A stretch of 64,000 bases of DNA. Source: a virus. The notes under the pieces were generated by a model that made no database searches, was not told the origin of the DNA, and worked only from the letters and a program-made list of their open reading frames with translations. The stretch lies in the IMG/VR virus record IMGVR_UViG_3300009790_000004, positions 45,783 through 109,782 of that record, one strand, 5' to 3'. Numbering within the stretch: position 1 is the stretch's first letter; every line of letters begins with the position of its first letter. A program made the position numbers and the translations under genes. Below are positions 1 through 64,000 of the stretch, piece by piece.

Positions 1-131
1 CTTTCCTTAATGGTGCTAACTTAGTTACTATGCCACCAACAATATTCGATAAGATGTATAATCATGTTCTTACGGACAAAGGATTAGACTTGTTTGATGC
101 TGATTGGAAAGCAGTTAAGGCTAATGGATAA
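1..131 (+). CDS. talC: Transaldolase (TalC-type), C-terminal end, partial
   Basis: The window opens inside this gene; the frame starting at base 3 is open to TAA at 129-131. The visible 42 residues include GANLVTMPP, FDKM and a closing LTDKGL...DADW segment, which fits the C-terminus of short TalC/FSA-type transaldolases. Cyanophages carry TalC as a pentose-phosphate enzyme thought to boost NADPH and nucleotide precursors during infection. The catalytic lysine would lie upstream of the window. The next gene starts inside its last codons. Confidence 0.85.
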   Translation, partial: FLNGANLVTMPPTIFDKMYNHVLTDKGLDLFDADWKAVKANG

Positions 132-306
132 AATAAAATCTAATCCTAAAGATAATCCCGAAGATTACTTTACTATCACAGCAGATGGATTTGTTTGGCC
201 ACTTCAAAATGGATGTGTAGGACCAGATGAACCAATATATCATAAAGATGATATAGATTTGATAATGAATAGGATGTATAAAACTGATAATAATGATGGA
301 CCCTAA
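124..306 (+). CDS. Small acidic protein, unknown function
   Basis: A 60-residue protein beginning MDKIKSNPKD. I chose the ATG at 124 over the upstream in-frame ATG at 94, because 124 gives a compact 8-base overlap with the talC stop while 94 lies deep inside talC. It is rich in Asp and Asn, has one Cys, and has no membrane segment. The C-terminus overlaps the next gene by 11 bases, so it is probably translationally coupled in a talC-oxygenase-amidohydrolase operon. I recognise no domain. Confidence 0.7.
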   Translation: MDKIKSNPKDNPEDYFTITADGFVWPLQNGCVGPDEPIYHKDDIDLIMNRMYKTDNNDGP

Positions 307-799
307 GGTCGTTGACAATTTTCTACCCAAGGAAGACCATGAAAGAGTAGTAGATTTACTCCAGAATGTTTTTCCTTGGTTTTATAATGATCTTGTTGTT
401 AGTCCGTTAGATCTTAAAGATCCTGACAAATATCAAATGGTGAGTCCTATATGGGCAGAGGGAAAATTTCATAATGAAGTTTGTCTTACTCCAGAAATTG
501 CTGATATTTTTGGACCTAGGTTAAAAGTACAATCTTGGGTTAGAATTAAAGCAAATTTTTCACCAAAGAATACAAGAATTATAGAACAAGATTTGCATCG
601 TGATGGAAGTTTTGGTGACTATACTGCTGTCTATTATATTAATGGTTGCAATGGTTATACATACTTCAAGGATGGTTATAAGGTGAAAAGTGTTGCTAAT
701 CGTATAGTAATTTTTCCTAGAGATACTATGCATAGTGGTACTACATCTTCTGACTCTTATAGGCAAGTTATTAACTTTAATTATTACGGCTATGATTAA
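296..799 (+). CDS. 2-oxoglutarate/Fe(II)-dependent oxygenase (prolyl-4-hydroxylase-like)
   Basis: About 167 residues. The family facial triad is visible as H101-R-D103 (in DLHRDGSFGDY) and H146 (in PRDTMHSGTT), followed ten residues later by R156, the expected 2-oxoglutarate carboxylate ligand. The double-stranded beta-helix core (VYYINGCNGYTYF, RIVIFPRD, RQVINFNYYG) is as expected. Two adjacent ATGs (293, 296) are possible starts. It overlaps the preceding small gene and is overlapped by the next. The substrate cannot be told from sequence; hydroxylation of a protein side chain is one possibility. It is distinct in sequence from the second oxygenase at 14519. Confidence 0.8.
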   Translation: MDPKVVDNFLPKEDHERVVDLLQNVFPWFYNDLVVSPLDLKDPDKYQMVSPIWAEGKFHNEVCLTPEIADIFGPRLKVQSWVRIKANFSPKNTRIIEQDLHRDGSFGDYTAVYYINGCNGYTYFKDGYKVKSVANRIVIFPRDTMHSGTTSSDSYRQVINFNYYGYD

Positions 800-1658
800 A
801 TTCGGTGGTGCTCAAATTCCTGTAGGAATTAATATACAATCTAACAAAAAAGAAATTTTAAAAGCAATTGACTGGGCAAAAGAAAATGAAGTTGACCATC
901 TTTTGACACCAGAAGCTGCTTTATCAGGATGGGATCGTGAGTGGATTACCCATATAGATGAAATTAAAGATGCATTAAAAGAGATAGAAGATGCTCAAAA
1001 AGCAGCAGGAATATATTTACACTTAGGAACCAATTTTGTAGAACCAGAAGAGAAAGGTATAATCAATAGAAATGAAATCAGACATTATGATTCTGATGGT
1101 ATACTAAGAGGTGCTACATACAAGACTCTTTGCGTTGATATGGAAACTGCTCTTGGCAGAGATCCACAAATAGATTCATTTACTATTATTGATCTTGTTA
1201 AAGATGATGAGCAACAATGTCTTGGTGCTGGATTGATATGTAATGATATGTGGGGATATGCAGAGGCATCTACTAAACCTATTACTACACTATACAAAGA
1301 ACTAGGAATACTTGATGTAATATTACATGCAACTAATGGTGGAAAAACCGATCCAAGTAATCCATCATGGTTAGTATTTGAGAAATGGCATGATGCATAT
1401 TTAAGAATGGCAGCATGGAATTGTATGGTTCCTATATTTACTGTTGATGCTTGTACTGATTGGAGATGGGATGGAAATGAGGATGAAGTAGACAAATACA
1501 CTACATCTAGTGAGAGTGGATGGATCAATAGCCAGGGATGGCAGACTAAGGTTCCAAGAAGGGGTCGTCAGTATTTTACATATGAATTTGAACCACCAGT
1601 TAAGACAAAACTATCTGATGTTTATAATGACATAGGTGGTAGGTTGTATAGAAAATAA
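792..1658 (+). CDS. Carbon-nitrogen hydrolase (nitrilase superfamily)
   Basis: A 288-residue protein starting MIKFGGAQIP. The Glu-Lys-Cys catalytic triad of the nitrilase superfamily is readable: E41 in TPEAALSGW, K111 in ATYKTLCVD and C150 in GLICNDMWG. Length fits a single-domain C-N hydrolase, which cleaves amides or nitriles in the cytoplasm. A longer in-frame ORF begins at 735, but the ATG at 792 gives the expected N-terminal beta strand and only an 8-base overlap with the oxygenase. The substrate is unknown. Confidence 0.82.
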   Translation: MIKFGGAQIPVGINIQSNKKEILKAIDWAKENEVDHLLTPEAALSGWDREWITHIDEIKDALKEIEDAQKAAGIYLHLGTNFVEPEEKGIINRNEIRHYDSDGILRGATYKTLCVDMETALGRDPQIDSFTIIDLVKDDEQQCLGAGLICNDMWGYAEASTKPITTLYKELGILDVILHATNGGKTDPSNPSWLVFEKWHDAYLRMAAWNCMVPIFTVDACTDWRWDGNEDEVDKYTTSSESGWINSQGWQTKVPRRGRQYFTYEFEPPVKTKLSDVYNDIGGRLYRK

Positions 1659-1672
1659 CATAAGTAAAAATG

Positions 1673-1679
1673 CTAAATA
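1673..1679 (+). promoter_or_regulatory. T4-type late promoter box CTAAATA
   Basis: CTAAATAG lies 26 bases before the first of three consecutive exported-protein genes and just after the end of the amidohydrolase gene. Six other late-type boxes in the window sit at similar distances before structural genes, which supports a gp55-type late promoter. Confidence 0.65.
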
Positions 1680-1705
1680 GAGAGGCCAAGAAGTATCATT
1701 CTTAA

Positions 1706-2203
1706 ATGAAAAAACTTATACCTTTCCTGATGCTTGCGAGCCTTGGTGCTATTGCTAGTCCAGCAAAGGCAGACCTAACATCTAGATTTACTTCCAGTGT
1801 CCAACTGCAAGTCAATGCTGCTGCAACACAGATGCAGAGAGTAGGTAACTCTTATAGTATCTCTGGTACTAATGTAGACACAACTGATGGTACGACAGCT
1901 AACACAGTGTCAGCTGGTTCCATAGCATCGGGTGTCTATGGTCCTGGTACTATTAGTGCTGTTCAAGACGATCCAGGTGAGGCGTTCAGCTTCTCAACTG
2001 CGTTCACTCAAGGAGATGCTCTGGTAACATCTGCTCCTTCAGTAGGTGCTGTTAGTGCATTAAGTAACCAATTGTCTACTGGGGCTGGAACCGCAGGATC
2101 CCTGGCTGGGACTGTGACTTCGCAAGGTGCTCTGACCTTAACAGCTGGTGGGGCTGGTACTGTAGCTACGGGTCAGTTTGTATCTGAGCTTCAAATCGAC
2201 TAG
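1706..2203 (+). CDS. Exported/virion-associated protein with signal peptide, unknown function
   Basis: 165 residues. The N-terminus is a clear type I signal peptide: positive start (MKK), hydrophobic core, and a likely cut after SPAKA near residue 22. The mature part is rich in Ser, Thr, Gly, Ala and Val, has almost no charged residues and no Cys, and reads like a beta-rich structural protein. It is driven by the late box at 1673 and is followed at once by two more signal-peptide genes. I know of no assigned function. Confidence 0.75.
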   Translation: MKKLIPFLMLASLGAIASPAKADLTSRFTSSVQLQVNAAATQMQRVGNSYSISGTNVDTTDGTTANTVSAGSIASGVYGPGTISAVQDDPGEAFSFSTAFTQGDALVTSAPSVGAVSALSNQLSTGAGTAGSLAGTVTSQGALTLTAGGAGTVATGQFVSELQID

Positions 2204-2208
2204 GAGCC

Positions 2209-2676
2209 ATGAAAAGGCTTATAACTATATTACTATTACTAAGTAGTGCTGGTGCTGCAAGAGCAGTGCCAGTGGTCCCCAATTTTCAGCAGGGCTCAAT
2301 GACGAGCCATACCGAAACTGAATCTACAGTGACGGAAACCATAAATTCCATAGATTATCGTACAGGATGGGAATACTCAGTGACTGGGGTAGGCATCGAC
2401 AACAATGGCGAGGCTTTGAATCCCCCAACATCAACCTCAACAGTAACAATCAACCCAACAGTGGGGTCAGGAGAAGGAGCCATAACAGGGGCAGTAACTT
2501 CTTCGTTCGATGCTTTAGACATGTCAGCAACAAACAACTTCACGATTCACGAACCTGGCGGAGCCTTTCAATTCAGTCAGAGTTATCAAGGACCAGGTAT
2601 GACCAACCAGACCCTGATACAAAGAGTCACCACCATAAAAAGTGTGACAGACACAACAAGTACATTCACTCAATAA
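2209..2676 (+). CDS. Exported/virion-associated protein with signal peptide, unknown function
   Basis: 155 residues. The signal peptide MKRLITILLLL...GAARA is followed by a mature region rich in Thr, Ser and Gly with alternating polar and hydrophobic residues. AGGAG lies 5 bases before the ATG. It sits 5 bases after the previous gene and its TAA stop overlaps the proposed ATA start of the next (ATAA). Resemblance to the previous protein is in overall character rather than clear sequence identity. Confidence 0.72.
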   Translation: MKRLITILLLLSSAGAARAVPVVPNFQQGSMTSHTETESTVTETINSIDYRTGWEYSVTGVGIDNNGEALNPPTSTSTVTINPTVGSGEGAITGAVTSSFDALDMSATNNFTIHEPGGAFQFSQSYQGPGMTNQTLIQRVTTIKSVTDTTSTFTQ

Positions 2677-3722
2677 GGAAGCTATGTCTACTCCTTGCTC
2701 TAAGTGCCAATGCAATCCCTGCGTATGCGGAAGGGGTAGGAGGAGTTAGTGCTACTGCAAATCCAATCGCCAATAGTTCTGGCTCAGTAACTAACCAGGC
2801 AATACAAGTTTTACAAGGTCCATATGTAACCAACACCTACGGTGGTGGTGTTAGCTGTCAAGGTACGACTCTTAACATGACACCGTATATTCAGTTTGCC
2901 GACTCTAGGAAGTGGCCATGGGAAGATTACTATAACGAACCACAATATAATCTAACAGATGTAGAAGGAAGGACAGTTAAACAGACAGTAACAGTAAAGA
3001 ACTATCCTTGGGAGTCATGGTACGATGATCGTACTAAGGCAGATGGTAGTAGATGGTTTGAAGATGGAGATGATATACAAATAGAAATAGATGTACCAAC
3101 TGCTGATGGTGTACCTGATATTGTAGGTAGTGGTGGGGAAATGACCCCGACATGGTACAAACCAGTGCGTACTGATATGAGAGCAAACCAGTCCTTTAAC
3201 ATGGGTCTCTCTGCTACTCTCTCAATACCATTGAATAGAGGTATGCAAAGGAGATGTAAGGAGGCAGCAACAGCACAGATTAATCATCAAATACAGTTGA
3301 CATCTAATAAGCGACTTGATTTTGAAATCGCAAGATTGAAAAATTGTGGTGAGTTAAAAAAAGCTGGAATATTTTTCCACCCTGCATCGCCGTATCATAG
3401 TATATGTGCTGATGTTGTAGTAACTGCACCAGGTGGTCAGATCATGCCACACGAGCATCAGATACCACAACCTAATTGGACGGTTCCTTCTTCAGAGTCT
3501 TCTTCTTCTTCCCAAAGTTCAGAGGTAACATCCCCTTCTTCTCTCGATAACGGTTCGTCATCTGTTCAGACAAATTCGGACGGTGAGGGGTCTGACCAAG
3601 CATCGTCTTCACCTTCGTCATCACTTTCTTCACAATCGGCTTCACAACTTTCAAAAGAAGATCAGCTAGGGGTTTTGCAAGTAGGGCAGATGTCGTTGCC
3701 ACAGCAGCAATCGATGCCGTAG
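2673..3722 (+). CDS. Exported virion-type protein with probable ATA start and Ser-rich C-terminal extension
   Basis: About 349 residues. The frame codes a good signal peptide (RKLCLLLAL...PAYA|EG), but no ATG, GTG or TTG precedes it within reach. The codon that fits is ATA at 2673-2675, overlapping the previous TAA in the way ATGA overlaps normally do. The mature protein has Trp/Tyr-rich acidic segments (KWPWEDYYNE, YPWESWYDD), four Cys, and a segment IFFHPASPYHSICADVVV. From about residue 268 the tail becomes Ser-rich low complexity, exactly where it runs antisense to the minus-strand gene ending at 3472. The main body looks real; the start codon and the tail are the uncertain parts. Confidence 0.65.
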   Translation: MRKLCLLLALSANAIPAYAEGVGGVSATANPIANSSGSVTNQAIQVLQGPYVTNTYGGGVSCQGTTLNMTPYIQFADSRKWPWEDYYNEPQYNLTDVEGRTVKQTVTVKNYPWESWYDDRTKADGSRWFEDGDDIQIEIDVPTADGVPDIVGSGGEMTPTWYKPVRTDMRANQSFNMGLSATLSIPLNRGMQRRCKEAATAQINHQIQLTSNKRLDFEIARLKNCGELKKAGIFFHPASPYHSICADVVVTAPGGQIMPHEHQIPQPNWTVPSSESSSSSQSSEVTSPSSLDNGSSSVQTNSDGEGSDQASSSPSSSLSSQSASQLSKEDQLGVLQVGQMSLPQQQSMP

Positions 3723-4398
3723 TCGTTACAGTACCTACAGTTGGTAGAAATTGTTCTATTGCTGGAACAGGTTCCCATATTGTTTCGCATATCTTACCGT
3801 CAGGAGTCAATTTATATTCTTTAACTTTTTCTGTACCTGCTTGATTCATATCTCCTATTCTTTTAGCATTTAGTGGAGGACATTCTACATCTTCTGCTGT
3901 ATCTCCTCCAGTTGGAGGAGGATCTGGAGTGTCTAGATCAGGAGCTGGTGGTGTACCAGTGTCTACTCCATCTGCTTGTGGTTGTTCTTGAGTAATAGTT
4001 TGCCAAGTTAGTTCTCTATAATCATAGTCAGGTGGTTCATAGTATGGAGCACCAGCATCACACAATACTACATTTCCTTTGGGGTCATCATTGACCAGCA
4101 TTTTATTTTTATTTCCTTCAAACTTAGTATTATTCTCCTTACTTACCTTAACACAACCAGGCATATTAACAATAGGAGTTCCAACTCTTTCAGTAACAGG
4201 AACTACTACTGGTATTGCTTGAGATGGTTCTACTAACCATATGCGAGCATTAGCAATATTATTAACACCAACTCTTTGTATATTTGTATTACCAATTCTT
4301 CTAGATCCAATAAATTGGATACCAGCATTGTCAACTCGTATCAGGGGAATACCAGTACCGTTAACTTCTACCTTAGGTATATTGTTAATTTCGCTCAT
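3472..4398 (-). CDS. Putative virion/membrane-associated protein, unknown function
   Basis: 308 residues on the minus strand. An N-terminal region rich in Ile, Val and Asn is followed by a Pro/Asp-rich acidic linker (about residues 145-170, PDLDTPDPPPTGG), a hydrophobic segment near residues 218-245 (VTTTASIAAVATTSALLA), and a strongly basic C-terminus (KKVMTKVKTM, GKKKKTLKKE). The layout suggests a membrane-touching or DNA-contacting virion protein, but this is inference. It overlaps the upstream minus gene by 14 bases and converges on the plus-strand gene ending at 3722 with a 251-bp coding overlap. Confidence 0.7.
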   Translation of the reverse strand: MSEINNIPKVEVNGTGIPLIRVDNAGIQFIGSRRIGNTNIQRVGVNNIANARIWLVEPSQAIPVVVPVTERVGTPIVNMPGCVKVSKENNTKFEGNKNKMLVNDDPKGNVVLCDAGAPYYEPPDYDYRELTWQTITQEQPQADGVDTGTPPAPDLDTPDPPPTGGDTAEDVECPPLNAKRIGDMNQAGTEKVKEYKLTPDGKICETIWEPVPAIEQFLPTVGTVTTTASIAAVATTSALLAKPLADLLLKVVKPIVKKVMTKVKTMLGQTPHRPNLSEQMTNRYREKKGMLPLNFGKKKKTLKKEPSN

Positions 4399-4651
4399 TT
4401 GGTACTACTTGCTTATAATTTTTATCAGGGATTTGTAATCCTTTAACAGGACCAGATGATTTTGGCCAAGCATTCACTAATTGTAGATATACTTCTTCTC
4501 TAACAACTTTCCTAATTTTTTCTATTTGAGCATCTTCTCGTTTTTGAGGACCACCAGTTTGCTGGTCAATGACATGGTTACCACCAACTAATGCACCAGT
4601 ACCAACTACTGCTACTGCTGTTCCTGTGGATGCTATCTTTTGTAAATCCAT
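4385..4651 (-). CDS. Small protein with hydrophobic Gly/Val-rich N-terminus, unknown function
   Basis: 88 residues beginning MDLQKIASTGTAVAVVGTGA. A hydrophobic stretch spans about residues 8-24, followed by a charged helical region (KREDAQIEKIRKVVREEVY) and a polar tail. It is first in a two-gene minus-strand late unit, and late-type boxes lie immediately upstream on the minus strand. Probably a small virion component; no domain recognised. Confidence 0.68.
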   Translation of the reverse strand: MDLQKIASTGTAVAVVGTGALVGGNHVIDQQTGGPQKREDAQIEKIRKVVREEVYLQLVNAWPKSSGPVKGLQIPDKNYKQVVPNERN

Positions 4652-4652
4652 C

Positions 4653-4677
4653 TATTTAGCGTTACCGATGTATTTAT
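4653..4677 (-). promoter_or_regulatory. Minus-strand late promoter boxes (ATAAATA and CTAAATA)
   Basis: Read on the minus strand, ATAAATA (4677-4671) and CTAAATA (4659-4653) precede the ATG at 4651. The first, 19 bases before the ATG, is better placed as a -10 element. The second abuts the start codon and may be chance or a second start site. Confidence 0.55.
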
Positions 4678-4683
4678 CGTTGA

Positions 4684-4690
4684 CTAAATA
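4684..4690 (+). promoter_or_regulatory. Late promoter box CTAAATA for the 1748-aa fibre gene
   Basis: CTAAATAA lies 32 bases before the ATG at 4723, back to back with the minus-strand boxes, forming a divergent late-promoter hub between two structural units. Confidence 0.65.
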
Positions 4691-4722
4691 ACAGGAGCAA
4701 GTACTTTCTTGAACCTGAAGAG

Positions 4723-7700
4723 ATGCCACTTAATAAGTTAGAGAATTTTATCAAGAATACTGAGGGTAAGATTCTCTATGTAAATCCAAATGATTTGGAT
4801 GCAACAGACAGTATTACTAATCAGGGTAATTCCCTGACGAAACCCTTTAGGACTATTCAGAGAGCACTACTAGAGTCTGCTCGGTTCTCCTATCAGACTG
4901 GATTCGATAACGATATAAACGATAAGACTACTATACTATTATTTCCTGGTGATCACTATGTAGATAACAGACCAGGATTTGCTATTAAGAAAGATCCAAG
5001 CGATCCTACAAGGGCAGTTGGCATATCTCCCTTAGGTTCTCAGACACTTGCTACTGCTGAATTTGGATTAGATTTATCTTCAGAATTTGATCTTACTGTA
5101 GAAAATAATATACTTTATAGATTCAACTCAGTACATGGTGGAATTATAGTACCTCGTGGTACTTCTATTGTAGGTCTGGACTTAAGAAAGACTAAGGTAT
5201 ATCCTTTATATGTACCTAACCCTACAGATGAGGATGTTCCTAATACATCTCTGTTTAGAATAACTGGTAACTGCTATTTCTGGCAGTTCTCTATGTTTGA
5301 TGGTAAGGGTGATCGTTTAGTATATACTGATCATCAACAATTTAATGATGATAACAGATCATTCCCAATATTCTCTCACCACAAATTAACATGCTTTGAG
5401 TATGCTGATGGTATTAATGATGTTAAGGGATATGAGGCTACTGACCTTAGCATGTATTACTATAAGCTAAGTTATGCTTATCAGGAACCAACAGGTCGTG
5501 CTGTTACATATGAATGGCCAGACAATGAAGGAGATTTTGATACAGTTCGTCCAGAGTATGAGATTGTTGGTGCTTTAGGAAGTGATCCTTTAGAAATTGC
5601 AAGTATTATCTCTGGTGATGGTAACACTGCTACATCTCAAGTTACTGTAACTACTCAGCAACCACATAAGTTGAGTGAAGGTACTCCAATTAAGATTAGT
5701 GGAGTTAATGTATCACAATATAATATTTCTACTATTGTACAGTCTATTGTAAATGCTACTACATTTACATACACACTATCAACATTCCCTAATAATTTAC
5801 CAGCTACACCATCTAATATTGCCAATGCAGTAGCAACAATTGAATCTGATACTGTTACTGGTGCATCTCCTTATATCTTTAACTGTTCATTGAGATCAGT
5901 ATATGGTATGCAGGGTATGATTTGTGACGGTTCAGTAGCTACTGGTTTCCGTTCAATGGTTGTTGCCCAGTTTACTGGTATCTCACTACAGAAAGATGAC
6001 AGGGCATTTGTTAAGTATAATCCAGAATCGAGATTGTATGAAGGAATTACATATCAAAAAGTTACTGGTGCAGATTTAAGTGCTCAGTCTTCTTCTACTA
6101 ATGCTGCAACTGTTTATCACTTAGATTCTGGTGCAGTTTATAGACAAGGGTGGGAACAAACTCATGTTACTATCAGAGATAATGCTGTTGTACAGATAGT
6201 TTCTGTGTTCGCTATTGGTTATAATGCTCATTTCTTAGGTTTAAGTGGTGCTGACGCATCTATTACTAACTCTAACTCCAACTTCGGACAATTTGCTTTA
6301 GTTGGTGATGGATTTAGACCTGATGCATTCCCAAGAGATGACCAAGGATATATTACACATATTACTACTCCTCAATCTGTAGATACATCTGCTGCAAAAA
6401 TTGATAGTGTCAGTTTCTATCAGTTAGATGTTGATAAGACTAAACAAGTAGGATTATCAAGTCACTTATACATCTTCTCCTTTGATAAGGAAGATGATCC
6501 CCCTCTAAGTTTATCTCAGGGATTCAGAGTTGGTGCTAGGCACGATGAAAAATTATATGTTTCTATTGGAACAACAGATTATACTGCTAATGTCTTAATG
6601 CTTGAGAACAAGCTAGAGACTTCTGGTATTAATACTGCTGCTCTTGGTAGCCAAAATGCTGTTAAGAAGAGTAAGGCAACAACACCTAATACATTATTCC
6701 AGATGACCGTTGATACTATCGGTCTAGTTACTGGTGAAAAGATAAGAATCTTTAGTGATGATGGTGACTTACCTGAGAACATTGAATTTAATAAGATATA
6801 CTATGCTATTGTAGTATCTGCTACTAATATTAAGATTGCGTCAACATTCTCCAACGCTATTAATGATGTTCCTATTGAAATATATGGTGGTACTAAACTT
6901 AGAGTTGAAAGTAGAGTATCTGATAAGGAAAGTAATGATATTGGACATCCTATTCAGTGGGATGCTACGCAAAGTAGGTGGTTTATTCATGTTGACACAA
7001 ACAATGGAGTATATCCACAGATACAATCTAATGCTAATTTGATTGGTGTTACTGGTACAAACATAGCACAAATCAAGAGGTATGAAGATAAGAGATCTAT
7101 TGAGGATAAACTCTATAAGATCCGTTATGTTATTCCTAAGGAAGCAACTAACTCAAGAGATCCTGTTGATGGATTCATATTACAGAGTTCTTCATTAGCA
7201 GGATATGCTAAGACTTCTGATCCTTCTGCTACAACTATTACTGTTGGTGATAATAACTTCTCTAGAAATCCTGGATTTATTGCATTTGTTAGTGAGTCCT
7301 CTAGTGTAGTAACTGTTAGAACTGAGCAGAAGCATAATGTAGAAGTTGGTGACATTGTTAGGGTACAGGATGTTAAGGATTCTAATAATACTTCTGGTGC
7401 TGATGGTGTAGGATACAATGGATTCTTTGAGGTAACTGCTCTTATTGATGCTTATCAATTTGCACATGGAACCACTGATATTAATGGCGTTGAAAGAAAC
7501 ACTGGTACATTTGTAGATACTACTAATAGTAGAAATCTATTCCAACCAAGATTCTCTATCAATGACAATAAGAAGAACTTTAATGTTTATCGTGTTAATG
7601 TAGTAGAACCTTATGTTTCTGGTGCAAATGATGGTGTCTATGTCTTAGATTTATTGAGTTGTGATTATGCACCACCTCAAGAGTTTACTAGTAAGAAGTA

Positions 7701-9969
7701 TAAGCAGAATGTTACTTATCTGTATCCACAACAGGATAGAGATAATATTGTAGAGAATTCTCCTGCTGCTGTATCATTTGCTCGTAGAGAACCATTAGGA
7801 AAAGTTGATCTTAATGCTTTAAGTAATTCTCTAACCAGAGAAACACTTGATAAGTTTAATAAGACATTTAATATTGGTTATGGTATTTCAGCAGTCAGTG
7901 AAGTATCTGCTGGTGTATGTACGATTACATTTGATAATCAGCATGACTTTAATGGACTTGCTACTCATGAGAATCTAGTAACTAGTGTTGGATATGCTGT
8001 AACTACAGAGTATAATACTAGGTTACTTAATGGTGGTAATTGGGATGGTGCAACTGCAACTGTAACAGTTGGTGTTGGATCTACTACTATCACTGGATTT
8101 GAAGTATTCTCACCTGGATCTGGATTCCAAGGTGGTGAGACATTAACTCTTGAAGGATTCTCTGGAGCAAGTATTGGAGTTCCTACATCTGGTATTTCTA
8201 ATGCTGTTGGTGATGTTGTTGCTATTACTGGAATTGGAACTACATCTGATGGATTGTTTAGAATAACATCTGTACCTAATAAGAATAGTATTGCTATTGC
8301 TGTAACTGCTGGTGATCCTATTGCTATTGAAGGACAATATCTATTCAGAAGTGGTCCTTCTGTTTCTATTGCTTCTACTCATTTTGATATTACAACTGGT
8401 ATAACAACTATTACTACATCTACTCCTCATGGTTTGAGGAAGGGATCTAAGTTTAGGGTTGTTGATACTAATAGTAATAAGATAGGTGAATATCTAGTAT
8501 CAACTATTGCAGGAATTAATACATTCACTACTACAACTGTTAGTGATATTAATTATGCTGCTGGTCACAAACTATATCAACAGACATATGCTGCACACAA
8601 TCAATCAGTAGAAATTAGTGAAGCTATTGGTTCAAGATACCAAAACTTATATGCAGGTGAGACCGCAACACTTAAAGAAGCAGTTACTAACCTTTCTACT
8701 ACAATTAGGGTTCAAGTTCCTAATTCTGGTATTGGTACTGATCTAAGATTTAAATTAGGTGAGTACATTGAAATAGACAAGGAGATTGTAAGGGTTTCAG
8801 AGCAAGGACTCGTAGGTGCTGGTAACGACTCTCTTAATGTTATTAGAGGTGTTCTTGGTACATTACCTGCTCCTCATGTTAGTGGTGCATTAATTAGAAA
8901 AGTAAATGCTCTCGCTGTTGAGATGCGTAGACCATCTATTCTTCGTGCATCTGGTCACACATTTGAATATCTTGGTTATGGTCCAGGTAACTATTCAACT
9001 GGTTTACCTCAGGTACAAAACAGAACTCTATCAGATGATGAAGAGTATCTAGCACAGGCACAAGAAAGATCTGCTGGTGTTGTTGTTTATACTGGTTTGA
9101 ATAACGAGGGTGATTTCTACATTGGTAATAAGAGGATCTCTTCTTCCAGTGGTAAAGAAACATCATTTGGTATTCCTATTCCTAGTGTTACTGGTGAGGC
9201 AGTATCTACCAACTCTGTAGTATTTGATGAAGTTATTGTTCGTCAAAGAATCATTGTTGAAGGTGGTCCTCAGCAAAATATATTATCTCAGTTTGATGGT
9301 CCTGTAGCATTCTCTAATGATGTTAGTTTCACTGATGATATGGTCACAAGTGGTACTGTAGAATTAGGTGGAACTATTGATATTACTGGTACATTCCCTA
9401 GCGGTGCTAAGTTGAACTGTGTTATTGTTGGTGTTGGTACTAATAAATCTGAAATTACTACTGATCCTGCATGTTCATCTGATCTTGTACTTAATGCTGC
9501 TCCTGGTTTCTCTGTTGCTATTGCAACTGATACAAGATATACTGCTGATGTAGTATTTGATAATCAGGTTACATTTAATGGATTTACATCATTCACTCAG
9601 AATGTTTACTCAACTGCTGGATTCGTCACATTCTGTGGTGGTCCTCTACATTGCTGTGATGATATTGTCGCATTCTATGGTCAATCATCTGATGCTACAT
9701 TAAAAGATAATATTGCTACATTAGATAATCCACTTGAAAAAGTAATGCAGATTCGTGGTACTGAGTTTGATTGGAAGGATGGTAATCCTAACTATCAAGG
9801 ACATGACATTGGAGTTATCGCTCAAGATGTCGAATCAGTGTTACCTGATGCAGTATCTACAAAACCAGACGGAACTAAAGGCGTTCATTACAACAAATTA
9901 ATTCCTCTACTTATTGAAGCAGTCAAGGATCTTTCCAAACAGGTGGATGATCTGAGCTCAGATAAATAA
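4723..9969 (+). CDS. Tail fibre/tailspike-like protein with C-terminal S74 intramolecular chaperone
   Basis: 1748 residues. The N-terminus carries the pattern typical of phage beta-helix proteins (NSLTKPFRTIQRALLESARF, about residues 37-56). The middle has many short Gly/Thr/Val-rich beta repeats. The last ~93 residues form a peptidase-S74 chaperone domain: S1656-D-A-T-L-K1661 matches the SDxxLK signature with its Ser-Lys dyad, followed by GVIAQDVESVLPDAV and HYNKLIPLLIEAVKDL. In this family the domain helps the trimer fold and is then released by self-cleavage just before the Ser. A late box precedes the gene. Likely a host-recognition or distal tail component. Confidence 0.88.
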   Translation: MPLNKLENFIKNTEGKILYVNPNDLDATDSITNQGNSLTKPFRTIQRALLESARFSYQTGFDNDINDKTTILLFPGDHYVDNRPGFAIKKDPSDPTRAVGISPLGSQTLATAEFGLDLSSEFDLTVENNILYRFNSVHGGIIVPRGTSIVGLDLRKTKVYPLYVPNPTDEDVPNTSLFRITGNCYFWQFSMFDGKGDRLVYTDHQQFNDDNRSFPIFSHHKLTCFEYADGINDVKGYEATDLSMYYYKLSYAYQEPTGRAVTYEWPDNEGDFDTVRPEYEIVGALGSDPLEIASIISGDGNTATSQVTVTTQQPHKLSEGTPIKISGVNVSQYNISTIVQSIVNATTFTYTLSTFPNNLPATPSNIANAVATIESDTVTGASPYIFNCSLRSVYGMQGMICDGSVATGFRSMVVAQFTGISLQKDDRAFVKYNPESRLYEGITYQKVTGADLSAQSSSTNAATVYHLDSGAVYRQGWEQTHVTIRDNAVVQIVSVFAIGYNAHFLGLSGADASITNSNSNFGQFALVGDGFRPDAFPRDDQGYITHITTPQSVDTSAAKIDSVSFYQLDVDKTKQVGLSSHLYIFSFDKEDDPPLSLSQGFRVGARHDEKLYVSIGTTDYTANVLMLENKLETSGINTAALGSQNAVKKSKATTPNTLFQMTVDTIGLVTGEKIRIFSDDGDLPENIEFNKIYYAIVVSATNIKIASTFSNAINDVPIEIYGGTKLRVESRVSDKESNDIGHPIQWDATQSRWFIHVDTNNGVYPQIQSNANLIGVTGTNIAQIKRYEDKRSIEDKLYKIRYVIPKEATNSRDPVDGFILQSSSLAGYAKTSDPSATTITVGDNNFSRNPGFIAFVSESSSVVTVRTEQKHNVEVGDIVRVQDVKDSNNTSGADGVGYNGFFEVTALIDAYQFAHGTTDINGVERNTGTFVDTTNSRNLFQPRFSINDNKKNFNVYRVNVVEPYVSGANDGVYVLDLLSCDYAPPQEFTSKKYKQNVTYLYPQQDRDNIVENSPAAVSFARREPLGKVDLNALSNSLTRETLDKFNKTFNIGYGISAVSEVSAGVCTITFDNQHDFNGLATHENLVTSVGYAVTTEYNTRLLNGGNWDGATATVTVGVGSTTITGFEVFSPGSGFQGGETLTLEGFSGASIGVPTSGISNAVGDVVAITGIGTTSDGLFRITSVPNKNSIAIAVTAGDPIAIEGQYLFRSGPSVSIASTHFDITTGITTITTSTPHGLRKGSKFRVVDTNSNKIGEYLVSTIAGINTFTTTTVSDINYAAGHKLYQQTYAAHNQSVEISEAIGSRYQNLYAGETATLKEAVTNLSTTIRVQVPNSGIGTDLRFKLGEYIEIDKEIVRVSEQGLVGAGNDSLNVIRGVLGTLPAPHVSGALIRKVNALAVEMRRPSILRASGHTFEYLGYGPGNYSTGLPQVQNRTLSDDEEYLAQAQERSAGVVVYTGLNNEGDFYIGNKRISSSSGKETSFGIPIPSVTGEAVSTNSVVFDEVIVRQRIIVEGGPQQNILSQFDGPVAFSNDVSFTDDMVTSGTVELGGTIDITGTFPSGAKLNCVIVGVGTNKSEITTDPACSSDLVLNAAPGFSVAIATDTRYTADVVFDNQVTFNGFTSFTQNVYSTAGFVTFCGGPLHCCDDIVAFYGQSSDATLKDNIATLDNPLEKVMQIRGTEFDWKDGNPNYQGHDIGVIAQDVESVLPDAVSTKPDGTKGVHYNKLIPLLIEAVKDLSKQVDDLSSDK
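9962..9969 (+). promoter_or_regulatory. Late promoter box ATAAATAA overlapping the upstream stop
   Basis: ATAAATAAT spans the last codons and stop of the S74-containing gene and lies 26 bases before the ATG at 9996, the same spacing as other late boxes here. Confidence 0.5.
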
Positions 9970-9995
9970 TAAAAAGGTCTCCTTAGCATAAGATA

Positions 9996-12797
9996 ATGCC
10001 TACCAATTATAAGACTATCATTAACTTTAGAGATGGTATCCAGGTCGATGCCAATGATCTGATCTCTAACAATGGACTGGTAGGTATCGGGACCACCATT
10101 CCAAGACAAGAACTTGATGTCCGAGGATCAATGATCGTTGAAGATCAAACTGATCTCAGACATTTGAATGTTGTTGGACAATCTACATTTTATGGTAATG
10201 TTAATCTTGGTGTTGGATACTCGGTAGGTATAGGAACTACAATTCCTGAAGCAACATTCCAAGTTGGTGTAGGAACTACAGGATTTACGGTTGATTCTAA
10301 TGGTAATGTAACTGCTGTATTATTCACTGGTTCTGGTGCTAATTTAACTGATCTTCCTACTGCTGTATGGAGTAATCCTGATCCTGGTGTTGGTAGTACG
10401 ATTAATGCTTTCAGACCTGTTGGAATTTACACTACATTACCTCAAGCAGACTTTACTGTTGGTGATGTAATTGCATTTGATGCTATTAGTGGTGTAGGTA
10501 CATTTGAACAAGTATCTGCTAAGAAATTGAACCTGACTGGTAATGCCATGCAGGGTAATATTGATATGGTTGGATCTATTGTAGGTCTTCAATCAATTAC
10601 TAATGCTAGTGGTATATGTCAATTTGCTGGTGTTGGTTCGTTTAATGGATTAAATGTTGCATCTGGTGTTATAACTGCAACTGCTGATCGTATGGTAATT
10701 AAAGGAGATAGTAAGACTATTGACTTTAATCAAGATTTTGTAAATGCTGATAAGAGAGTTGGTGTAAGATTTATTGAGACTTCTACTGGTTCAGGTATTG
10801 ATGATAAGGTTGTTAGTCAGATATTATATAATGGTGGAGTAACTGGTACTGGTGGTACTGAGAGTGGACAGATAGAAATATGGGGTGATAATGGTACTGA
10901 TAATGTTCCCAGAGTAATAATAACAAGGGAAGCAAATGTAGGTATTGGTACATCAAGATCAAGAGGATTTAATTTAGATGTAGTTGGAACTGGTACAGTC
11001 ACAGGTACTCTTGGTGCTGCTGGTGGATTCCTTGGTAATCTAGTTGGTGATATTGATGGAGTTGCTACAGTAGCAGCAGGATTAACGAACAGTCCAGATA
11101 TTACGATAGATGAGTTAAATTCTCTTGGTATTAATAGTATATTCATTAGAAATACTGGTGTATCTACATTTGGTGGAGAACTTAAGGTAGGTAATTTCCT
11201 TGGTGTTGGTGATACTACATCTACTCTTAATAAGGGTATGGGTGTTATTGGTGGTGCTGATTTCTCAGGTGGTGGTTCATTTGGTGGTGACTTAACAGTT
11301 CAAGGAGATTTATCTATTGGTGGTACATTTGGTGGATCTGTAAGTATTCAGGATGTTACTGCTGGTGAGATTATTGCTACAGGTATTATTTCAGGTACTA
11401 CATCATCTAGTGCTGTACTACATGATACAACAATAACAGGTAATGTAACTCAGGTAGCAGGTAAGAATTTCGCAGTTGGTCAGAATCTTGCCATTGGTGG
11501 AACAACTACATTTGGACCTCAAATAAACTTTGGTGATGCAACTACTGTAGTATCTGCTGCTGGAACACTTAATGCTAATTTGAGTGGTATTATTACAACG
11601 ACTAAGATTGATGTTGGTGATATTACTATTACTGGTGACTTATCATATACTGGTGGAAGTATAGCAACATTTGGACAGATATTATTAGATGGTCCTGCTG
11701 GATTTGTATCTTGCAAATCTCTTGACGCATCTACAGGTATTATTAGTTGTACAGGATTAGACGCTAGAACTGGTCAGATTACTGGTGGTGGAATGAACCT
11801 AACAGGTCCAACCACATCAAATAACTACTTTAGATCAACTGCTGGTGTATCATCATTCTTTGATGTTGATATAACTGGAGGTACTAATAGTAATCTTAGG
11901 TTAACAAGACTAGGATTCAATACTGCTTTATCTGATCTAGGTATTACTGAAGGTATTGCTCTCTGGGATAATGCTGAGATATTTGTTAAGGATTCTCCTG
12001 CTGGTGGTATTGGAATTGGAACTACAGCAGGTAAGAGATCTACTAATGTTGGATTATATGTTGGATATGGAAGAGATGCTTCAGGTAACTTTATCAATGG
12101 AGAAGCAGTATTTGAAGGTGGTGTAGGTATTGGTACTAAGGTTGGATGTGATAATGGCAACCAATTAGAAATATACAAAGAGACTACATTCCATTCATGG
12201 CATACAGGTCTAGGTGGTACTGATGCTGGTCCTGCTCGTATTGGAATTGAGACTAACAGACCACGCACAACTCTTGACTTAGGATTTGTTACTAGTGGAT
12301 TCTTGAGACTACCATCATATTACAATGGTGATCCTGGATCTACAATGCCAAGTACCACACTTGAAGATCGTGGTTGTATATTCTATGATACAAATAGCAA
12401 TACACTTCAGGTTCGTGAGAATAATGGTAATTGGGTTGGACTTGCAACTGTATTATCATTCATTAATGATCCAGGAATATATGTTGAGGAACTTGGATTC
12501 TTGGGTGGTGTGCTAACTGACTCTACACGATCTAATGCTGAAGCAAATGTACATAATATTATTCAACCTTGGGATGAAGTAGGTAACCAGTCAATTGGTT
12601 GGGGTACTGCTCATATGTGGTACAACAAAGATTATAATAAGCACCAGTATAAGACTAATCAAGGAAGTAATAACTCCTACTATAGATCATATGTTTCTAC
12701 AGGAACATCTGCTATAGATATTGAACTAGATAGTGGTGGAACTAAAGTTTATATTACTGTTCCTGGAATCGGTTCATGTACATTTACTCTCGTTTGA
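9996..12797 (+). CDS. Tail fibre-like structural protein
   Basis: 933 residues. It is built from repeated beta-type segments with recurrent (V/I)GIGTT and NVTAVLFTGSGANLTDLP-like patterns common in phage fibre shafts. It begins MPTNYKTIINFRDGIQVDAN. A C-terminal globular part has WGTAHMWYNKDYNKHQYKTN and ends SCTFTLV. Unlike its upstream neighbour it lacks an S74 chaperone. It lies between two other fibre-type genes and is probably part of the same distal tail structure. The exact fibre assignment is not possible by eye. Confidence 0.75.
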   Translation: MPTNYKTIINFRDGIQVDANDLISNNGLVGIGTTIPRQELDVRGSMIVEDQTDLRHLNVVGQSTFYGNVNLGVGYSVGIGTTIPEATFQVGVGTTGFTVDSNGNVTAVLFTGSGANLTDLPTAVWSNPDPGVGSTINAFRPVGIYTTLPQADFTVGDVIAFDAISGVGTFEQVSAKKLNLTGNAMQGNIDMVGSIVGLQSITNASGICQFAGVGSFNGLNVASGVITATADRMVIKGDSKTIDFNQDFVNADKRVGVRFIETSTGSGIDDKVVSQILYNGGVTGTGGTESGQIEIWGDNGTDNVPRVIITREANVGIGTSRSRGFNLDVVGTGTVTGTLGAAGGFLGNLVGDIDGVATVAAGLTNSPDITIDELNSLGINSIFIRNTGVSTFGGELKVGNFLGVGDTTSTLNKGMGVIGGADFSGGGSFGGDLTVQGDLSIGGTFGGSVSIQDVTAGEIIATGIISGTTSSSAVLHDTTITGNVTQVAGKNFAVGQNLAIGGTTTFGPQINFGDATTVVSAAGTLNANLSGIITTTKIDVGDITITGDLSYTGGSIATFGQILLDGPAGFVSCKSLDASTGIISCTGLDARTGQITGGGMNLTGPTTSNNYFRSTAGVSSFFDVDITGGTNSNLRLTRLGFNTALSDLGITEGIALWDNAEIFVKDSPAGGIGIGTTAGKRSTNVGLYVGYGRDASGNFINGEAVFEGGVGIGTKVGCDNGNQLEIYKETTFHSWHTGLGGTDAGPARIGIETNRPRTTLDLGFVTSGFLRLPSYYNGDPGSTMPSTTLEDRGCIFYDTNSNTLQVRENNGNWVGLATVLSFINDPGIYVEELGFLGGVLTDSTRSNAEANVHNIIQPWDEVGNQSIGWGTAHMWYNKDYNKHQYKTNQGSNNSYYRSYVSTGTSAIDIELDSGGTKVYITVPGIGSCTFTLV

Positions 12798-12803
12798 TAG
12801 ACA

Positions 12804-14510
12804 ATGGCAGCAAATAATTGGAGCAAGACAACTCAACAGTTATTAACTGGTACACCAGGCACACAGATTTCATTTGGTGAGATTCGTGCTGCTATAGGTG
12901 ATACTAGCAAACCTCTGTCTGCTTCTGAATTACATAGACAGACGGATCTTGATGCACCATATGATTTTAGTCAAGGTAAATACCCATCATCAACACCAAC
13001 TCCACATTTACCTTATGTTTTAGATTCTACTGAAAATGCTAATGTTCCTACTAGTGGTGCAATAACACCACAAGATGTTAGAGGGGTTATTAAAGAATAT
13101 GTTATTGAACAGGATGCGATGTCAGAGGAGGAGAATTTTAATGTTACTTCTCTTAGTAGTCCTACAACTCCTAGCGTTAATGCTAATTGGAACTCAAATT
13201 TAAATAAGAATATAACAAAGTATCTTAAGATCAAGGGTAGACTTGTTAGTAATTCAATATCAACTCCTGCTGGTACTGCTGATGCACCATCGTCTAACTT
13301 AAATGTATATGTAAAAAATGCTCCTGCATCTTATGGTGTATATGGTGCTGGTGGTGCTATCAATCAACCAGGCGGACATGCTCTTTCTATTAGTCAACCA
13401 GCAGGTCCAGCAATTAGGAAAGTATTTGTAGAGTGTGAAGGGTCAGATGCTAGGATATATGGCGGTGGAGGAGGTGGTAAGCATGGTGTTGATGGATCGG
13501 ATGGTTCGCCTGGTAGTGGAGCAACATCGGGGTCTCCTGGGTCTCCTGGCGGTGGTGGATCAAACGGTAGTCCTGGATCCAATGGATCATCAGGATCTGG
13601 TGGAGGCAATGGTTCGCCTGGATCTCCTGGATCATGGGGATCTCCTGGTATGCAGAGGAGTACATTCCAGCAAAGACAGACTGTACAGAACAGAACAACT
13701 AATCAGAGTAGACGAACTCGTCGTAAGAGATATGGTGGTTGGCCCCGTAGTCGTCGTGGAGGTAAGCAAGAGAGACTATCAACACAAGCAACAAGTAGTG
13801 GACAATCAAGAACAACATCACAATATAAAGTAGCATGTTTCGGTGGATCTGGTGGTTCAGGTGGTAGCGGTGGATCAGGAGGATCTGGCGGTGGCGGTGG
13901 ATCAGGAGGATCTGGTGGATCAGGTGGTGGAGGAGGTTCAGGAGGATCTGGTGGTCCTGGTGGATACTCTGGAACTGGTGGAGTAAAAGGATATGCTGGT
14001 GTTGCTGCTCCTGGTCGTGGTTGGAATTATAAAACTGGTAACATAGCAGGAACATCTGGAACTCCAGGAACCCCAGGCACTCCTGGCGGTGGTGGTGGAC
14101 CTGGCACACCTGGAACTCCTGGAGGTGGAGGACAACCTGGAACTCCAGGCACTCCTGGAGGTGGAGGAGGATCTGGTGGTTCTGGAACTCCTGGAACTCC
14201 TGGCGGTTCAGCGAGTTGTGGTGCAGCATCGCCTGGAACTCCTGGCACACCTGGAACTCCTGGAGGTGGTGGATCAAGTGGATCTGATGGGCAACCTGGG
14301 CAACCTGGCGGTGGTGGATCTCCTGGAACACCTGGAACTCCAGGTAATGCAGGAACTCCTGGGCAACCTGGCGGACCTGGGCAACCTGGCGGACCTGGCG
14401 GTGACTGGGGTGAAGCAGGTGGTAACAGTGGTGGTGCTGCTGGTCGTGCAGTTAGTGGTAGTAAATATCAAGTCATACCAAACAACGGAGATATTAAGAT
14501 CATCTACTAA
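12804..14510 (+). CDS. Gly-rich tail fibre/adhesin-like protein with collagen-like Gly-Thr-Pro repeats
   Basis: 568 residues in four parts: an N-terminal ~210-residue non-repetitive region; a Gly/Ser/Pro block (about 220-275, GSPGSPGGGG units); a basic Arg/Gln/Thr insert (about 278-340); then a long repeat block (about 350-545) that passes from GGSGGSGG to GTPGTPGTPGGGG and GQPGGPGQPGG. Pro falls mainly in the third position of Gly-X-Y triplets. The Gly-rich part also resembles polyglycine-II adhesin domains known in T4-type tail tips. There are few Cys. It starts 7 bases after the previous fibre gene and ends 8 bases before a prolyl-hydroxylase-like oxygenase. Confidence 0.78.
   Translation: MAANNWSKTTQQLLTGTPGTQISFGEIRAAIGDTSKPLSASELHRQTDLDAPYDFSQGKYPSSTPTPHLPYVLDSTENANVPTSGAITPQDVRGVIKEYVIEQDAMSEEENFNVTSLSSPTTPSVNANWNSNLNKNITKYLKIKGRLVSNSISTPAGTADAPSSNLNVYVKNAPASYGVYGAGGAINQPGGHALSISQPAGPAIRKVFVECEGSDARIYGGGGGGKHGVDGSDGSPGSGATSGSPGSPGGGGSNGSPGSNGSSGSGGGNGSPGSPGSWGSPGMQRSTFQQRQTVQNRTTNQSRRTRRKRYGGWPRSRRGGKQERLSTQATSSGQSRTTSQYKVACFGGSGGSGGSGGSGGSGGGGGSGGSGGSGGGGGSGGSGGPGGYSGTGGVKGYAGVAAPGRGWNYKTGNIAGTSGTPGTPGTPGGGGGPGTPGTPGGGGQPGTPGTPGGGGGSGGSGTPGTPGGSASCGAASPGTPGTPGTPGGGGSSGSDGQPGQPGGGGSPGTPGTPGNAGTPGQPGGPGQPGGPGGDWGEAGGNSGGAAGRAVSGSKYQVIPNNGDIKIIY
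13843..14424 (+). repeat. GGS / Gly-X-Pro triplet repeat region
   Basis: In-frame low-complexity DNA encoding tandem Gly-Gly-Ser units followed by Gly-Thr-Pro and Gly-Gln-Pro triplets broken by oligo-Gly. Codons vary (ggt, gga, ggc; cct, cca), so the repeat is kept at protein level and is not a recent DNA slippage product. Confidence 0.85.
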
Positions 14511-14518
14511 ATTTCGTT

Positions 14519-15118
14519 ATGTCAATTTATTCTTTGAGTCCTTCTCCTAATTTTCATGGAGAGACAACATATCAGACATGGGAAGATGGATTCACCTCAG
14601 ATGAATGTGATCGTATCATTAAATATGGTGAATCTCTTAATCCAAGACCTGCTACTGTTGGTAATGATAGTGATACCAATGTAGTTGATAATATTCGTAC
14701 ATCTAAAACTTCTTGGATAGACTGTAATAATGACACAAAATGGTTGTATGAGCGTCTAGGTAATATACTAAGAGTAGTTAATGGTATGTTCTGGAAGTTT
14801 GATATCCGTGGATTTCATGAACATATACAATATACTGTGTATGAAGGAGATTCTAAAGGATTTTATAGGTGGCATGTAGATAATAATATGCAGTCTGATG
14901 TACCACCAAGAAAGTTGAGTATGACTGTACAATTATCTGATCCTAGTGACTATACTGGTGGAGAATTGCAATTACATAGTGGTGAAGTACAAACAGCAGT
15001 AAATAATAGAGGACATATTATATTATTTCCTAGCTATGTTCTACATAGGGTACAACCTGTCACTTCTGGTATACGCAGAAGTTTGGTAGTCTGGGCAAAT
15101 GGTCCTGGATTCAAGTGA
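14519..15118 (+). CDS. 2-oxoglutarate/Fe(II) oxygenase, prolyl-4-hydroxylase-like
   Basis: 199 residues. Metal ligands H119-V-D121 (FYRWHVDNN) and H176 (PSYVLHRVQP) are present, with R186 ten residues on for 2-oxoglutarate binding. TGGELQL between them is typical of PiuC/P4H-type enzymes. Such enzymes hydroxylate protein or small-molecule substrates using O2 and 2-oxoglutarate. It begins 8 bases after the collagen-like fibre gene and is likely co-transcribed with it, so the fibre's Y-position prolines are an attractive but unproven substrate. A cassette-type early promoter follows its stop. Confidence 0.85.
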   Translation: MSIYSLSPSPNFHGETTYQTWEDGFTSDECDRIIKYGESLNPRPATVGNDSDTNVVDNIRTSKTSWIDCNNDTKWLYERLGNILRVVNGMFWKFDIRGFHEHIQYTVYEGDSKGFYRWHVDNNMQSDVPPRKLSMTVQLSDPSDYTGGELQLHSGEVQTAVNNRGHIILFPSYVLHRVQPVTSGIRRSLVVWANGPGFK

Positions 15119-15131
15119 CAGACAGTGAAAT

Positions 15132-15175
15132 AAGTGTCCATTCCACCCCATTCTGAGGTCAAGATCGTGTATAAT
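15132..15175 (+). promoter_or_regulatory. Regulatory cassette: AAGTGTCCA box, C-rich segment, TATAAT
   Basis: AAGTGTCCA at 15132-15140 and TATAAT at 15170-15175, 29 bases apart, with a short CACCCCA...AGGT segment between. The same order and spacing occur at 20701, 23757 and 26756. The -10 box ends only 6 bases before the ATG at 15182, so the transcript may be leaderless or nearly so. Confidence 0.55.
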
Positions 15176-15181
15176 AGAAGT

Positions 15182-16345
15182 ATGAAGAACACACATCTTG
15201 AGCATCTTGAAGACGACATCCTCAACAGTGGTGCTGTTGGTGGATTTAATGTAGTTTCGGTACTTCGCTCATTTGGTAACATGTTGACAGGCACTCAGTC
15301 TGAACTAAGTGTTACAACTAAATGGGATGGAGCACCTGCTATAGTATGTGGTACTGATCCTGTAACTGGTAGGTTCTTTGTTGGTACTAAATCTGTATTC
15401 AATAAGGTCACACCTAAAGTATGTTATGATGATGTTGATGTTGATCGTTTCTATCAAGCAGAGATACTTCGTAGGAAATTAAAGGATTGTCTTAAATATC
15501 TCTCACAATTAAACATTAAAGGTATTATTCAGGGAGACTTACTTTTCTCTTCAGGTGATAAGAAATATGCTAAGATTGGTGGACATAGAGTTATTACTTT
15601 CAATCCTAATACTATTACATATGCTGTTTCATGTAAATCTGCTCAAGGAATTGCAGTAGAAAAAGCACAAATTGGTATTGTATTTCATACAGTATATGAG
15701 GGAAATACTATACAATCTTGTAAGGCAGTATATAAAGCACCTCTATTTGTAGGAACTGAAGATATATTCATTCCTAACGCTAATTATAATGATGCTAAGG
15801 GTATTAGTCGCTTCAATAATACTGAGAGAATGAAGTATGTTGCTACTATTAATCGTGCTGAAGGATCACTTAAGAGAGCATCAAAGTTTCTTGATATTAT
15901 GCACCGTCAAGGACAATCTAGGTTCTTAATGCCATTATTATTCAAGCAATTCTTTAACACAACAATTCGTAATGGTAAGAGTATTCTTAACACTAGGAGA
16001 ACAGTTGCACAATTTGCTAAATTCTATTCTGATAAGTTAGATGCAGAAATTAATAAGAAAACAAGTGTTAAAGGTAAAGAAAGATATGAACAAATGAAAG
16101 CAGAAGGACTCAACTTTATTATTAAGTATGAGAATGAGATATACTTTACTTTCGCATCATATATTTCTATTCGTGATGCTAAGAGAATGGTAATTAAACA
16201 GTTAAATAAGGTTGGTCAAATCAGAACATATATAGGTTGCACACCAACAACTCCTGAAGGATATGTTGTTTCAACTAACAACTATGCAATGAAGTTTGTT
16301 GATGATGAATTTAGAAAAGCGAACATTCTCTTTGGCATACAATGA
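15182..16345 (+). CDS. Nucleotidyltransferase-like protein of the DNA/RNA ligase superfamily (DUF6267-like)
   Basis: 387 residues from MKNTHLEHLEDD; a GTG at 15134 would add 16 residues but has no ribosome site. Ligase-superfamily motifs can be read: motif I K47-W-D-G50 (TTKWDGAPA), a motif III-like GIIQGDLLF, motif IV E359-G-Y-V-V, and a motif V-like M-K371-F. In this superfamily the motif I Lys carries AMP or GMP. The spacing between motifs III and IV is long (about 200 residues), so an insertion is implied. Activity (RNA ligation, nucleotidylation of another target) is unknown. It overlaps the halogenase gene by 4 bases. Confidence 0.65.
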   Translation: MKNTHLEHLEDDILNSGAVGGFNVVSVLRSFGNMLTGTQSELSVTTKWDGAPAIVCGTDPVTGRFFVGTKSVFNKVTPKVCYDDVDVDRFYQAEILRRKLKDCLKYLSQLNIKGIIQGDLLFSSGDKKYAKIGGHRVITFNPNTITYAVSCKSAQGIAVEKAQIGIVFHTVYEGNTIQSCKAVYKAPLFVGTEDIFIPNANYNDAKGISRFNNTERMKYVATINRAEGSLKRASKFLDIMHRQGQSRFLMPLLFKQFFNTTIRNGKSILNTRRTVAQFAKFYSDKLDAEINKKTSVKGKERYEQMKAEGLNFIIKYENEIYFTFASYISIRDAKRMVIKQLNKVGQIRTYIGCTPTTPEGYVVSTNNYAMKFVDDEFRKANILFGIQ

Positions 16346-17649
16346 AAAAGATTGCTGTAATTGGTGCTGGTGTTATTGGTATTAATTCTGTCTTACAATT
16401 GATAGAAGAAAGAACTAAATCAGATGCAGAGAATGAATGTAAAATAGTATGGATATATGATACTTCAATAGATATATTTGGTATCGGAGAATCAACAACT
16501 CCATCATTATCAGGACAAATTGCAAGTCCACCTTCATACTTAAGATATGATTCTAAAGATTACTTTGATGCTACGATTAAGTTTGGAAATAGATTTATAG
16601 GATGGGGTAAAAATGGTGGAGATTTTACTAGATATTTTCCAATGTCTCGTGCTGCTATACATTTTGATACGAGATTGTTCAGTAGTTTCTTCATTGAGCA
16701 TTTAAATAGTGAGACTTGTTATAACTTTGAAGCAAGAGATACTAAGATAAAATCAATAATATTTGATGAAGATCCTATTGGTGGACATTGTTTTGGTGTT
16801 CATATTGATGGAGAATCTTATGATTTTGTATTAGATTGTAGTGGTGGTAAATCATTAGTTAATGATGATTATTATTTTGATTCACCATTTGATACATGTA
16901 ATACTGTCCTTGCTACTAGACTACCAGAACCAGCAGATTGGGGTTATACATTAACACAAACCACTCGAAATGGTTGGATGTTTGGTATTCCATTACAGTC
17001 AAGAAGAACCTACGGTTATGCTTACAATTCAAGTGTTACTTCAGAAGAAGAAGCACAACAAGAGTTTAGAAGTTTAGTTCCACAAGAAGGATATCAGTAT
17101 AAGAAATTAACATGGAAACCACGATTCTCTAACTATGTTTTACACCATAGTGGTAGATATGCTCGTAATGGTAATGCACTAGGATTTCTTGATCCATTAG
17201 AAGCATTAGCGGGAATGTATTATGATAAGGTAACAGATAAGACTGCAAAATATGCTCTTGGCGATACATACAATAGTATAGATCTCATCAATAGTATTAA
17301 CAATTGGTATTATCAGGAGATTGTTGGTGATTGGTTATTAAATTCTGCATGGATGTATCATTTTGGATCTGAACATGACACACCATTTTGGCAACAAGTC
17401 TCAAAAAATGCTAAAGATATATTAAACAATAAGGAGATAAATCCTTGTCGATTAATAAGTGATGAACAGACATTTACAGATGATTTGTTTAATATTATTG
17501 GTGACAATCCTGAAATGAAAAAGTTATTTGTACATGATCTTCTTGATGTTGAGTTTACTTTCGATTTCTGTCGAGATTATTATAATTTTATATCATTTAC
17601 TACTGGTATGGGTGCTGAGTATGCTAACAAATTTCCAACATTTACCTAA
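16342..17649 (+). CDS. Flavin-dependent tryptophan halogenase-like protein
   Basis: 435 residues. The N-terminal flavin motif G-A-G-V-I-G is intact (residues 8-13), followed by FGIGESTTPS, K80 in ATIKFGNRFIGWG (matching the catalytic Lys near position 79 of PrnA-type halogenases), and NGWMFGIPL in the place of the WxWxIP signature, with its second Trp replaced by Phe. The family uses FADH2, O2 and chloride or bromide to halogenate an indole ring; a separate flavin reductase is needed. It starts inside the preceding stop (ATGA). Related genes occur in T4-like cyanophages. Substrate unknown. Confidence 0.8.
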   Translation: MKKIAVIGAGVIGINSVLQLIEERTKSDAENECKIVWIYDTSIDIFGIGESTTPSLSGQIASPPSYLRYDSKDYFDATIKFGNRFIGWGKNGGDFTRYFPMSRAAIHFDTRLFSSFFIEHLNSETCYNFEARDTKIKSIIFDEDPIGGHCFGVHIDGESYDFVLDCSGGKSLVNDDYYFDSPFDTCNTVLATRLPEPADWGYTLTQTTRNGWMFGIPLQSRRTYGYAYNSSVTSEEEAQQEFRSLVPQEGYQYKKLTWKPRFSNYVLHHSGRYARNGNALGFLDPLEALAGMYYDKVTDKTAKYALGDTYNSIDLINSINNWYYQEIVGDWLLNSAWMYHFGSEHDTPFWQQVSKNAKDILNNKEINPCRLISDEQTFTDDLFNIIGDNPEMKKLFVHDLLDVEFTFDFCRDYYNFISFTTGMGAEYANKFPTFT

Positions 17650-17652
17650 ATA
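17646..17652 (+). promoter_or_regulatory. Late promoter box CTAAATA
   Basis: CTAAATATTC overlaps the stop of the first halogenase-like gene and lies 20 bases before the ATG at 17673. Its spacing is a little shorter than the other late boxes. Confidence 0.5.
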
Positions 17653-17672
17653 TTCTTACTTAAATTATAACT

Positions 17673-19058
17673 ATGACTAGAAAGATTGCTATTATTGGTG
17701 GTGGTGCTGATGCAATATCAGCAGTAATAAATTGTGTATCTAATAGAGATACAATTGATAGTGTATATCAAGATGATGAAATAGTTTGGATCAGAGATTG
17801 TAGTCATGTTATTGATAACAATTGCATACAAGTTGAGTCTGAATGGACAGAAATAGTAGGAGAAAATACAACATTAAATACTATTCATTTCTCACAATTA
17901 CTAGATGGTAAACAGAAATGGGGTAAGAAGTTTATTGGATTTGGTAATAATACTCCTCACAATTTCATGGTAATGTATGAACCAACACATGTAGGTTGGC
18001 ATTTAGATGAGAAGAAACTTGTTGAATTGTTCTGGAATAATTATACTAACACTGCAAGAAATGTTAGACTAATTGATGCTAATGTACCTAATATTGATGT
18101 CACTGATGATTATGTTAAAGTCCTTGATGAACAATATGATTTTGTAATTGACTGCACTAGAGGTTCAATTTGGGATCATAATTCTTATAGTCAAGCATTA
18201 TATAATCCAACAAATGCAACACTAAGTATTACTGTAGAGAAAGAAGCAGAGTTTAATTATACTGCTCATATTGCTGCAAAGAATGGTTATATAACTGGTA
18301 TTCCTACTAAAGATAGACAAACATGGATATATTCATACGATAAAGATATAACAACTAAGGAAGATGCTACACATGATTTTAATCAATATTGTGAGGTTAG
18401 TAACTATGGGTTGCTAAAATTCAATGAATATGATAAACTGTTATCAGATTATTGTATTCACTCTAACAACAGATATGCTAGATGTGGTCGTGCTTTAGGA
18501 TTTAATGATGAATTAAACAACTTTAAGAATTATCTTGAAGGTGATATTGCGGAAGCAATAGCAATATATTTATTTGAAGATCCAGAGAGACAACAAACAG
18601 AATATCAGAGATTAGATGTTGAAGAAAGATATGATGATGGCAAAACAGATTATGCTTCATCACTTGGATTTTATCTACAGTTCGGTTCACAACACAAGAC
18701 AAAATTCTGGGAACAAACTAGAATAAATGCTTGTCATACTTTGGAGAACAGAAAATACTTTGATATATCTGAGAATCTTATACAACATGATTATCTTAAA
18801 ATGAATGAACTTATTCCATTACATGAGAATATTCGTTTAGATTATTTTAGGAGATTAGCAGAAGATGAACAGCGTATGAGGCAAAAGATGACTGCAAACT
18901 CTGATGAACCTTACAGATTGTTAGGTAGTTATCAGATATTTACAGAGACTATTAATGGATTAGGTGCTCCATATGCACATAAATTTCCATTAATGACTGA
19001 ACTTATCCCACCAAAAGAACCATTTGGAGAGATTAATTTAGACCCTATTATATTATGA
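17673..19058 (+). CDS. Degenerate halogenase-like flavoprotein paralogue
   Basis: 461 residues, a diverged relative of the gene just upstream. The fold order is kept: N-terminal Rossmann start (KIAIIGGG), a KWGKKFIGFGN segment keeping the equivalent Lys (K82), VIDCTRGSIWDHNSY, HSNNRYARCGRALGF, and GLGAPYAHKFP near the end. Key signatures are lost: GxGxxG reads GGGADA, GES is replaced by VES, and the WxWxIP region reads YITGIP. It may bind flavin poorly or have a structural role. It ends by overlapping the next ATG by 4 bases. Confidence 0.72.
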   Translation: MTRKIAIIGGGADAISAVINCVSNRDTIDSVYQDDEIVWIRDCSHVIDNNCIQVESEWTEIVGENTTLNTIHFSQLLDGKQKWGKKFIGFGNNTPHNFMVMYEPTHVGWHLDEKKLVELFWNNYTNTARNVRLIDANVPNIDVTDDYVKVLDEQYDFVIDCTRGSIWDHNSYSQALYNPTNATLSITVEKEAEFNYTAHIAAKNGYITGIPTKDRQTWIYSYDKDITTKEDATHDFNQYCEVSNYGLLKFNEYDKLLSDYCIHSNNRYARCGRALGFNDELNNFKNYLEGDIAEAIAIYLFEDPERQQTEYQRLDVEERYDDGKTDYASSLGFYLQFGSQHKTKFWEQTRINACHTLENRKYFDISENLIQHDYLKMNELIPLHENIRLDYFRRLAEDEQRMRQKMTANSDEPYRLLGSYQIFTETINGLGAPYAHKFPLMTELIPPKEPFGEINLDPIIL

Positions 19059-19393
19059 CTCCCGATAGACATGATTTTCCTATTATAGGAGATTTCTATA
19101 CTAAAGCAGAAGTGGATCAAATGATTGCTGATGCACTGGCAGAAGCAAGAGCAATAGATGAAGAATCTATGCGTAAACATAACAGAACTGCAACTATTAT
19201 TAGTATGATATTAGGGTTTATATGTTTAGCATTATTTGTAGATGGATTGTTAAGAATATTAGGTATTATTCCACCATTTATGGATTTAGATGTTAATGTT
19301 ATTGATGATATTATAGATAAGGTGGAGAGTGATATTATGCCACTCGTTCAAGATACAGCAACAAAAGCACAACGGTACATTCCAGGAAGATGA
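19055..19393 (+). CDS. Small membrane protein, one transmembrane helix
   Basis: 112 residues: a soluble N-terminus with a helical segment (YTKAEVDQMIADALAEARA), one transmembrane helix at about residues 48-68 (IISMILGFICLALFVDGLL), and an amphipathic acidic tail. ATGA-type overlaps link it to genes on both sides. It is first in a run of membrane proteins that includes the PsbN-like one. Function unknown. Confidence 0.72.
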   Translation: MTPDRHDFPIIGDFYTKAEVDQMIADALAEARAIDEESMRKHNRTATIISMILGFICLALFVDGLLRILGIIPPFMDLDVNVIDDIIDKVESDIMPLVQDTATKAQRYIPGR

Positions 19394-19674
19394 CTTTTCT
19401 AATCGCTATTATGTCATTCGCAAACTTTGTATTCTATCCTTTAGTGGTAGGTTCAATTATTGCTGTTATTATCGAACAGATATTGAGAGCAAGAGGTGAT
19501 GATGATAACCCACAAGATGTGAGAAATGTAGTCATATCAATGGGTATCAGGAAATATCTTATTAGACAAGCATGGTTATTTAATATAATATGGTTTGTTG
19601 GTTATTTTATTCTTATGTTTACAATAGGTAGACAAGGACAACAACCAATGCCTGATCTTATTTGGCAAGGATAA
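19390..19674 (+). CDS. Small membrane protein, two transmembrane helices
   Basis: 94 residues with hydrophobic helices at about residues 3-30 (IMSFANFVFYPLVVGSIIAV) and 62-80 (LFNIIWFVGYFILMFTI), separated by a charged loop (RARGDDDNPQDVR). Both ends overlap neighbours by 1 to 4 bases. No family recognised. Confidence 0.72.
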   Translation: MTFLIAIMSFANFVFYPLVVGSIIAVIIEQILRARGDDDNPQDVRNVVISMGIRKYLIRQAWLFNIIWFVGYFILMFTIGRQGQQPMPDLIWQG

Positions 19675-19826
19675 TGATTTTAGTTATTATAATAGTATCA
19701 TTATTACTCTTATTAGTTGTTGGTGGACTTTACCTTACATTTGGTAGTGGTAGTAAACAATTAAGAGATCCTATTGATGAACATGCTAAAATGCACGAGT
19801 TAGGTATAGCACATAAACATGATTAA
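19674..19826 (+). CDS. psbN: PsbN-like photosystem II assembly protein
   Basis: A 50-residue protein. Residues 1-22 form a single hydrophobic helix (MILVIIIVSLLLLLVVGGLY). This is followed by LTFGSGSKQLRDPIDEH, which closely matches the PsbN signature as I remember it, an aromatic-x-x-FG-x-x-S-(K/R)-x-L-x-DP-(F)-(E/D)-(E/D)H, directly after one transmembrane helix. It has a C-terminal extension of about ten residues (KMHELGIAHKHD). PsbN helps assemble or repair photosystem II but is not a stable subunit. The start overlaps the previous stop (TAATG). If real, it would be an auxiliary photosynthesis gene beside other membrane proteins. Length and motif agree well; only homology search can settle it. 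Confidence 0.68.
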   Translation: MILVIIIVSLLLLLVVGGLYLTFGSGSKQLRDPIDEHAKMHELGIAHKHD

Positions 19827-19947
19827 CTTATCTCCTGATTCATTAAGAATACTCGCTATAATGATATTAGGGTTAATATGGTTTTATTTGGTTATAGAAC
19901 AAATTGCAGTTAATTCAACTCAGAAAGATGACAATGAACCCAGATAA
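19819..19947 (+). CDS. 42-residue single-pass membrane protein
   Basis: Translates to MINLSPDSLRILAIMILGLI and a short polar tail ending NEPR. One hydrophobic helix spans about residues 10-26. It overlaps the PsbN-like gene by 8 bases. Function unknown. Confidence 0.55.
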   Translation: MINLSPDSLRILAIMILGLIWFYLVIEQIAVNSTQKDDNEPR

Positions 19948-20149
19948 TATTCCATTAAGGAATACATCACAAGAATTTGAATATGAGAAAATATCAAGAG
20001 AAATAGATCGTTGTAATGATGTGAAAGAATTGCAGACAATGTGTAAGTTTTTAGTTAAATTAGAGATGAAAACTAGAGAGAATTATAGTATTATGATTGC
20101 TGATACTCTTGACGCAATGAATTTAGATCTACCACAGGACACTTTATAA
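19934..20149 (+). CDS. Small helical protein, unknown (weak NblA-like pattern)
   Basis: About 71 residues from MNPDNIPLRN; the ATG at 19928 is an alternative, while 19904 is less likely because it lies well inside the previous gene. The core is strongly helical and charged (FEYEKISREIDRCNDVKELQ, then CKFLVKLEMKTRENY). The QEF...FLVKL pattern faintly recalls NblA phycobilisome-degradation adaptors, but spacing differs and I would not name it on that. AGAAAG 6 bases before 19934 may be the ribosome site. Confidence 0.6.
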   Translation: MNPDNIPLRNTSQEFEYEKISREIDRCNDVKELQTMCKFLVKLEMKTRENYSIMIADTLDAMNLDLPQDTL

Positions 20150-20207
20150 ACTGTCTGTTTTATGTAAAGAGTTGTTACAATACCATTTCTTGTCAACCAT
20201 TGTCCTT

Positions 20208-20213
20208 TATAAT
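20208..20213 (+). promoter_or_regulatory. Early promoter -10 TATAAT
   Basis: TATAAT 29 bases before the ATG at 20243 in the gap after 20149. No convincing -35 is seen at normal spacing (TTGTCA ends 12 bases upstream). Confidence 0.55.
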
Positions 20214-20242
20214 ATGGGAGTACAAGCGAATTTTAACTACCT

Positions 20243-20689
20243 ATGCCAACTGCATCTACAGCGAAAACAACAACAACTCGCAAAAGACGCACACGCAAAA
20301 CTACCACTCCAAAATCAACTGCTAAGGTTATTAAGGAGATTCAAGCAGTTTTAGATGCACCAACACCTAAATCTCTTGATAAGGTACAACCAACAGTTAA
20401 AAAGACACCTGTAAAGAGAACTCCTAAAGCAAAAGTTTCCACTCCTAAATATCAGCAACCTGTTGAGATTAAGAAAGTGACTGAAACTAAAGCAACTAAA
20501 GTTCGTCCTGCTAAACCAAATCTAACCATTGCAGATTACACTGCTGATATTAAAGTTAGATGGGAAATTCATCAGTGGGAAACACAAGAACTTTGGAATG
20601 ATGTAGTTAAAGGTTATAACAATGCTAAACCATTTGTTATTAAATCTGTTGATTATGTCAAGGAGTCCTACAACAGAGCATTTAACTAG
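20243..20689 (+). CDS. Basic Lys/Thr/Pro-rich (histone H1-like) protein
   Basis: 148 residues. The first ~100 are low complexity and strongly basic, with TTRKRRTRKTTTPK, VKKTPVKRTPKAK and PAKP repeats resembling histone H1 tails. The last ~50 are a compact Trp/Tyr-rich helical segment (KVRWEIHQWETQELWNDVVK). A nucleic-acid-binding role is inferred from charge. It has its own early promoter and an intrinsic terminator, so it forms a single-gene transcription unit. Confidence 0.72.
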   Translation: MPTASTAKTTTTRKRRTRKTTTPKSTAKVIKEIQAVLDAPTPKSLDKVQPTVKKTPVKRTPKAKVSTPKYQQPVEIKKVTETKATKVRPAKPNLTIADYTADIKVRWEIHQWETQELWNDVVKGYNNAKPFVIKSVDYVKESYNRAFN

Positions 20690-20700
20690 ACCAGTTAACA

Positions 20701-20709
20701 AAGTGTCAC
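20701..20709 (+). promoter_or_regulatory. AAGTGTCAC box of a regulatory cassette
   Basis: Directly after the stop of the basic protein gene lies ACCAGTTAACAAAGTGTCAC (20690-20709), repeated with one change at 26745-26764. It precedes a terminator hairpin and a TATAAT box 30 bases on. Confidence 0.6.
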
Positions 20710-20711
20710 CC

Positions 20712-20735
20712 AACCCCTTCACAGGGGTTTTTTTA
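20712..20735 (+). terminator. Intrinsic terminator
   Basis: Stem AACCCCT / AGGGGTT with loop TCAC, followed directly by a run of T. It ends the basic protein transcript and lies just before a new TATAAT box. Confidence 0.85.
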
Positions 20736-20739
20736 TTGC

Positions 20740-20745
20740 TATAAT
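20740..20745 (+). promoter_or_regulatory. Early promoter -10 TATAAT for the structured RNA locus
   Basis: TATAAT 31 bases downstream of AAGTGTCAC. A start site 6-7 bases on would fall at about 20751-20752, exactly where the 9-bp closing helix of the RNA begins. A weak -35 (TTCACA, 20718-20723) overlaps the terminator. Confidence 0.6.
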
Positions 20746-20751
20746 AAGAAT

Positions 20752-20912
20752 GTTGAGGGATATGTGGTTCCTATGCCCGAAAACTCACCTGACGGTAACT
20801 GATTCGCTCATCCGCAGTAATTGAGTTAGTAGGGGTTCAGGTGTAAGCGATTCCCATAGGGTAAATTTGGGCATAGTAGGTGAAACCTCTGTTGATGCCC
20901 CACTCCCTCAAC
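20752..20912 (+). ncRNA. Putative structured noncoding RNA or leader (~160 nt)
   Basis: No sensible reading frame is present. Perfect long-range helices nest in a rod: GTTGAGGGA (20752-20760) with TCCCTCAAC (20904-20912); GTGG (20764-20767) with CCAC (20900-20903); CTATGCCC (20771-20778) with GGGCATAG (20869-20876); CACCTGA (20786-20792) with TCAGGTG (20837-20843). Some arms have a second partner: CCTATG (20770-20775) with CATAGG (20855-20860), and CACCT with AGGTG (20878-20882), so two folds are possible. The rod shape recalls 6S RNA; it could instead be a switch in the leader of the gene at 20986. Confidence 0.6.
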
Positions 20913-20918
20913 TGCTGC

Positions 20919-20964
20919 ATGTCCCTTTGGTGGTTTCAGACATGGAGGCGATAGGAAACCACCA
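20919..20964 (+). ncRNA. Possible H-type pseudoknot upstream of the gene at 20986
   Basis: CATGTC (20919-20924) pairs with GACATG (20939-20944), and TGGTGGTTTC (20928-20937) pairs with GAAACCACCA (20955-20964). The two helices interleave as in an H-type pseudoknot, with linkers of 3, 1 and 10 bases. The 10-base linker holds the GAGGCGATAG segment. No T-run follows, so it is not a terminator. Confidence 0.5.
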
Positions 20965-20985
20965 CAATATTGTACACAATTCCAC

Positions 20986-21690
20986 ATGAATTCCACACTC
21001 GCTGGCAAAAAAGCAAAAGCAGATGGACACAAATATGAGGTGGATTGTGTTGCAATGTTAAATAAACTCTTCGGTGGCGATCATGCTACTGATGGGAGAC
21101 CACAGACTAAAGTAGATGTATATGATAAGGAAGGAGTTAACACTTATTCAGTCAAAAATGTATCAAAAAACCACACTCAAGTGGCATTATTGTCCAGTCA
21201 AAAGTTTATAGATCATTTCAATCTTACTGATTCTGGATGTGAACGATTCATCAATATGTTCTTTGGATATTATAACAAAGAACTACAATCTATTGTTGAA
21301 AGTAAGCATCCAGAATTGTCTCTAAGTGATGCTGAGATAAGACAAAATAGGGTCTATAAGAATAACATATCAGATAGTATTATAGATGAGTTCTTAACAT
21401 TTATGAACTCAAATAAGATAGAGATATTTGATATTATTGTGAGGCGAGGGTTCAATGGTGATGCAGTTAATCATATAATATGGAGGAATAAAATAACAAC
21501 TTCTGTTAATATTATAGATGTTGAATCCCTTGCTTCATTGGTAGAAAATGGTATTTGGAAAATAAATAATACTACATTAGAGTTTAGAACTGCTGATAAC
21601 ATTAAACTATTTCATTTACAAATGAAAGGAAGTGGCAAGAAATATAATAGTGGTTATCATGGTATGATGTTTCACATGTATTGGAGTTAA
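20986..21690 (+). CDS. Hypothetical protein, possible PD-(D/E)xK-type nuclease
   Basis: 234 residues. The N-terminal third reads like a nuclease core: helix with E18 (GHKYEVDCVAMLNKLFG), D44 on a strand (TKVDVYDKEG) and K57 in YSVKNVSK. The usual acidic residue two before the Lys is Ser, so the site may be altered or my alignment wrong. The C-terminal half is mixed helix and strand, ending in an aromatic HGMMFHMYWS. There is no Shine-Dalgarno near the ATG, and the start lies 21 bases after a possible pseudoknot. Confidence 0.6.
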   Translation: MNSTLAGKKAKADGHKYEVDCVAMLNKLFGGDHATDGRPQTKVDVYDKEGVNTYSVKNVSKNHTQVALLSSQKFIDHFNLTDSGCERFINMFFGYYNKELQSIVESKHPELSLSDAEIRQNRVYKNNISDSIIDEFLTFMNSNKIEIFDIIVRRGFNGDAVNHIIWRNKITTSVNIIDVESLASLVENGIWKINNTTLEFRTADNIKLFHLQMKGSGKKYNSGYHGMMFHMYWS

Positions 21691-21693
21691 TTA

Positions 21694-21852
21694 ATGCTAA
21701 CAACTACTAATACTGATTATCACTCTGAGTATTGGATTATGAATCAACATATACATCCAAATGCTAGACTAGATAATAAAGAAGACATTAAATCTATAGA
21801 TAATAATATTAGTAACCCAAACCGTAATTTATTAATTAAGTATGTCAATTAA
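21694..21852 (+). CDS. 52-residue protein, unknown function
   Basis: Begins MLTTTNTDYHSEYWIMNQHI; polar, Asn-rich, no membrane segment. It starts 3 bases after the previous stop and overlaps the next ATG by 11 bases. It is only supported by packing and frame openness. Confidence 0.45.
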   Translation: MLTTTNTDYHSEYWIMNQHIHPNARLDNKEDIKSIDNNISNPNRNLLIKYVN

Positions 21853-22012
21853 GGGTACACACGACATTTATCACGAAGAAATAGAGATATGGAAGAGTAG
21901 ATTTTACTCTCTATATCATTGGGTAGAGCAACAAGAATTTAGCGAAGAGTTCCCATTATCTGAGGTAGTGGACACTCAAGAAACTGTCTATACATCATCA
22001 AAATACAAATAA
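21842..22012 (+). CDS. 56-residue acidic protein, unknown function
   Basis: Begins MSIKGTHDIYHEEIEIWKSR; acidic with aromatic residues (FYSLYHWVEQQEF) suggesting a small helical fold. It ends 8 bases before a TATACT promoter box for the helicase gene. Confidence 0.55.
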   Translation: MSIKGTHDIYHEEIEIWKSRFYSLYHWVEQQEFSEEFPLSEVVDTQETVYTSSKYK

Positions 22013-22020
22013 CATAATGC

Positions 22021-22026
22021 TATACT
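22021..22026 (+). promoter_or_regulatory. Early promoter -10 TATACT
   Basis: TATACT lies 23 bases before the TTG start of the helicase gene. No clear -35 is visible. Confidence 0.45.
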
Positions 22027-22049
22027 GACTATATGGTCAGGAAAACAAT

Positions 22050-23321
22050 TTGATTAAACTTCGGTCTCATCAGTCTCGTGCTTTAGACAAACTAAAGTCA
22101 AGAGATAAGGGTTGTGTCTATGTTCCTACTGGTGGTGGCAAGACTATCATCATGTTAGAGGATTTAGTACAACGATTACAGAGTGCTCATTCACCACAAA
22201 CAGTGGTAATCGTAGCACCTAGAATATTACTTGCTGGTCAATTATGTTCTGAATTCTTAGAATATATTGATGGCAATTCTGATTTCGATTATGATAACAA
22301 CTATAACATATTACATGTTCATAGTGGTGAAACTGTTTACGATTCATCTACTAAATCAGATTATATAAGAGAATGGGTGATAGATAGAAACTTTCTAATT
22401 CAACATTCAATTATATTTTCCACTTATCATTCTTTGGGTAGAATTGTTGACTCTGAAATAGATGTTGATGTATTATATTGTGATGAAGCACATAACGCAA
22501 CACAAAAACATCATTTTGTGGGAGTTGCTGCTACATCAACAAATGCAACTAACAGTTATTTCTTTACAGCAACACCCAAATATACTAGAGGTGGATGTAA
22601 TCGTGGCATGAACAATGTTGATGTGTTTGGTAATACTTTAATTAGTGTACCTGCACCTGAACTTGTTAACAATGGGAGTATAATACCACCCAAATTAGTA
22701 GTACATGAAACTGAACATGTACGCACTAAGTATAACGCACATGATGTAGATCGTGAGATGGTATTAGAAATCATTGATGATTTACAAGAAGAAGAATCAG
22801 CAAAAGTGTTAGTTGCTGCCCCTAATACTAAAGTATTATGGAATATGCTATCACAAACTGATATTTTGCATATTTTAAAATGTAAGGGGTATGATATACT
22901 TCATATCACATCTAAGCATGGTGCATATATTAATAGAAAGAAAGTTGGTAGGGATAAATTCTTTCAAACTCTAACAGATTGGGGTAAGGATGATGATAAA
23001 AAGTTTATCGTATTTCATTACTCAATATTATCTGAAGGGATCAATGTTCCAGGATTAACTCATACTATTCTATTAAGAAATCTACCTGTTATTGAAATGG
23101 CACAGACAATAGGTAGAGTTATTCGCCTACATAAAGATGACGCAAAAGATATTGCCAACGGTAATATTGCTGCTGGTAATTATCAATTATATCGTAAATC
23201 TCATGGAGTCGTAACTGTGCCATTATGCGGTAAAGCATCTCTGGCAACTAGGAATAGACTACAAAAGATAATTGAATTAATCTTTGAAGATGGTCTCCCT
23301 GCTCACTCATTCGCATATTAA
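22050..23321 (+). CDS. uvsW: UvsW-like superfamily II DNA/RNA helicase
   Basis: 423 residues. Motifs in order: Q-like LRSHQSRAL, Walker A PTGGGKT (residues 26-32), DEAH box in YCDEAHNAT (about 145), motif III FFTATP (about 172), and motif VI QTIGRVIRLHK (about 349-359). In T4, UvsW unwinds R-loops and branched DNA and moves replication from origin-dependent to recombination-dependent. It is shorter than T4 UvsW and seems to lack its N-terminal domain. The start is TTG: the upstream ATG at 22033 runs into TGA, and CAGGAAAA provides a ribosome site 7 bases before TTG. Confidence 0.82.
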   Translation: MIKLRSHQSRALDKLKSRDKGCVYVPTGGGKTIIMLEDLVQRLQSAHSPQTVVIVAPRILLAGQLCSEFLEYIDGNSDFDYDNNYNILHVHSGETVYDSSTKSDYIREWVIDRNFLIQHSIIFSTYHSLGRIVDSEIDVDVLYCDEAHNATQKHHFVGVAATSTNATNSYFFTATPKYTRGGCNRGMNNVDVFGNTLISVPAPELVNNGSIIPPKLVVHETEHVRTKYNAHDVDREMVLEIIDDLQEEESAKVLVAAPNTKVLWNMLSQTDILHILKCKGYDILHITSKHGAYINRKKVGRDKFFQTLTDWGKDDDKKFIVFHYSILSEGINVPGLTHTILLRNLPVIEMAQTIGRVIRLHKDDAKDIANGNIAAGNYQLYRKSHGVVTVPLCGKASLATRNRLQKIIELIFEDGLPAHSFAY

Positions 23322-23323
23322 CA

Positions 23324-23485
23324 ATGGCAAAGTATTTACACACAATTTATTATAAGAATAACGGTGGTTCTACATTAGAATCTACTATTATTGCTGAAAC
23401 ACCAGATGATGCTAAATCATCATTTATTGCAAGCAATCCAAATGCTTCAATAGACAAAATCCTAACAACTGTACCTGCTAAGTAA
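23324..23485 (+). CDS. 53-residue protein, unknown; paralogue of next gene
   Basis: Begins MAKYLHTIYYKNNGGSTLES. The pattern T-P-D-D-A-K...I..S-N-P-N-A-S-I-D-K-I is echoed in the next gene (N-P-D-G-A-K-Q...Y-G-N-V-D-I-K-R-V), suggesting a small beta-alpha-beta module duplicated in tandem. It starts 2 bases after the helicase stop and is likely co-transcribed with it. Confidence 0.6.
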   Translation: MAKYLHTIYYKNNGGSTLESTIIAETPDDAKSSFIASNPNASIDKILTTVPAK

Positions 23486-23489
23486 CATC

Positions 23490-23645
23490 ATGTTTTTTGA
23501 AATTCGCAAACAAGAAGTAGTATTTTATCACCCTAATCATGGATTACAAAGTGTTATTGTAAACTCTAATAATCCTGATGGTGCTAAACAATTAATACTA
23601 GAACAGTATGGCAATGTTGACATCAAGAGGGTGAATTCCCTCTAG
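23490..23645 (+). CDS. 51-residue protein, unknown; paralogue of previous gene
   Basis: Begins MFFEIRKQEVVFYHPNHGLQ and ends DIKRVNSL. It shares spacing and key positions with the previous small protein. Its stop TAG overlaps the strong Shine-Dalgarno AGGAGGA of the next gene. Confidence 0.55.
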   Translation: MFFEIRKQEVVFYHPNHGLQSVIVNSNNPDGAKQLILEQYGNVDIKRVNSL

Positions 23646-23654
23646 GAGGATAAC

Positions 23655-23852
23655 ATGAATGTACCAAATTGGCAACACCACAGTAAAAAAGAACAGAAAA
23701 GGACTTTAAGACCACAGGCACTAAGAAGTGCCAAGGCAAGAGTCAAACAGTTTAAGAAGTGTCACATGACCCCTTACAAAAACACTTGTAAGGGGTTATA
23801 CTATGTAAGTACACAACAAAAGGTGATTAATGCCAAACACTCCACCCATTGA
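23655..23852 (+). CDS. Small very basic protein, unknown; 3' end runs through a regulatory cassette
   Basis: 65 residues beginning MNVPNWQHHSKKEQKRTLRP, preceded by AGGAGGA. The first ~40 residues are Lys/Arg-rich (KSARVKQFKK-type), so nucleic-acid binding is possible. From about residue 36 the frame is encoded by an AAGTGTCAC-hairpin-TATACT cassette that is intergenic at three other loci. The C-terminal ~27 residues may therefore be an accidental extension. It overlaps the next gene by 23 bases. Confidence 0.55.
   Translation: MNVPNWQHHSKKEQKRTLRPQALRSAKARVKQFKKCHMTPYKNTCKGLYYVSTQQKVINAKHSTH
23757..23802 (+). promoter_or_regulatory. Regulatory cassette: AAGTGTCAC, 11-bp hairpin, TATACT
   Basis: AAGTGTCAC (23757-23765), a hairpin ACCCCTTACAA / TTGTAAGGGGT (23769-23796, 6-base loop), then TATACT (23797-23802). 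The -10 box is 31 bases after the first box, as in the other cassettes. The hairpin lacks a T-run, so termination would be weak. It lies 28 bases before the ATG at 23830. Confidence 0.6.
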
Positions 23853-24204
23853 GTTAGATCAACGAGGTGTTAGAACTGCCCCAACTGATGTCAAAGCACA
23901 ACAAGCGGATGTTCTTAATTATACCAAGTTTCTAACACAAATACTTGAGCAACATTACATTCAACAGTATCCAAATTCAGGCAACAAGTTAACATTTACT
24001 ATTGAAACTGGTAGAAGATATTTAAAGATAATTCAAGACAATTCAGTACACGCATTTGTTGATAAAACTACAGGTGATGTATACAAACCAGCAGGTTGGA
24101 AATCACCAGCAAAGATAGTAAGATATAATTTATTAGATGAACAATCACGCATTAAGTGTTATCAATGTGCTGATTGGGCAGGTGGTTATCTATATTTAAG
24201 ATAG
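23830..24204 (+). CDS. Conserved cyanophage-type small protein, unknown function
   Basis: 124 residues with mixed alpha/beta character. It has a helical N-terminus (QADVLNYTKFLTQILEQHY), a beta region (KLTFTIETGRRYLKIIQD) and a segment FVDKTTGDVYKPAGWKSPAK that I associate with widespread cyanophage small proteins. Two Cys near the end (KCYQCADW) could bind metal. AAGGTG precedes the ATG. Confidence 0.68.
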   Translation: MPNTPPIELDQRGVRTAPTDVKAQQADVLNYTKFLTQILEQHYIQQYPNSGNKLTFTIETGRRYLKIIQDNSVHAFVDKTTGDVYKPAGWKSPAKIVRYNLLDEQSRIKCYQCADWAGGYLYLR

Positions 24205-24216
24205 GGGGATTATAAT

Positions 24217-24402
24217 ATGTCAGCATTTAATCAACTTGATTTGTTATCAGATTGTTTAGAAGATTTCTGCACTAAGTACAACTTAGAGTTTATGAGTGCA
24301 GATGATATTTTATACGGTGATTCTGATGGTAAATTAACAAGTTACCAGAGAGATTGGTTGAGAAACTATATCTCAGTCTGGGACACTATTGTAAACCTAT
24401 GA
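24217..24402 (+). CDS. 61-residue acidic protein, unknown function
   Basis: Begins MSAFNQLDLLSDCLEDFCTK. Asp/Leu-rich helical start, Trp near the end (YISVWDTIVNL). GGGGGA lies 7-12 bases upstream, and TATAAT immediately abuts the ATG, which is more likely sequence context than a working promoter. Confidence 0.55.
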   Translation: MSAFNQLDLLSDCLEDFCTKYNLEFMSADDILYGDSDGKLTSYQRDWLRNYISVWDTIVNL

Positions 24403-24412
24403 GGATTTAATC

Positions 24413-24640
24413 ATGTATCAAAGTGAATTTTTTGGAAGACATTTCTGGGTTGATGATGATTTAGAGTTGAAATCTGCACCGTCATATATTGATGGTACTG
24501 CTGATTTTGAACTCGAAGATTATGTTTCAAACTGGGAAGATTGGGAGGGAGTTAATGTTAGTTTACTCTTAGACATTTACAAGTGTGAAATATTAAATAA
24601 GAAAGATTATTCAGGTTCATTATCACACAAAGGAGCGTAA
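24413..24640 (+). CDS. 75-residue acidic protein, unknown function
   Basis: Begins MYQSEFFGRHFWVDDDLELK, with many acidic and aromatic residues (NWEDWEGVNVS). GAGGATT precedes the ATG. Such strongly acidic small proteins are common among phage host-takeover genes, but no function can be assigned. Confidence 0.58.
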   Translation: MYQSEFFGRHFWVDDDLELKSAPSYIDGTADFELEDYVSNWEDWEGVNVSLLLDIYKCEILNKKDYSGSLSHKGA

Positions 24641-24646
24641 CTAACA

Positions 24647-24865
24647 ATGAACGGACTCAAATCAACACCAGCACAGTTACAAAGAAGGAAGGAAGTTGTT
24701 AGAGATTTGTATGAAATAGTGAAGGAAGAATTTGAGGAGTATAAACTTAGAGATGAGAATGATTCACTCTTAGGTTATATTTTAGATGAATACATTTACA
24801 AATGTACTGAACTCGAAATTAATGAACTTGAGGACATTATTGTTAATCATTATGGGATAGATTAA
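24647..24865 (+). CDS. 72-residue charged helical protein, unknown function
   Basis: Begins MNGLKSTPAQLQRRKEVVRD. Mostly heptad-like charged helix (LYEIVKEEFEEYKLRDENDS) followed by a second acidic helix (TELEINELEDIIVNHYGID). AAAGGAG precedes it. Its stop overlaps the next ATG by one base. Confidence 0.6.
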   Translation: MNGLKSTPAQLQRRKEVVRDLYEIVKEEFEEYKLRDENDSLLGYILDEYIYKCTELEINELEDIIVNHYGID

Positions 24866-25053
24866 TGGCACTAAAAGTATGTAAAGACCTTAGAAAATTG
24901 ATGAAAAAGTATAATTACAAACTCGAAAGAGTCGGTAAACATTATACTTGGCATGGTCAAAATGGTGCTATAATAGTAACATCTAAGACTCCAGGAAAAG
25001 CACGATATTTAAAAGAAATAGAGTGCAACATTCGCAAACAAATCAATGACTAA
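24865..25053 (+). CDS. HicA-like small RNA-binding protein (candidate toxin fold)
   Basis: 62 residues: helix with DLRKLMKKYNYKLERVG, then K-H-Y-T-W-H, a strand NGAIIVTSKTPG, and a final helix LKEIECNIRKQ. This helix-strand-strand-helix order, with a His at the start of the second strand, resembles HicA mRNA interferases. HicA usually pairs with HicB; no HicB-like antitoxin is seen next to it. The call rests on pattern only. Confidence 0.5.
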   Translation: MALKVCKDLRKLMKKYNYKLERVGKHYTWHGQNGAIIVTSKTPGKARYLKEIECNIRKQIND

Positions 25054-25207
25054 TGTGAACAAATACACTCGTGCTGGTGTTAATGGGAAGCAAATAGTTT
25101 GCCCACTATGTAACAACGAAGCACGAGTATTTCACTTCTCTTGGAGTGCATTAACCTGCCAAACTTGCAGGTCTTCAGTAAACAAAACATCATGGAGATT
25201 AGCATGA
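25046..25207 (+). CDS. 53-residue zinc-ribbon protein
   Basis: Translates from MTNVNKYTRAGVNGKQIVCP with two Cys pairs, C-P-L-C at residues 19-22 and C-Q-T-C at 38-41, spaced as in a zinc ribbon. Zn ribbons often bind nucleic acid or RNA polymerase. It overlaps the previous gene by 8 bases and the next by 4 (ATGA). Confidence 0.62.
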   Translation: MTNVNKYTRAGVNGKQIVCPLCNNEARVFHFSWSALTCQTCRSSVNKTSWRLA

Positions 25208-25443
25208 CTATCTATCAACAATCAGCAAATCCTAATGCCACTAATAGTGAATTAGATGCGAAAGTTATCATAGAACATGATAACGAAGTAGGACACATGA
25301 CCTACCTTGATTTACTAACAGAATTACAATCTTTAGATGAAGATGTACTGTTAGAACCAGTTACAGTTTATGATAGTCTAGATCAGGTATTTCTGCCAGT
25401 TGGTAGAATAATTAGTAACAAATCTACATATTTGGAGGTATAG
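25204..25443 (+). CDS. 79-residue acidic protein, unknown function
   Basis: Begins MTIYQQSANPNATNSELDAK. I prefer the ATG at 25204 (ATGA overlap with the zinc-ribbon gene) to the one at 25141, which lies inside that gene. The sequence VIIEHDNEVGHMTYLDLLTE and a Val/Leu-rich end suggest a compact beta-containing fold. No family recognised. Confidence 0.6.
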   Translation: MTIYQQSANPNATNSELDAKVIIEHDNEVGHMTYLDLLTELQSLDEDVLLEPVTVYDSLDQVFLPVGRIISNKSTYLEV

Positions 25444-25498
25444 TGACAGTTACACAAGTTGCACACAATAGGATGACAAATAGCATGTTTTCAATTAT

Positions 25499-25504
25499 TA
25501 TAAT
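25499..25504 (+). promoter_or_regulatory. Early promoter -10 TATAAT
   Basis: ATTATAATAG sits in the 76-base gap before the ATG at 25520. No clear -35 is seen at 17-base spacing. Confidence 0.5.
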
Positions 25505-25519
25505 AGAGGTTAAATAGTT

Positions 25520-25705
25520 ATGTCGTTTCTTTCATCTCAAACTCAAATGTCTAATGACACTTTAAGATCACAATTTGTCGAAATAAATCATCATCAAGCA
25601 GACTTATTGCTTTGGTGTTATGAACAAATGGCAATAGACTTGAGTGATAACGAAATGGCAGAATTGCAACCATTAATTACACAATTGGAGGAAATTGCCA
25701 ACTAA
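25520..25705 (+). CDS. 61-residue helical protein, unknown function
   Basis: Begins MSFLSSQTQMSNDTLRSQFV and continues as Leu/Glu-rich helix (WCYEQMAIDLSDNEMAEL). It has its own promoter and overlaps the next start by one base. Confidence 0.55.
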   Translation: MSFLSSQTQMSNDTLRSQFVEINHHQADLLLWCYEQMAIDLSDNEMAELQPLITQLEEIAN

Positions 25706-25785
25706 TGACATCATTTATTGTATGGGTATGTATCAGCATACTTTTATACATTGCAATCAAAAACTTTGGAGGTTATGGTAGATGA
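25705..25785 (+). CDS. 26-residue membrane micropeptide
   Basis: MTSFIVWVCISILLYIAIKN plus six residues: one hydrophobic helix with a basic end. It fills the gap between two genes with one-base and four-base overlaps, and its 3' end carries the GGAGG ribosome site of the next gene. Coding is inferred only from this packing. Confidence 0.4.
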   Translation: MTSFIVWVCISILLYIAIKNFGGYGR

Positions 25786-26057
25786 CTCAACTCAATTCTT
25801 CTCAGAAAGATGAACTAATTGAACAATATGTTGACCTCTTAGTTGATAGTATGAGCATGAAAGATTTAATCTCTTATGTATCAGAAGATCTAACTAATTT
25901 CTGTGAGAAACTAACAGATAGTGAATTAAAAGATGAAATTAGTTTAACACTAGATGATGAAATATATGATGAGTTAGTTGATAATGTAACCTCAGAGATT
26001 ACCGTTGTTAATTATAATTCAGTACATGACCAAATTCACAAGGAGGCAGTCACTTGA
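25782..26057 (+). CDS. 91-residue acidic protein, unknown function
   Basis: Begins MTQLNSSQKDELIEQYVDLL. Very acidic and helical, with Asp/Leu/Ser-rich segments (DLISYVSEDLTNFCEKL). Good ribosome site GGAGG 10 bases upstream. It resembles other acidic takeover-region proteins in composition only. Confidence 0.58.
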   Translation: MTQLNSSQKDELIEQYVDLLVDSMSMKDLISYVSEDLTNFCEKLTDSELKDEISLTLDDEIYDELVDNVTSEITVVNYNSVHDQIHKEAVT

Positions 26058-26111
26058 CAAACTGGCACAAGATCGCTTGATTTTTGCCCTATTCTGTGTC
26101 ATACTATAGGT

Positions 26112-26426
26112 ATGAATAATTCAATTACTAAATCTCTTTTTTCACAGTCCATCAACCTATGTGACGATTACCTAGGTTTTGAGTGGTCTTTAGGTGTCCG
26201 CACCTCTATGTTTGACTCTTACCGTAGATCAAACGATCTAGATCCAAATCTAGCAATCTATCACTACGGTGGCGATACTTTCAAAGTTCGTACTATGATT
26301 TATGACGATTCAAAAGGTTGTATCGTTGGAGATCAGGTTGATCTCGGTTCTTTTGATAACATTTATGATGCACAAGATTGTGCTGAAGATTATCTAAAAG
26401 ATCTACTATTAGACCTCGGAGTTTAA
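26112..26426 (+). CDS. 104-residue protein, unknown function
   Basis: Begins MNNSITKSLFSQSINLCDDY. It has an alpha/beta pattern (LAIYHYGGDTFKVRTMIYDD) with a final acidic helix (DAQDCAEDYLKDLLLDL). Its codons use more C-ending triplets than its neighbours. CATACTATAGG lies just before the ATG and may be a -10 region giving a very short leader. Confidence 0.58.
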   Translation: MNNSITKSLFSQSINLCDDYLGFEWSLGVRTSMFDSYRRSNDLDPNLAIYHYGGDTFKVRTMIYDDSKGCIVGDQVDLGSFDNIYDAQDCAEDYLKDLLLDLGV

Positions 26427-26428
26427 CA

Positions 26429-26557
26429 ATGAGCACTCTACATCATGAATCAATTCTTGAAACTTTGTTTGAAGAAGTACTCGAAGAGTTTCCAACATTT
26501 AGTGAGGAACAATGCGAGACTATTGCTAAACGAAGATTTGAAGATATGTGTCAATAA
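26429..26557 (+). CDS. 42-residue acidic protein, unknown function
   Basis: MSTLHHESILETLFEEVLEE and a second half FSEEQCETIAKRRFEDMCQ. Two helices with two Cys. It starts 2 bases after the previous stop. Confidence 0.48.
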   Translation: MSTLHHESILETLFEEVLEEFPTFSEEQCETIAKRRFEDMCQ

Positions 26558-26583
26558 TTGATACAAACTCTTAGTCCTTAAGT

Positions 26584-26655
26584 ATGACTCTAAACTGCTT
26601 AAAATGCCAAATCCTAATTAACACAAATGACTCTACAATCTGTTCCTTTCGCTAA
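26584..26655 (+). CDS. Possible 23-residue Cys-containing micropeptide
   Basis: MTLNCLKCQILINTNDSTIC then SFR. C-x-x-C plus a third Cys in a tiny frame resembles half a zinc finger. It overlaps the next gene by 29 bases. Weak support. Confidence 0.28.
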   Translation: MTLNCLKCQILINTNDSTICSFR

Positions 26656-26743
26656 CATTGACATTGAATCATTCTTTTATGATTGTAAAACAGGCAACGA
26701 AGTCTTAGCAGTATTGCAAGAACTCGTTGAGAGTGCAGAGTAA
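26627..26743 (+). CDS. 38-residue acidic protein, unknown function
   Basis: MTLQSVPFANIDIESFFYDC followed by a short acidic helix (NEVLAVLQELVESAE). It ends one base before the cassette sequence at 26745, as the basic protein gene does at 20689. Confidence 0.5.
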   Translation: MTLQSVPFANIDIESFFYDCKTGNEVLAVLQELVESAE

Positions 26744-26755
26744 GACCAGTCAACA

Positions 26756-26803
26756 AAGTGTCACATCAAACCCCCATTAGGGGGTTTTTTCATGTATTAT
26801 AAT
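26756..26803 (+). promoter_or_regulatory. Regulatory cassette: AAGTGTCAC, terminator, TATAAT
   Basis: AAGTGTCAC (26756-26764) inside ACCAGTCAACAAAGTGTCAC, terminator hairpin, then TATAAT (26798-26803), 33 bases from the first box. It matches the cassette at 20690-20745 closely in order, sequence and position after a stop codon. Confidence 0.65.
26768..26790 (+). terminator. Intrinsic terminator
   Basis: Stem AAACCCCC / GGGGGTTT with loop ATTA, followed by TTT. It ends the small-gene transcript before the promoter at 26798. Confidence 0.85.
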
Positions 26804-26825
26804 AGAGTAGTCAACCAAACAACCT

Positions 26826-27173
26826 ATGAGAAAACTTGAAAAGCAAATGAATTTCGCTCTTTCCAACAAGTCAAACTGGGCAGGATCTAACACTTCAGTT
26901 AGTTACAACGAAAACACAAATTGCTCTTCTGTTTATCTACATGGTCATCAAATTGCTACTCTAGATCATAACACAAATGCTGTCAAATTGTCATCATGTG
27001 GTTATGAAACAGTAACGACAAAATCACGACTAAATGCTATTTTAGACGAGGTTAAGTACGGTTGCAGAGTATTTCAAAAGAAATTTGAGTGGTTCGTTAG
27101 TTATAACGGACAAACTGAAGATTTCGTTGATGGTATGATCTTAGTAGATGCAGATTCTCTACAAATTGCATAA
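26826..27173 (+). CDS. Conserved small cyanophage protein, unknown function
   Basis: 115 residues beginning MRKLEKQMNFALSNKSNWAG. The pattern of SVYLHGHQIATLDHN, KLSSCGYETVTTKSRLNAIL and KKFEWFVSYNG is one I associate with a common T4-type cyanophage early gene. It forms its own transcription unit between a cassette promoter and a strong terminator. Function unknown. Confidence 0.7.
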   Translation: MRKLEKQMNFALSNKSNWAGSNTSVSYNENTNCSSVYLHGHQIATLDHNTNAVKLSSCGYETVTTKSRLNAILDEVKYGCRVFQKKFEWFVSYNGQTEDFVDGMILVDADSLQIA

Positions 27174-27182
27174 AACTACAAT

Positions 27183-27216
27183 ACGATTACACCTCAAAAG
27201 TGTAATCGTTTTTATT
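27183..27216 (+). terminator. Strong intrinsic terminator
   Basis: Perfect 10-bp stem ACGATTACAC / GTGTAATCGT with a 7-base loop, followed by TTTTTATT. It starts 10 bases after the stop of the 115-residue gene. Confidence 0.88.
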
Positions 27217-27390
27217 ATGATTTCACTCTCTATGTTATTTTCTTTCTTTTCCAATCATGCAGACAAATTCTCAACAAGTGCCACCCCCAAACAAACACAA
27301 AGGGAGACCACTTTCAGAGATAAAATGAATACTTATTCATCTAATCTGTATCAAGAACTATTCACTTATCAGGAGAACTTCCCACTATGA
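27217..27390 (+). CDS. 57-residue protein with hydrophobic start, unknown function
   Basis: MISLSMLFSFFSNHADKFST then a polar tail (KQTQRETTFRDKMNTYSS). The ATG at 27217 follows the terminator directly; the frame also runs back through the terminator, which I take as non-coding. An internal ATG at 27325 is another possible start. The next gene begins at 27387 (ATGA-type overlap). Support is modest. Confidence 0.42.
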   Translation: MISLSMLFSFFSNHADKFSTSATPKQTQRETTFRDKMNTYSSNLYQELFTYQENFPL

Positions 27391-27614
27391 ACAAACAATT
27401 AATGGCACAATTAGAAAGAGACATTGCATATTGCATTGATATTCTCGAACTAACTAACAATCAAATTGGTGATTTGCTTCGTGCTTGTGAAGAGTTAGGA
27501 GGCATATCTGTAGAGTATTTCTGTGAAGAATTCATCTTTGAATGTGAAGATAAAGATGAACTTAACAGACTACATGATGATGACTATTTAACAATTAACT
27601 GGGGGTTATCCTAA
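27387..27614 (+). CDS. 75-residue acidic protein, unknown function
   Basis: Begins MNKQLMAQLERDIAYCIDIL. Mostly acidic helix with three Cys (AYCIDIL, ACEEL, EYFCEEFIFECED). AGGAGA lies upstream of the ATG. Overlaps the next start by one base. Confidence 0.58.
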   Translation: MNKQLMAQLERDIAYCIDILELTNNQIGDLLRACEELGGISVEYFCEEFIFECEDKDELNRLHDDDYLTINWGLS

Positions 27615-27718
27615 TGGTTTATGTGTTATTTTGGTCTTACAATGTGTTCGCTTGGTTAACAATGATCTACCTACAATCAACCAAGACAAAACAACAACCT
27701 ATTATGGAGATTAAATGA
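27614..27718 (+). CDS. 34-residue membrane micropeptide
   Basis: MVYVLFWSYNVFAWLTMIYL then a polar basic tail. One hydrophobic helix. Four-base overlap with the next gene (ATGATG). Coding inferred from packing. Confidence 0.42.
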   Translation: MVYVLFWSYNVFAWLTMIYLQSTKTKQQPIMEIK

Positions 27719-27870
27719 TGTTCGTTGTATTCAAATCACCAGTATTCTTCACTAAAAGTTATAATGAAGCATGTCAAATTGCCGATGCTCATTATCAACA
27801 AACTGGTGAAATCGTGGCAGTTGAAAATGTAAACCAAGAAGGAGGATTTTATTATGGAAATAACAAGTAA
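27715..27870 (+). CDS. 51-residue protein, unknown function
   Basis: Begins MMFVVFKSPVFFTKSYNEAC, then QIADAHYQQTGEIVAVENVN. It looks like a small beta-alpha-beta module similar in style to the pair at 23324 and 23490. Its 3' end holds the GGAGGA ribosome site of the next gene. Confidence 0.5.
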   Translation: MMFVVFKSPVFFTKSYNEACQIADAHYQQTGEIVAVENVNQEGGFYYGNNK

Positions 27871-28093
27871 GGACGGCAATATGGTCGTTGATTTCTATCC
27901 TGTTAAAACATGGGATAACAAATTGATAAGCAATCGTATGCTTAAAGTATTATCATTCAGAGGTGATAAGCAGAAGAAAATGTTAATATCTCGTGATGAG
28001 TTTTATTATCAAGTAAGAGAGTATATTAAGGACTGTGGTTATAAAGTAACCTCAGAGTATATGCCCGCCCAATTTATCACACAGGAGGACTAA
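27854..28093 (+). CDS. 79-residue protein, unknown function
   Basis: Begins MEITSKDGNMVVDFYPVKTW; beta-rich first half, then basic (KVLSFRGDKQKKMLISRDEF) and a final tail. GGAGGA precedes the ATG. It overlaps the previous gene by 17 bases. Confidence 0.55.
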   Translation: MEITSKDGNMVVDFYPVKTWDNKLISNRMLKVLSFRGDKQKKMLISRDEFYYQVREYIKDCGYKVTSEYMPAQFITQED

Positions 28094-28095
28094 TC

Positions 28096-28410
28096 ATGCC
28101 AAGAAAGAGTACAAAACTGTCTATTGCTAAGTTGCAAGAAGGCATCACAATGTTCAATGGAGTTAGTGCTATTTTAGAGGTCGTATTTGACAACAATTTC
28201 AATCAATATTCAGTGGTTAATTTCATCACTAAATATGAAGATGAGTTGGGAATATCACTCATAGAAGATAAAGAATATACAGAACAATTTGACGGTTGGT
28301 TGTTACATTGTGAAGCAAGTTCAAGAAAGGAAATTACAAGAATATGTGGTATAATAGAGGAGGATATTGATATTGAGGAGTGTAATGTAGTAAGAGTAAG
28401 TAACAACTAA
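28096..28410 (+). CDS. 104-residue protein, unknown function
   Basis: Begins MPRKSTKLSIAKLQEGITMF. A basic start is followed by an alpha/beta region and an acidic end (CGIIEEDIDIEECNVVRV). GGAGG is 8 bases upstream, in the end of the preceding gene. Confidence 0.58.
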   Translation: MPRKSTKLSIAKLQEGITMFNGVSAILEVVFDNNFNQYSVVNFITKYEDELGISLIEDKEYTEQFDGWLLHCEASSRKEITRICGIIEEDIDIEECNVVRVSNN

Positions 28411-28447
28411 TCATGAGCGATTTCGCCCCTAAAAATAACACAATCTA

Positions 28448-28660
28448 ATGGACAATCAACTCTACAATGTACAACTTAGTCATGCACAGTTGTCATTACT
28501 TAAGGTGCTAATCATCAATTATAAGAGTGCATGGACAAAAGATAATGCAACTCTTCCTTCACACATAGTGGATTTATTAGACTCTACTGATTATCAATTA
28601 CAATGCAACAATTCACACGAGGTCAAAGAGTCAAACTCCCCGACAATCTCGAAGGAATAG
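28448..28660 (+). CDS. 70-residue helical protein, unknown function
   Basis: Begins MDNQLYNVQLSHAQLSLLKV; helical with a polar Ser/Asn-rich tail that overlaps the next gene by 58 bases. The true C-terminus could be real or the frame may simply read into the neighbour. Confidence 0.45.
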   Translation: MDNQLYNVQLSHAQLSLLKVLIINYKSAWTKDNATLPSHIVDLLDSTDYQLQCNNSHEVKESNSPTISKE

Positions 28661-28860
28661 TTGAATTTATCTGTGACGATTACATCACAGTTTGTATTAG
28701 TCTAAGAAAGAATGATTGCCCCCATTCTTTACATGAATTCACTAAATGTTGTCTCTTAGTTTATCCTAAAGAGCAAGAACAGTTAGTGTTAGTTAGTGAC
28801 GAAATTACATACGCTGATATGTACAAAGCACAAGAGAATAGGTACAGTGATATACAATAA
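28603..28860 (+). CDS. Small SH3/KOW-like protein, unknown function
   Basis: 85 residues beginning MQQFTRGQRVKLPDNLEGIV. The opening (G-Q-R-V-K-L-P...E-G-I-V-E-F-I-C-D-D-Y-I-T-V) has the beta-barrel rhythm of KOW/SH3-type domains, which often bind nucleic acid or transcription factors. The rest is acidic helix with Cys pairs (KNDCPHS, TKCCLL). Several cyanophage proteins share the RVKLPDN...EG start. Last gene of the small-gene run. Confidence 0.6.
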   Translation: MQQFTRGQRVKLPDNLEGIVEFICDDYITVCISLRKNDCPHSLHEFTKCCLLVYPKEQEQLVLVSDEITYADMYKAQENRYSDIQ

Positions 28861-29139
28861 CCTAAGTGCTAATTACACCTCTCTGGATGTCATATAAGGG
28901 GCATACATGAGGGGTTAGTTAGTGTATGCGGAAAGTTATTAAATACCTTTATAAATGTATATCTGTGTTTTATTCTTCGAGTGATAAATGTTATTAACTG
29001 TGTGATTACTATGTGTTAATTAGCGTTATAAATGTGCGGAGTAAGTGTCACCTAAGCGAGCGTAACATGGAGTCGAGTTATTGTCAACATACAGGTCACA
29101 ATATCCTGACAGTTCTTATAAACAATTCAGAGGCAATCA
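28861..29139 (+). other. AT-rich noncoding region with direct repeats and a hairpin
   Basis: No credible gene. It holds three copies of ATAAATGT (28951, 28984, 29028), two GTTATTAA segments, a hairpin GCATACA / TGTATGC (28901-28929), and a lone AAGTGTCAC (29043-29051). Possible roles are a replication origin or a regulatory region; nothing here decides between them. Confidence 0.45.
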
Positions 29140-29168
29140 TTGACACCTGACTATCATCATGCTATAAT
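29140..29168 (+). promoter_or_regulatory. Consensus sigma70 promoter TTGACA-17-TATAAT
   Basis: TTGACA at 29140-29145 and TATAAT at 29163-29168 with a 17-base spacer, a perfect match to the bacterial consensus. It lies 31 bases before the ATG at 29200. Confidence 0.85.
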
Positions 29169-29199
29169 ACAGATAATAACACTGAAGGACTGCAATCAC

Positions 29200-29370
29200 A
29201 TGTCAGATTCTTATCATCATGGTATGGAAGATTGGCACTGCTCGATGATACATAGCGAGCACACAGTTACTAACAACAATTATGATGAATATGATGACCT
29301 TGATTGTTACTCACGCCCAGATAGATTAGAGGCACTATGTAACAAGCATTATGCATATTACACTCACTAA
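29200..29370 (+). CDS. 56-residue His/Asp-rich protein, unknown function
   Basis: MSDSYHHGMEDWHCSMIHSE followed by a Asn/Tyr/Asp-rich segment and RPDRLEALCNKHYAYYTH. Eight His and two Cys suggest possible metal binding. I chose the ATG at 29200 because it follows the consensus promoter; the frame opens earlier, at 29140, inside the promoter. Driven by one of the strongest promoters in the window. Confidence 0.55.
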   Translation: MSDSYHHGMEDWHCSMIHSEHTVTNNNYDEYDDLDCYSRPDRLEALCNKHYAYYTH

Positions 29371-29380
29371 TTAACACTAA

Positions 29381-29409
29381 TTGACAGTATGTTCGCCCTT
29401 ATGTTATAT
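29381..29409 (+). promoter_or_regulatory. Likely sigma70 promoter TTGACA-17-TTATAT
   Basis: TTGACA at 29381-29386 and TTATAT at 29404-29409, 17-base spacer. It would start a transcript near 29416, with about 125 bases of leader before the GTG at 29540. The leader holds A-runs and no clear gene. Confidence 0.55.
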
Positions 29410-29539
29410 CGTGGTGTGGCGTGATGCGGTTTAAATCGAAGGAACCTTTGTAAGCTATAAACGACCCAGATCGACCTTGCTATATCTCTCTAGAAAAAAA
29501 ATATCCAATATATAAAAACGACACACAGGTTTCGTTTGA

Positions 29540-29716
29540 GTGAAAAAAAATACCCATAATATAAAAGTTGCTATTAGGTTCGACCCTGTAGAAGATAAAC
29601 TTGTCTTAGATTTGCCTGAGAGCATATGCAACGACCTTGATTGGTATGAGGGTAGTACTATAACTATGTCCGTAGAGAGTGATGGTGTATTCCTCGAAGA
29701 AAAAGATGAGGATTGA
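29540..29716 (+). CDS. 58-residue protein with AbrB-like pattern, GTG start
   Basis: Begins with GTG right after an in-frame TGA; reads (M)KKNTHNIKVAIRFDPVED, then KLVLDLPESICNDLDWYEGS and an acidic end. The phrase LVLDLPESI...L.W.EG resembles the core of SpoVT/AbrB swapped-hairpin DNA-binding proteins (ITLPKEIREALGIKEGD type). No strong Shine-Dalgarno. The stop overlaps the -35 of the next promoter. Confidence 0.5.
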   Translation: MKKNTHNIKVAIRFDPVEDKLVLDLPESICNDLDWYEGSTITMSVESDGVFLEEKDED

Positions 29717-29741
29717 CTATCATACATAATACTGTTATAAT
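29713..29741 (+). promoter_or_regulatory. Sigma70 promoter TTGACT-17-TATAAT
   Basis: TTGACT at 29713-29718 and TATAAT at 29736-29741 with a 17-base spacer, 22 bases before the ATG at 29763. Confidence 0.8.
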
Positions 29742-29762
29742 AACTGAAGTACATTAATCATT

Positions 29763-30518
29763 ATGGCTAAAGGATTTACTGTAAAGGCGAAAACGCCGAA
29801 AAAGTCTGCTGAACCCGAATGGGACTATGACGCAGCATGGGAGATGTTAAAAGGAAAGGCAATTGTATTCTGTATGCCTGGTCGTGGATGTTCCTTTCAG
29901 TTCTTAAAGAGTTTCGTACAACTCTGTTTTGATTTGGTACAACATGGTGCAAGTATTCAGATATCGCAAGATTACTCTAGTATGGTTAACTTTGCTAGAT
30001 GTAAGTGTCTTGGGGCAAATGTATTAAGGGGACCAGAGCAAGTACCCTGGGACGGTAAGTTAAACTACGACTACCAACTATGGATTGATAGTGATATCGT
30101 CTATGGAACAGAGAAGTTCTTACAACTTGTTCTTATGGACAAGGATATTGCTGCTGGTTGGTACATGACAGAAGATGGTCGTACTACTAGTGTTGCTCAT
30201 TGGTTAGATGAAGGCGACTTCCGTAATAATGGTGGAGTCATGAATCACGAAACTGGTGAGACAATGACTAAGCGTAAGAAGCCATTTACTGTAGACTACA
30301 CAGGTTTCGGATGGACATTAATTAAGAAGGGTGTATTTGAACATCCAGAGATGAAGTATCCTTGGTTCGCTCCTAAGATGCAAGTCTTTGAATCAGGTGA
30401 TGTTCAGGATATGTGTGGAGAAGATGTGAGTTTCTGTCTCGATGCTATAGAAGCAGGATTCGAGATATGGTGCGATCCTCGTGTCAGGGTTGGTCACGAG
30501 AAGATGAGAGTCATCTAA
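29763..30518 (+). CDS. Glycosyltransferase-like (GT-A fold) protein
   Basis: 251 residues. A Rossmann-type start (KAIVFCMPGRGCSFQFLKSF) leads to a DxD metal motif, D109-S-D111 in YQLWIDSDIVYG, followed by a core with GWYMTEDGRTT, FTVDYTGFGWTLIKKGVFE and GEDVSFCLDAIEAGFEIW, and H at VGHEKM. This is the order of family GT2-like enzymes, which use nucleotide sugars. The target could be DNA bases, a virion protein or host polysaccharide. It has its own strong promoter yet sits directly before baseplate genes. Confidence 0.68.
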   Translation: MAKGFTVKAKTPKKSAEPEWDYDAAWEMLKGKAIVFCMPGRGCSFQFLKSFVQLCFDLVQHGASIQISQDYSSMVNFARCKCLGANVLRGPEQVPWDGKLNYDYQLWIDSDIVYGTEKFLQLVLMDKDIAAGWYMTEDGRTTSVAHWLDEGDFRNNGGVMNHETGETMTKRKKPFTVDYTGFGWTLIKKGVFEHPEMKYPWFAPKMQVFESGDVQDMCGEDVSFCLDAIEAGFEIWCDPRVRVGHEKMRVI

Positions 30519-30686
30519 ATGTCAAAGACAGTTTACACAATCTATATCAAGGGCGTTGAGAAACACACCGATATAAGTGAAACTGTATTTTTGGATCTAA
30601 TGGGGGATTATGCTCAGGATTTCTATGAGTGTGGTTCCCCAGATCCGTCTACAATATCATACACTATGAAGGAGCTCAATGGCTAA
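30519..30686 (+). CDS. 55-residue conserved-type protein, unknown function
   Basis: MSKTVYTIYIKGVEKHTDIS, then ETVFLDLMGDYAQDFYECGS and a short tail. Alpha/beta character. It starts at the previous stop and overlaps the next gene by 8 bases. Confidence 0.6.
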   Translation: MSKTVYTIYIKGVEKHTDISETVFLDLMGDYAQDFYECGSPDPSTISYTMKELNG

Positions 30687-30822
30687 AGTATACACATCAT
30701 TGTCTGGTAGTTTTATTGAATCTAAACCCAAAAAGACTCGACAAGGACAAGGAAAGAACTCAAAATTTTCTAGCACCGCCCGAAACGCTGCTCGGAAACA
30801 GTATAAGGGGCAGGGCAAATGA
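30679..30822 (+). CDS. 47-residue basic protein, unknown function
   Basis: MAKVYTSLSGSFIESKPKKT followed by RQGQGKNSKFSSTARNAARK. Very basic, Gly/Ser/Lys-rich, likely disordered and nucleic-acid binding (inference from charge). Four-base overlap with the next gene (ATGA). Confidence 0.6.
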   Translation: MAKVYTSLSGSFIESKPKKTRQGQGKNSKFSSTARNAARKQYKGQGK

Positions 30823-31100
30823 GTCGTAAATTAGAGTTAATTAGTGACAACACTAAATGGGAAGACTATGCTCTCTCTGCATTAGACGATGCTATCTTTG
30901 ATGTGATCAATTCGGAAGCATCTGAATACGACATATACAATACTATAATGAATAGTATTAGAGATAGGGGTAGGTATCATGAAGGTGCTTCTAATAGATG
31001 TCAAAAAGTACTTGATATGCTAGAAGGAGAGCCTTTTAAAAGTGATCCGATAGCGGGAAAAGTGGATATGGGTGGACCTTATAATGACGAGTCTGCTTAA
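30819..31100 (+). CDS. 93-residue protein, unknown function
   Basis: Begins MSRKLELISDNTKWEDYALS; acidic helical N-terminus, then a conserved-looking RDRGRYHEGASNRCQKVLDM and a short tail ending GGPYNDESA. It is the last gene before the late promoter of the baseplate block. Confidence 0.62.
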   Translation: MSRKLELISDNTKWEDYALSALDDAIFDVINSEASEYDIYNTIMNSIRDRGRYHEGASNRCQKVLDMLEGEPFKSDPIAGKVDMGGPYNDESA

Positions 31101-31105
31101 TCGGG

Positions 31106-31113
31106 TATAAATA
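31106..31113 (+). promoter_or_regulatory. T4-type late promoter TATAAATA
   Basis: An exact TATAAATA 23 bases before the gp25 gene. It likely starts the whole baseplate transcript. Confidence 0.8.
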
Positions 31114-31136
31114 ATCTCGATACCTAGAGCCAATGT

Positions 31137-31535
31137 ATGGCTGAGTCAAATTCCAAGGCATTTAAAGATATAGATCTTTCTTTTTTGCCACACCCTGTTT
31201 CTGGAGATGTGAGAGTCCTTAAAAATGAGGATGCGATAAAGAGAGCTGTAAGGAATTTGATTCAGACCATAGGTGGCGAAAGACCATTCTCGTCTAATCT
31301 TGGTACAGATGTGACTAGATCACTATTTGATTTTGTTGATTATGGTACTGCAAGTGTCATAACTCAGCAAATTTTTGATGTTTTAAAGGGGTTTGAAGGT
31401 CGGATTGATAATACTGCAGTGAAGGTTGAACCTAGACCCAACGATAACACATTTGAAGTGTTTATTACATACGATATTATAGGTCAAGACTTCCCAAGTC
31501 AAGAATTTGACTTTATGTTGGAATCATCTAGGTAA
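31137..31535 (+). CDS. 25: Baseplate wedge subunit gp25
   Basis: 132 residues. The gp25/lysozyme-like baseplate fold is recognisable from KNEDAIKRAVRNLIQTIGGE, RPFSSNLGTDVTRSLFDF and the closing TYDI segment. gp25 is a conserved wedge component that contacts the sheath and gp6 in contractile-tailed phages. Length is near T4's. It is followed 5 bases later by gp6, as expected. Confidence 0.92.
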   Translation: MAESNSKAFKDIDLSFLPHPVSGDVRVLKNEDAIKRAVRNLIQTIGGERPFSSNLGTDVTRSLFDFVDYGTASVITQQIFDVLKGFEGRIDNTAVKVEPRPNDNTFEVFITYDIIGQDFPSQEFDFMLESSR

Positions 31536-31540
31536 TAAGA

Positions 31541-33460
31541 ATGCCATTCACCAAATTTACTAATTTAAATTTTAATGAAATCAAGGAATCTGTTAAAGAT
31601 TACCTAAGAGCTAACTCTGATTTCAAAGATTATGACTTTGAAGGGTCGAATATGTCGATTATTGTCGATATATTAGCGTATAATTCGTATATAACGGCGT
31701 TTAATACCAATATGGTTGCTAATGAGTCCTTTCTGGATTCAGCGACACTCCGAGAGAATGTAGTTTCTTTAGCAAGGAATATAGGATATGTACCCAGATC
31801 ACGAAAATGTGCTCAAGCAGTAGTTAATTTTGATTATAAATTCACTGGAAATAGTAATACGGTCACTTTAAAGCAAGGTTTAGCGTTAGTTGGTGCTGTA
31901 AATAATACAAGTTATGTTTTTTCTGTCCCAGAAGATGTAACTGTTAATAGTCCTTTAGATGCTGGAGGCATAAGTGGAAATAATTCACCTAGAACAGCAT
32001 CATTTTCTGGTTTAAATGTCTATCAAGGTACACTTTTAACTAAAAAGTTTACTGTAAATGGTAGTTCTGACCAAAGATTCGTTCTTGAGAACTCATTTGT
32101 CGATTTAGACACTCTCAGAGTTACTGTTAAGAAGTCTGGATCCTCTGCAGGACTAGCATTTTCAAGAATTGATAATATTATTGATGTAACTTCTGTATCA
32201 AATGTGTATTTGGTACAAGAAGTCAAGAATGAGACCTATGAATTGCTCTTTGGAGATGGTCTTTTTGGTAAAAAACTCGAACTTGGCGATGAAATTAGTA
32301 TATCTTACATAGTAACAGATGGAAAAGAGGGAAATGAAGGAAAATTCTTCAGTTTTTCGGGAAATATTGTAGATGATGCTGGAAATTCTCTTTCATCGAC
32401 CAGTCTTGTTCAAATAACTGCTACTCAAACCGCTAGGAATGGGTCGGATATTGAACAAATTGACTCTATTCGGTATTTTGCCCCTAGAATGTACTCCGCA
32501 CAGAACAGGGCGGTTACACCTAGGGATTATGAGGCTATTATACAGTCTGTTTATCCAAATACGGAGTCCGTTTCCGTAGTTGGTGGTGAGGAATTGGATC
32601 CACCTGAATTTGGAACGGTTGTTTTAAGCATAAAACCTAAAAATGGTACATTTCTATCTGACTTTACCAAGCAGAACATCCTAAATGATCTTAAACAGTA
32701 TGCAATTGCAGGTATTAACCAAAGAATTGAAGATTTAAAGATTCTATATGTAGAATTAGACAGTTATGTCTATTACAATAACAGTATTATTGATGATAAA
32801 GACCAACTTAAGGCAGAAGTTACTACTTCTCTTACAGAGTATGGAAAATCTGCTAATTTGAATGCATTTGGGGGTAGATTTAAGTATTCTGAGAGTCAAA
32901 GAATCGTTGATGAGACAGATCCTGCAATTACTTCCAATATTACACGAGTTACTATTCGCAGAGACCTAAAAGCACTCTTAAATCAGTCGGCTCAGTATGA
33001 ATTATGCTTTGGTAACCAATTTAACATCAAAACTGGTGGTGGAACCATTAAATCTACTGGATTTAGCATTACAGATATTGATGGTGAGGTATATTTAACA
33101 GATATACCGAGAGGGGATGGTCGATATGGTGATATTGCCATATTTAAACCTGCTGCTTCTGCTGAAGATGATGCAGTTGTTGTTGTTAAGTCTGCAGGTA
33201 CTGTAGATTATACAAAAGGTGAAGTTTTGCTCAATACTGTTAATATATCATCAACAGTTAAGACAAATGATGTAGTTGAAATACAAGCATACCCCGAATC
33301 TAATGATATTATCGGATTAAAGGACATTTACCTAAGTTTAGACATGTCAAATACTACGATAAATATCGTCAGAGACACTATATCTTCTGGTCAGCAAATC
33401 TCTGGCATAGGATATAAAGTCACCTCTAGTTACTCTAACGGATCGCTAATTAGACAGTAG
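31541..33460 (+). CDS. 6: Baseplate wedge subunit gp6
   Basis: 639 residues, close to T4 gp6 in length. The N-terminal FNEIKESVKDYLRANSDFKD, then MSIIVDILAYNSYITAFNTN and LRENVVSLARNIGYVPRS are hallmarks of gp6-type proteins. The central region has the gpJ-like core (APRMYSAQNRAVTPRDYEAI). gp6 forms the inner iris of the baseplate. It lies between gp25 and the giant gp7-position protein. Confidence 0.92.
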   Translation: MPFTKFTNLNFNEIKESVKDYLRANSDFKDYDFEGSNMSIIVDILAYNSYITAFNTNMVANESFLDSATLRENVVSLARNIGYVPRSRKCAQAVVNFDYKFTGNSNTVTLKQGLALVGAVNNTSYVFSVPEDVTVNSPLDAGGISGNNSPRTASFSGLNVYQGTLLTKKFTVNGSSDQRFVLENSFVDLDTLRVTVKKSGSSAGLAFSRIDNIIDVTSVSNVYLVQEVKNETYELLFGDGLFGKKLELGDEISISYIVTDGKEGNEGKFFSFSGNIVDDAGNSLSSTSLVQITATQTARNGSDIEQIDSIRYFAPRMYSAQNRAVTPRDYEAIIQSVYPNTESVSVVGGEELDPPEFGTVVLSIKPKNGTFLSDFTKQNILNDLKQYAIAGINQRIEDLKILYVELDSYVYYNNSIIDDKDQLKAEVTTSLTEYGKSANLNAFGGRFKYSESQRIVDETDPAITSNITRVTIRRDLKALLNQSAQYELCFGNQFNIKTGGGTIKSTGFSITDIDGEVYLTDIPRGDGRYGDIAIFKPAASAEDDAVVVVKSAGTVDYTKGEVLLNTVNISSTVKTNDVVEIQAYPESNDIIGLKDIYLSLDMSNTTINIVRDTISSGQQISGIGYKVTSSYSNGSLIRQ

Positions 33461-33461
33461 A

Positions 33462-36400
33462 ATGATCGAAACATATTCTCCCTTAAGTCCTAGGGTAAAA
33501 ACTTATCAGGTCGTTAGCGAACTAATACCTGAATTTGCCAAATCAGAGAATCCTCTGTTTTCCAAATTCTTAGAGCAGTATTATATTTCTCAAGACTTCC
33601 AAGGTGGACCTGCAGATATTGCGGAGAATATTGATGCGTATATTAAGGTAGATAATTTAACTACTGATGTAATAAGAGGTACAACTACTCTTGTTGGTAC
33701 TATTTCATCAACAGATACTACTATAACTGTTGATAGTACTGATGGATATCCACAAAAACACGGTCTTTTTAAGATTGATGATGAAATTTGCGGATATACT
33801 GGTTTAACCACTAATAGTTTTACTGGTGTTTGGCGTGGTTTTAGTGGAATTTCCACATTTACCAAACAAAATGATCCTTCTGCCCTAGTATGGGAACAAA
33901 CTGTTGCAGGAGTTCATACAACTGGTGCAAATGTAGTTAATTTAAGTTCTTTATTCTTAAAAGAATTTTATAAGAACTTGAAAGCGATGTATACTCCAGG
34001 ATTAGAAGGAGTAACGCTTTCACCCCAATTAGATGTTAATAATTTCATAAAAGAAGCAAGAAGTCTATATGAAGCAAAAGGAACTCGTGCATCCTTTAAG
34101 ATTCTCTTTAAAGCACTGTTTGGAGTTGACCCAAAGATCAACGATCTTGAGAAATACCTAATTAAACCATCTTTTGCCAATTATTTGCGTAGAAGAACGG
34201 TTTCTGTGCAATTAATATCGGGTGATCCCTCGAAATTAGTTGGTCAGACACTTTTTCAGGATAACGATCCAACAAACCCTCAATTTAACGAAGCTTCTGG
34301 TCCTATTTCTGAAGTATCCAATATTAGAGAAGATTATTATAAACTTTCGCTATTTACAGGATTTGAAGAACGAGGTTTGACTGATGGTACTTTCATAGTA
34401 CCTGGACGAAGTAATAATGTTGGAAAAATTGGAATTGGTGCGTCTGTTATCACTGTAGACTCTACAATTGGTTTTTCTAGCATTGGTAATATTAAAGTTG
34501 GTGAAATTGGAACATCATTTTACCAAACATTCACTTATGGATCCAAAAGTATCAATCAATTCTTTGATGTTACTCCTTCAGTAAGTATTGAAATTCCAAG
34601 TAACAGTACAGTATCTACTTTTAATGTTGTTCATGGTTTTGAGGACGGAGATTCTAGCAAAAAGGTAGAAATGCGTCTAACTGGCGTACTTTCTGATTTT
34701 ATCACTAGTAGATCTCTCCGTAACCTTAAATCTACTTCAGATATTAAGGTTAAGAACTTAGGAAGGTATATTTCCAACCCTAACATCAATAAGACTTATG
34801 ATGAGGTCTTTTTCAATAGTTGGATCTACAATACATCCTCTAGATATCAAATATCAAATTGGGGTGGATCTAATTTCACTCTTGTTGGTAATATTGAGAA
34901 AAGTAGTCTTAAAACTGGTGATAGAATTGAAATTTTGCGTAGAAATAGTGAAGTTGTTGTTGCACCTTCGCTAATTGTTGCATCAATCAACGCAAGTGCT
35001 AAATCTATTAGTTTAGATGGTACTATTCCTACTCTTGATATAAGTTTAGATTATGATATCCGAAGACTGCAAGATAAAGTAAAATCATCAATTGTACCAG
35101 TTAAAGGTGGACAAGATCAGTTATTAACTGATATTAATAACGCATATATTGTTGATGAGTCTAAATCTGAATCAGGAAAGAGGGAAGCGTATGTTGCTTC
35201 TAGTTCTCTTCCCAGTTATACTATTAAAGCAGATAGAATACATGCAGTTTTAAATAATCCTTCTCTTGGTGGGGGAAACTGGGATGGATATAATAGCGTA
35301 GAGAACAAATATAGTATTATTTCTTTTGCAACTGATGTTCCATTTGAAACTGGAGATGAAGTAATATATGCTCCAGATCCAGGAACTGAGGTTATTGGTG
35401 GATTATCTTCACCAAGTTATTTTGTAGAAGTTCTAGGTAGTCCTAATCAGATTAAATTATACGCATCTCGCTCATTTATTAAAGCAAATCTACCAACTTA
35501 CTTCACTGCTCCATCTACAACTGTAGGTAGACACGATTTTATTCTTGCAACTCAAGGAACTAGAAATATCTTCCCTGCAAGACCAATAAAGAGGTTTATT
35601 CTAGAGCAACAACTTAAGAGTGGTAAAGAAGGTCAAACTACCTCTGAAGTTACCGTAGATGGCAATACTGCAATGCTTATTAATGGTATTGAGGTATTAA
35701 ACTATAAAGGTGCTGATCAGATATTCTATGGACCTGTAGATAACTTAAATGTTATCAATAGTGGTATATTATATGATGTTCAAGCAGCTCCAAACATTAC
35801 TATTACTGATGCTGCGGTAAGTGTTGCAAATACTGCTGGAGCAGTTCCAGTTTTAAGTGGAATTGTATCGAGTATTGTTATCGATCCATCTGATTATGAC
35901 CTTGATAAAGTCATTAGTGTTGAGATATATGGTGGTAATGGAAGTGGTGCTGTAGGTAGAGCACTAATTGAAGAACGATTTAGACAAGTATATTTTAATG
36001 GTATTAGTACTAATCTCGGTGGAGATGTTAGTGCAACTTACAATACATTCAATTTAGATAAAGATCATAATTTCTTAACTGGAGATAGGATAGTATACAA
36101 TAATAATGGTGGATCTAATATTGGTATTGCTACAACTGGATCTTCTTCTGATTCATTAACATTATTCAGTGGTCAGGATTATTATATAAATGTTTGGAAT
36201 TCTAAGGTCTTTTCTCTTCATAATAGGAAGAGTGATGCAGTTATTGGTATTAATACAATATTAATTGATGAAAATGCTGCTCAATCTAATGCAGGTCTTC
36301 ATATTTTCCGTACTTTTGATAAAAACCGCACAATTAGTAGAGTTGCTGTAGAAGAAGTCGGATCAAATTACTCAAATAGAAATTTATTTGTTAAATCTGT

Positions 36401-39400
36401 CGGAATTAATACTTTTAATGATTCTATTGAATTTATTAATCATGGATTGACCGATGGAGATGTATTGGAGTATGATAATAATGTAAATCCGATCATAACA
36501 GGTCTTAGTACAACAAAACAGTATCAAGTACTAAAGATAGACAAAGATAAGTTCAGACTTGCGGAAGCAGGAAATAAAGGTGATCGTGAACCGACTGAAA
36601 CCAATTATATCAATCGTCAAAATATATTTTTAGATTCTACTGGTATTGGTACAGGATATCATCATTTCAAATATCCACCAATCGTATGTAAGGTTAAAGT
36701 ATTAACTAAAGATCAGCAAGAACGAGAACTTACTGCAACTCCAGTTGTTAGGGGTAACATTAAAGAGATTTTAATGTATGAGCAGGGTGCAAACTACGGA
36801 TCTACAATTTTAAACTTCCCAAATCCACCAATTATCAATATTCCTTTTGGTAGATTGGGGCAAATTGGTCTTATTATCTCAAATGGAACAATTACTGATG
36901 CTTATGTTGCTAATGGAGGAAGTGGTTATGTAGGACCACCTGATCTTAATGTAGTTAGTGCAGCAACAACATCGACTGGTGCAATTTTAAGATCTATTGT
37001 TAATGATGCTGGAAAGATTACGGATGTGAAGGTCATATCTGGTGGTGTTGGATACGCAGATACTAATACTAGTGTTAATGTCGTACCTGTTGGTTCTGAG
37101 TTTAGGGCAGAAGCGTCTGTAAGAGCTCTTACTGTTAATAAGGCGTATCGCTTAGATCAGTCCGAAATGGACTATCTACAACCCATTGGGGATGGTTTAG
37201 CGGTTAATGTTGTTGGATATGGTAATTCTGTTAGGTCATTCTTTGGAGATGATGGATCTGGACATTCTCCTATAATTGGATGGGCATATGACGGAAATCC
37301 CGTATATGGACCTTATGGATTAGTTGATACCAACAATATTCAGTCTAATGTCAAGAAAATGGAGTCCAGCTATGAAATTTCAGCTGCAAGTATTGAAAAT
37401 AGACCTCCATCATCACAATTCCCTTATGGATACTTTATAGATGATTATGTTTACACTGGAAATGGTGATTTAGATGAGCATAATGGTAGATACACTAAAA
37501 CTCCTGATTTTCCTCAAGGAGTGTATGGTTATTTCGCTACTGTAGATCTTTTAAATGATCCTCAGTTCCCATTCTTCATTGGTAACACTTATAGATCTCA
37601 AGCTATTGAAGAAAATACTGTTAAGGGTCAATTAATTGATCAAACTAATTTTGATTTTGCTGGATCTTCTCTTGTAAGAAATACGCAACCTTATGGTTTA
37701 TTTGGTGATGGTGTTTCTTATGATTATGTTTTCCAACCATATAACACTAATAACCAAGTCTCAAACCCAAGTAATTTACTAGAGGGTTCTATAGAAAGCA
37801 TTAATATTTTAACTGGTGGATCTGGTTATAGTATTGGTGATAAATTAATCTTTGATGAAACTGGTACTAATGGTGTTGGTGTAGATGCGGAAGTTCAGCA
37901 GCTTTATGGAGAACCAATTGATAATATCACTAGTTCTGTAACTACATTATCAGATCTTCCTATCAAACATACGAGACAGGGTGTTGTTTTTAAATCATCT
38001 CCGTATCATGAATTTACTGGGTCAGATACAGTAAGAATTACTGGTATTTCCACTTACATCAAGGGATTGGATGGATTCCATAAAATTGCTGTTGCATCTT
38101 ATGGATCATCATTAAGAGACAATGGATATACTGGTATTATTACAGATCTAAAGGTTGAATTTGTTCCACCTAATATTGCTGTAGGGGATTCTATTGGTAT
38201 TGGTACAGAGACTGCTCGTATTCTTAGTTTCTACCCTAATGAGAAAATTGTTAGAATTGAAAGATATGCTGGATTTACCACTGCTGCAACAGGAGCTGCG
38301 GTCACATTCTTTACTAGTGAATTTACAGTTCCTCTAGAAGTAAATCCTTTTGAATCTAAGTTCCAAAATTTAATATACTTTAACCCCAAAGAAGCAGTTG
38401 GTGTAGGAACTACAGTTGGAATTTCTACTAGTGTAAATGTATCTCTTAATGGAGTTACTAAAGAGAGATCAATTCTTGCACAGTCTATACATTTACCTAA
38501 TCATGGTTTCTTAGATAATGATAAGGTTACTTTTGATAAGCGAGGTAATACTGATCTATTTGTTACTGATTCTATAAGTCCGTATACTGCTCCAAGTGCT
38601 TTGAGTGGTGATTATTATGTTATTAATAAAACAGCAGATACTATTGGTCTTAAAACTAATACAAGTGGTCCAGATTTATTCTTTACTACAACAGGTGCTG
38701 ATAAAGCGAATTATTCGTTTGTTTCAAATTATAGGCAAGAATCTGCTACCGTTAGAAGAAGTCAAGTAACAGTTCAGACAACCAAGAATCATGGATTGGA
38801 AGAAAATGATAGATTTAATCTAATAGTTAATACTGGATTGACAACTGGTATTGGTACTTCTACAAGAGCTACTGTTAAACTTATTGATGGATATACAATT
38901 ATCAATCCTCTTGAGATACCTACAAGCGGAGTTAATAGCACAACTAGCATAATCACTATACAGGATCATGCTCTAGAGACAGGATTTAAGGTTCTGCTCT
39001 ATGGTGCTGGTGGAGATTCGTCTAAACTTCCTGGTGGATTAGAACAGAGACCATATTTCGTCTATAAAATTGATGATGACACATTCCAGTTATGTAACAC
39101 TGATAAACAGTTAAAAACAAATCCACCAGAAATTGTCGGATTTAATTCTACAGGATTTAGTGGACAAACTATTAATCCTATAAATCCACCAGTTTCAGTA
39201 TTCCGTAATAATAATATTATATTTGACCTCAATGATACCAGTCTTTCTGGAGCAAATCTCAAATTCTTCTATGATAAGAATACTTTCAACGAATATGTTG
39301 GAACAGGACTTACATCAAATCTAGAAGTTGTTGGTTTTGGTACTGTTGGTGTTGGAACCACCAATCCTGCTGATATGGCATATAAGCAGATTAATTATAG

Positions 39401-42400
39401 CGAAAATCTTAAAAATACTCTGTATTATGCTATAGAAAAGGGTGGATACATCACAACTAGTGAAACTGATGTATTATACGGAAATCAGATAAAATATACA
39501 AATAGTGGATATAATGGAAAGCAATATATTGCTACTGGGGTTGCTGGAACATCATTTACTGCTAATATTGTTGCGGAACCAGAAAAATCTCGATATACGC
39601 AATCTGATTGCGAGGATTTGTATTATACCCATATAGGTGTTGCAGCAACTGGTGGTGTATCAAAAATCAAGATTAATAATGCTGGATTTGGATATAAGAA
39701 GCTTCCTGCAGTAACTTCTATAGGATCTAGTGGTATTAGTGCGGAATTAGAGTTATTTGGGAATAATGTCAACCTATTGGAGGATGTTAGTGTTCCTACA
39801 GATGTTTATGGTTATCCTGCAGATAATACATTAAAACCAGATGCATTCTTGCCTAGGATTCTTCAAATTAAAAATGCAAGTAAGGTTCTCTCTGCAAGTG
39901 TAACTTTTGGTGGAAAATCATACCTTAATGCACCATCTCTTGCTGTATATGATAAAACAACTGGAGAAATAGTTAATAACGGTCTTCTTACTGCGGAATT
40001 AAGTGATTCTGCTGTGAATAAGGTTAATGTTGTTGTTGAACCTAGAGGATTAACAGGTAACGATTATGGTATTGCTCCTTTAAGAAATAGTAACGGAATT
40101 AGTGTTATTGAAGCATTTTCTGATGTAGGAATTCTTACATGTAAGATTACTACTCCTATTCTTGGATATGATACAGAACCCTTCACTGCTGGCGATATTG
40201 TTTATCTTGAGGGTATAGAATTTACTGCTGGATCTGGAGATGGATTCAACTCTGGTGATTATAAATTTGTTGACTTTGAAATTGCTGATTATAATAGTGC
40301 AACTAATCCAAGAGAAGTCACATTCGCTTATACTGGATTATCTACTAATCCTGGAATTGGAGCAACTGTTGTTCCTGGATTTGGTCAGATTGTAAAATCT
40401 GGTGATCTTGCAAGATTTAGTGCATTAAAGTCATTCTCTGAATTTAGAATCAATGAACCATTAAGAAGAAACAGTGATTTATATACAGATTTGGTAATGA
40501 CTGATCTTGATACCAATACTGGTATTATGGTTGTTAGTGGATCTCTAAACCTTGAAATTGATGATCAATTAACAGGAACTAATAGTGGTGATGTATGCGA
40601 AGTACAGGCTATAACAGAATTTGATGGATATTTTGATATTTCATCTACAATTGATACTAATGTAGGTTGGTCTGATAATATTGGACTAATTGGTGATAAT
40701 AATCAATTCCTACCAGATAATGATTATTATCAAAATATGTCTTATGCTATAGAAAGTGAAAAGACATATGCGGATTTAATAACTTATGTTAATGATATAG
40801 TACACCCTGCAGGATTTAAAAACTTTGCAAATACTCAGATTTTAACAAAAGGTGATGCTGGAGAATCATTTGTTCCTGCTGCTGATGCTGGTGGATTGGT
40901 TCTTGATTTTGTTAGTGATCCACTTAGAATTGACGCTATCTACAATTATGATATTTCTAGAGATGCCAATTCTGCAAATAATCTTTCTAAATTCTTAGAA
41001 TTGAAGCAGACAAGACTTGCTGACTTTATTCTATGTAAGACTAATAGAGTTCTTTTGCATGATGATATTAGTCCTCAATTCATTAGTAATGAATCTAATG
41101 ATTTGAGTGATAGTAGAGTTATTGCTGCTACTCTTGCTGGTAGATATTTCTCTAGGTATCTTGTACAAACAATACATGATGCACAGGATCCACTTAAAAA
41201 TCATTATCAGATGAATGAGTTGATTCTGATCACATCTGGTGGTGATACCTATTTGGTTCAGAAGAGTGCTCTTAACAATACAAACCAAGTTGGTTTAGCT
41301 ACTGGATACGGAGAATTCTTTGCTCAGTATAATGTTAATAATGGTCAAACTCAGGTAAGAATCAAACCTTACGAACCATTTGATACCAATTATGATATTA
41401 AAGCAATGCAGCAAGGTTTTGCTGATGCTACTGGTACTGGTCAAACATCATTGGGTAATGCAGAAGTTAGAAGTGTTAATATTAGTGTAGGAACTGCTAC
41501 AACTACTCAAATTGTTGGATTTAATACAGCCAATTTAGCTGGTTCTCATGGGCATATTGCTGTTATTAATAAATCTGAAAACAAAGTTGATTATCATGAG
41601 TTGATATTACAGCATGATGGCACTGACACATATATGACCGAAGTTGCCTCTTTCAATAATAGGCAAAGTCTTGGAGGAATATCTTCTCCACAATTTATGG
41701 GAACATTTACTTCCGAGATTGATAGTGGAGTAGTTAAACTCAATTATATTCATAGCGAATCACAGAGTATTGATCTTAGATGTAAGTTTATGTCCTTCAA
41801 TCCTGTTGGATATGGAACTACTTCTGTTAAGCACTTTAATATTCCATTTACTCCAGAAGGATCAGAAAGAAGTGGAAGAATTATTGTAGGATCTTCTGCA
41901 ACAACAGGAATTGCTACTATATGCGGAATCACTTCATTTACCGATTTATCATTTAAATCTACAGTTTCTGTATCTTATGGAAATACTCAAACATTCCATC
42001 AGATTTATGTTTTATCTGATCCACATAAAGTAGATACATTCTTATCTCAAGGGCCTATTGCTGCTGTTGGAACTACCACGGGTGTTGGTTCATTTGGTGC
42101 TGAATTTAGTGGTAAGAATGTTAATTTAGAGTTTTATCCAGATCCAGGAGTAACGGGTATTGTTAGTATCTTCTCTTATAGTGAAGTAATTTACAAACAA
42201 AATGATCCTAATGGACTTCTTGTTGGTATTGGTTCATTTGACTACGGACAAGTATTTGAGAATGTAACCCAAAATACTTATCTGGGTATAAACAATAGAA
42301 ATATTAGAAAATTTGGATTAAAGTATCAAAATACTCCAATTTATCAAAGAGCATTTAACCCTGAGAATGCTAATGAGATTGATAAAGGAACGGGACTTAT

Positions 42401-45400
42401 TACATTAAAGCACTTCTTCTCTAATACAGAAAAAGTATCATATCTCCCAGATTCTAATATTGTTGGACTTGCTGCTAGTTCTCTAGAGTATAGTACTGGA
42501 TACGGATCTACTGTACTTCCATCTACCTGTTATATTGTTAAATCTAATAATAATCAGTTCTATATCTCAACATCAATTACTGATGCTAGAGTAGGAAAGG
42601 CGGTTACTTTTGCAAGTGGAGTTGGTCAAGGTAATCTTCATAAGTTTACGATGGATAAGAGAGACTCTAAATCCATTATTGCTCTTAACGGATTGGTACA
42701 AAAACCACTTTCTCACACATCTATTACATATGATTTAGATGTTGCCGTTAATGGTTTTGTTACTTGTTTTGCTTTAAGTGGTTTAAGCACAATTACTTCT
42801 GGAGATTTATTAAAAATTGATGATGAGTATAGTATCGTTCAAACAGTTGGTTTTGGTAGTACCACTACTGGACCTATTACTGGTATTGGAACTTGGAGTC
42901 TTGTTGAAGTAGAAAGAGGAACAGTAGGTAGTTCCGCAACAGTACACTCTGCTGGATCAACTGCAAGGATCTATAGAGGTGCTTTCAATATAGTTGATAG
43001 TGACATATATTTCACAAATGCTCCTCTTGGTGGTGACTTGGGTATGATTGACCCAGGCAACCTACCTTATCCTAGAGCATCATTTGGTGGAAGAACTTAT
43101 TTAAGACAAGATTATTCAACTAACCAAATATTTGATGACAACTCAGATGGTTTTGATGGTTTAGAAAATATATTCCCACTAACATCTACAGGTGTTGCTG
43201 TAACTGGTATTGGTTCAACTGGTGGTAATGGAGTTCTGTTTATTAACAGTATGTTCCAAGCACCATTTGGTGAGAACAACGAAGGTGTTGCAAACTTCAA
43301 GATTATTGAGCAAAGTCTTGGTGGTATTGCTAGTGTTAACTATACAGGTATTACTTCGTTTGGATATACAGATTTAATAATTGATGTGGATGATGTCAAC
43401 CAGAACCAATTGCCTAGAGGTGGAATTATTGTTTCTGTTGCTTCTACTCCAGGACAAGGATATGCTCCATTTAAGGGTGCTAAGGTTCATGTAACCACTG
43501 GTGCAGCTGGTGCTATTACTGGTATTACTGGTATATCAACAACAGACGACTTCATAAATGTAGAAAGTGCTATTTACGATACTAGAACTGGATTTGTAAC
43601 GGTATCTACCGCACAGAATCATAGATTGGGTGTTGAAGATTTTGCTAAGTTGGTTGGTTTAGAATTTACATGTAATGGATATCAGCATACTTATATTTCT
43701 GATGCTGGTGCAGACTCTGCTTTAGAAGTAGGTGGTAATTATCCACACCAATGGGTAACAAGTTCATCAAACTCTGTTGAATTTGGTGGAAGTTATGCAC
43801 ATCAATGGGTAAGTGCTAATAGTAATGCAGTTAATGTACAGAGTGGTTCTCAATCAGGAACACAGAAGTCACCTAGCAGTGGAACATACGATCCTGCTAC
43901 TGGAGTATTGTCATTGACATTTGGTGGCAATCATAATATGTCTACAAGTGATACTATTACACTTGATAACAATTCATTATTCTTCAAGTGTGCTAGAGAC
44001 AATTATGCAACTACTCATTCATATCCTCGGTCTGGATCCGATTATATCTCTGGAATAACAACTGCTGTTACAGTAACTTCAACAACTTCATTTACAATTA
44101 ATGTCGGCACAACACCTTTACAGTACTTTACTCCTACTGCTGGTGATTATAATGGTGCTACTGGTAATCTTACATTAACTATTGGATCTGCTGGTGTTGC
44201 TGCTGCTGTAGCAAATAATCTTAAGGTTGGTATTATCACAAGTTCTTTAACCTTTAGATGTGCTAGAGATGGATATGCTACAGATCATGTATATCCTCGT
44301 ACAACTGACCCAATTAATAACACTGTAGTGACCATTGGATCGACTACAGCAACTACAATTACACTTCCCGTTGGAATATCCACTAATGTTCGTTATGGCG
44401 TTTATAGTGCTGACTACAGTGGAGCAACAGGAATTATAAGAATTAGTACAGGAAGTTCTGCTTCTCAGGATGCAAATCAACCATTCGCTGTTGGCGATCT
44501 TGTTGGTATCGGAACGAATACTCTTAAGTTTACATGTGCTAAGGACAATCACGCAACTATTCATACATATCCACGCTCATCAGATCCTGCACACAATGTA
44601 ATGTTGTCTGTTGCATCAACATCTCAAACTGAATTTACAGTTGATGTTGGTAAATCTGGTCTTGGTTATGGTAACACTATTGGTATAACATCATTTGTTT
44701 ATGACCATATCAGTGGCATTGCAACAGTACTTACTGTAACCCCTCACGGTTTCTCTGATCCAAGTATGGTCGGTATTGCAACTAATGCATTGACATTTAC
44801 TTGCGAAATGGATGGATATAAGTCCAACCATTTATATCCAAGATCATCTGATCCTATAAACAATAAGTTCTTAGAAATACGCAATGTAACTAGAGACGAA
44901 TTTGATGTTAATGTTGGAATATCAACTCAAGTAACATATACACCCACAAATGCTGTATATGATCCTATTGCTGGCATCATGACGATGACTGTTGGATCTC
45001 ACAACATTATGTCGGGTACTAATATTAAGATTGCTCAAGAATCACTTAACTTTAAGTGTGCTATGGATGGTCTTTCTACCACTAAGTCCTATCCTAGAGT
45101 AACTGATCCATATTTTGATACTGCTATTTCTGTTGCATCAACTACTGCAACAGGCATTGCAATAACTGTAGGAACATCACCTACTGTTAATTACAGCATT
45201 ACTACTGCAACTTACACTCCATCTACGGGTATTGTAACTGCTACGATTGGTCAACATGCACTTAAAGATGGAACTTCTATTAAGTTAAAAGACGGATCTT
45301 TAATCTTTAGATGTGCAACAGATGGTTATGCATCTACTTCAACATATCCTAGAAGCACTATTGACACTCAAACCATTAATGGTGCTACTTATGATGCCAA

Positions 45401-48400
45401 TGTAGGTATCATGACAGTCACAGTAATTCCTGGTGGTCGTTTAATACATGATGGAGACTTTGTAAGATTTGATAACGACTCTATTAGATTTACTTGTGAT
45501 ATGGATGGTGGAACATCTACTAAGTCTTATCCAAGATCTACTGATCCTTATAGTGGTAAGTGGATGCCTATTACAGGTATTGGAACTACTAGTTTTGCAG
45601 TTCAAGTAGGTAAGTCACCCATACAACCTTTTGGTATCACCAGTGCGATCTATGACCCCACTGCTGGTATTGTGACAGTTACTATACCTGATCATACTTT
45701 AATGACTGGTACTAGCATAAGATTGTCACCTGAATCATTTGCATTTAGATGTGGTCTTGATACTTATCAAAGTGTACACAGATATCCTAGAGCAACTGAT
45801 ACTGTTGGTTACAATACTGCAGTTTCAATTGCTTCTACTACTGCAAGCACTATTTCATTCCAGATACTTCCAAGTCAACCATCAAGTAATGTATCAACTC
45901 ATCATCATGTACCTAATGATAAGTTAAGTCCAATTGGTGCAAGTTATGATCCTGTTGTTGGTATCATGACTGTTACAGCTAACAATCATGGACTTTCAAA
46001 TGGTGATTATGTCAAGTTTGATGATGGATCAGTTAGCTTTACATGTACTAGAGATAATAATAAGTCTGTTCATGCATATCCTAGAACAAAGGATCCTTAT
46101 CACAATAACTGGATTAAAGTTTCTAATGTGACTACAAATACATTCAGAGTGAATGGTATGAGGTCATATGACAACGCCACACATACTTTTGTATCTGGTG
46201 TATCGGATAGTATTACAAGATCTGTAATCGTCAGTGGTGGTGCGTATAATCACACCTTCGCTAGTGCTGGTGTGGGTAGTATGGATCAGAAGCGTGATAG
46301 AACTTATGATCAACCAGTTAAGATTACTGCTGGATATACAGCAGATACTATTGAAAATGCTGATTATAATCCTGTAACGGGTAATATGACTGTTACAGCA
46401 ACTGGTCATGGAATGATGAATGGTGATTATGTATTATTTGAAAATAATTCTATTGCTCTTAAGTGTTCACAAGATAATTACGCTACTGTTCACACATATC
46501 CAAGAGCATCAGATCCAGTTAGCGGTGATTGGGTAGCAATTGGTAGCACAACTCTAAACACATTCGTAGTTGATGTTGGTAAGACAGCATCTGGTGATGT
46601 ATACGCTCATAGTTTTGTAAGTGCAGCAACAAGTGCTATTGAATTTGGTGGAGATTATCCACATCTATTTGTAAGTGCAAGTGAAGGTGCAGTAAATGTT
46701 AAGAGTGGTGCATCAAATGGACAAGAATTAACTCCTAATGCAGTTTCTTATGTTGCTTCTACTGGTGTTCTAACTCTAGGTTTTGCTACTTATCATGGAA
46801 TGACAACTGGGGATACTATTACACTTGATGATGACTCCTTGACTATGACATGTGCTAGGGATAATCATGGTAGTAATCATACATATCCTCGTTCAACTGA
46901 TCCTATCAGTGGTGTAACAACTGGTATTACTACTACATCAACAACACAGTTTACTCTTAATGTTGGTATTTCCACCCTAACTTGGGCAAATATTACTGGT
47001 GCAACTTATAACGGCACTACAGGTGATATGACCTTAACTATTGGATCTGCTGCTGTTGCCGTTGCCGTAGCAAATAATCTTAAGGTTGGTATTGTCACTG
47101 ATTCTATTACAATGACTTGTGATAGAGATGGTAATACTGCTCAGAAGACATATCCTCGTTTAACAGATCCTATCCACAGAAAAGTGGTATCTATTGGATC
47201 TACTGCTAATACTACAATTACTCTTAATGTTGGTAAGTCCAATTCAGGTGATCAGTATACTCATCAGTTTGCTGGTGCAGTAGCAAATTCTCTTAGAAAA
47301 CAGAATGGAACAATTACATTCCAAGCAGGAATTGCAACTGATACTAGTGAGCATCGTTTTGATATTATGGGTGGTCATCAAGCATTAAATGCAGTCATTA
47401 GTGGTGGAAATTATGCTCATACTTTCGTAAGTGCAGAAAGTGGTGCTGTTAAGACTGGTGGTGGATTCAACCATCGTTTTGTTAGTGGTATTGCTAGTGC
47501 TTTATATGTTGATGCTTGGTCTGGTGCTGCTCTAACTGTATCAAATGCAGTATACAATCCCGAAACTGGAATTGTAAGATTTACTGCTAAGGATCATGGA
47601 TTAGTTACTCCAGAGAATTTCAAATTTGAAGGTATTGGTGTTACATGTGCATATGGAGCTAAGACATATCCAAGTGGAGTTCAAGGTTATCATTATACAG
47701 TTAGATCAGTAGGAAATACTACATCATTTACCACATTCGTTGGATTCTCTACTGTACAGCATGATTACACTGGTGGTGGATCAGTACAGGTTGGAGTTAC
47801 TAGTAACAAATTCCCAAGTTTTGACGAAGCATATCCTGTTGCAGGAATTATTTCTGATAGATCATTTAAGGTGAATGTTGGACCTAACACTATTACACAT
47901 TCTTATGTTAGTGGTGGTCAAGTTGCTCAATGGCATCCACTTACATATGGTTCTGGGTATCAAACTGGACTAGGAACTATTGGTATTGCAGTATCTTCTC
48001 CAACTGGAGGAGTAGGTGCTCAAATTAATGCAGTTGTTGGTGCTGGTGGATCTTTAATATTCAGCATTGGTGCTGGTGGAACTGGATATACTGGTGAATA
48101 TGATTGTGTTCATGCTCCAGAACCAGATGGTGAGAATATGCCTATTCGTGGTTTATACAGAATAGGTGGTGGAACAGAAACTGGTGTGGGTTGTTCTATT
48201 AGTGTTCAAATTGCAGGTGTTTCCACTTCTACTGGTATTGGATCAACTTTAGCAGAAGTAACAGAATGGGAATTCACTAAGAAAGGTTATGGATTTAAGC
48301 GTGGTGATAAATTTACTGTTGCTGGTCTATCAACAGATCCTAATGCGGGTGATAATTATAAGGACTTTGAAATTGAAGTTATAGAAGTATTCACTGATCA

Positions 48401-49739
48401 AGTTGCTTCTTGGCAGTTTGGTAATATTGATTATCTTGATAATATCAAACCAAATCAAACTGGAAATCAGAAGAGATTCCCACTTTATTATCAATCTCAG
48501 TTAGTCAGTTTTGAAATTGATAGAAACGATCAAGATTCAAGAGAAATTGATCTCTCAACTGTTTTATTAGTATTCATCAACGGAGTAGTCCAAGAACCAA
48601 ATAAAAATTATATCTTTACTGGTGGTTCTGTTATAGAATTCTCTAGTGCTCCAACTGTAAATGATAATGTTGTTATTTTCTTCTATAGAGGAACAATAGG
48701 ACAAGATAGTTACATTTACGACATTAATGAAACTATCAAGGTTGGTGATACTTTAAGATTAGATAAGAGTGCTGAAATGCAACTCAACAAGGTTGTTAAA
48801 GATCAGTCAAACTTTGCTCAGATCGAAAATAGAATTATTAAGAGGATTGATAGTGCTGCTACTGTTGAAACTCCATTCTATCAAGGTCCAGGTATTAGTA
48901 ATGATAACTACAAACCACTTACTTGGACTAAGCAGAAGAAGGATCTATTTGTTGATGGTTCCTTAGTTTCTAAGGCAAGAGATTCATTTGAAGCTCAAAT
49001 CAATCCATTAGGTCATATTATTGGTGTTCTTACAACAACTGATAACTATGTCTTTGTTGACACTGTTGGTAACTTTAGAGATACTGATAATCAATTAGCA
49101 GAATCATTTGGATTACTTGCTATTGCTCCTGTTGGATTTGGTACAACAGCAGCTCCTGGAGTCAATTATGAAAATATATCTGGTGTTGAACCATTAGTTG
49201 CTGATGTTCAAGGATACATAGGTGTGGTTACTGGTATAGGAACCACTGCTGGTATAGGAACAGATCTAGCAATTGAACTCCTAATTGATAACCAAGATTA
49301 TGTTAATAGTGGAGGAGATGCTACTGGATTGTCAACCAACTATCCATTCAGATTATATGGAACGGGCATCAATACGGTAGGAACTGCTATAACAAGTATT
49401 GATTCACATGATACTGATATAGTTTCTATCAGTACACATTATGGAGATAATATTTACTATGCGAGTGCAATTAGTTTCCGTAATAATGGTCGTCAGGGCA
49501 TCATTACAGCAAACATAGCATCTTACTCAGATACCAGTGACATGGTTGGGGTAGGATCAACCGCATTCGCTTACGCTCACTTCACTTGGGGAAGATTTGG
49601 AAATGTCAGCAGAGCAGCTGCTCCAATCAGTCTTGATGTTAAGGGACTGTCTTATGACAACGAACTTAGCAATTTCCCTCTAGTTTTACGAAGGGGTGTC
49701 GGGCATAGAGGAACAGGAGCTCTGCCTAAACTTCTATAA
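33462..49739 (+). CDS. Giant baseplate-region structural protein (5425 aa) in the gp7 position
   Basis: At 5425 residues it fills the place of gp7 between gp6 and gp8, five times T4 gp7's length. The N-terminus (residues 1-260) is a probable baseplate anchor (FKILFKALFGVDPKINDLEK). Many Gly/Val/Thr-rich beta modules follow. A YHYH-like motif is near residues 1267-1285 (GWAYDGNPVYGPYG). Residues ~3470-4600 hold 12 repeats with a Cys and a YPR motif. The C-terminal part (FEIDRNDQDSREIDLSTVLL, then FINGVVQEPN) looks like a fibre-type ending. A single frame is open throughout. It is probably an elongated tail-side protein that replaces or extends gp7; that is inference. Confidence 0.8.
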   Translation: MIETYSPLSPRVKTYQVVSELIPEFAKSENPLFSKFLEQYYISQDFQGGPADIAENIDAYIKVDNLTTDVIRGTTTLVGTISSTDTTITVDSTDGYPQKHGLFKIDDEICGYTGLTTNSFTGVWRGFSGISTFTKQNDPSALVWEQTVAGVHTTGANVVNLSSLFLKEFYKNLKAMYTPGLEGVTLSPQLDVNNFIKEARSLYEAKGTRASFKILFKALFGVDPKINDLEKYLIKPSFANYLRRRTVSVQLISGDPSKLVGQTLFQDNDPTNPQFNEASGPISEVSNIREDYYKLSLFTGFEERGLTDGTFIVPGRSNNVGKIGIGASVITVDSTIGFSSIGNIKVGEIGTSFYQTFTYGSKSINQFFDVTPSVSIEIPSNSTVSTFNVVHGFEDGDSSKKVEMRLTGVLSDFITSRSLRNLKSTSDIKVKNLGRYISNPNINKTYDEVFFNSWIYNTSSRYQISNWGGSNFTLVGNIEKSSLKTGDRIEILRRNSEVVVAPSLIVASINASAKSISLDGTIPTLDISLDYDIRRLQDKVKSSIVPVKGGQDQLLTDINNAYIVDESKSESGKREAYVASSSLPSYTIKADRIHAVLNNPSLGGGNWDGYNSVENKYSIISFATDVPFETGDEVIYAPDPGTEVIGGLSSPSYFVEVLGSPNQIKLYASRSFIKANLPTYFTAPSTTVGRHDFILATQGTRNIFPARPIKRFILEQQLKSGKEGQTTSEVTVDGNTAMLINGIEVLNYKGADQIFYGPVDNLNVINSGILYDVQAAPNITITDAAVSVANTAGAVPVLSGIVSSIVIDPSDYDLDKVISVEIYGGNGSGAVGRALIEERFRQVYFNGISTNLGGDVSATYNTFNLDKDHNFLTGDRIVYNNNGGSNIGIATTGSSSDSLTLFSGQDYYINVWNSKVFSLHNRKSDAVIGINTILIDENAAQSNAGLHIFRTFDKNRTISRVAVEEVGSNYSNRNLFVKSVGINTFNDSIEFINHGLTDGDVLEYDNNVNPIITGLSTTKQYQVLKIDKDKFRLAEAGNKGDREPTETNYINRQNIFLDSTGIGTGYHHFKYPPIVCKVKVLTKDQQERELTATPVVRGNIKEILMYEQGANYGSTILNFPNPPIINIPFGRLGQIGLIISNGTITDAYVANGGSGYVGPPDLNVVSAATTSTGAILRSIVNDAGKITDVKVISGGVGYADTNTSVNVVPVGSEFRAEASVRALTVNKAYRLDQSEMDYLQPIGDGLAVNVVGYGNSVRSFFGDDGSGHSPIIGWAYDGNPVYGPYGLVDTNNIQSNVKKMESSYEISAASIENRPPSSQFPYGYFIDDYVYTGNGDLDEHNGRYTKTPDFPQGVYGYFATVDLLNDPQFPFFIGNTYRSQAIEENTVKGQLIDQTNFDFAGSSLVRNTQPYGLFGDGVSYDYVFQPYNTNNQVSNPSNLLEGSIESINILTGGSGYSIGDKLIFDETGTNGVGVDAEVQQLYGEPIDNITSSVTTLSDLPIKHTRQGVVFKSSPYHEFTGSDTVRITGISTYIKGLDGFHKIAVASYGSSLRDNGYTGIITDLKVEFVPPNIAVGDSIGIGTETARILSFYPNEKIVRIERYAGFTTAATGAAVTFFTSEFTVPLEVNPFESKFQNLIYFNPKEAVGVGTTVGISTSVNVSLNGVTKERSILAQSIHLPNHGFLDNDKVTFDKRGNTDLFVTDSISPYTAPSALSGDYYVINKTADTIGLKTNTSGPDLFFTTTGADKANYSFVSNYRQESATVRRSQVTVQTTKNHGLEENDRFNLIVNTGLTTGIGTSTRATVKLIDGYTIINPLEIPTSGVNSTTSIITIQDHALETGFKVLLYGAGGDSSKLPGGLEQRPYFVYKIDDDTFQLCNTDKQLKTNPPEIVGFNSTGFSGQTINPINPPVSVFRNNNIIFDLNDTSLSGANLKFFYDKNTFNEYVGTGLTSNLEVVGFGTVGVGTTNPADMAYKQINYSENLKNTLYYAIEKGGYITTSETDVLYGNQIKYTNSGYNGKQYIATGVAGTSFTANIVAEPEKSRYTQSDCEDLYYTHIGVAATGGVSKIKINNAGFGYKKLPAVTSIGSSGISAELELFGNNVNLLEDVSVPTDVYGYPADNTLKPDAFLPRILQIKNASKVLSASVTFGGKSYLNAPSLAVYDKTTGEIVNNGLLTAELSDSAVNKVNVVVEPRGLTGNDYGIAPLRNSNGISVIEAFSDVGILTCKITTPILGYDTEPFTAGDIVYLEGIEFTAGSGDGFNSGDYKFVDFEIADYNSATNPREVTFAYTGLSTNPGIGATVVPGFGQIVKSGDLARFSALKSFSEFRINEPLRRNSDLYTDLVMTDLDTNTGIMVVSGSLNLEIDDQLTGTNSGDVCEVQAITEFDGYFDISSTIDTNVGWSDNIGLIGDNNQFLPDNDYYQNMSYAIESEKTYADLITYVNDIVHPAGFKNFANTQILTKGDAGESFVPAADAGGLVLDFVSDPLRIDAIYNYDISRDANSANNLSKFLELKQTRLADFILCKTNRVLLHDDISPQFISNESNDLSDSRVIAATLAGRYFSRYLVQTIHDAQDPLKNHYQMNELILITSGGDTYLVQKSALNNTNQVGLATGYGEFFAQYNVNNGQTQVRIKPYEPFDTNYDIKAMQQGFADATGTGQTSLGNAEVRSVNISVGTATTTQIVGFNTANLAGSHGHIAVINKSENKVDYHELILQHDGTDTYMTEVASFNNRQSLGGISSPQFMGTFTSEIDSGVVKLNYIHSESQSIDLRCKFMSFNPVGYGTTSVKHFNIPFTPEGSERSGRIIVGSSATTGIATICGITSFTDLSFKSTVSVSYGNTQTFHQIYVLSDPHKVDTFLSQGPIAAVGTTTGVGSFGAEFSGKNVNLEFYPDPGVTGIVSIFSYSEVIYKQNDPNGLLVGIGSFDYGQVFENVTQNTYLGINNRNIRKFGLKYQNTPIYQRAFNPENANEIDKGTGLITLKHFFSNTEKVSYLPDSNIVGLAASSLEYSTGYGSTVLPSTCYIVKSNNNQFYISTSITDARVGKAVTFASGVGQGNLHKFTMDKRDSKSIIALNGLVQKPLSHTSITYDLDVAVNGFVTCFALSGLSTITSGDLLKIDDEYSIVQTVGFGSTTTGPITGIGTWSLVEVERGTVGSSATVHSAGSTARIYRGAFNIVDSDIYFTNAPLGGDLGMIDPGNLPYPRASFGGRTYLRQDYSTNQIFDDNSDGFDGLENIFPLTSTGVAVTGIGSTGGNGVLFINSMFQAPFGENNEGVANFKIIEQSLGGIASVNYTGITSFGYTDLIIDVDDVNQNQLPRGGIIVSVASTPGQGYAPFKGAKVHVTTGAAGAITGITGISTTDDFINVESAIYDTRTGFVTVSTAQNHRLGVEDFAKLVGLEFTCNGYQHTYISDAGADSALEVGGNYPHQWVTSSSNSVEFGGSYAHQWVSANSNAVNVQSGSQSGTQKSPSSGTYDPATGVLSLTFGGNHNMSTSDTITLDNNSLFFKCARDNYATTHSYPRSGSDYISGITTAVTVTSTTSFTINVGTTPLQYFTPTAGDYNGATGNLTLTIGSAGVAAAVANNLKVGIITSSLTFRCARDGYATDHVYPRTTDPINNTVVTIGSTTATTITLPVGISTNVRYGVYSADYSGATGIIRISTGSSASQDANQPFAVGDLVGIGTNTLKFTCAKDNHATIHTYPRSSDPAHNVMLSVASTSQTEFTVDVGKSGLGYGNTIGITSFVYDHISGIATVLTVTPHGFSDPSMVGIATNALTFTCEMDGYKSNHLYPRSSDPINNKFLEIRNVTRDEFDVNVGISTQVTYTPTNAVYDPIAGIMTMTVGSHNIMSGTNIKIAQESLNFKCAMDGLSTTKSYPRVTDPYFDTAISVASTTATGIAITVGTSPTVNYSITTATYTPSTGIVTATIGQHALKDGTSIKLKDGSLIFRCATDGYASTSTYPRSTIDTQTINGATYDANVGIMTVTVIPGGRLIHDGDFVRFDNDSIRFTCDMDGGTSTKSYPRSTDPYSGKWMPITGIGTTSFAVQVGKSPIQPFGITSAIYDPTAGIVTVTIPDHTLMTGTSIRLSPESFAFRCGLDTYQSVHRYPRATDTVGYNTAVSIASTTASTISFQILPSQPSSNVSTHHHVPNDKLSPIGASYDPVVGIMTVTANNHGLSNGDYVKFDDGSVSFTCTRDNNKSVHAYPRTKDPYHNNWIKVSNVTTNTFRVNGMRSYDNATHTFVSGVSDSITRSVIVSGGAYNHTFASAGVGSMDQKRDRTYDQPVKITAGYTADTIENADYNPVTGNMTVTATGHGMMNGDYVLFENNSIALKCSQDNYATVHTYPRASDPVSGDWVAIGSTTLNTFVVDVGKTASGDVYAHSFVSAATSAIEFGGDYPHLFVSASEGAVNVKSGASNGQELTPNAVSYVASTGVLTLGFATYHGMTTGDTITLDDDSLTMTCARDNHGSNHTYPRSTDPISGVTTGITTTSTTQFTLNVGISTLTWANITGATYNGTTGDMTLTIGSAAVAVAVANNLKVGIVTDSITMTCDRDGNTAQKTYPRLTDPIHRKVVSIGSTANTTITLNVGKSNSGDQYTHQFAGAVANSLRKQNGTITFQAGIATDTSEHRFDIMGGHQALNAVISGGNYAHTFVSAESGAVKTGGGFNHRFVSGIASALYVDAWSGAALTVSNAVYNPETGIVRFTAKDHGLVTPENFKFEGIGVTCAYGAKTYPSGVQGYHYTVRSVGNTTSFTTFVGFSTVQHDYTGGGSVQVGVTSNKFPSFDEAYPVAGIISDRSFKVNVGPNTITHSYVSGGQVAQWHPLTYGSGYQTGLGTIGIAVSSPTGGVGAQINAVVGAGGSLIFSIGAGGTGYTGEYDCVHAPEPDGENMPIRGLYRIGGGTETGVGCSISVQIAGVSTSTGIGSTLAEVTEWEFTKKGYGFKRGDKFTVAGLSTDPNAGDNYKDFEIEVIEVFTDQVASWQFGNIDYLDNIKPNQTGNQKRFPLYYQSQLVSFEIDRNDQDSREIDLSTVLLVFINGVVQEPNKNYIFTGGSVIEFSSAPTVNDNVVIFFYRGTIGQDSYIYDINETIKVGDTLRLDKSAEMQLNKVVKDQSNFAQIENRIIKRIDSAATVETPFYQGPGISNDNYKPLTWTKQKKDLFVDGSLVSKARDSFEAQINPLGHIIGVLTTTDNYVFVDTVGNFRDTDNQLAESFGLLAIAPVGFGTTAAPGVNYENISGVEPLVADVQGYIGVVTGIGTTAGIGTDLAIELLIDNQDYVNSGGDATGLSTNYPFRLYGTGINTVGTAITSIDSHDTDIVSISTHYGDNIYYASAISFRNNGRQGIITANIASYSDTSDMVGVGSTAFAYAHFTWGRFGNVSRAAAPISLDVKGLSYDNELSNFPLVLRRGVGHRGTGALPKLL
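43868..47240 (+). repeat. 12-copy protein repeat (YPR repeat) in the giant gene
   Basis: Twelve copies about 80-100 residues apart, four of them longer. Each follows the scheme (A/T)xYDPxTGxMTVT...H-G-(L/M)...(G/S)D-x-(I/V)...(D/N)-(N/D/G)-S-(L/I)-x-(F/M)-x-C-x-x-D...(T/H)-x-YPR-x-x-(D). Cys precedes the Asp by three residues and YPR follows about ten later. Two long spacers (after copies 9 and 10) carry HSFVSA or NHTFASA segments. Codons differ between copies, so the repeat is old. Confidence 0.8.
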
Positions 49740-49742
49740 ATA
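49735..49742 (+). promoter_or_regulatory. Late promoter TATAAATA overlapping the giant gene's end
   Basis: An exact TATAAATA that includes the stop codon of the giant gene and lies 33 bases before the gp8 ATG. It gives gp8 and downstream genes independent late expression. Confidence 0.75.
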
Positions 49743-49775
49743 CAAAAAAGTTAGACCTTTAGTTCTACAGATGTA

Positions 49776-51347
49776 ATGGCTGCAATTATCACAGACCAAT
49801 TTAGGATCATTAATGCTAATAATTTCGTTGATTCGGTGATTAGCGGAAATAATTCCTATTATACTTTTTTAGGTCTGGCCAATCCAACAGAAACTGGATA
49901 TGGGCGAACAAGTACTTGGAACAGTACTACGGTTCAGCCACCATCCCCCACAGATAGTATTAGTTACATAAACCATGTATACGATACTATGTTGTTTGGA
50001 AGAAAAGTTCTTCCTGGAGATGTTCGTAGATTAGTCCGAAAGGTTCAATGGACAAAAGGTACATCATATGACATGTACCGTCATGATTATGATGTGAATA
50101 ATAGGTCACTAGTTTCTAACTCTAGTAGACTGTATTCTGCAAACTATTATGTAATCAATAAAGACTTTAGGGTTTATATTTGTATTGACAATGGATCTGC
50201 TGGTATTACATCTACAGCAGGTGCTTCTCTTGACGAACCCACATTTACTGATCTTGAACCATCTGCTGCTGGTGTTAGTGGTGATGGATATTTGTGGAAG
50301 TATCTATTTACAGTCCCTCCTGCTGATATTGTAAAATTCGATTCTACTGAGTATGTTGCTGTTCCTAACGAATGGACATCAAGTCTTGAGAATGAAATTA
50401 AAGTTGTTAGGGACAATGGTGATTCAACGGTAAATAATAACCAAATTAAGGTTGTTTCTATCGATGGTCAAGGTGAAGGTTATTCATTCCTTGCAACTCC
50501 TATTGAAGTTGATATATTAGGTGATGGAACTGGGGGTAAAGTCCGAGTTCAGACCAATACAAATGGTCAATTAACTTATGCAAAAGTGACTGCAGGAGGA
50601 CAAGGTTATAGTTATGGAAGGGTTGATCTTTCTTCTATTAATGGTAGTGCTACAAAGTTTGCTAAATTAACACCTATCATTCCACCTTCTAGAGGTCATG
50701 GATATGATCTTTATAAAGAGTTGGGAACTGATAAGGTTCTGATCTATACTAGATTTGATAGTTCTACATACGATTTCATTTCTGACACAACATTCTCTCA
50801 AGTTGGAGTTGTTAAAAATCCTGTCGCTGCTGGTGCTGGATCTACTGCTGTTCTTAATACATCAGAATATTCTGCGGCTAGTGCGTTGAAGTTTACAGGT
50901 GATCTCACACAGACTCTTGCAGTCGGTTCTGAGATTACACAAAATAGACCTGGATTTGGAACTGCAAGAGGTTATGTTGCTTCATATGATGTTACTACAA
51001 GAGTAATTAAATATTTCCAAGATAGAAATCTTTATCTTCATCCTACTATATTTGACCAAACTGATAATATTGGTGTTGGTGGAGATGCGAAAGTTCTCGA
51101 ATTTAATGCTGCTGGTGATGCTGTCATCTCTAGCGGATTTAGTGTAAACATAGATTCAGGTTTTTCTGGAATCTCAACAACTACTCCATCTGGTAAAGTT
51201 GTGGATCTTGGCGTACAGTTTACAAGTGGTCTTGCTGGACCTGAAATAAATAAAAGAACGGGTGAAATTATTTACCTTGATAATAGACCATCTATTACAA
51301 GAAATGAACGCCAAAAAGAAGACATCAAAATCGTATTAGAATTCTAA
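49776..51347 (+). CDS. 8: Baseplate wedge subunit gp8
   Basis: 523 residues. gp8 traits include AIITDQFRIINANNFVDSVI near the start, YYTFLGLANP, SYDMYRHDYDVNNRSL, and YLWKYLFTVPPADIVKF followed by WTSS. Length exceeds T4 gp8 (334 aa) because of an added C-terminal beta region. gp8 forms part of the wedge with gp6, gp7 and gp10. It ends 5 bases before the next gene. Confidence 0.88.
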   Translation: MAAIITDQFRIINANNFVDSVISGNNSYYTFLGLANPTETGYGRTSTWNSTTVQPPSPTDSISYINHVYDTMLFGRKVLPGDVRRLVRKVQWTKGTSYDMYRHDYDVNNRSLVSNSSRLYSANYYVINKDFRVYICIDNGSAGITSTAGASLDEPTFTDLEPSAAGVSGDGYLWKYLFTVPPADIVKFDSTEYVAVPNEWTSSLENEIKVVRDNGDSTVNNNQIKVVSIDGQGEGYSFLATPIEVDILGDGTGGKVRVQTNTNGQLTYAKVTAGGQGYSYGRVDLSSINGSATKFAKLTPIIPPSRGHGYDLYKELGTDKVLIYTRFDSSTYDFISDTTFSQVGVVKNPVAAGAGSTAVLNTSEYSAASALKFTGDLTQTLAVGSEITQNRPGFGTARGYVASYDVTTRVIKYFQDRNLYLHPTIFDQTDNIGVGGDAKVLEFNAAGDAVISSGFSVNIDSGFSGISTTTPSGKVVDLGVQFTSGLAGPEINKRTGEIIYLDNRPSITRNERQKEDIKIVLEF

Positions 51348-51351
51348 GAAG

Positions 51352-54300
51352 ATGCCACAACAGACTAACCTTAATGTAAGTCCTTATTACGACGATTTTG
51401 ACTCTGACAAGGGTTATCATCGAGTTTTATTTAAACCTGGGTATCCTGTCCAAGCACGGGAACTATCTACTCTGCAATCTATTATGCAGAATCAGGTAGA
51501 GACTTTTGGTAGTCATATGTTCAAAGAGGGTGCATTAGTCATCCCTGGTGCAGTAACATTTGACGGACAATATTATGCTGTTCAGGTAAATCCAACACAT
51601 TTGGGTACGGATGTTTCAGTATATGCTAAGAATGTAATAGGAAAAAGATTTAAAGGACAAACTAGTGGTGTTACAGCAAAGGTAGTTAATTATATTACTG
51701 CAACAACTTCAGATAGAGATTATGATACTTTTTATGTAAAATATGTAAATTCCGCTACTACTGGAGATTTTTCTTTCTTCCAAGATGGTGAGATATTAGT
51801 TGCTGAAGATTCAGTTACTTATGGCAATACTACAATTAATAAGGGTGGAACTCTTGCATCAACAATTTCATTAAATGCATGTACCACTGGTTCTGCAGCT
51901 TCAATCGATGATGGTGTATATTTTATTAGAGGGTCTTTTGTAAAAGTAACTAAACAAACAATTATACTTGATCAATATAATCAATCTCCATCAACTAGAG
52001 TTGGACTTCAGGTTATAGAATCAGCAATTAGTGCAAAAGCAGATGATAGTTTATATGATAATGCCAAAGGATTTTCAAACTTTGCTGCTCCAGGAGCAGA
52101 TAGATTGCAGATAAAACTTACATTATCTAAAAAAGATATCACTGACTTTGATGATACTGATTTTGTAGAAGTACTTAGAGTTAAGGAAGGTGCTATCTAT
52201 TCATTAAAGAGGGATACTGAATATAACAAGATTAGGGATTATTTTGCTAAGAGGACTTATCAGGAGTCTGGTAATTATGTTGTTAACCCATTTATGGTTA
52301 ACATTGCTGATTGCCTTAATGATCGTCTTGGAAATGATGGTGTATATTTCAAAGGTCAAACTACTTTCGATGGTAATACCCCAAGTGATAATATTGCATG
52401 TTTGAAAGTATCGTCTGGTTTAGCGTATGTTTATGGATATGATGTTGATAAAAATGCTCCATCTATAATTGATTTTGATAAACCAAGGGAAACTCAGAAG
52501 GTTACGGATAGTTCATTTAATTTTGAGATGGGGAATAGGTTCCTTGTCAATAATGTAACTGGTATTACTACACTTACAAATCGAATTGATTTGATGGGTG
52601 GTCCTCATAATAGTGCTACTAATGTTGCTGCTGGTACTGCTTCTAAGATTGGTGACGCAAAAGTATATGGTCTTTCATTGAGAGATGCTGCGTATGAGAA
52701 TAATGGAACAGATTGGAATTTATATCTCTATGATGTTCAGACATACACAACATTAAAATTAAATGATAATGTATCTGCAGGAGAACTTAACGAATCTGCA
52801 TTTATTGTAGGTAAAGAGAGTGGTGCTAATGGATTTGCAGTTTCCGCAGGTGCTGGATCTAGTACTATATCAGTTACTCAGACTTCTGGATTCTTTAGAC
52901 CTGGTGAAAAAATTAGTATTAATGGTGACGAAACTGTATCTAGAACTGTTGAGCAAGTAACTCCATACGGTATTAATGATGTTTATAATTTTGCTCAGAG
53001 TGGAAATAGTTTCACTGCTGGTAAGAAACTCAACCCAATAATTCCAGTTGGTTTTGGTGCTGGTAATTTTAAAATAGTTGCTAACGGTACAGTTACTTCA
53101 CCAAGAGCAGATAGCTTCTTAGTTTGGAAACCAGGTGATATTTTTGTATATGAGTCACCAGTCAATACTGCTGGTAGTGCTCTTAACTTCCCAACTTATA
53201 ATGTAGTTACAGAAATTGCTGCTGATGGTCAATCGATGAAAGTCGGTGCAATGACTACTGTTAGTGATGTGTTTGATGGTGGAGTAAAGGCATTTGATGG
53301 AACCTGCTATAGAGGTGTTCAGGATGTTTCAGTACAAGATTCATCTTTAATCTCTAGAATTCCTGATATTGGAATATCTAATGTAGATTTTGGTGATGCT
53401 ACCTTATATCTAAGTTCTCAAGTAACTAACGAAAGTACCAATGCTTTAGGTCAATTGGTTCTTCCAATTACTTCAGTTGGTCTGGATGATGTAACTTTTG
53501 TCGCTTTTGATCAGGAAAGATATTCTGTTGCTTATTCAAATGGAACGGTTCAGTCTCTTACTGAAGATCAAGTTGTAATATCTTCAACTAGTATTACAAT
53601 GTATGGATTGACTCCAGGTCAAAGTAATGTTAGGGTTAATGTAACAGTTCAGAAATCAAATATTAAGAACAAAGTTAAAGAATATAAGAGATGTCAGCAA
53701 ACTGAAATTACTAGATCAGCGAATAAGAGGTCTGGTACTAATGCAGGAACTAGTATAAACGACGGATTAAATCATAGTAATCTATATGGTATTAGAGTTC
53801 AGGATAGAGATATATGTTTAAATTATCCTGATGTTTCTGATATTGTTGCGATATATGAGTCATTAGATACAAATTCACCTGTTCTTGATAAATTAACATT
53901 CACATCTACTGATGATGTCTTTACAGAAGCAATCATTGGTGAGAAAATTATAGGAAAAGTAAGTAGAGCTATTGCTAGAGTAGTATCTGTTGATTCTGGC
54001 AACAGTCAAATTAGTATTGTTTATCTAACTGATAATAAATTCACATTATTAGAATCATTAGAATTTGAAGAATCATCTGCAGTTGCTACTGTCCAAGCAA
54101 CTACTCCTGGTAAATTTAAGGATATTACTAGTAGCTATCTGTTAGATAAAGGACAAAGAAATCAATATTATGACTATTCTAGAATTGTTAGAAATGCTGG
54201 AGCATTTGTTCCTCATAGAAAAATTCTAATTATCTACAACAGATATGATGTTCCTAGTGGTGACACTGGAGATATATTTACTGTTAACAGTTATGGTGCA

Positions 54301-57300
54301 GAAAGATATAAGAATGACATTCCATCAATTGGACCTACAAGGACTCCTGCACATGATGTATTAGATTTCAGACCACAAGTTTCTGCTTATAATCCAGCAT
54401 CTGCTACAGTATCTCCATTCTTCTATACTGCTAGAGACTTTAGTGGAAAACCAGATAGACTATTAACTCCTAATGAGTCTATTGTATTTGATTATGATTA
54501 TTATCTACCTAGAATTGATAAACTAGTCTTACATCAGAATGGTGAATTTATTGTCATAAGAGGTACACCTGCTAGACAGCCATTACCCCCAGAATCACAA
54601 GATAAGACTATTGAAATTGCTACTGTTCTTCTTCCTGCATATCTTAAGAATGCAGAAGATGCACGAGTATATTTAAAGCAGAATCGTAGATATACGATGA
54701 AGGATATTGGTCAGATTGCTGATAGAGTTAAAAATCTTGAAGAGGTAACTACTTTAAATCTTTTAGAAAAGAGTGCAGAAGCTCTTCAGATTAGAGACGC
54801 ACAAGGATATGATAGATTTAAATCTGGTTTCTTTGTAGATTCATTTAGTTCTTGGGATTTCATGTCTCCAAGTTCTCCTGCTGAGATTGATACCGATCTT
54901 AGAGAGCTTAGACCAATGAGGGAATTTGATTCCATCAATTTACAGGTTGCTCCTAAGACAGATATACCAGTACAGCAGTTAGATTATAGTACTGACTTTG
55001 AATTACTTGATAGTGAAAATACACGGAAAACTGGTAATCTTCTTACTCTGAATTATGAAGATGAATTATACATTGAGCAGAATTTTGCTACTAAAGTCAA
55101 TAACATAAACCCATTCCATGTTGTTGCATATACTGGTGAGATTCGTTTGACTCCTGCTGTTGATAATTGGATCAACACTAGAAGAACTCAGAATACTATT
55201 AGAAATACTATTGGTATTACTGTTTTCAACAATCAAGTCGCTGCTAACTTTACAGTAACTCGTGAAGGTAACGGTGGTGGATCTGCAACTGTAACTACTC
55301 AAGAGATTGGTAGAACTGTACAGAGAGATGATATTAGATCGGAAAATACATTTATTGCTGAAGAAAACTTTGATCCATTCTGTCGTTCTAGAAATGTAGA
55401 GTTTGCTGCCGTAGGTCTTAAACCATTTACTAATTTCTACCCATTCTTTGATAATGTTGGTGGTATTGATGTTATACCAAAACTTTTAGAAATATTCAAT
55501 GTTACTGGATCATTCCAGATTGGTGAAACTATTAGAGGAACAATTGGTGCAACTGCATTTGAATTTAGATTAGCTGCTCCTAACCATAAGAAAGGACCAT
55601 TTGCTAATCCTACAGACACATATGATGTTAATCCATATGACCCAAGTTCAACATTACCAAATGGATATTCTCAAGCATCAACAGTATTGAATATTGATAT
55701 TGTTGGACTTTGTGAGCAAGCACAGGGAGCTTTCTTTGGATTTGCTCCAACTAATATGGTTCTTAGAGGATTAACTAGTGGTGCTCAAGCAAGTGTAGCA
55801 AGAGTAAGACTTGTATCCGATAATTTTGGTGATCTAATTGGTGCTATGTGGATTAGAGATCCTAATGCAACTCCTACTCCTCAAGTAAGAATTAGATCTG
55901 GTACTAGAGATTTTAAATTAACTTCTAGCGAATCAAATGCTACTCCAGTACCAGGAAGCACCTTAATTTCTAGTGCTCTTGGTAGATACTTAGCAACAGG
56001 TACTACAAGGATTGTACAAACTGATATTAGAATTACAACCTTAGAGACTACTACGATTACGAATCTATCGACGATTGATATACAGAGATCTGACCCCTTA
56101 CCCCCTCCTCCTCCACCTCCACCACCTCCTGTTATTATCAATAATACAAGAGTTATTGATAGAACTAGAACTGTTGTTAATAACATCACAAATGTTATTG
56201 ATAGAACAGTAACAGTTGTTCGTGAGAGGAATAGAGACCCTCTTGCACAGTCTATTATTACTGGACCTGAGGGTGTATGGATTACTAAATTAGAAGTTTA
56301 CTTTGCAACAGTTACTTCTGGTACGACCCCAGTAAATATTCAAATAAGAACAGTTGAGTTAGGTTTACCTACACTTAATATTATTCATAGAGATGCGATG
56401 GTAACATTGCGTCCATCTGATATAACAACATCTGATGATGGAAGTGTAGCAACAACTATTACATTCCCATCACCTGTTTACTTAGATCCTAATGCTCAGT
56501 ATGCTATCGTTCTATTGTCCGATAGTGATGAGTATACAGTGTTCTGTGGTGAAATGGGACAGAAGGCTCTAAATGCACAGACTCTACCGTCTGCTCAAGG
56601 TAAGATTTACTCACAGCAATTTGCTATGGGTTCACTCTTCAAGTCTCAGAATGGATCTACTTGGACTCCATCTCAGTTTGAAGATATGACCTTCAAACTT
56701 TATAGAGCGAAATTTACTTCAAGTAGAGGATTATTAACATTCTATAATCCACCAATTGAACCCAATAATGGTCAATTACCACCATTAAACTTTAACCCTA
56801 TAATAGGTCTTCCTAAGAAAGCAAAGATTGGTATTACTACCACAACTAATGCTGGATTAATTGGAACGGTATTTACTCAGGGTAGAAAAATCAGTGAAAG
56901 TAATGAGACTTATCGTTACGCATATGTTGATGGACAAGGCGGACCTGTTGATGGTGCTCCTGGCATTCTTACTGGTGGTAAAGGATATGGAACTCCTAGT
57001 AACCCAGTAGGCACTTATAATATTACTGGAGATGGTTCTGGACTTACTTTAAATGTAACTGTTTCAGCTGGTCTATCTGCTATTACTGCTGCTACCGTGG
57101 CTGTTGATGGTAATGGATACAAAGTTGGTGATGTTGTTGGATTAGTTACTGCTGATGTAGGTGGTGCTGGTGCTGGTGCTCGTGTTGCTATTAGTACGAT
57201 TGCTGGTGTTGATACATTGTACTTGACAAATGTACAAGCACAGGAATTTGATGTAACTTCTAATGATCTAACTTATGTTCATAGTACTGGTACAGTTATT

Positions 57301-58686
57301 GACTCTGGAGTTGATATCTGGTCATATGATGCTACAGGAAGTGTATACACTGGTGAATACTTTAAGGTAGATCAGTGGAATCATGGAATGTATGGTGGAG
57401 GTAATAAAGTTATTATTTCTGATGCACAATCAGATGTTATTCCAACAGAATTAACTTCTGATGTTGCTTCTAATGAGACTACTATTTCTGTGGCATCAAC
57501 TAGTCAATTTAATATATTTGAAGGTGCTTTGGTTAGTGCTGCTAATACTGGATATGCTTTTGCTAATAGTGAGATTATCTCTTACACTAGTGTTGGAATT
57601 TCTAGTCTTGGTGGTGTAGTCAGAGGAGCAAATGGAAGTAATTCATTGAATCATATTAAAGGAGATGTTATCTCCAAGTATGAAATGAATGGCGTTTCTT
57701 TAACAAGAATCAATGCCGAGCATGATGTTGAAACTTCTCTTGTTGGAATTGATGAGTATTACATCAAGATTGATAGAGGAAGTAGTAGAGGATCTGACGA
57801 TACTTCTAATGATATTCCACAACTTTCCTTTGCTGAAGAAGCAGCAGGTGGTGGTAACTTCGTTCATGCTTCTAAAAACATTCAGTATGACGCTGTAAGA
57901 CCTTTGTTCAATGCGTCCACCTTTGGATCAACAGATTTCCTTTCTCTTCAATTGAGGAGCACTACGGGTTCATCTGTCAATGGTACTGAAGCATCATTTG
58001 TTGATGCTGGATTTGAGAATATTGGACTTAATAGAATCAATCAATTAGAAAGTACTAGAATTGTTGCTGCTCGAACTAATGAGTCAAGCAATTTAGGTTC
58101 TATTGATAGATCTAAGTCACATCAAATCACTATTGAATTAGATAATGGTGGAGATGATTATAATTCTCCAACTATTAATCTTGAGGGAGCTGCTGCACTA
58201 TTCTATGAAAATAGATTAAATGCACCAATTGAAGATTATTTGATCGATCCTAGAGCGAAGCAAAGATTTAACGATCCACATGCTTCATACTATATGTCAA
58301 ATCCAATCTATATTAAGAACGCTGCAACTTCGTTGAAGGTTCTATTTGATTCTCGTAGACCACCAAGTACTGATTTCAGAGTTCTTTATAGTACTCTAAG
58401 AGCAGATTCTAGTGAAGTTACGCCTGGATTTGAATTATTCCCTGGTTACAGGAACCTCCTAGATATTGATGGAGATGGCATTGGTGATAAGATCATCGAT
58501 GTTAAGAATAATAGTGGTCTACCAGATCTCTATATTCCACCTAATGATACTGTATATCGTGAATATCAGTATACAGTTGATGATCTACCTAGTTTCACTG
58601 GATTCCAAATTAAAATTGTATTCATCGGAACTAATCAGGCTCAATATCCTGTAATTAAAAATCTAAGGGCAATTGCTGTGGCATGA
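51352..58686 (+). CDS. Large DUF4815-type baseplate/tail structural protein
   Basis: 2444 residues. The N-terminus (NVSPYYDDFDSDKGYHRVLF, then PVQARELSTLQSIMQNQVET) matches the DUF4815 proteins of cyanophages that follow gp8. The middle has repeated beta domains. Ten consecutive Pro occur at residues 1584-1593, followed by a repeated V-I-D-R-T / V-V-N-N-I segment that is likely a coiled or stalk element. The C-terminus keeps FDSRRPPSTDFRVLYSTLRA and a final VIKNLRAIAV. It is probably where long or short fibres attach (inference from position after gp8, where T4 has gp9-gp12). Four-base overlap with the next gene. Confidence 0.82.
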   Translation: MPQQTNLNVSPYYDDFDSDKGYHRVLFKPGYPVQARELSTLQSIMQNQVETFGSHMFKEGALVIPGAVTFDGQYYAVQVNPTHLGTDVSVYAKNVIGKRFKGQTSGVTAKVVNYITATTSDRDYDTFYVKYVNSATTGDFSFFQDGEILVAEDSVTYGNTTINKGGTLASTISLNACTTGSAASIDDGVYFIRGSFVKVTKQTIILDQYNQSPSTRVGLQVIESAISAKADDSLYDNAKGFSNFAAPGADRLQIKLTLSKKDITDFDDTDFVEVLRVKEGAIYSLKRDTEYNKIRDYFAKRTYQESGNYVVNPFMVNIADCLNDRLGNDGVYFKGQTTFDGNTPSDNIACLKVSSGLAYVYGYDVDKNAPSIIDFDKPRETQKVTDSSFNFEMGNRFLVNNVTGITTLTNRIDLMGGPHNSATNVAAGTASKIGDAKVYGLSLRDAAYENNGTDWNLYLYDVQTYTTLKLNDNVSAGELNESAFIVGKESGANGFAVSAGAGSSTISVTQTSGFFRPGEKISINGDETVSRTVEQVTPYGINDVYNFAQSGNSFTAGKKLNPIIPVGFGAGNFKIVANGTVTSPRADSFLVWKPGDIFVYESPVNTAGSALNFPTYNVVTEIAADGQSMKVGAMTTVSDVFDGGVKAFDGTCYRGVQDVSVQDSSLISRIPDIGISNVDFGDATLYLSSQVTNESTNALGQLVLPITSVGLDDVTFVAFDQERYSVAYSNGTVQSLTEDQVVISSTSITMYGLTPGQSNVRVNVTVQKSNIKNKVKEYKRCQQTEITRSANKRSGTNAGTSINDGLNHSNLYGIRVQDRDICLNYPDVSDIVAIYESLDTNSPVLDKLTFTSTDDVFTEAIIGEKIIGKVSRAIARVVSVDSGNSQISIVYLTDNKFTLLESLEFEESSAVATVQATTPGKFKDITSSYLLDKGQRNQYYDYSRIVRNAGAFVPHRKILIIYNRYDVPSGDTGDIFTVNSYGAERYKNDIPSIGPTRTPAHDVLDFRPQVSAYNPASATVSPFFYTARDFSGKPDRLLTPNESIVFDYDYYLPRIDKLVLHQNGEFIVIRGTPARQPLPPESQDKTIEIATVLLPAYLKNAEDARVYLKQNRRYTMKDIGQIADRVKNLEEVTTLNLLEKSAEALQIRDAQGYDRFKSGFFVDSFSSWDFMSPSSPAEIDTDLRELRPMREFDSINLQVAPKTDIPVQQLDYSTDFELLDSENTRKTGNLLTLNYEDELYIEQNFATKVNNINPFHVVAYTGEIRLTPAVDNWINTRRTQNTIRNTIGITVFNNQVAANFTVTREGNGGGSATVTTQEIGRTVQRDDIRSENTFIAEENFDPFCRSRNVEFAAVGLKPFTNFYPFFDNVGGIDVIPKLLEIFNVTGSFQIGETIRGTIGATAFEFRLAAPNHKKGPFANPTDTYDVNPYDPSSTLPNGYSQASTVLNIDIVGLCEQAQGAFFGFAPTNMVLRGLTSGAQASVARVRLVSDNFGDLIGAMWIRDPNATPTPQVRIRSGTRDFKLTSSESNATPVPGSTLISSALGRYLATGTTRIVQTDIRITTLETTTITNLSTIDIQRSDPLPPPPPPPPPPVIINNTRVIDRTRTVVNNITNVIDRTVTVVRERNRDPLAQSIITGPEGVWITKLEVYFATVTSGTTPVNIQIRTVELGLPTLNIIHRDAMVTLRPSDITTSDDGSVATTITFPSPVYLDPNAQYAIVLLSDSDEYTVFCGEMGQKALNAQTLPSAQGKIYSQQFAMGSLFKSQNGSTWTPSQFEDMTFKLYRAKFTSSRGLLTFYNPPIEPNNGQLPPLNFNPIIGLPKKAKIGITTTTNAGLIGTVFTQGRKISESNETYRYAYVDGQGGPVDGAPGILTGGKGYGTPSNPVGTYNITGDGSGLTLNVTVSAGLSAITAATVAVDGNGYKVGDVVGLVTADVGGAGAGARVAISTIAGVDTLYLTNVQAQEFDVTSNDLTYVHSTGTVIDSGVDIWSYDATGSVYTGEYFKVDQWNHGMYGGGNKVIISDAQSDVIPTELTSDVASNETTISVASTSQFNIFEGALVSAANTGYAFANSEIISYTSVGISSLGGVVRGANGSNSLNHIKGDVISKYEMNGVSLTRINAEHDVETSLVGIDEYYIKIDRGSSRGSDDTSNDIPQLSFAEEAAGGGNFVHASKNIQYDAVRPLFNASTFGSTDFLSLQLRSTTGSSVNGTEASFVDAGFENIGLNRINQLESTRIVAARTNESSNLGSIDRSKSHQITIELDNGGDDYNSPTINLEGAAALFYENRLNAPIEDYLIDPRAKQRFNDPHASYYMSNPIYIKNAATSLKVLFDSRRPPSTDFRVLYSTLRADSSEVTPGFELFPGYRNLLDIDGDGIGDKIIDVKNNSGLPDLYIPPNDTVYREYQYTVDDLPSFTGFQIKIVFIGTNQAQYPVIKNLRAIAVA

Positions 58687-58892
58687 CGAATTCATTGATA
58701 CCCGTTGAGGGACATCCTAATATGGCTAGAGATAAGAATACTGGAGCTATCATAAACACTGATAGCTCCGCTTATGCTTCTTATCACCAAAGACAATCTC
58801 AAAGGAAAATGGAGAGACAAGAAATTGATGAAATGAAAAAGGATATAAACGAAATTAAGGGTATGCTCTTAAAGATTGCTGAAAAATTATGA
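58683..58892 (+). CDS. Small virion-associated protein with C-terminal coiled coil
   Basis: 69 residues: MTNSLIPVEGHPNMARDKNT followed by a polar segment and a charged helix (MERQEIDEMKKDINEIKGML) with heptad character. It resembles small proteins found after the DUF4815 gene in other cyanophages. It overlaps both neighbours by 4 bases. Confidence 0.68.
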   Translation: MTNSLIPVEGHPNMARDKNTGAIINTDSSAYASYHQRQSQRKMERQEIDEMKKDINEIKGMLLKIAEKL

Positions 58893-59053
58893 GTAAGAAT
58901 CCACATTCAGAATTTTTAAAATATCATGGTTTTACTGAGGTTCAAGCACCAGTTAAATCAGAAACTGACATGGCAGCATTGAAATCTGAGATGGCAGAAA
59001 TTAAGATGACCATGCTTCAAGTATTGCAGGAGTTGAGGAAACTAAATACATAA
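58889..59053 (+). CDS. 54-residue helical protein, unknown function
   Basis: MSKNPHSEFLKYHGFTEVQA then a coiled-coil-like KSEMAEIKMTMLQVLQELRK. Probably partners with the preceding coiled-coil protein (inference). A late promoter box lies inside its last codons. Confidence 0.6.
   Translation: MSKNPHSEFLKYHGFTEVQAPVKSETDMAALKSEMAEIKMTMLQVLQELRKLNT
59042..59048 (+). promoter_or_regulatory. Late promoter box CTAAATA
   Basis: CTAAATAC is 29 bases before the ATG at 59078 and within the end of the preceding gene. Confidence 0.55.
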
Positions 59054-59077
59054 TAGGATAATCCGTGTTGATAACAG

Positions 59078-59416
59078 ATGGCAGTCTACATAGCTAACCT
59101 TCAAATTGAGGCAGGTGTAGATTTCCAGCATGCTTTCAGTTTGGGTGACAGTGATACAGGTACATTTTTGAACCTTAATAATTATACCGTTACCTCCCAA
59201 ATGAGAAAGTGGGCTGGATCAAGTTCAGCTGTTTCTTTTGCATCCACAGTTAGCGACGCTGATAATGGTCAACTCCAAATTTCTTTGGGTTCGACTGTAA
59301 CTGTTGATATAAAACCTGGGCGTTATGTATATGATGTTCTTTTGGAAGACGCTGGAGGTTATAAGTATAAAGTCGTTGAAGGAATGATCCTAGTCAGAGT
59401 AGGAGTCACAAGGTAA
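59078..59416 (+). CDS. Small structural (tail/fibre-associated) protein
   Basis: 112 residues, beta-rich: MAVYIANLQIEAGVDFQHAF, NNYTVTSQMRKWAGSSSA, GRYVYDVLLEDAGGYKYKVV. This pattern occurs in T4-type cyanophage virion proteins next to fibre genes. Four bases separate it from the next gene. Specific role unknown. Confidence 0.7.
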   Translation: MAVYIANLQIEAGVDFQHAFSLGDSDTGTFLNLNNYTVTSQMRKWAGSSSAVSFASTVSDADNGQLQISLGSTVTVDIKPGRYVYDVLLEDAGGYKYKVVEGMILVRVGVTR

Positions 59417-59419
59417 ATC

Positions 59420-59632
59420 ATGCCATCTCTAAGAATAGGCACAGGTAATCAAGTAAAAGTAATCGCTAGTGGATCTCTTGGTGGAGGTTCTGGTGGTCGC
59501 TTGTCTTTATTATCTGATGTTAATGCAAGCAATCTTCAAGACGGAAGTTTGCTGGTTTACGATGCTGCTACAAGTAACTTCGTAACAACAAAAGAATTTC
59601 CCTCTGCAATAATTGATGGAGGTCTCTACTAA
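59420..59632 (+). CDS. Small Gly/Ser-rich structural protein
   Basis: 70 residues: MPSLRIGTGNQVKVIASGSL then a Gly-Ser stretch and LLSDVNASNLQDGSLLVYDA, a segment common at the start of cyanophage fibre proteins. It overlaps the long fibre gene by one base and may act as its adaptor. Confidence 0.66.
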   Translation: MPSLRIGTGNQVKVIASGSLGGGSGGRLSLLSDVNASNLQDGSLLVYDAATSNFVTTKEFPSAIIDGGLY

Positions 59633-62600
59633 TGGCAGCTACCCTATTATTAAAACGAACTTTAGGAACTTCACCTCCAAATATAGCACCAGTTGGTACT
59701 GGTGTATCTTTTGGTGAGCTCGTTTATACTTACGATACCAGCAATGTTGGTGCAGGTAAGTCGTACAAGAAACTTTATATTGGTAACCCAGCTGGTCCTA
59801 CAGCGACTCCTATTGTAATTGGTGGTGAATATTATACTAGCTTAATTCCAGAAAGTCCTGCTAATTTTGGTAACCCAGAAGCATCCAAGGCAGTTATTTT
59901 GGATGCTAATGCTAAGGTTAAGTCATGGGCTGTTGCTGATGATTTCCACAATGCTGGTGTAGGTACTAATGTAGGCGATTTCTATGTTGGTGGTAACTTA
60001 AATGTTACTGGAGATTTAGTATATGACGAAGTAACTGGTAGAAATATTAATATTACAGGTGTTGGTACAATTGCCACCATCTTCAATACTAAAGCAACCA
60101 TTGTTGATGGTGCAATTGACAATCTGTTTACTGTATCAGGACTTGTTACCACTCTGACTGGTACAAGTGCTAATTACACTCAGGTTAATGTAGGACATGC
60201 TCTTACTGCTAATAATGTAGAGATTAGTGGCATAGCTACGCTTTCTAATAATCTTGACTTTTCTAGAAATCTAATTAAGATTGGTCGTGAGACCGCATCT
60301 GGTATCAGTAGTGCTGATGGATCAATATTCATTGGTGACTATGTTGCTGCTGGTATGGGTCAATCGACTGCAAACAGACGCAATATTGCTATTGGTGCTA
60401 GTGCATTACAATTTGGTGGACAGGGAAATAATGCTGATGAGTTAGAGTCTACTATTGCAATTGGTAATTTTGCAGGATGGAGACTTCAGGGTAAACATAA
60501 CTTGATGATCGGTGATAAAGTAGGTTATGCTTTATCATCTAGTGGTAACGATGAGAACATTGCTCTTGGTAATCAAGCAATGTATGGTGACACCTATCCT
60601 GTTGTGGATGGTGTTACATTAAGTATTGCAGTTGGTGATCAAACTGCTATTGCTAACCACGACGAATCTACTGGAGTAACAGAAACTAGTGGATCAGGTG
60701 ATGGTTTAATTGTTAGACTTCAGACTGATGGAACTGGTAAAGTTTCAGGAATTTCAGTAGTATCTCCTGGCGATGGATATGTTTTAAATGACACCTTCAC
60801 TATACCATTTGGATTCCAAACTCTTACTGGTACTGTAAGTAGTATTAATGGTCACTGGTTAAGTGGTGGTACTGGAACTAGACAGCAAAGTAAAAACATT
60901 GCTATAGGTCCATATGCACTATTCAGTGTAGATGGTAGTAAGAATATTGCAATTGGTTATTCTGCTGGTGATACTACAACTGGCGATGGTAATGTCATAA
61001 TTGGTTATGAGCAAGAACCTGCTCTACCTGATCAGAATAATCAGTTAGTTATTGGTACACAGAACCTTAAATGGATTTCTGGTAACAGCGATGGCTGGGT
61101 TGGTATTGGAACTACAACGCCAACAGCTCTCCTCGATGTAGATGGTGATGTTAATATTACTGGTGTTGCTACTGTTCCTCAGTTAGATGTTAACGATTTA
61201 GGTATTGAAGATATCAAAGTCACTGCTGGTTTAGCAACAGACTTTGCAATTACTAATGCTAAGATCCAATCTGGTATTATCACAGATACAGTTGGTACTT
61301 GTGCTACCATCACGAATATTGATGTAGATAATTTTGATGCATTAACATTTAAATTAACTGCTGGTATCATTACATCTCAAGTTGGTACTTATGCTACCAT
61401 TACTGTATTTGATACAGAAACAGCAGACCTAGAAGATGTAAAGATTACCTCTGGTATTATTACATCTCAAGTTGGTACTTATGGTACTATCACTACCTTT
61501 GATAGTGATGACGCAGATATCAATGTACTGAAGACTGTAACTGGTGTTGTAACATCTCTTGCTGGTTTTGGTGTAACTTATAATACAGCAGACTTTGAGT
61601 TTCTTGATGCTTCTGATATCAAGATTACTACTGGTTTAGTAACATCTTTAGTTGGTACATATGTAACTTTCCAAGATGCTGACTTCCAAGACGATGTTCG
61701 TGTTGGTGGTGCTCTTACTGTTGTAGGAGATCTTACTGTTCAGGGTAATACTAGTTTTGTTCAGTCTCAAGTAATTCAGGTTACTGATAAGAATATTGAA
61801 CTAGGTTTTAGTTCAACAGGTAATCATGCCAATGCTTCTGCCGATAACGGTGGTATAATCCTTAAAGGAACTACAGATAAAACTATCCTGTATGATCAAT
61901 CAAGAGAATCATGGGAGTCAAATCTTAAGTTCAATCCTTCTGCTGATGATACTCTTGACATAGGTGAACCAAATGTACAGTGGAGAGATATTTACATTGA
62001 TGGTACTGCACATTTAGATGCTGCGGACATTTTAGACGCTAAGATAACTGCTGGTGTTGTAACTGATATTGTTGGTACTCATGCAACTATTACTGTTGCT
62101 GATTTTGAACAAGCAGATATAGTTACTGCCACCATTCAATCTGGTATAGTAACTGATATTAATGTTTCTACTGCTGCTACTATTAACACATCTGATCTGG
62201 CTGATGCAGATATTAAGAGTGCTAAAATTACAGCTGGTATTATCACATCGATAGTTGGTACTTATGGTACTATCACAACTCTTGATGTAGAGACATTAGA
62301 TGCTCAAAATATAAACATTACTGGAGTTGCTGTAACTGACATTGTTGGTAGTGCAGCGACTATAACAACTATTGATACAGATAATCTTGATGCAGTTAAT
62401 GCTAAGATTACTGTTGGTATCATTACTGATATTATCGGTGTTGCTGCTACATTTACTGATGTTAATATTACTAGTGATTTCAGAGTTGGTGGTGCATCTA
62501 CTTTCGTTGGTAATGTCACTTTCCAAGGTGGAGTAATTGGTCTTGGTGATTCTACTAGCGATGCTATTGTATTCAATGCTGACATCGATTCTAGTTTCAT

Positions 62601-64000
62601 TCCTGATGATGACGATACTTATAACCTTGGTGCTCCTACTCAAGAATGGAAGGATCTTTACATTGATGGTACAGCACATTTAGATGCTGCTGATATTTTA
62701 GATGCTAAAGTCACTGCTGGTGTCATAACTTCACTGGTTGGTACTTATGCTACTATTACAACTGCACATGTCAATACTTTAAGTGCTGATAGTTTAGCCT
62801 TGACTGGGTTAGCAGTTACTGATGTCGTTGTCGCTACTGCAGCAACCTTCACAGGTGTCATTGATGTTAATAATGCAGATATTGTAAACATTAAGATTGG
62901 TGCTGGTTATGTAACTTCACTATATGACTCCACTGGAGTTGTTGGTGTTAATACTCAGCATATGTTGAGTACTAATAATGCTGGAGAACTAGTATGGAAG
63001 GAACCTGCACAGATTGGTATATCAACATTAAACCCTGCAGATGATGTATGGTTTGTTGACACTCATGGTGTTGATGATAATGAAGTTTCTCGTGGTCGTA
63101 GTGCTGATAGACCATTTAGATCCGTTCGTTATGCATTACAAAGAATTTCTAATAGGTATGACCATACCTACAATGGTGGTACTGCTTTAAACGCAGTTAA
63201 TATTCAGAGTGGTTCTTTTGCTGGTAATCAATGGTCTCCTAATGCAGCAGAATATGATGCTCAATACGGTAGATTAACTCTAACAGGTGCTGCTAACCAC
63301 CAGTTGACAACTGGTGATACTATCACCCTTGATAATAATTCATTATCATTCACCTGTAATATGGATAACAATGCGACTTCGCATACTTATCCTCGTGCTA
63401 CTGATCCTATTGCTGGTGTAACAACTGCTGTTACTGTACTAAGCACTCAATCATTCTACATTAATGTCAATGTTGCTGCTAATGCTATAGGAGTTAATGA
63501 GACATTGAATATTGGTGGTGGTGTTTATGAAGAGACATTCCCACTATATGTTCCTGAAGGTGTTACTGTTAAGGGTAATGGTCTTCGTGCTACTAAGGTT
63601 AAACCAACTTCTGCTACTAAGCAAAAGGATGCATTCTTATTAAACGATAGATCAGTTGTTGAAGACTTAACTATTGCTGATATGTTCTTCAACACATCAG
63701 CTAACGAAGGTTTTGCATTCAAGTATCAACCTGGTATTGCTATTACTAGCAGATCTCCATATGTTCAGCGTGTAACTGTATACAACAAAGGAAGTAATAT
63801 TACTGCAGGTGATCCATATGGTTATGGTTCTGCAGATTCTAACCCATCATCCTACATTGCTGGTGGTGGTGCTTATATAGATGGTTCTCAGGTGGCATCA
63901 GGATCGCTTGAGGCAGCGATGTTGTTCAATGAGGTTACATTCATTGTTCCTAACAGTCAGGGTGTTGTAATGACCAACGGTGCTCGTGTAGAGTACCTAA
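59632..64000 (+). CDS. Long tail fibre protein, 3' end beyond the window
   Basis: The frame runs open from ATG at 59632 to the window end (at least 1456 residues). It begins MAATLLLKRTLGTSPPNIAP. A shaft of ~25-residue repeats of the form KITAGIITS.VGT.ATIT spans about 61160-62870. Two near copies of YIDGTAHLDAADILDAK frame part of it. Then comes a beta-helix entry motif (RSADRPFRSVRYALQRISNR), as in the 1748-aa fibre, and a YPR repeat at about 63278-63480 like those of the giant protein. Likely a long tail fibre; the receptor-binding end is not seen. Confidence 0.78.
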   Translation, partial: MAATLLLKRTLGTSPPNIAPVGTGVSFGELVYTYDTSNVGAGKSYKKLYIGNPAGPTATPIVIGGEYYTSLIPESPANFGNPEASKAVILDANAKVKSWAVADDFHNAGVGTNVGDFYVGGNLNVTGDLVYDEVTGRNINITGVGTIATIFNTKATIVDGAIDNLFTVSGLVTTLTGTSANYTQVNVGHALTANNVEISGIATLSNNLDFSRNLIKIGRETASGISSADGSIFIGDYVAAGMGQSTANRRNIAIGASALQFGGQGNNADELESTIAIGNFAGWRLQGKHNLMIGDKVGYALSSSGNDENIALGNQAMYGDTYPVVDGVTLSIAVGDQTAIANHDESTGVTETSGSGDGLIVRLQTDGTGKVSGISVVSPGDGYVLNDTFTIPFGFQTLTGTVSSINGHWLSGGTGTRQQSKNIAIGPYALFSVDGSKNIAIGYSAGDTTTGDGNVIIGYEQEPALPDQNNQLVIGTQNLKWISGNSDGWVGIGTTTPTALLDVDGDVNITGVATVPQLDVNDLGIEDIKVTAGLATDFAITNAKIQSGIITDTVGTCATITNIDVDNFDALTFKLTAGIITSQVGTYATITVFDTETADLEDVKITSGIITSQVGTYGTITTFDSDDADINVLKTVTGVVTSLAGFGVTYNTADFEFLDASDIKITTGLVTSLVGTYVTFQDADFQDDVRVGGALTVVGDLTVQGNTSFVQSQVIQVTDKNIELGFSSTGNHANASADNGGIILKGTTDKTILYDQSRESWESNLKFNPSADDTLDIGEPNVQWRDIYIDGTAHLDAADILDAKITAGVVTDIVGTHATITVADFEQADIVTATIQSGIVTDINVSTAATINTSDLADADIKSAKITAGIITSIVGTYGTITTLDVETLDAQNINITGVAVTDIVGSAATITTIDTDNLDAVNAKITVGIITDIIGVAATFTDVNITSDFRVGGASTFVGNVTFQGGVIGLGDSTSDAIVFNADIDSSFIPDDDDTYNLGAPTQEWKDLYIDGTAHLDAADILDAKVTAGVITSLVGTYATITTAHVNTLSADSLALTGLAVTDVVVATAATFTGVIDVNNADIVNIKIGAGYVTSLYDSTGVVGVNTQHMLSTNNAGELVWKEPAQIGISTLNPADDVWFVDTHGVDDNEVSRGRSADRPFRSVRYALQRISNRYDHTYNGGTALNAVNIQSGSFAGNQWSPNAAEYDAQYGRLTLTGAANHQLTTGDTITLDNNSLSFTCNMDNNATSHTYPRATDPIAGVTTAVTVLSTQSFYINVNVAANAIGVNETLNIGGGVYEETFPLYVPEGVTVKGNGLRATKVKPTSATKQKDAFLLNDRSVVEDLTIADMFFNTSANEGFAFKYQPGIAITSRSPYVQRVTVYNKGSNITAGDPYGYGSADSNPSSYIAGGGAYIDGSQVASGSLEAAMLFNEVTFIVPNSQGVVMTNGARVEYL
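61160..62870 (+). repeat. Fibre shaft of ~25-residue repeats
   Basis: About twelve repeats with the core (K/T)(I/V)T(A/S/T)G(I/V/L)(I/V)T...VGT.(A/G)T(I/F). A framing block (DIGEPNVQWRDIYIDGTAHL and NLGAPTQEWKDLYIDGTAHL) occurs twice. The regular spacing and Gly-Thr turns suggest a trimeric beta-type shaft. Confidence 0.68.
63278..63480 (+). repeat. Single copy of the YPR repeat outside the giant gene
   Basis: It reads LTTGDTITLDNNSLSFTCNM...TSHTYPRATDPIAGVTTAVTV, closest to repeats 1 and 11 of the giant protein. The flanking ALNAVNIQSGS also matches the sequence before those repeats. Confidence 0.75.

What the first reader, a model, noticed from the sequence alone, without database searches (positions are those of the whole stretch)
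12804..15118. Collagen-like tail fibre next to a prolyl-hydroxylase-like enzyme
The fibre gene encodes Gly-Thr-Pro and Gly-Gln-Pro triplets with Pro mainly in the Y position, the place collagen prolyl-4-hydroxylases act. Eight bases downstream lies a 2-oxoglutarate/Fe(II) oxygenase with intact H119/D121/H176/R186. The enzyme may hydroxylate the fibre, stabilising its helices or creating sites for sugar addition (Thr in the X position is also available). Seen: adjacency, repeat phase and catalytic residues. Known: P4H chemistry. Inferred: that the two are a pair.
Basis: partly seen in the sequence, partly recalled or inferred. Interest (0 to 1): 0.75.

Follow-up and report, generated by a model that had tools for sequence, protein, structure and literature searches.

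The report
Phage tail-tip needle with proline-modifying enzyme
This ocean cyanophage appears to make the needle-like tip of its tail fibre from bundled glycine-proline strands and to carry, right next to it, an enzyme of the kind that adds oxygen to prolines; the two genes recur together in related and unrelated viruses, so phages may harden or decorate their tail tips the way animals mature collagen, but no chemistry has been shown yet.

Summary
In detail: a 568-aa Gly-rich fibre gene (12804-14510) with 31 Pro in Y and 1 in X, then 8 bases later a 199-aa 2OG/Fe(II) oxygenase (14519-15118) with intact H119/D121/H176/R186. The pairing is much stronger than one genome could show. In IMG/VR, every complete long-tract relative of the fibre whose downstream DNA is held has this oxygenase nearby. 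Oxygenases of this viral clade have a Gly-X-Y protein within 2.5 kb in 52 of 55 testable cases, including partners of other architectures; cellular relatives do so in 1 of 76. Fibre relatives with short, Pro-poor tracts lack this oxygenase, although that contrast is one evolutionary change. The oxygenase model best matches prolyl hydroxylases (PKHD, P. putida P4H, PHD2). The 'collagen triple helix' part is probably wrong: the fibre has four Gly-X-Y strands whose lengths change together (r 0.94-1.00), the mark of a polyglycine/polyproline-II bundle within one chain, like a greatly lengthened gp38 tip adhesin. Best explanation: the enzyme hydroxylates Y-position prolines of this needle. Substrate and chemistry are inferred. 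Novelty lies in the length-locked needle and in a dedicated, recurrent phage enzyme-fibre pair.

The parts
12804..14510 (+). Fibre-tip (adhesin-like) protein, 568 aa: N-terminal domain (res 1-221), four Gly-X-Y strands, C-terminal closing segment (res 533-568)
   Evidence: homolog of S-SRM01 'gp37-gp38 adhesin tip complex' protein; follows a long fibre gene (phrog_3269 tail), as gp38 follows gp37
13467..13655 (+). Strand T1 (res 222-284), Ser/Pro type, inferred to run away from the body
13656..13844 (+). Tip loop 1 (res 285-347), Arg-rich, with Cys345 near its end; inferred distal face
13845..14012 (+). Strand T2 (res 348-403), nearly Pro-free, Y = Gly in 65% of triplets across the family; inferred buried strand
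14013..14048 (+). Proximal loop GRGWNYKTGNIA (res 404-415), conserved turn
14049..14216 (+). Strand T3 (res 416-471), Gly-Thr-Pro type; Y = Pro in 58% of family triplets
14217..14219 (+). Cys472 in tip loop 2; a cysteine is present in both tip loops in most long-class relatives, absent from both in two
14220..14399 (+). Strand T4 (res 473-532), Gly-Thr-Pro and Gly-Gln-Pro; Y = Pro in 63% of family triplets
14519..15118 (+). 2OG/Fe(II) oxygenase of PHD2/PKHD type, 199 aa; H119, D121, H176 (Fe), R186 (2OG)
9996..12797 (+). Long tail-fibre protein, 933 aa, directly upstream; probable gp37-like carrier of the tip
   Evidence: synteny
15134..16345 (+). DUF6267 protein, conserved downstream neighbour, also downstream of many short-class fibres that lack this oxygenase

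Best explanation
The fibre gene encodes a tail-fibre tip adhesin whose receptor-facing loops are carried on a long, stiff needle: four Gly-X-Y strands of one chain running up, down, up and down, packed as a polyglycine-II/polyproline-II bundle about 15-27 nm long (47-88 residues at roughly 3.1 A per residue; the rise is general knowledge). The adjacent PHD2/PKHD-type oxygenase is its dedicated maturation enzyme. It hydroxylates prolines in the Y position of the outer strands, most likely before or during folding, which stabilises the bundle or gives it a hydrophilic or sugar-bearing surface. Shown: adjacency, clade-wide co-occurrence, locked strand lengths, Y-only proline, intact active site, prolyl-hydroxylase-like fold. 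Inferred: the antiparallel bundle as a structure, the substrate, the reaction, and the benefit.
For: Co-occurrence: the fibre-oxygenase order is kept in all loci found with either gene alone, down to 55% fibre and 51% oxygenase identity. 52 of 55 distinct viral oxygenases with enough flank have a Gly-X-Y ORF within 2.5 kb (28 this fibre, 24 others), against 1 of 76 cellular ones after removing two phage contigs binned in MAGs. Linked Gly-X-Y proteins fall into several unrelated architectures, some on the opposite strand. A scan for GTPGTPGTPG coding DNA alone also recovers oxygenase-linked Gly-X-Y proteins: 9 of 37 outside this family, against 0 of 64 loci without a Gly-X-Y ORF. Tree: viral Gly-X-Y-linked oxygenases group together (SH-aLRT 93), with cellular rows outside. 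Bundle: T1-T4 lengths correlate at 0.94-1.00 over 26 non-redundant proteins, slopes near 1, T3 minus T4 exactly 3 residues in 22 of 26. Proline: 617 in Y to 10 in X over 20 non-redundant fibres of the family; it is not among the common Y residues of strand T2 but makes up 58-63% of Y in T3 and T4. Enzyme: Foldseek best hits PKHD Sbal_3634, P. putida P4H and PHD2, E about 1e-10; profile hits to bacterial and algal P4Hs at 5e-5 to 2e-3. Adhesin: the only PDB hit of note for the fibre model is S16 gp38, 6f45 (E 0.31, prob 0.47).
Against: No chemistry was measured. Inside the fibre family, long-tract plus oxygenase versus short-tract is a single change on the tree, so that contrast counts once. 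Gly-X-Pro proteins also occur without a detectable oxygenase nearby (for example L152, 373 Y-prolines; 28 of 37). Several short-class, Pro-poor adhesins have other 2OG oxygenases next to them, so oxygenases near adhesins need not be for proline. Y-only proline could be dictated by bundle packing. The fibre model is of low confidence (pLDDT 63) and the gp38 match is not significant. Some linked Gly-X-Y proteins have few Y-prolines (L276, L282, L342).
Confidence: 0.6

Rival explanations
1. The oxygenase modifies this fibre but at another residue (Thr, Asn, Asp, Lys or Gln in X or Y, or the Arg-rich tip loop) rather than proline.
For: Other 2OG oxygenases sit beside short-class adhesins that have almost no Pro; some linked Gly-X-Y proteins have few Y-prolines; other phages pair Lys-rich Gly-X-Y fibres with PLOD-like enzymes.
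Against: This clade's partners are strongly enriched for Pro in Y (617:10 in the fibre family), the fold matches peptidyl-prolyl hydroxylases best, and two of the four strands carry Y = Pro in about 60% of triplets.
Confidence: 0.2
2. The enzyme acts on a host protein (for example EF-Tu, as P. putida P4H does, or another translation or regulatory protein) and its place beside fibre genes is incidental.
For: The second-best structural match is the P. putida prolyl hydroxylase solved with EF-Tu (4iw3); 2OG oxygenases are scattered through cyanophage genomes, many far from fibres.
Against: The association with Gly-X-Y proteins holds across unrelated partner architectures and orientations; cellular relatives outside the clade do not show it, and isolate-phage relatives outside it have no Pro-in-Y partner.
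Confidence: 0.12
3. Plain synteny: the oxygenase rides in a conserved tail module without acting on the fibre.
For: Gene order is conserved over the whole module, and DUF6267 follows the fibre with or without the oxygenase.
Against: Halogenase content changes between relatives while the fibre-oxygenase pair stays; the same oxygenase clade sits beside Gly-X-Y proteins in different modules.
Confidence: 0.08
4. The fibre is a true collagen: three copies form parallel triple helices that need hydroxyproline.
For: Gly-X-Y with Pro in Y and high collagen-profile scores, although these are driven by composition.
Against: Four tracts of one chain share one length that changes in concert; strand T2 has hardly any Pro and 65% Gly in Y, unlike a collagen chain; homologs with tracts of only 4-6 triplets have the same layout, too short for triple helices but fitting a polyglycine sandwich.
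Confidence: 0.1

Closest known systems
gp38 tip adhesin of Salmonella phage S16 (polyglycine-II sandwich; PDB 6f45; described in PMC6851490)
   Same: Glycine-rich strands separated by variable loops, placed after the long-fibre gene; the relative in S-SRM01 is annotated as gp37-gp38 adhesin tip; top PDB fold hit.
   Different: S16 has ten short motifs (37 Gly of 73 residues); here four strands of 47-88 residues in strict Gly-X-Y, rich in Pro, with no significant sequence match, and with a linked oxygenase.
PHD2/PKHD-type prolyl hydroxylases and P. putida P4H (PPHD)
   Same: Double-stranded beta-helix with HxD...H...R, best structural matches.
   Different: Substrates of those are HIF or EF-Tu (or unknown for PKHD proteins); here a phage fibre is proposed. 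Collagen P4Hs use Lys, not Arg, to hold 2OG (own knowledge).
Viral prolyl 4-hydroxylase of Paramecium bursaria Chlorella virus-1 and P4HA-like genes in Baltic viromes (cited in PMC9301287)
   Same: Virus-encoded prolyl hydroxylase; PMC9301287 notes that collagen can be part of tail fibres and that the use of the enzyme 'remains cryptic'.
   Different: PBCV-1 infects algae; the Baltic paper, in the passages read, gives no gene pairing. Here a specific enzyme-fibre pair is shown to recur in phages.
Collagen-like phage tail proteins (for example E. coli prophage EPcl proteins, PMC3368898)
   Same: Gly-X-Y repeats in tail proteins.
   Different: That paper states that non-animal collagens lack the preference for Pro in Y because they lack prolyl hydroxylases; here Pro is almost only in Y and such an enzyme is next door.

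Membership tests
2OG/Fe(II) oxygenase, prolyl-hydroxylase type (PHD/PKHD/PPHD) | HxD...H iron triad and basic residue for 2OG | tested here: met
   H119, D121, H176, R186 invariant in 25 relatives
2OG/Fe(II) oxygenase, prolyl-hydroxylase type (PHD/PKHD/PPHD) | Fold closest to peptidyl-prolyl hydroxylases | tested here: met
   Foldseek top hits PKHD, PPHD, PHD2, E about 1e-10, TM 0.6-0.73
2OG/Fe(II) oxygenase, prolyl-hydroxylase type (PHD/PKHD/PPHD) | Hydroxylates proline in a protein | not testable with these tools
   needs an assay or mass spectrometry
Animal collagen prolyl 4-hydroxylase | Lys as the 2OG-binding residue | tested here: not met
   Arg186 in all relatives; the Lys rule is own knowledge
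Polyglycine-II (gp38-like) tip adhesin | Several glycine-rich strands of like length within one chain, joined by loops | tested here: met
   four strands with locked lengths; short-class relatives have 4-6-triplet tracts in the same layout
Polyglycine-II (gp38-like) tip adhesin | Homology to S16 gp38 | tested here: inconclusive
   top fold hit 6f45 at E 0.31 on a pLDDT 63 model; no sequence hit
Collagen triple-helical protein | Gly at every third residue in long runs | tested here: met
   75 triplets, runs up to 19
Collagen triple-helical protein | Parallel trimer of like chains | tested here: inconclusive
   length-locked strands within one chain argue against it; no structure

The most novel reading that the evidence does not exclude
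Phages run their own collagen-style maturation: a clade of phage prolyl hydroxylases is dedicated to Gly-X-Pro tail-tip proteins, and hydroxyproline lets the polyglycine-II bundle be stretched from about 5 to more than 25 triplets per strand. With the PLOD-like hydroxylase-glycosyltransferases beside Lys-rich Gly-X-Y fibres in cultured cyanophages, this would be the prokaryotic-virus counterpart of the animal collagen-processing pathway.
Probability: 0.45. Interest if true: 0.88.

Novelty: new variant of a known kind. Interest (0 to 1): 0.74.

Why it matters
The published view is that bacterial and phage collagens have no preference for Pro in Y and no hydroxylation (PMC3368898), and that the role of viral prolyl hydroxylases is cryptic (PMC9301287). 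Here is a widespread viral enzyme clade tied to Gly-X-Y, often Gly-X-Pro, proteins, with an anatomy in this family (length-locked four-strand needle) that gives a testable structural reason. If right, it links some of the many unexplained 2OG oxygenases of aquatic phages to virion maturation and host recognition, adds a new kind of protein fibre to the polyglycine-II class, and offers a small bacterial system for making hydroxyproline-containing Gly-X-Y proteins.

Tried and rejected
Collagen and axial-fibril PDB hits of the fibre (8zxl, E 4e-37) were inspected and are composition-driven. A DNA search of phage isolates with the whole region found nothing useful, and no cultured phage carries this fibre-oxygenase pair at close identity. 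The short-class contrast within the fibre family looked at first like dozens of independent cases; a tree showed one change, so it is not used as a statistic. 'Short-class fibres never have an oxygenase' was too strong: with a wider profile seven have other 2OG oxygenases nearby. The genome search with PF13640 in the own record returned no match although P0002 is a Pfam hit there, so its first look is too coarse for this family and was not used. Paper searches for phage or cyanophage with collagen and prolyl hydroxylase gave only the general remarks cited.

Full report
What is there. The window holds, on the + strand, a 933-aa long-fibre gene (9996-12797), the 568-aa Gly-rich gene (12804-14510), 8 bases, a 199-aa 2OG/Fe(II) oxygenase (14519-15118), a DUF6267 gene (15134-16345) and two tryptophan-halogenase-like flavoprotein genes (16342-17649, 17673-19058). 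The parent record is a 109,782-base IMG/VR virus contig with baseplate-wedge genes and a photosystem reaction-centre gene fragment at its end, so a cyanophage, probably T4-like. The oxygenase scores PF13640 at 4e-15 and phrog_61 at 2.5e-37.

The repeat is more than chance. In-phase Gly-X-Y triplets number 75 against a shuffled mean of 18.6 and maximum of 41; Pro is 31 times in Y and once in X.

The fibre is a four-strand needle. Relatives of the non-repetitive N-terminal part were gathered from IMG/VR. They fall into two classes with the same layout: a long class (tracts of about 11-27 triplets, 21-43 Y-prolines, 0-2 X-prolines) and a short class (about 350-460 aa, tracts of 4-6 triplets, 0-3 Y-prolines), the latter including S-SRM01's annotated gp37-gp38 adhesin tip protein. 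In 26 non-redundant long-class proteins the four strands T1-T4, split by tip loop 1, the conserved GRGW(N) turn and tip loop 2, have lengths that move together: for example 57/50/57/54, 63/56/63/60, 88/80/87/84. Correlations are 0.94-1.00, slopes close to 1, and T3 minus T4 is exactly 3 residues in 22 of 26. The simplest reading is that the strands lie side by side in one chain; with loops alternating between ends, neighbours in sequence run antiparallel. T2 has little proline and Gly at 65% of Y, as expected of a buried polyglycine-II strand, whereas T3 and T4 have Pro at 58% and 63% of Y. Most long-class proteins have a Cys in both tip loops and two have none in either, which fits a disulfide at the tip. 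This is the design of the S16 gp38 polyglycine sandwich (PMC6851490), lengthened several-fold. The AlphaFold2 model of the fibre is weak (pLDDT 63); its best PDB match of 350,542 chains is S16 gp38 but not significantly so (E 0.31). The antiparallel bundle is thus inferred mainly from the length-locking.

The enzyme. The oxygenase model (pLDDT 81) best matches PKHD Sbal_3634, the P. putida prolyl hydroxylase and human PHD2 (E about 1e-10). A sequence profile reaches PKHD/PiuC at 5e-14 and bacterial and algal P4Hs at 5e-5 to 2e-3. Iron and 2OG residues are invariant. So prolyl hydroxylation is the most likely reaction; it is inferred.

The pairing. Single-sequence scans with either gene and profile scans return loci in which fibre and oxygenase are adjacent, usually 6-12 bases apart (851 in L066, where a 4Fe-4S ferredoxin-like gene intervenes). 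Wider scans of the oxygenase gave the key control. Among 55 distinct viral oxygenases with at least 2.5 kb upstream, 52 have a Gly-X-Y ORF of at least 15 triplets within 2.5 kb; of the three others one (L317) has its downstream side cut off. Among 78 distinct oxygenases from bacterial and archaeal genome contigs, three do, and two of these are this phage family binned into MAGs. The partners are not one family: masked of their repeats, they cluster into the window fibre, a second family starting MPLAFRSELRR..., and several others, some on the opposite strand. A tree puts the viral, Gly-X-Y-linked oxygenases together with the cellular rows outside (SH-aLRT 93). A scan for GTPGTPGTPG-coding DNA, blind to enzymes, found a related 2OG oxygenase in the locus in 9 of 37 Gly-X-Y loci outside the window family and in none of 64 loci without a Gly-X-Y ORF (counts taken; some of these loci may come from one virus group).

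Limits. Within the fibre family the switch from short to long tracts is one event. Oxygenases of other subfamilies occur beside short-class, Pro-poor adhesins and, in isolates, in many places without Gly-X-Pro partners. Many Gly-X-Pro proteins have no oxygenase in the stretch seen. Scans were capped at the best 80 loci, so frequencies are for those samples. Y-only proline might be set by packing alone.

Mechanism proposed. The enzyme hydroxylates Y-position prolines of the outer strands of the nascent needle; hydroxyl groups then stabilise the bundle through added hydrogen bonds or provide sites for further modification. This would let strands grow from about 5 to 16-28 triplets. Shown: gene pair, recurrence, strand locking, residue placement, active site. 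Inferred: reaction, substrate, benefit. Confidence about 0.6 for proline hydroxylation of this fibre, and about 0.85 for the side-by-side strand bundle.

Compared with the known. gp38 adhesins, PHD/PKHD enzymes, PBCV-1 P4H and phage collagen-like proteins each share one part. The literature in reach says that non-animal collagens lack a Y preference and prolyl hydroxylases (PMC3368898) and that viral use of P4H is cryptic (PMC9301287). The combination is therefore a new variant: a length-locked, proline-rich polyglycine-II needle with a dedicated, recurrent hydroxylase-like partner.

Noticed in passing
L428:4543-6384 (S-CAM9), L427:4543-6384 (S-PRM1), L434:4552-6414 (S-8S55), L265:5128-7032: A 614-635 aa protein with Glyco_transf_25 (PF01755) and PLOD GT (PF25342, E down to 5e-48) domains and a C-terminal 2OG-oxygenase-like part, downstream of 2OG oxygenases and a fibre with 55-59 Gly-X-Y triplets (X = Pro, Y = Lys/Thr) in three cultured cyanophages: a candidate phage lysyl hydroxylase-glycosyltransferase for a collagen-like fibre.
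   Followed up: partly
window 16342-17649 and 17673-19058; L006:8355-9812; L104, L107, L110, L112, L120, L122-L124: Tryptophan-halogenase-like flavoproteins sit beside this adhesin family, downstream in the window and directly upstream in many short-class loci; a second possible tip-modifying enzyme.
   Followed up: partly
L066:8015-8617: A 4Fe-4S ferredoxin-like protein lies between fibre and oxygenase in one relative.
   Followed up: no
window 293-799: ORF matched to phrog_274 'DNA endonuclease V' also matches 2OG oxygenase PHROGs weakly, and P0002 matches phrog_274 weakly; the endonuclease label of this family may be wrong.
   Followed up: no
L063, L066, L076, L078, L141, L146: Tandem second and third 2OG oxygenases lie beside the first, suggesting several different modifications.
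   Followed up: partly
L347 (Rhodobiaceae MAG) and L352 (Euryarchaeota MAG): Contigs of this phage family are binned in bacterial and archaeal MAGs.
   Followed up: no
L146, L294, L299, L306: Very long Gly-X-Y proteins (up to 1555 aa) with many successive tracts of 8 or 10 triplets: perhaps multi-strand polyglycine-II bundles too.
   Followed up: no
L349-L366 (Alphaproteobacteria): Cellular sister clade of the oxygenase often occurs as two or more copies in one locus with no Gly-X-Y neighbour.
   Followed up: no
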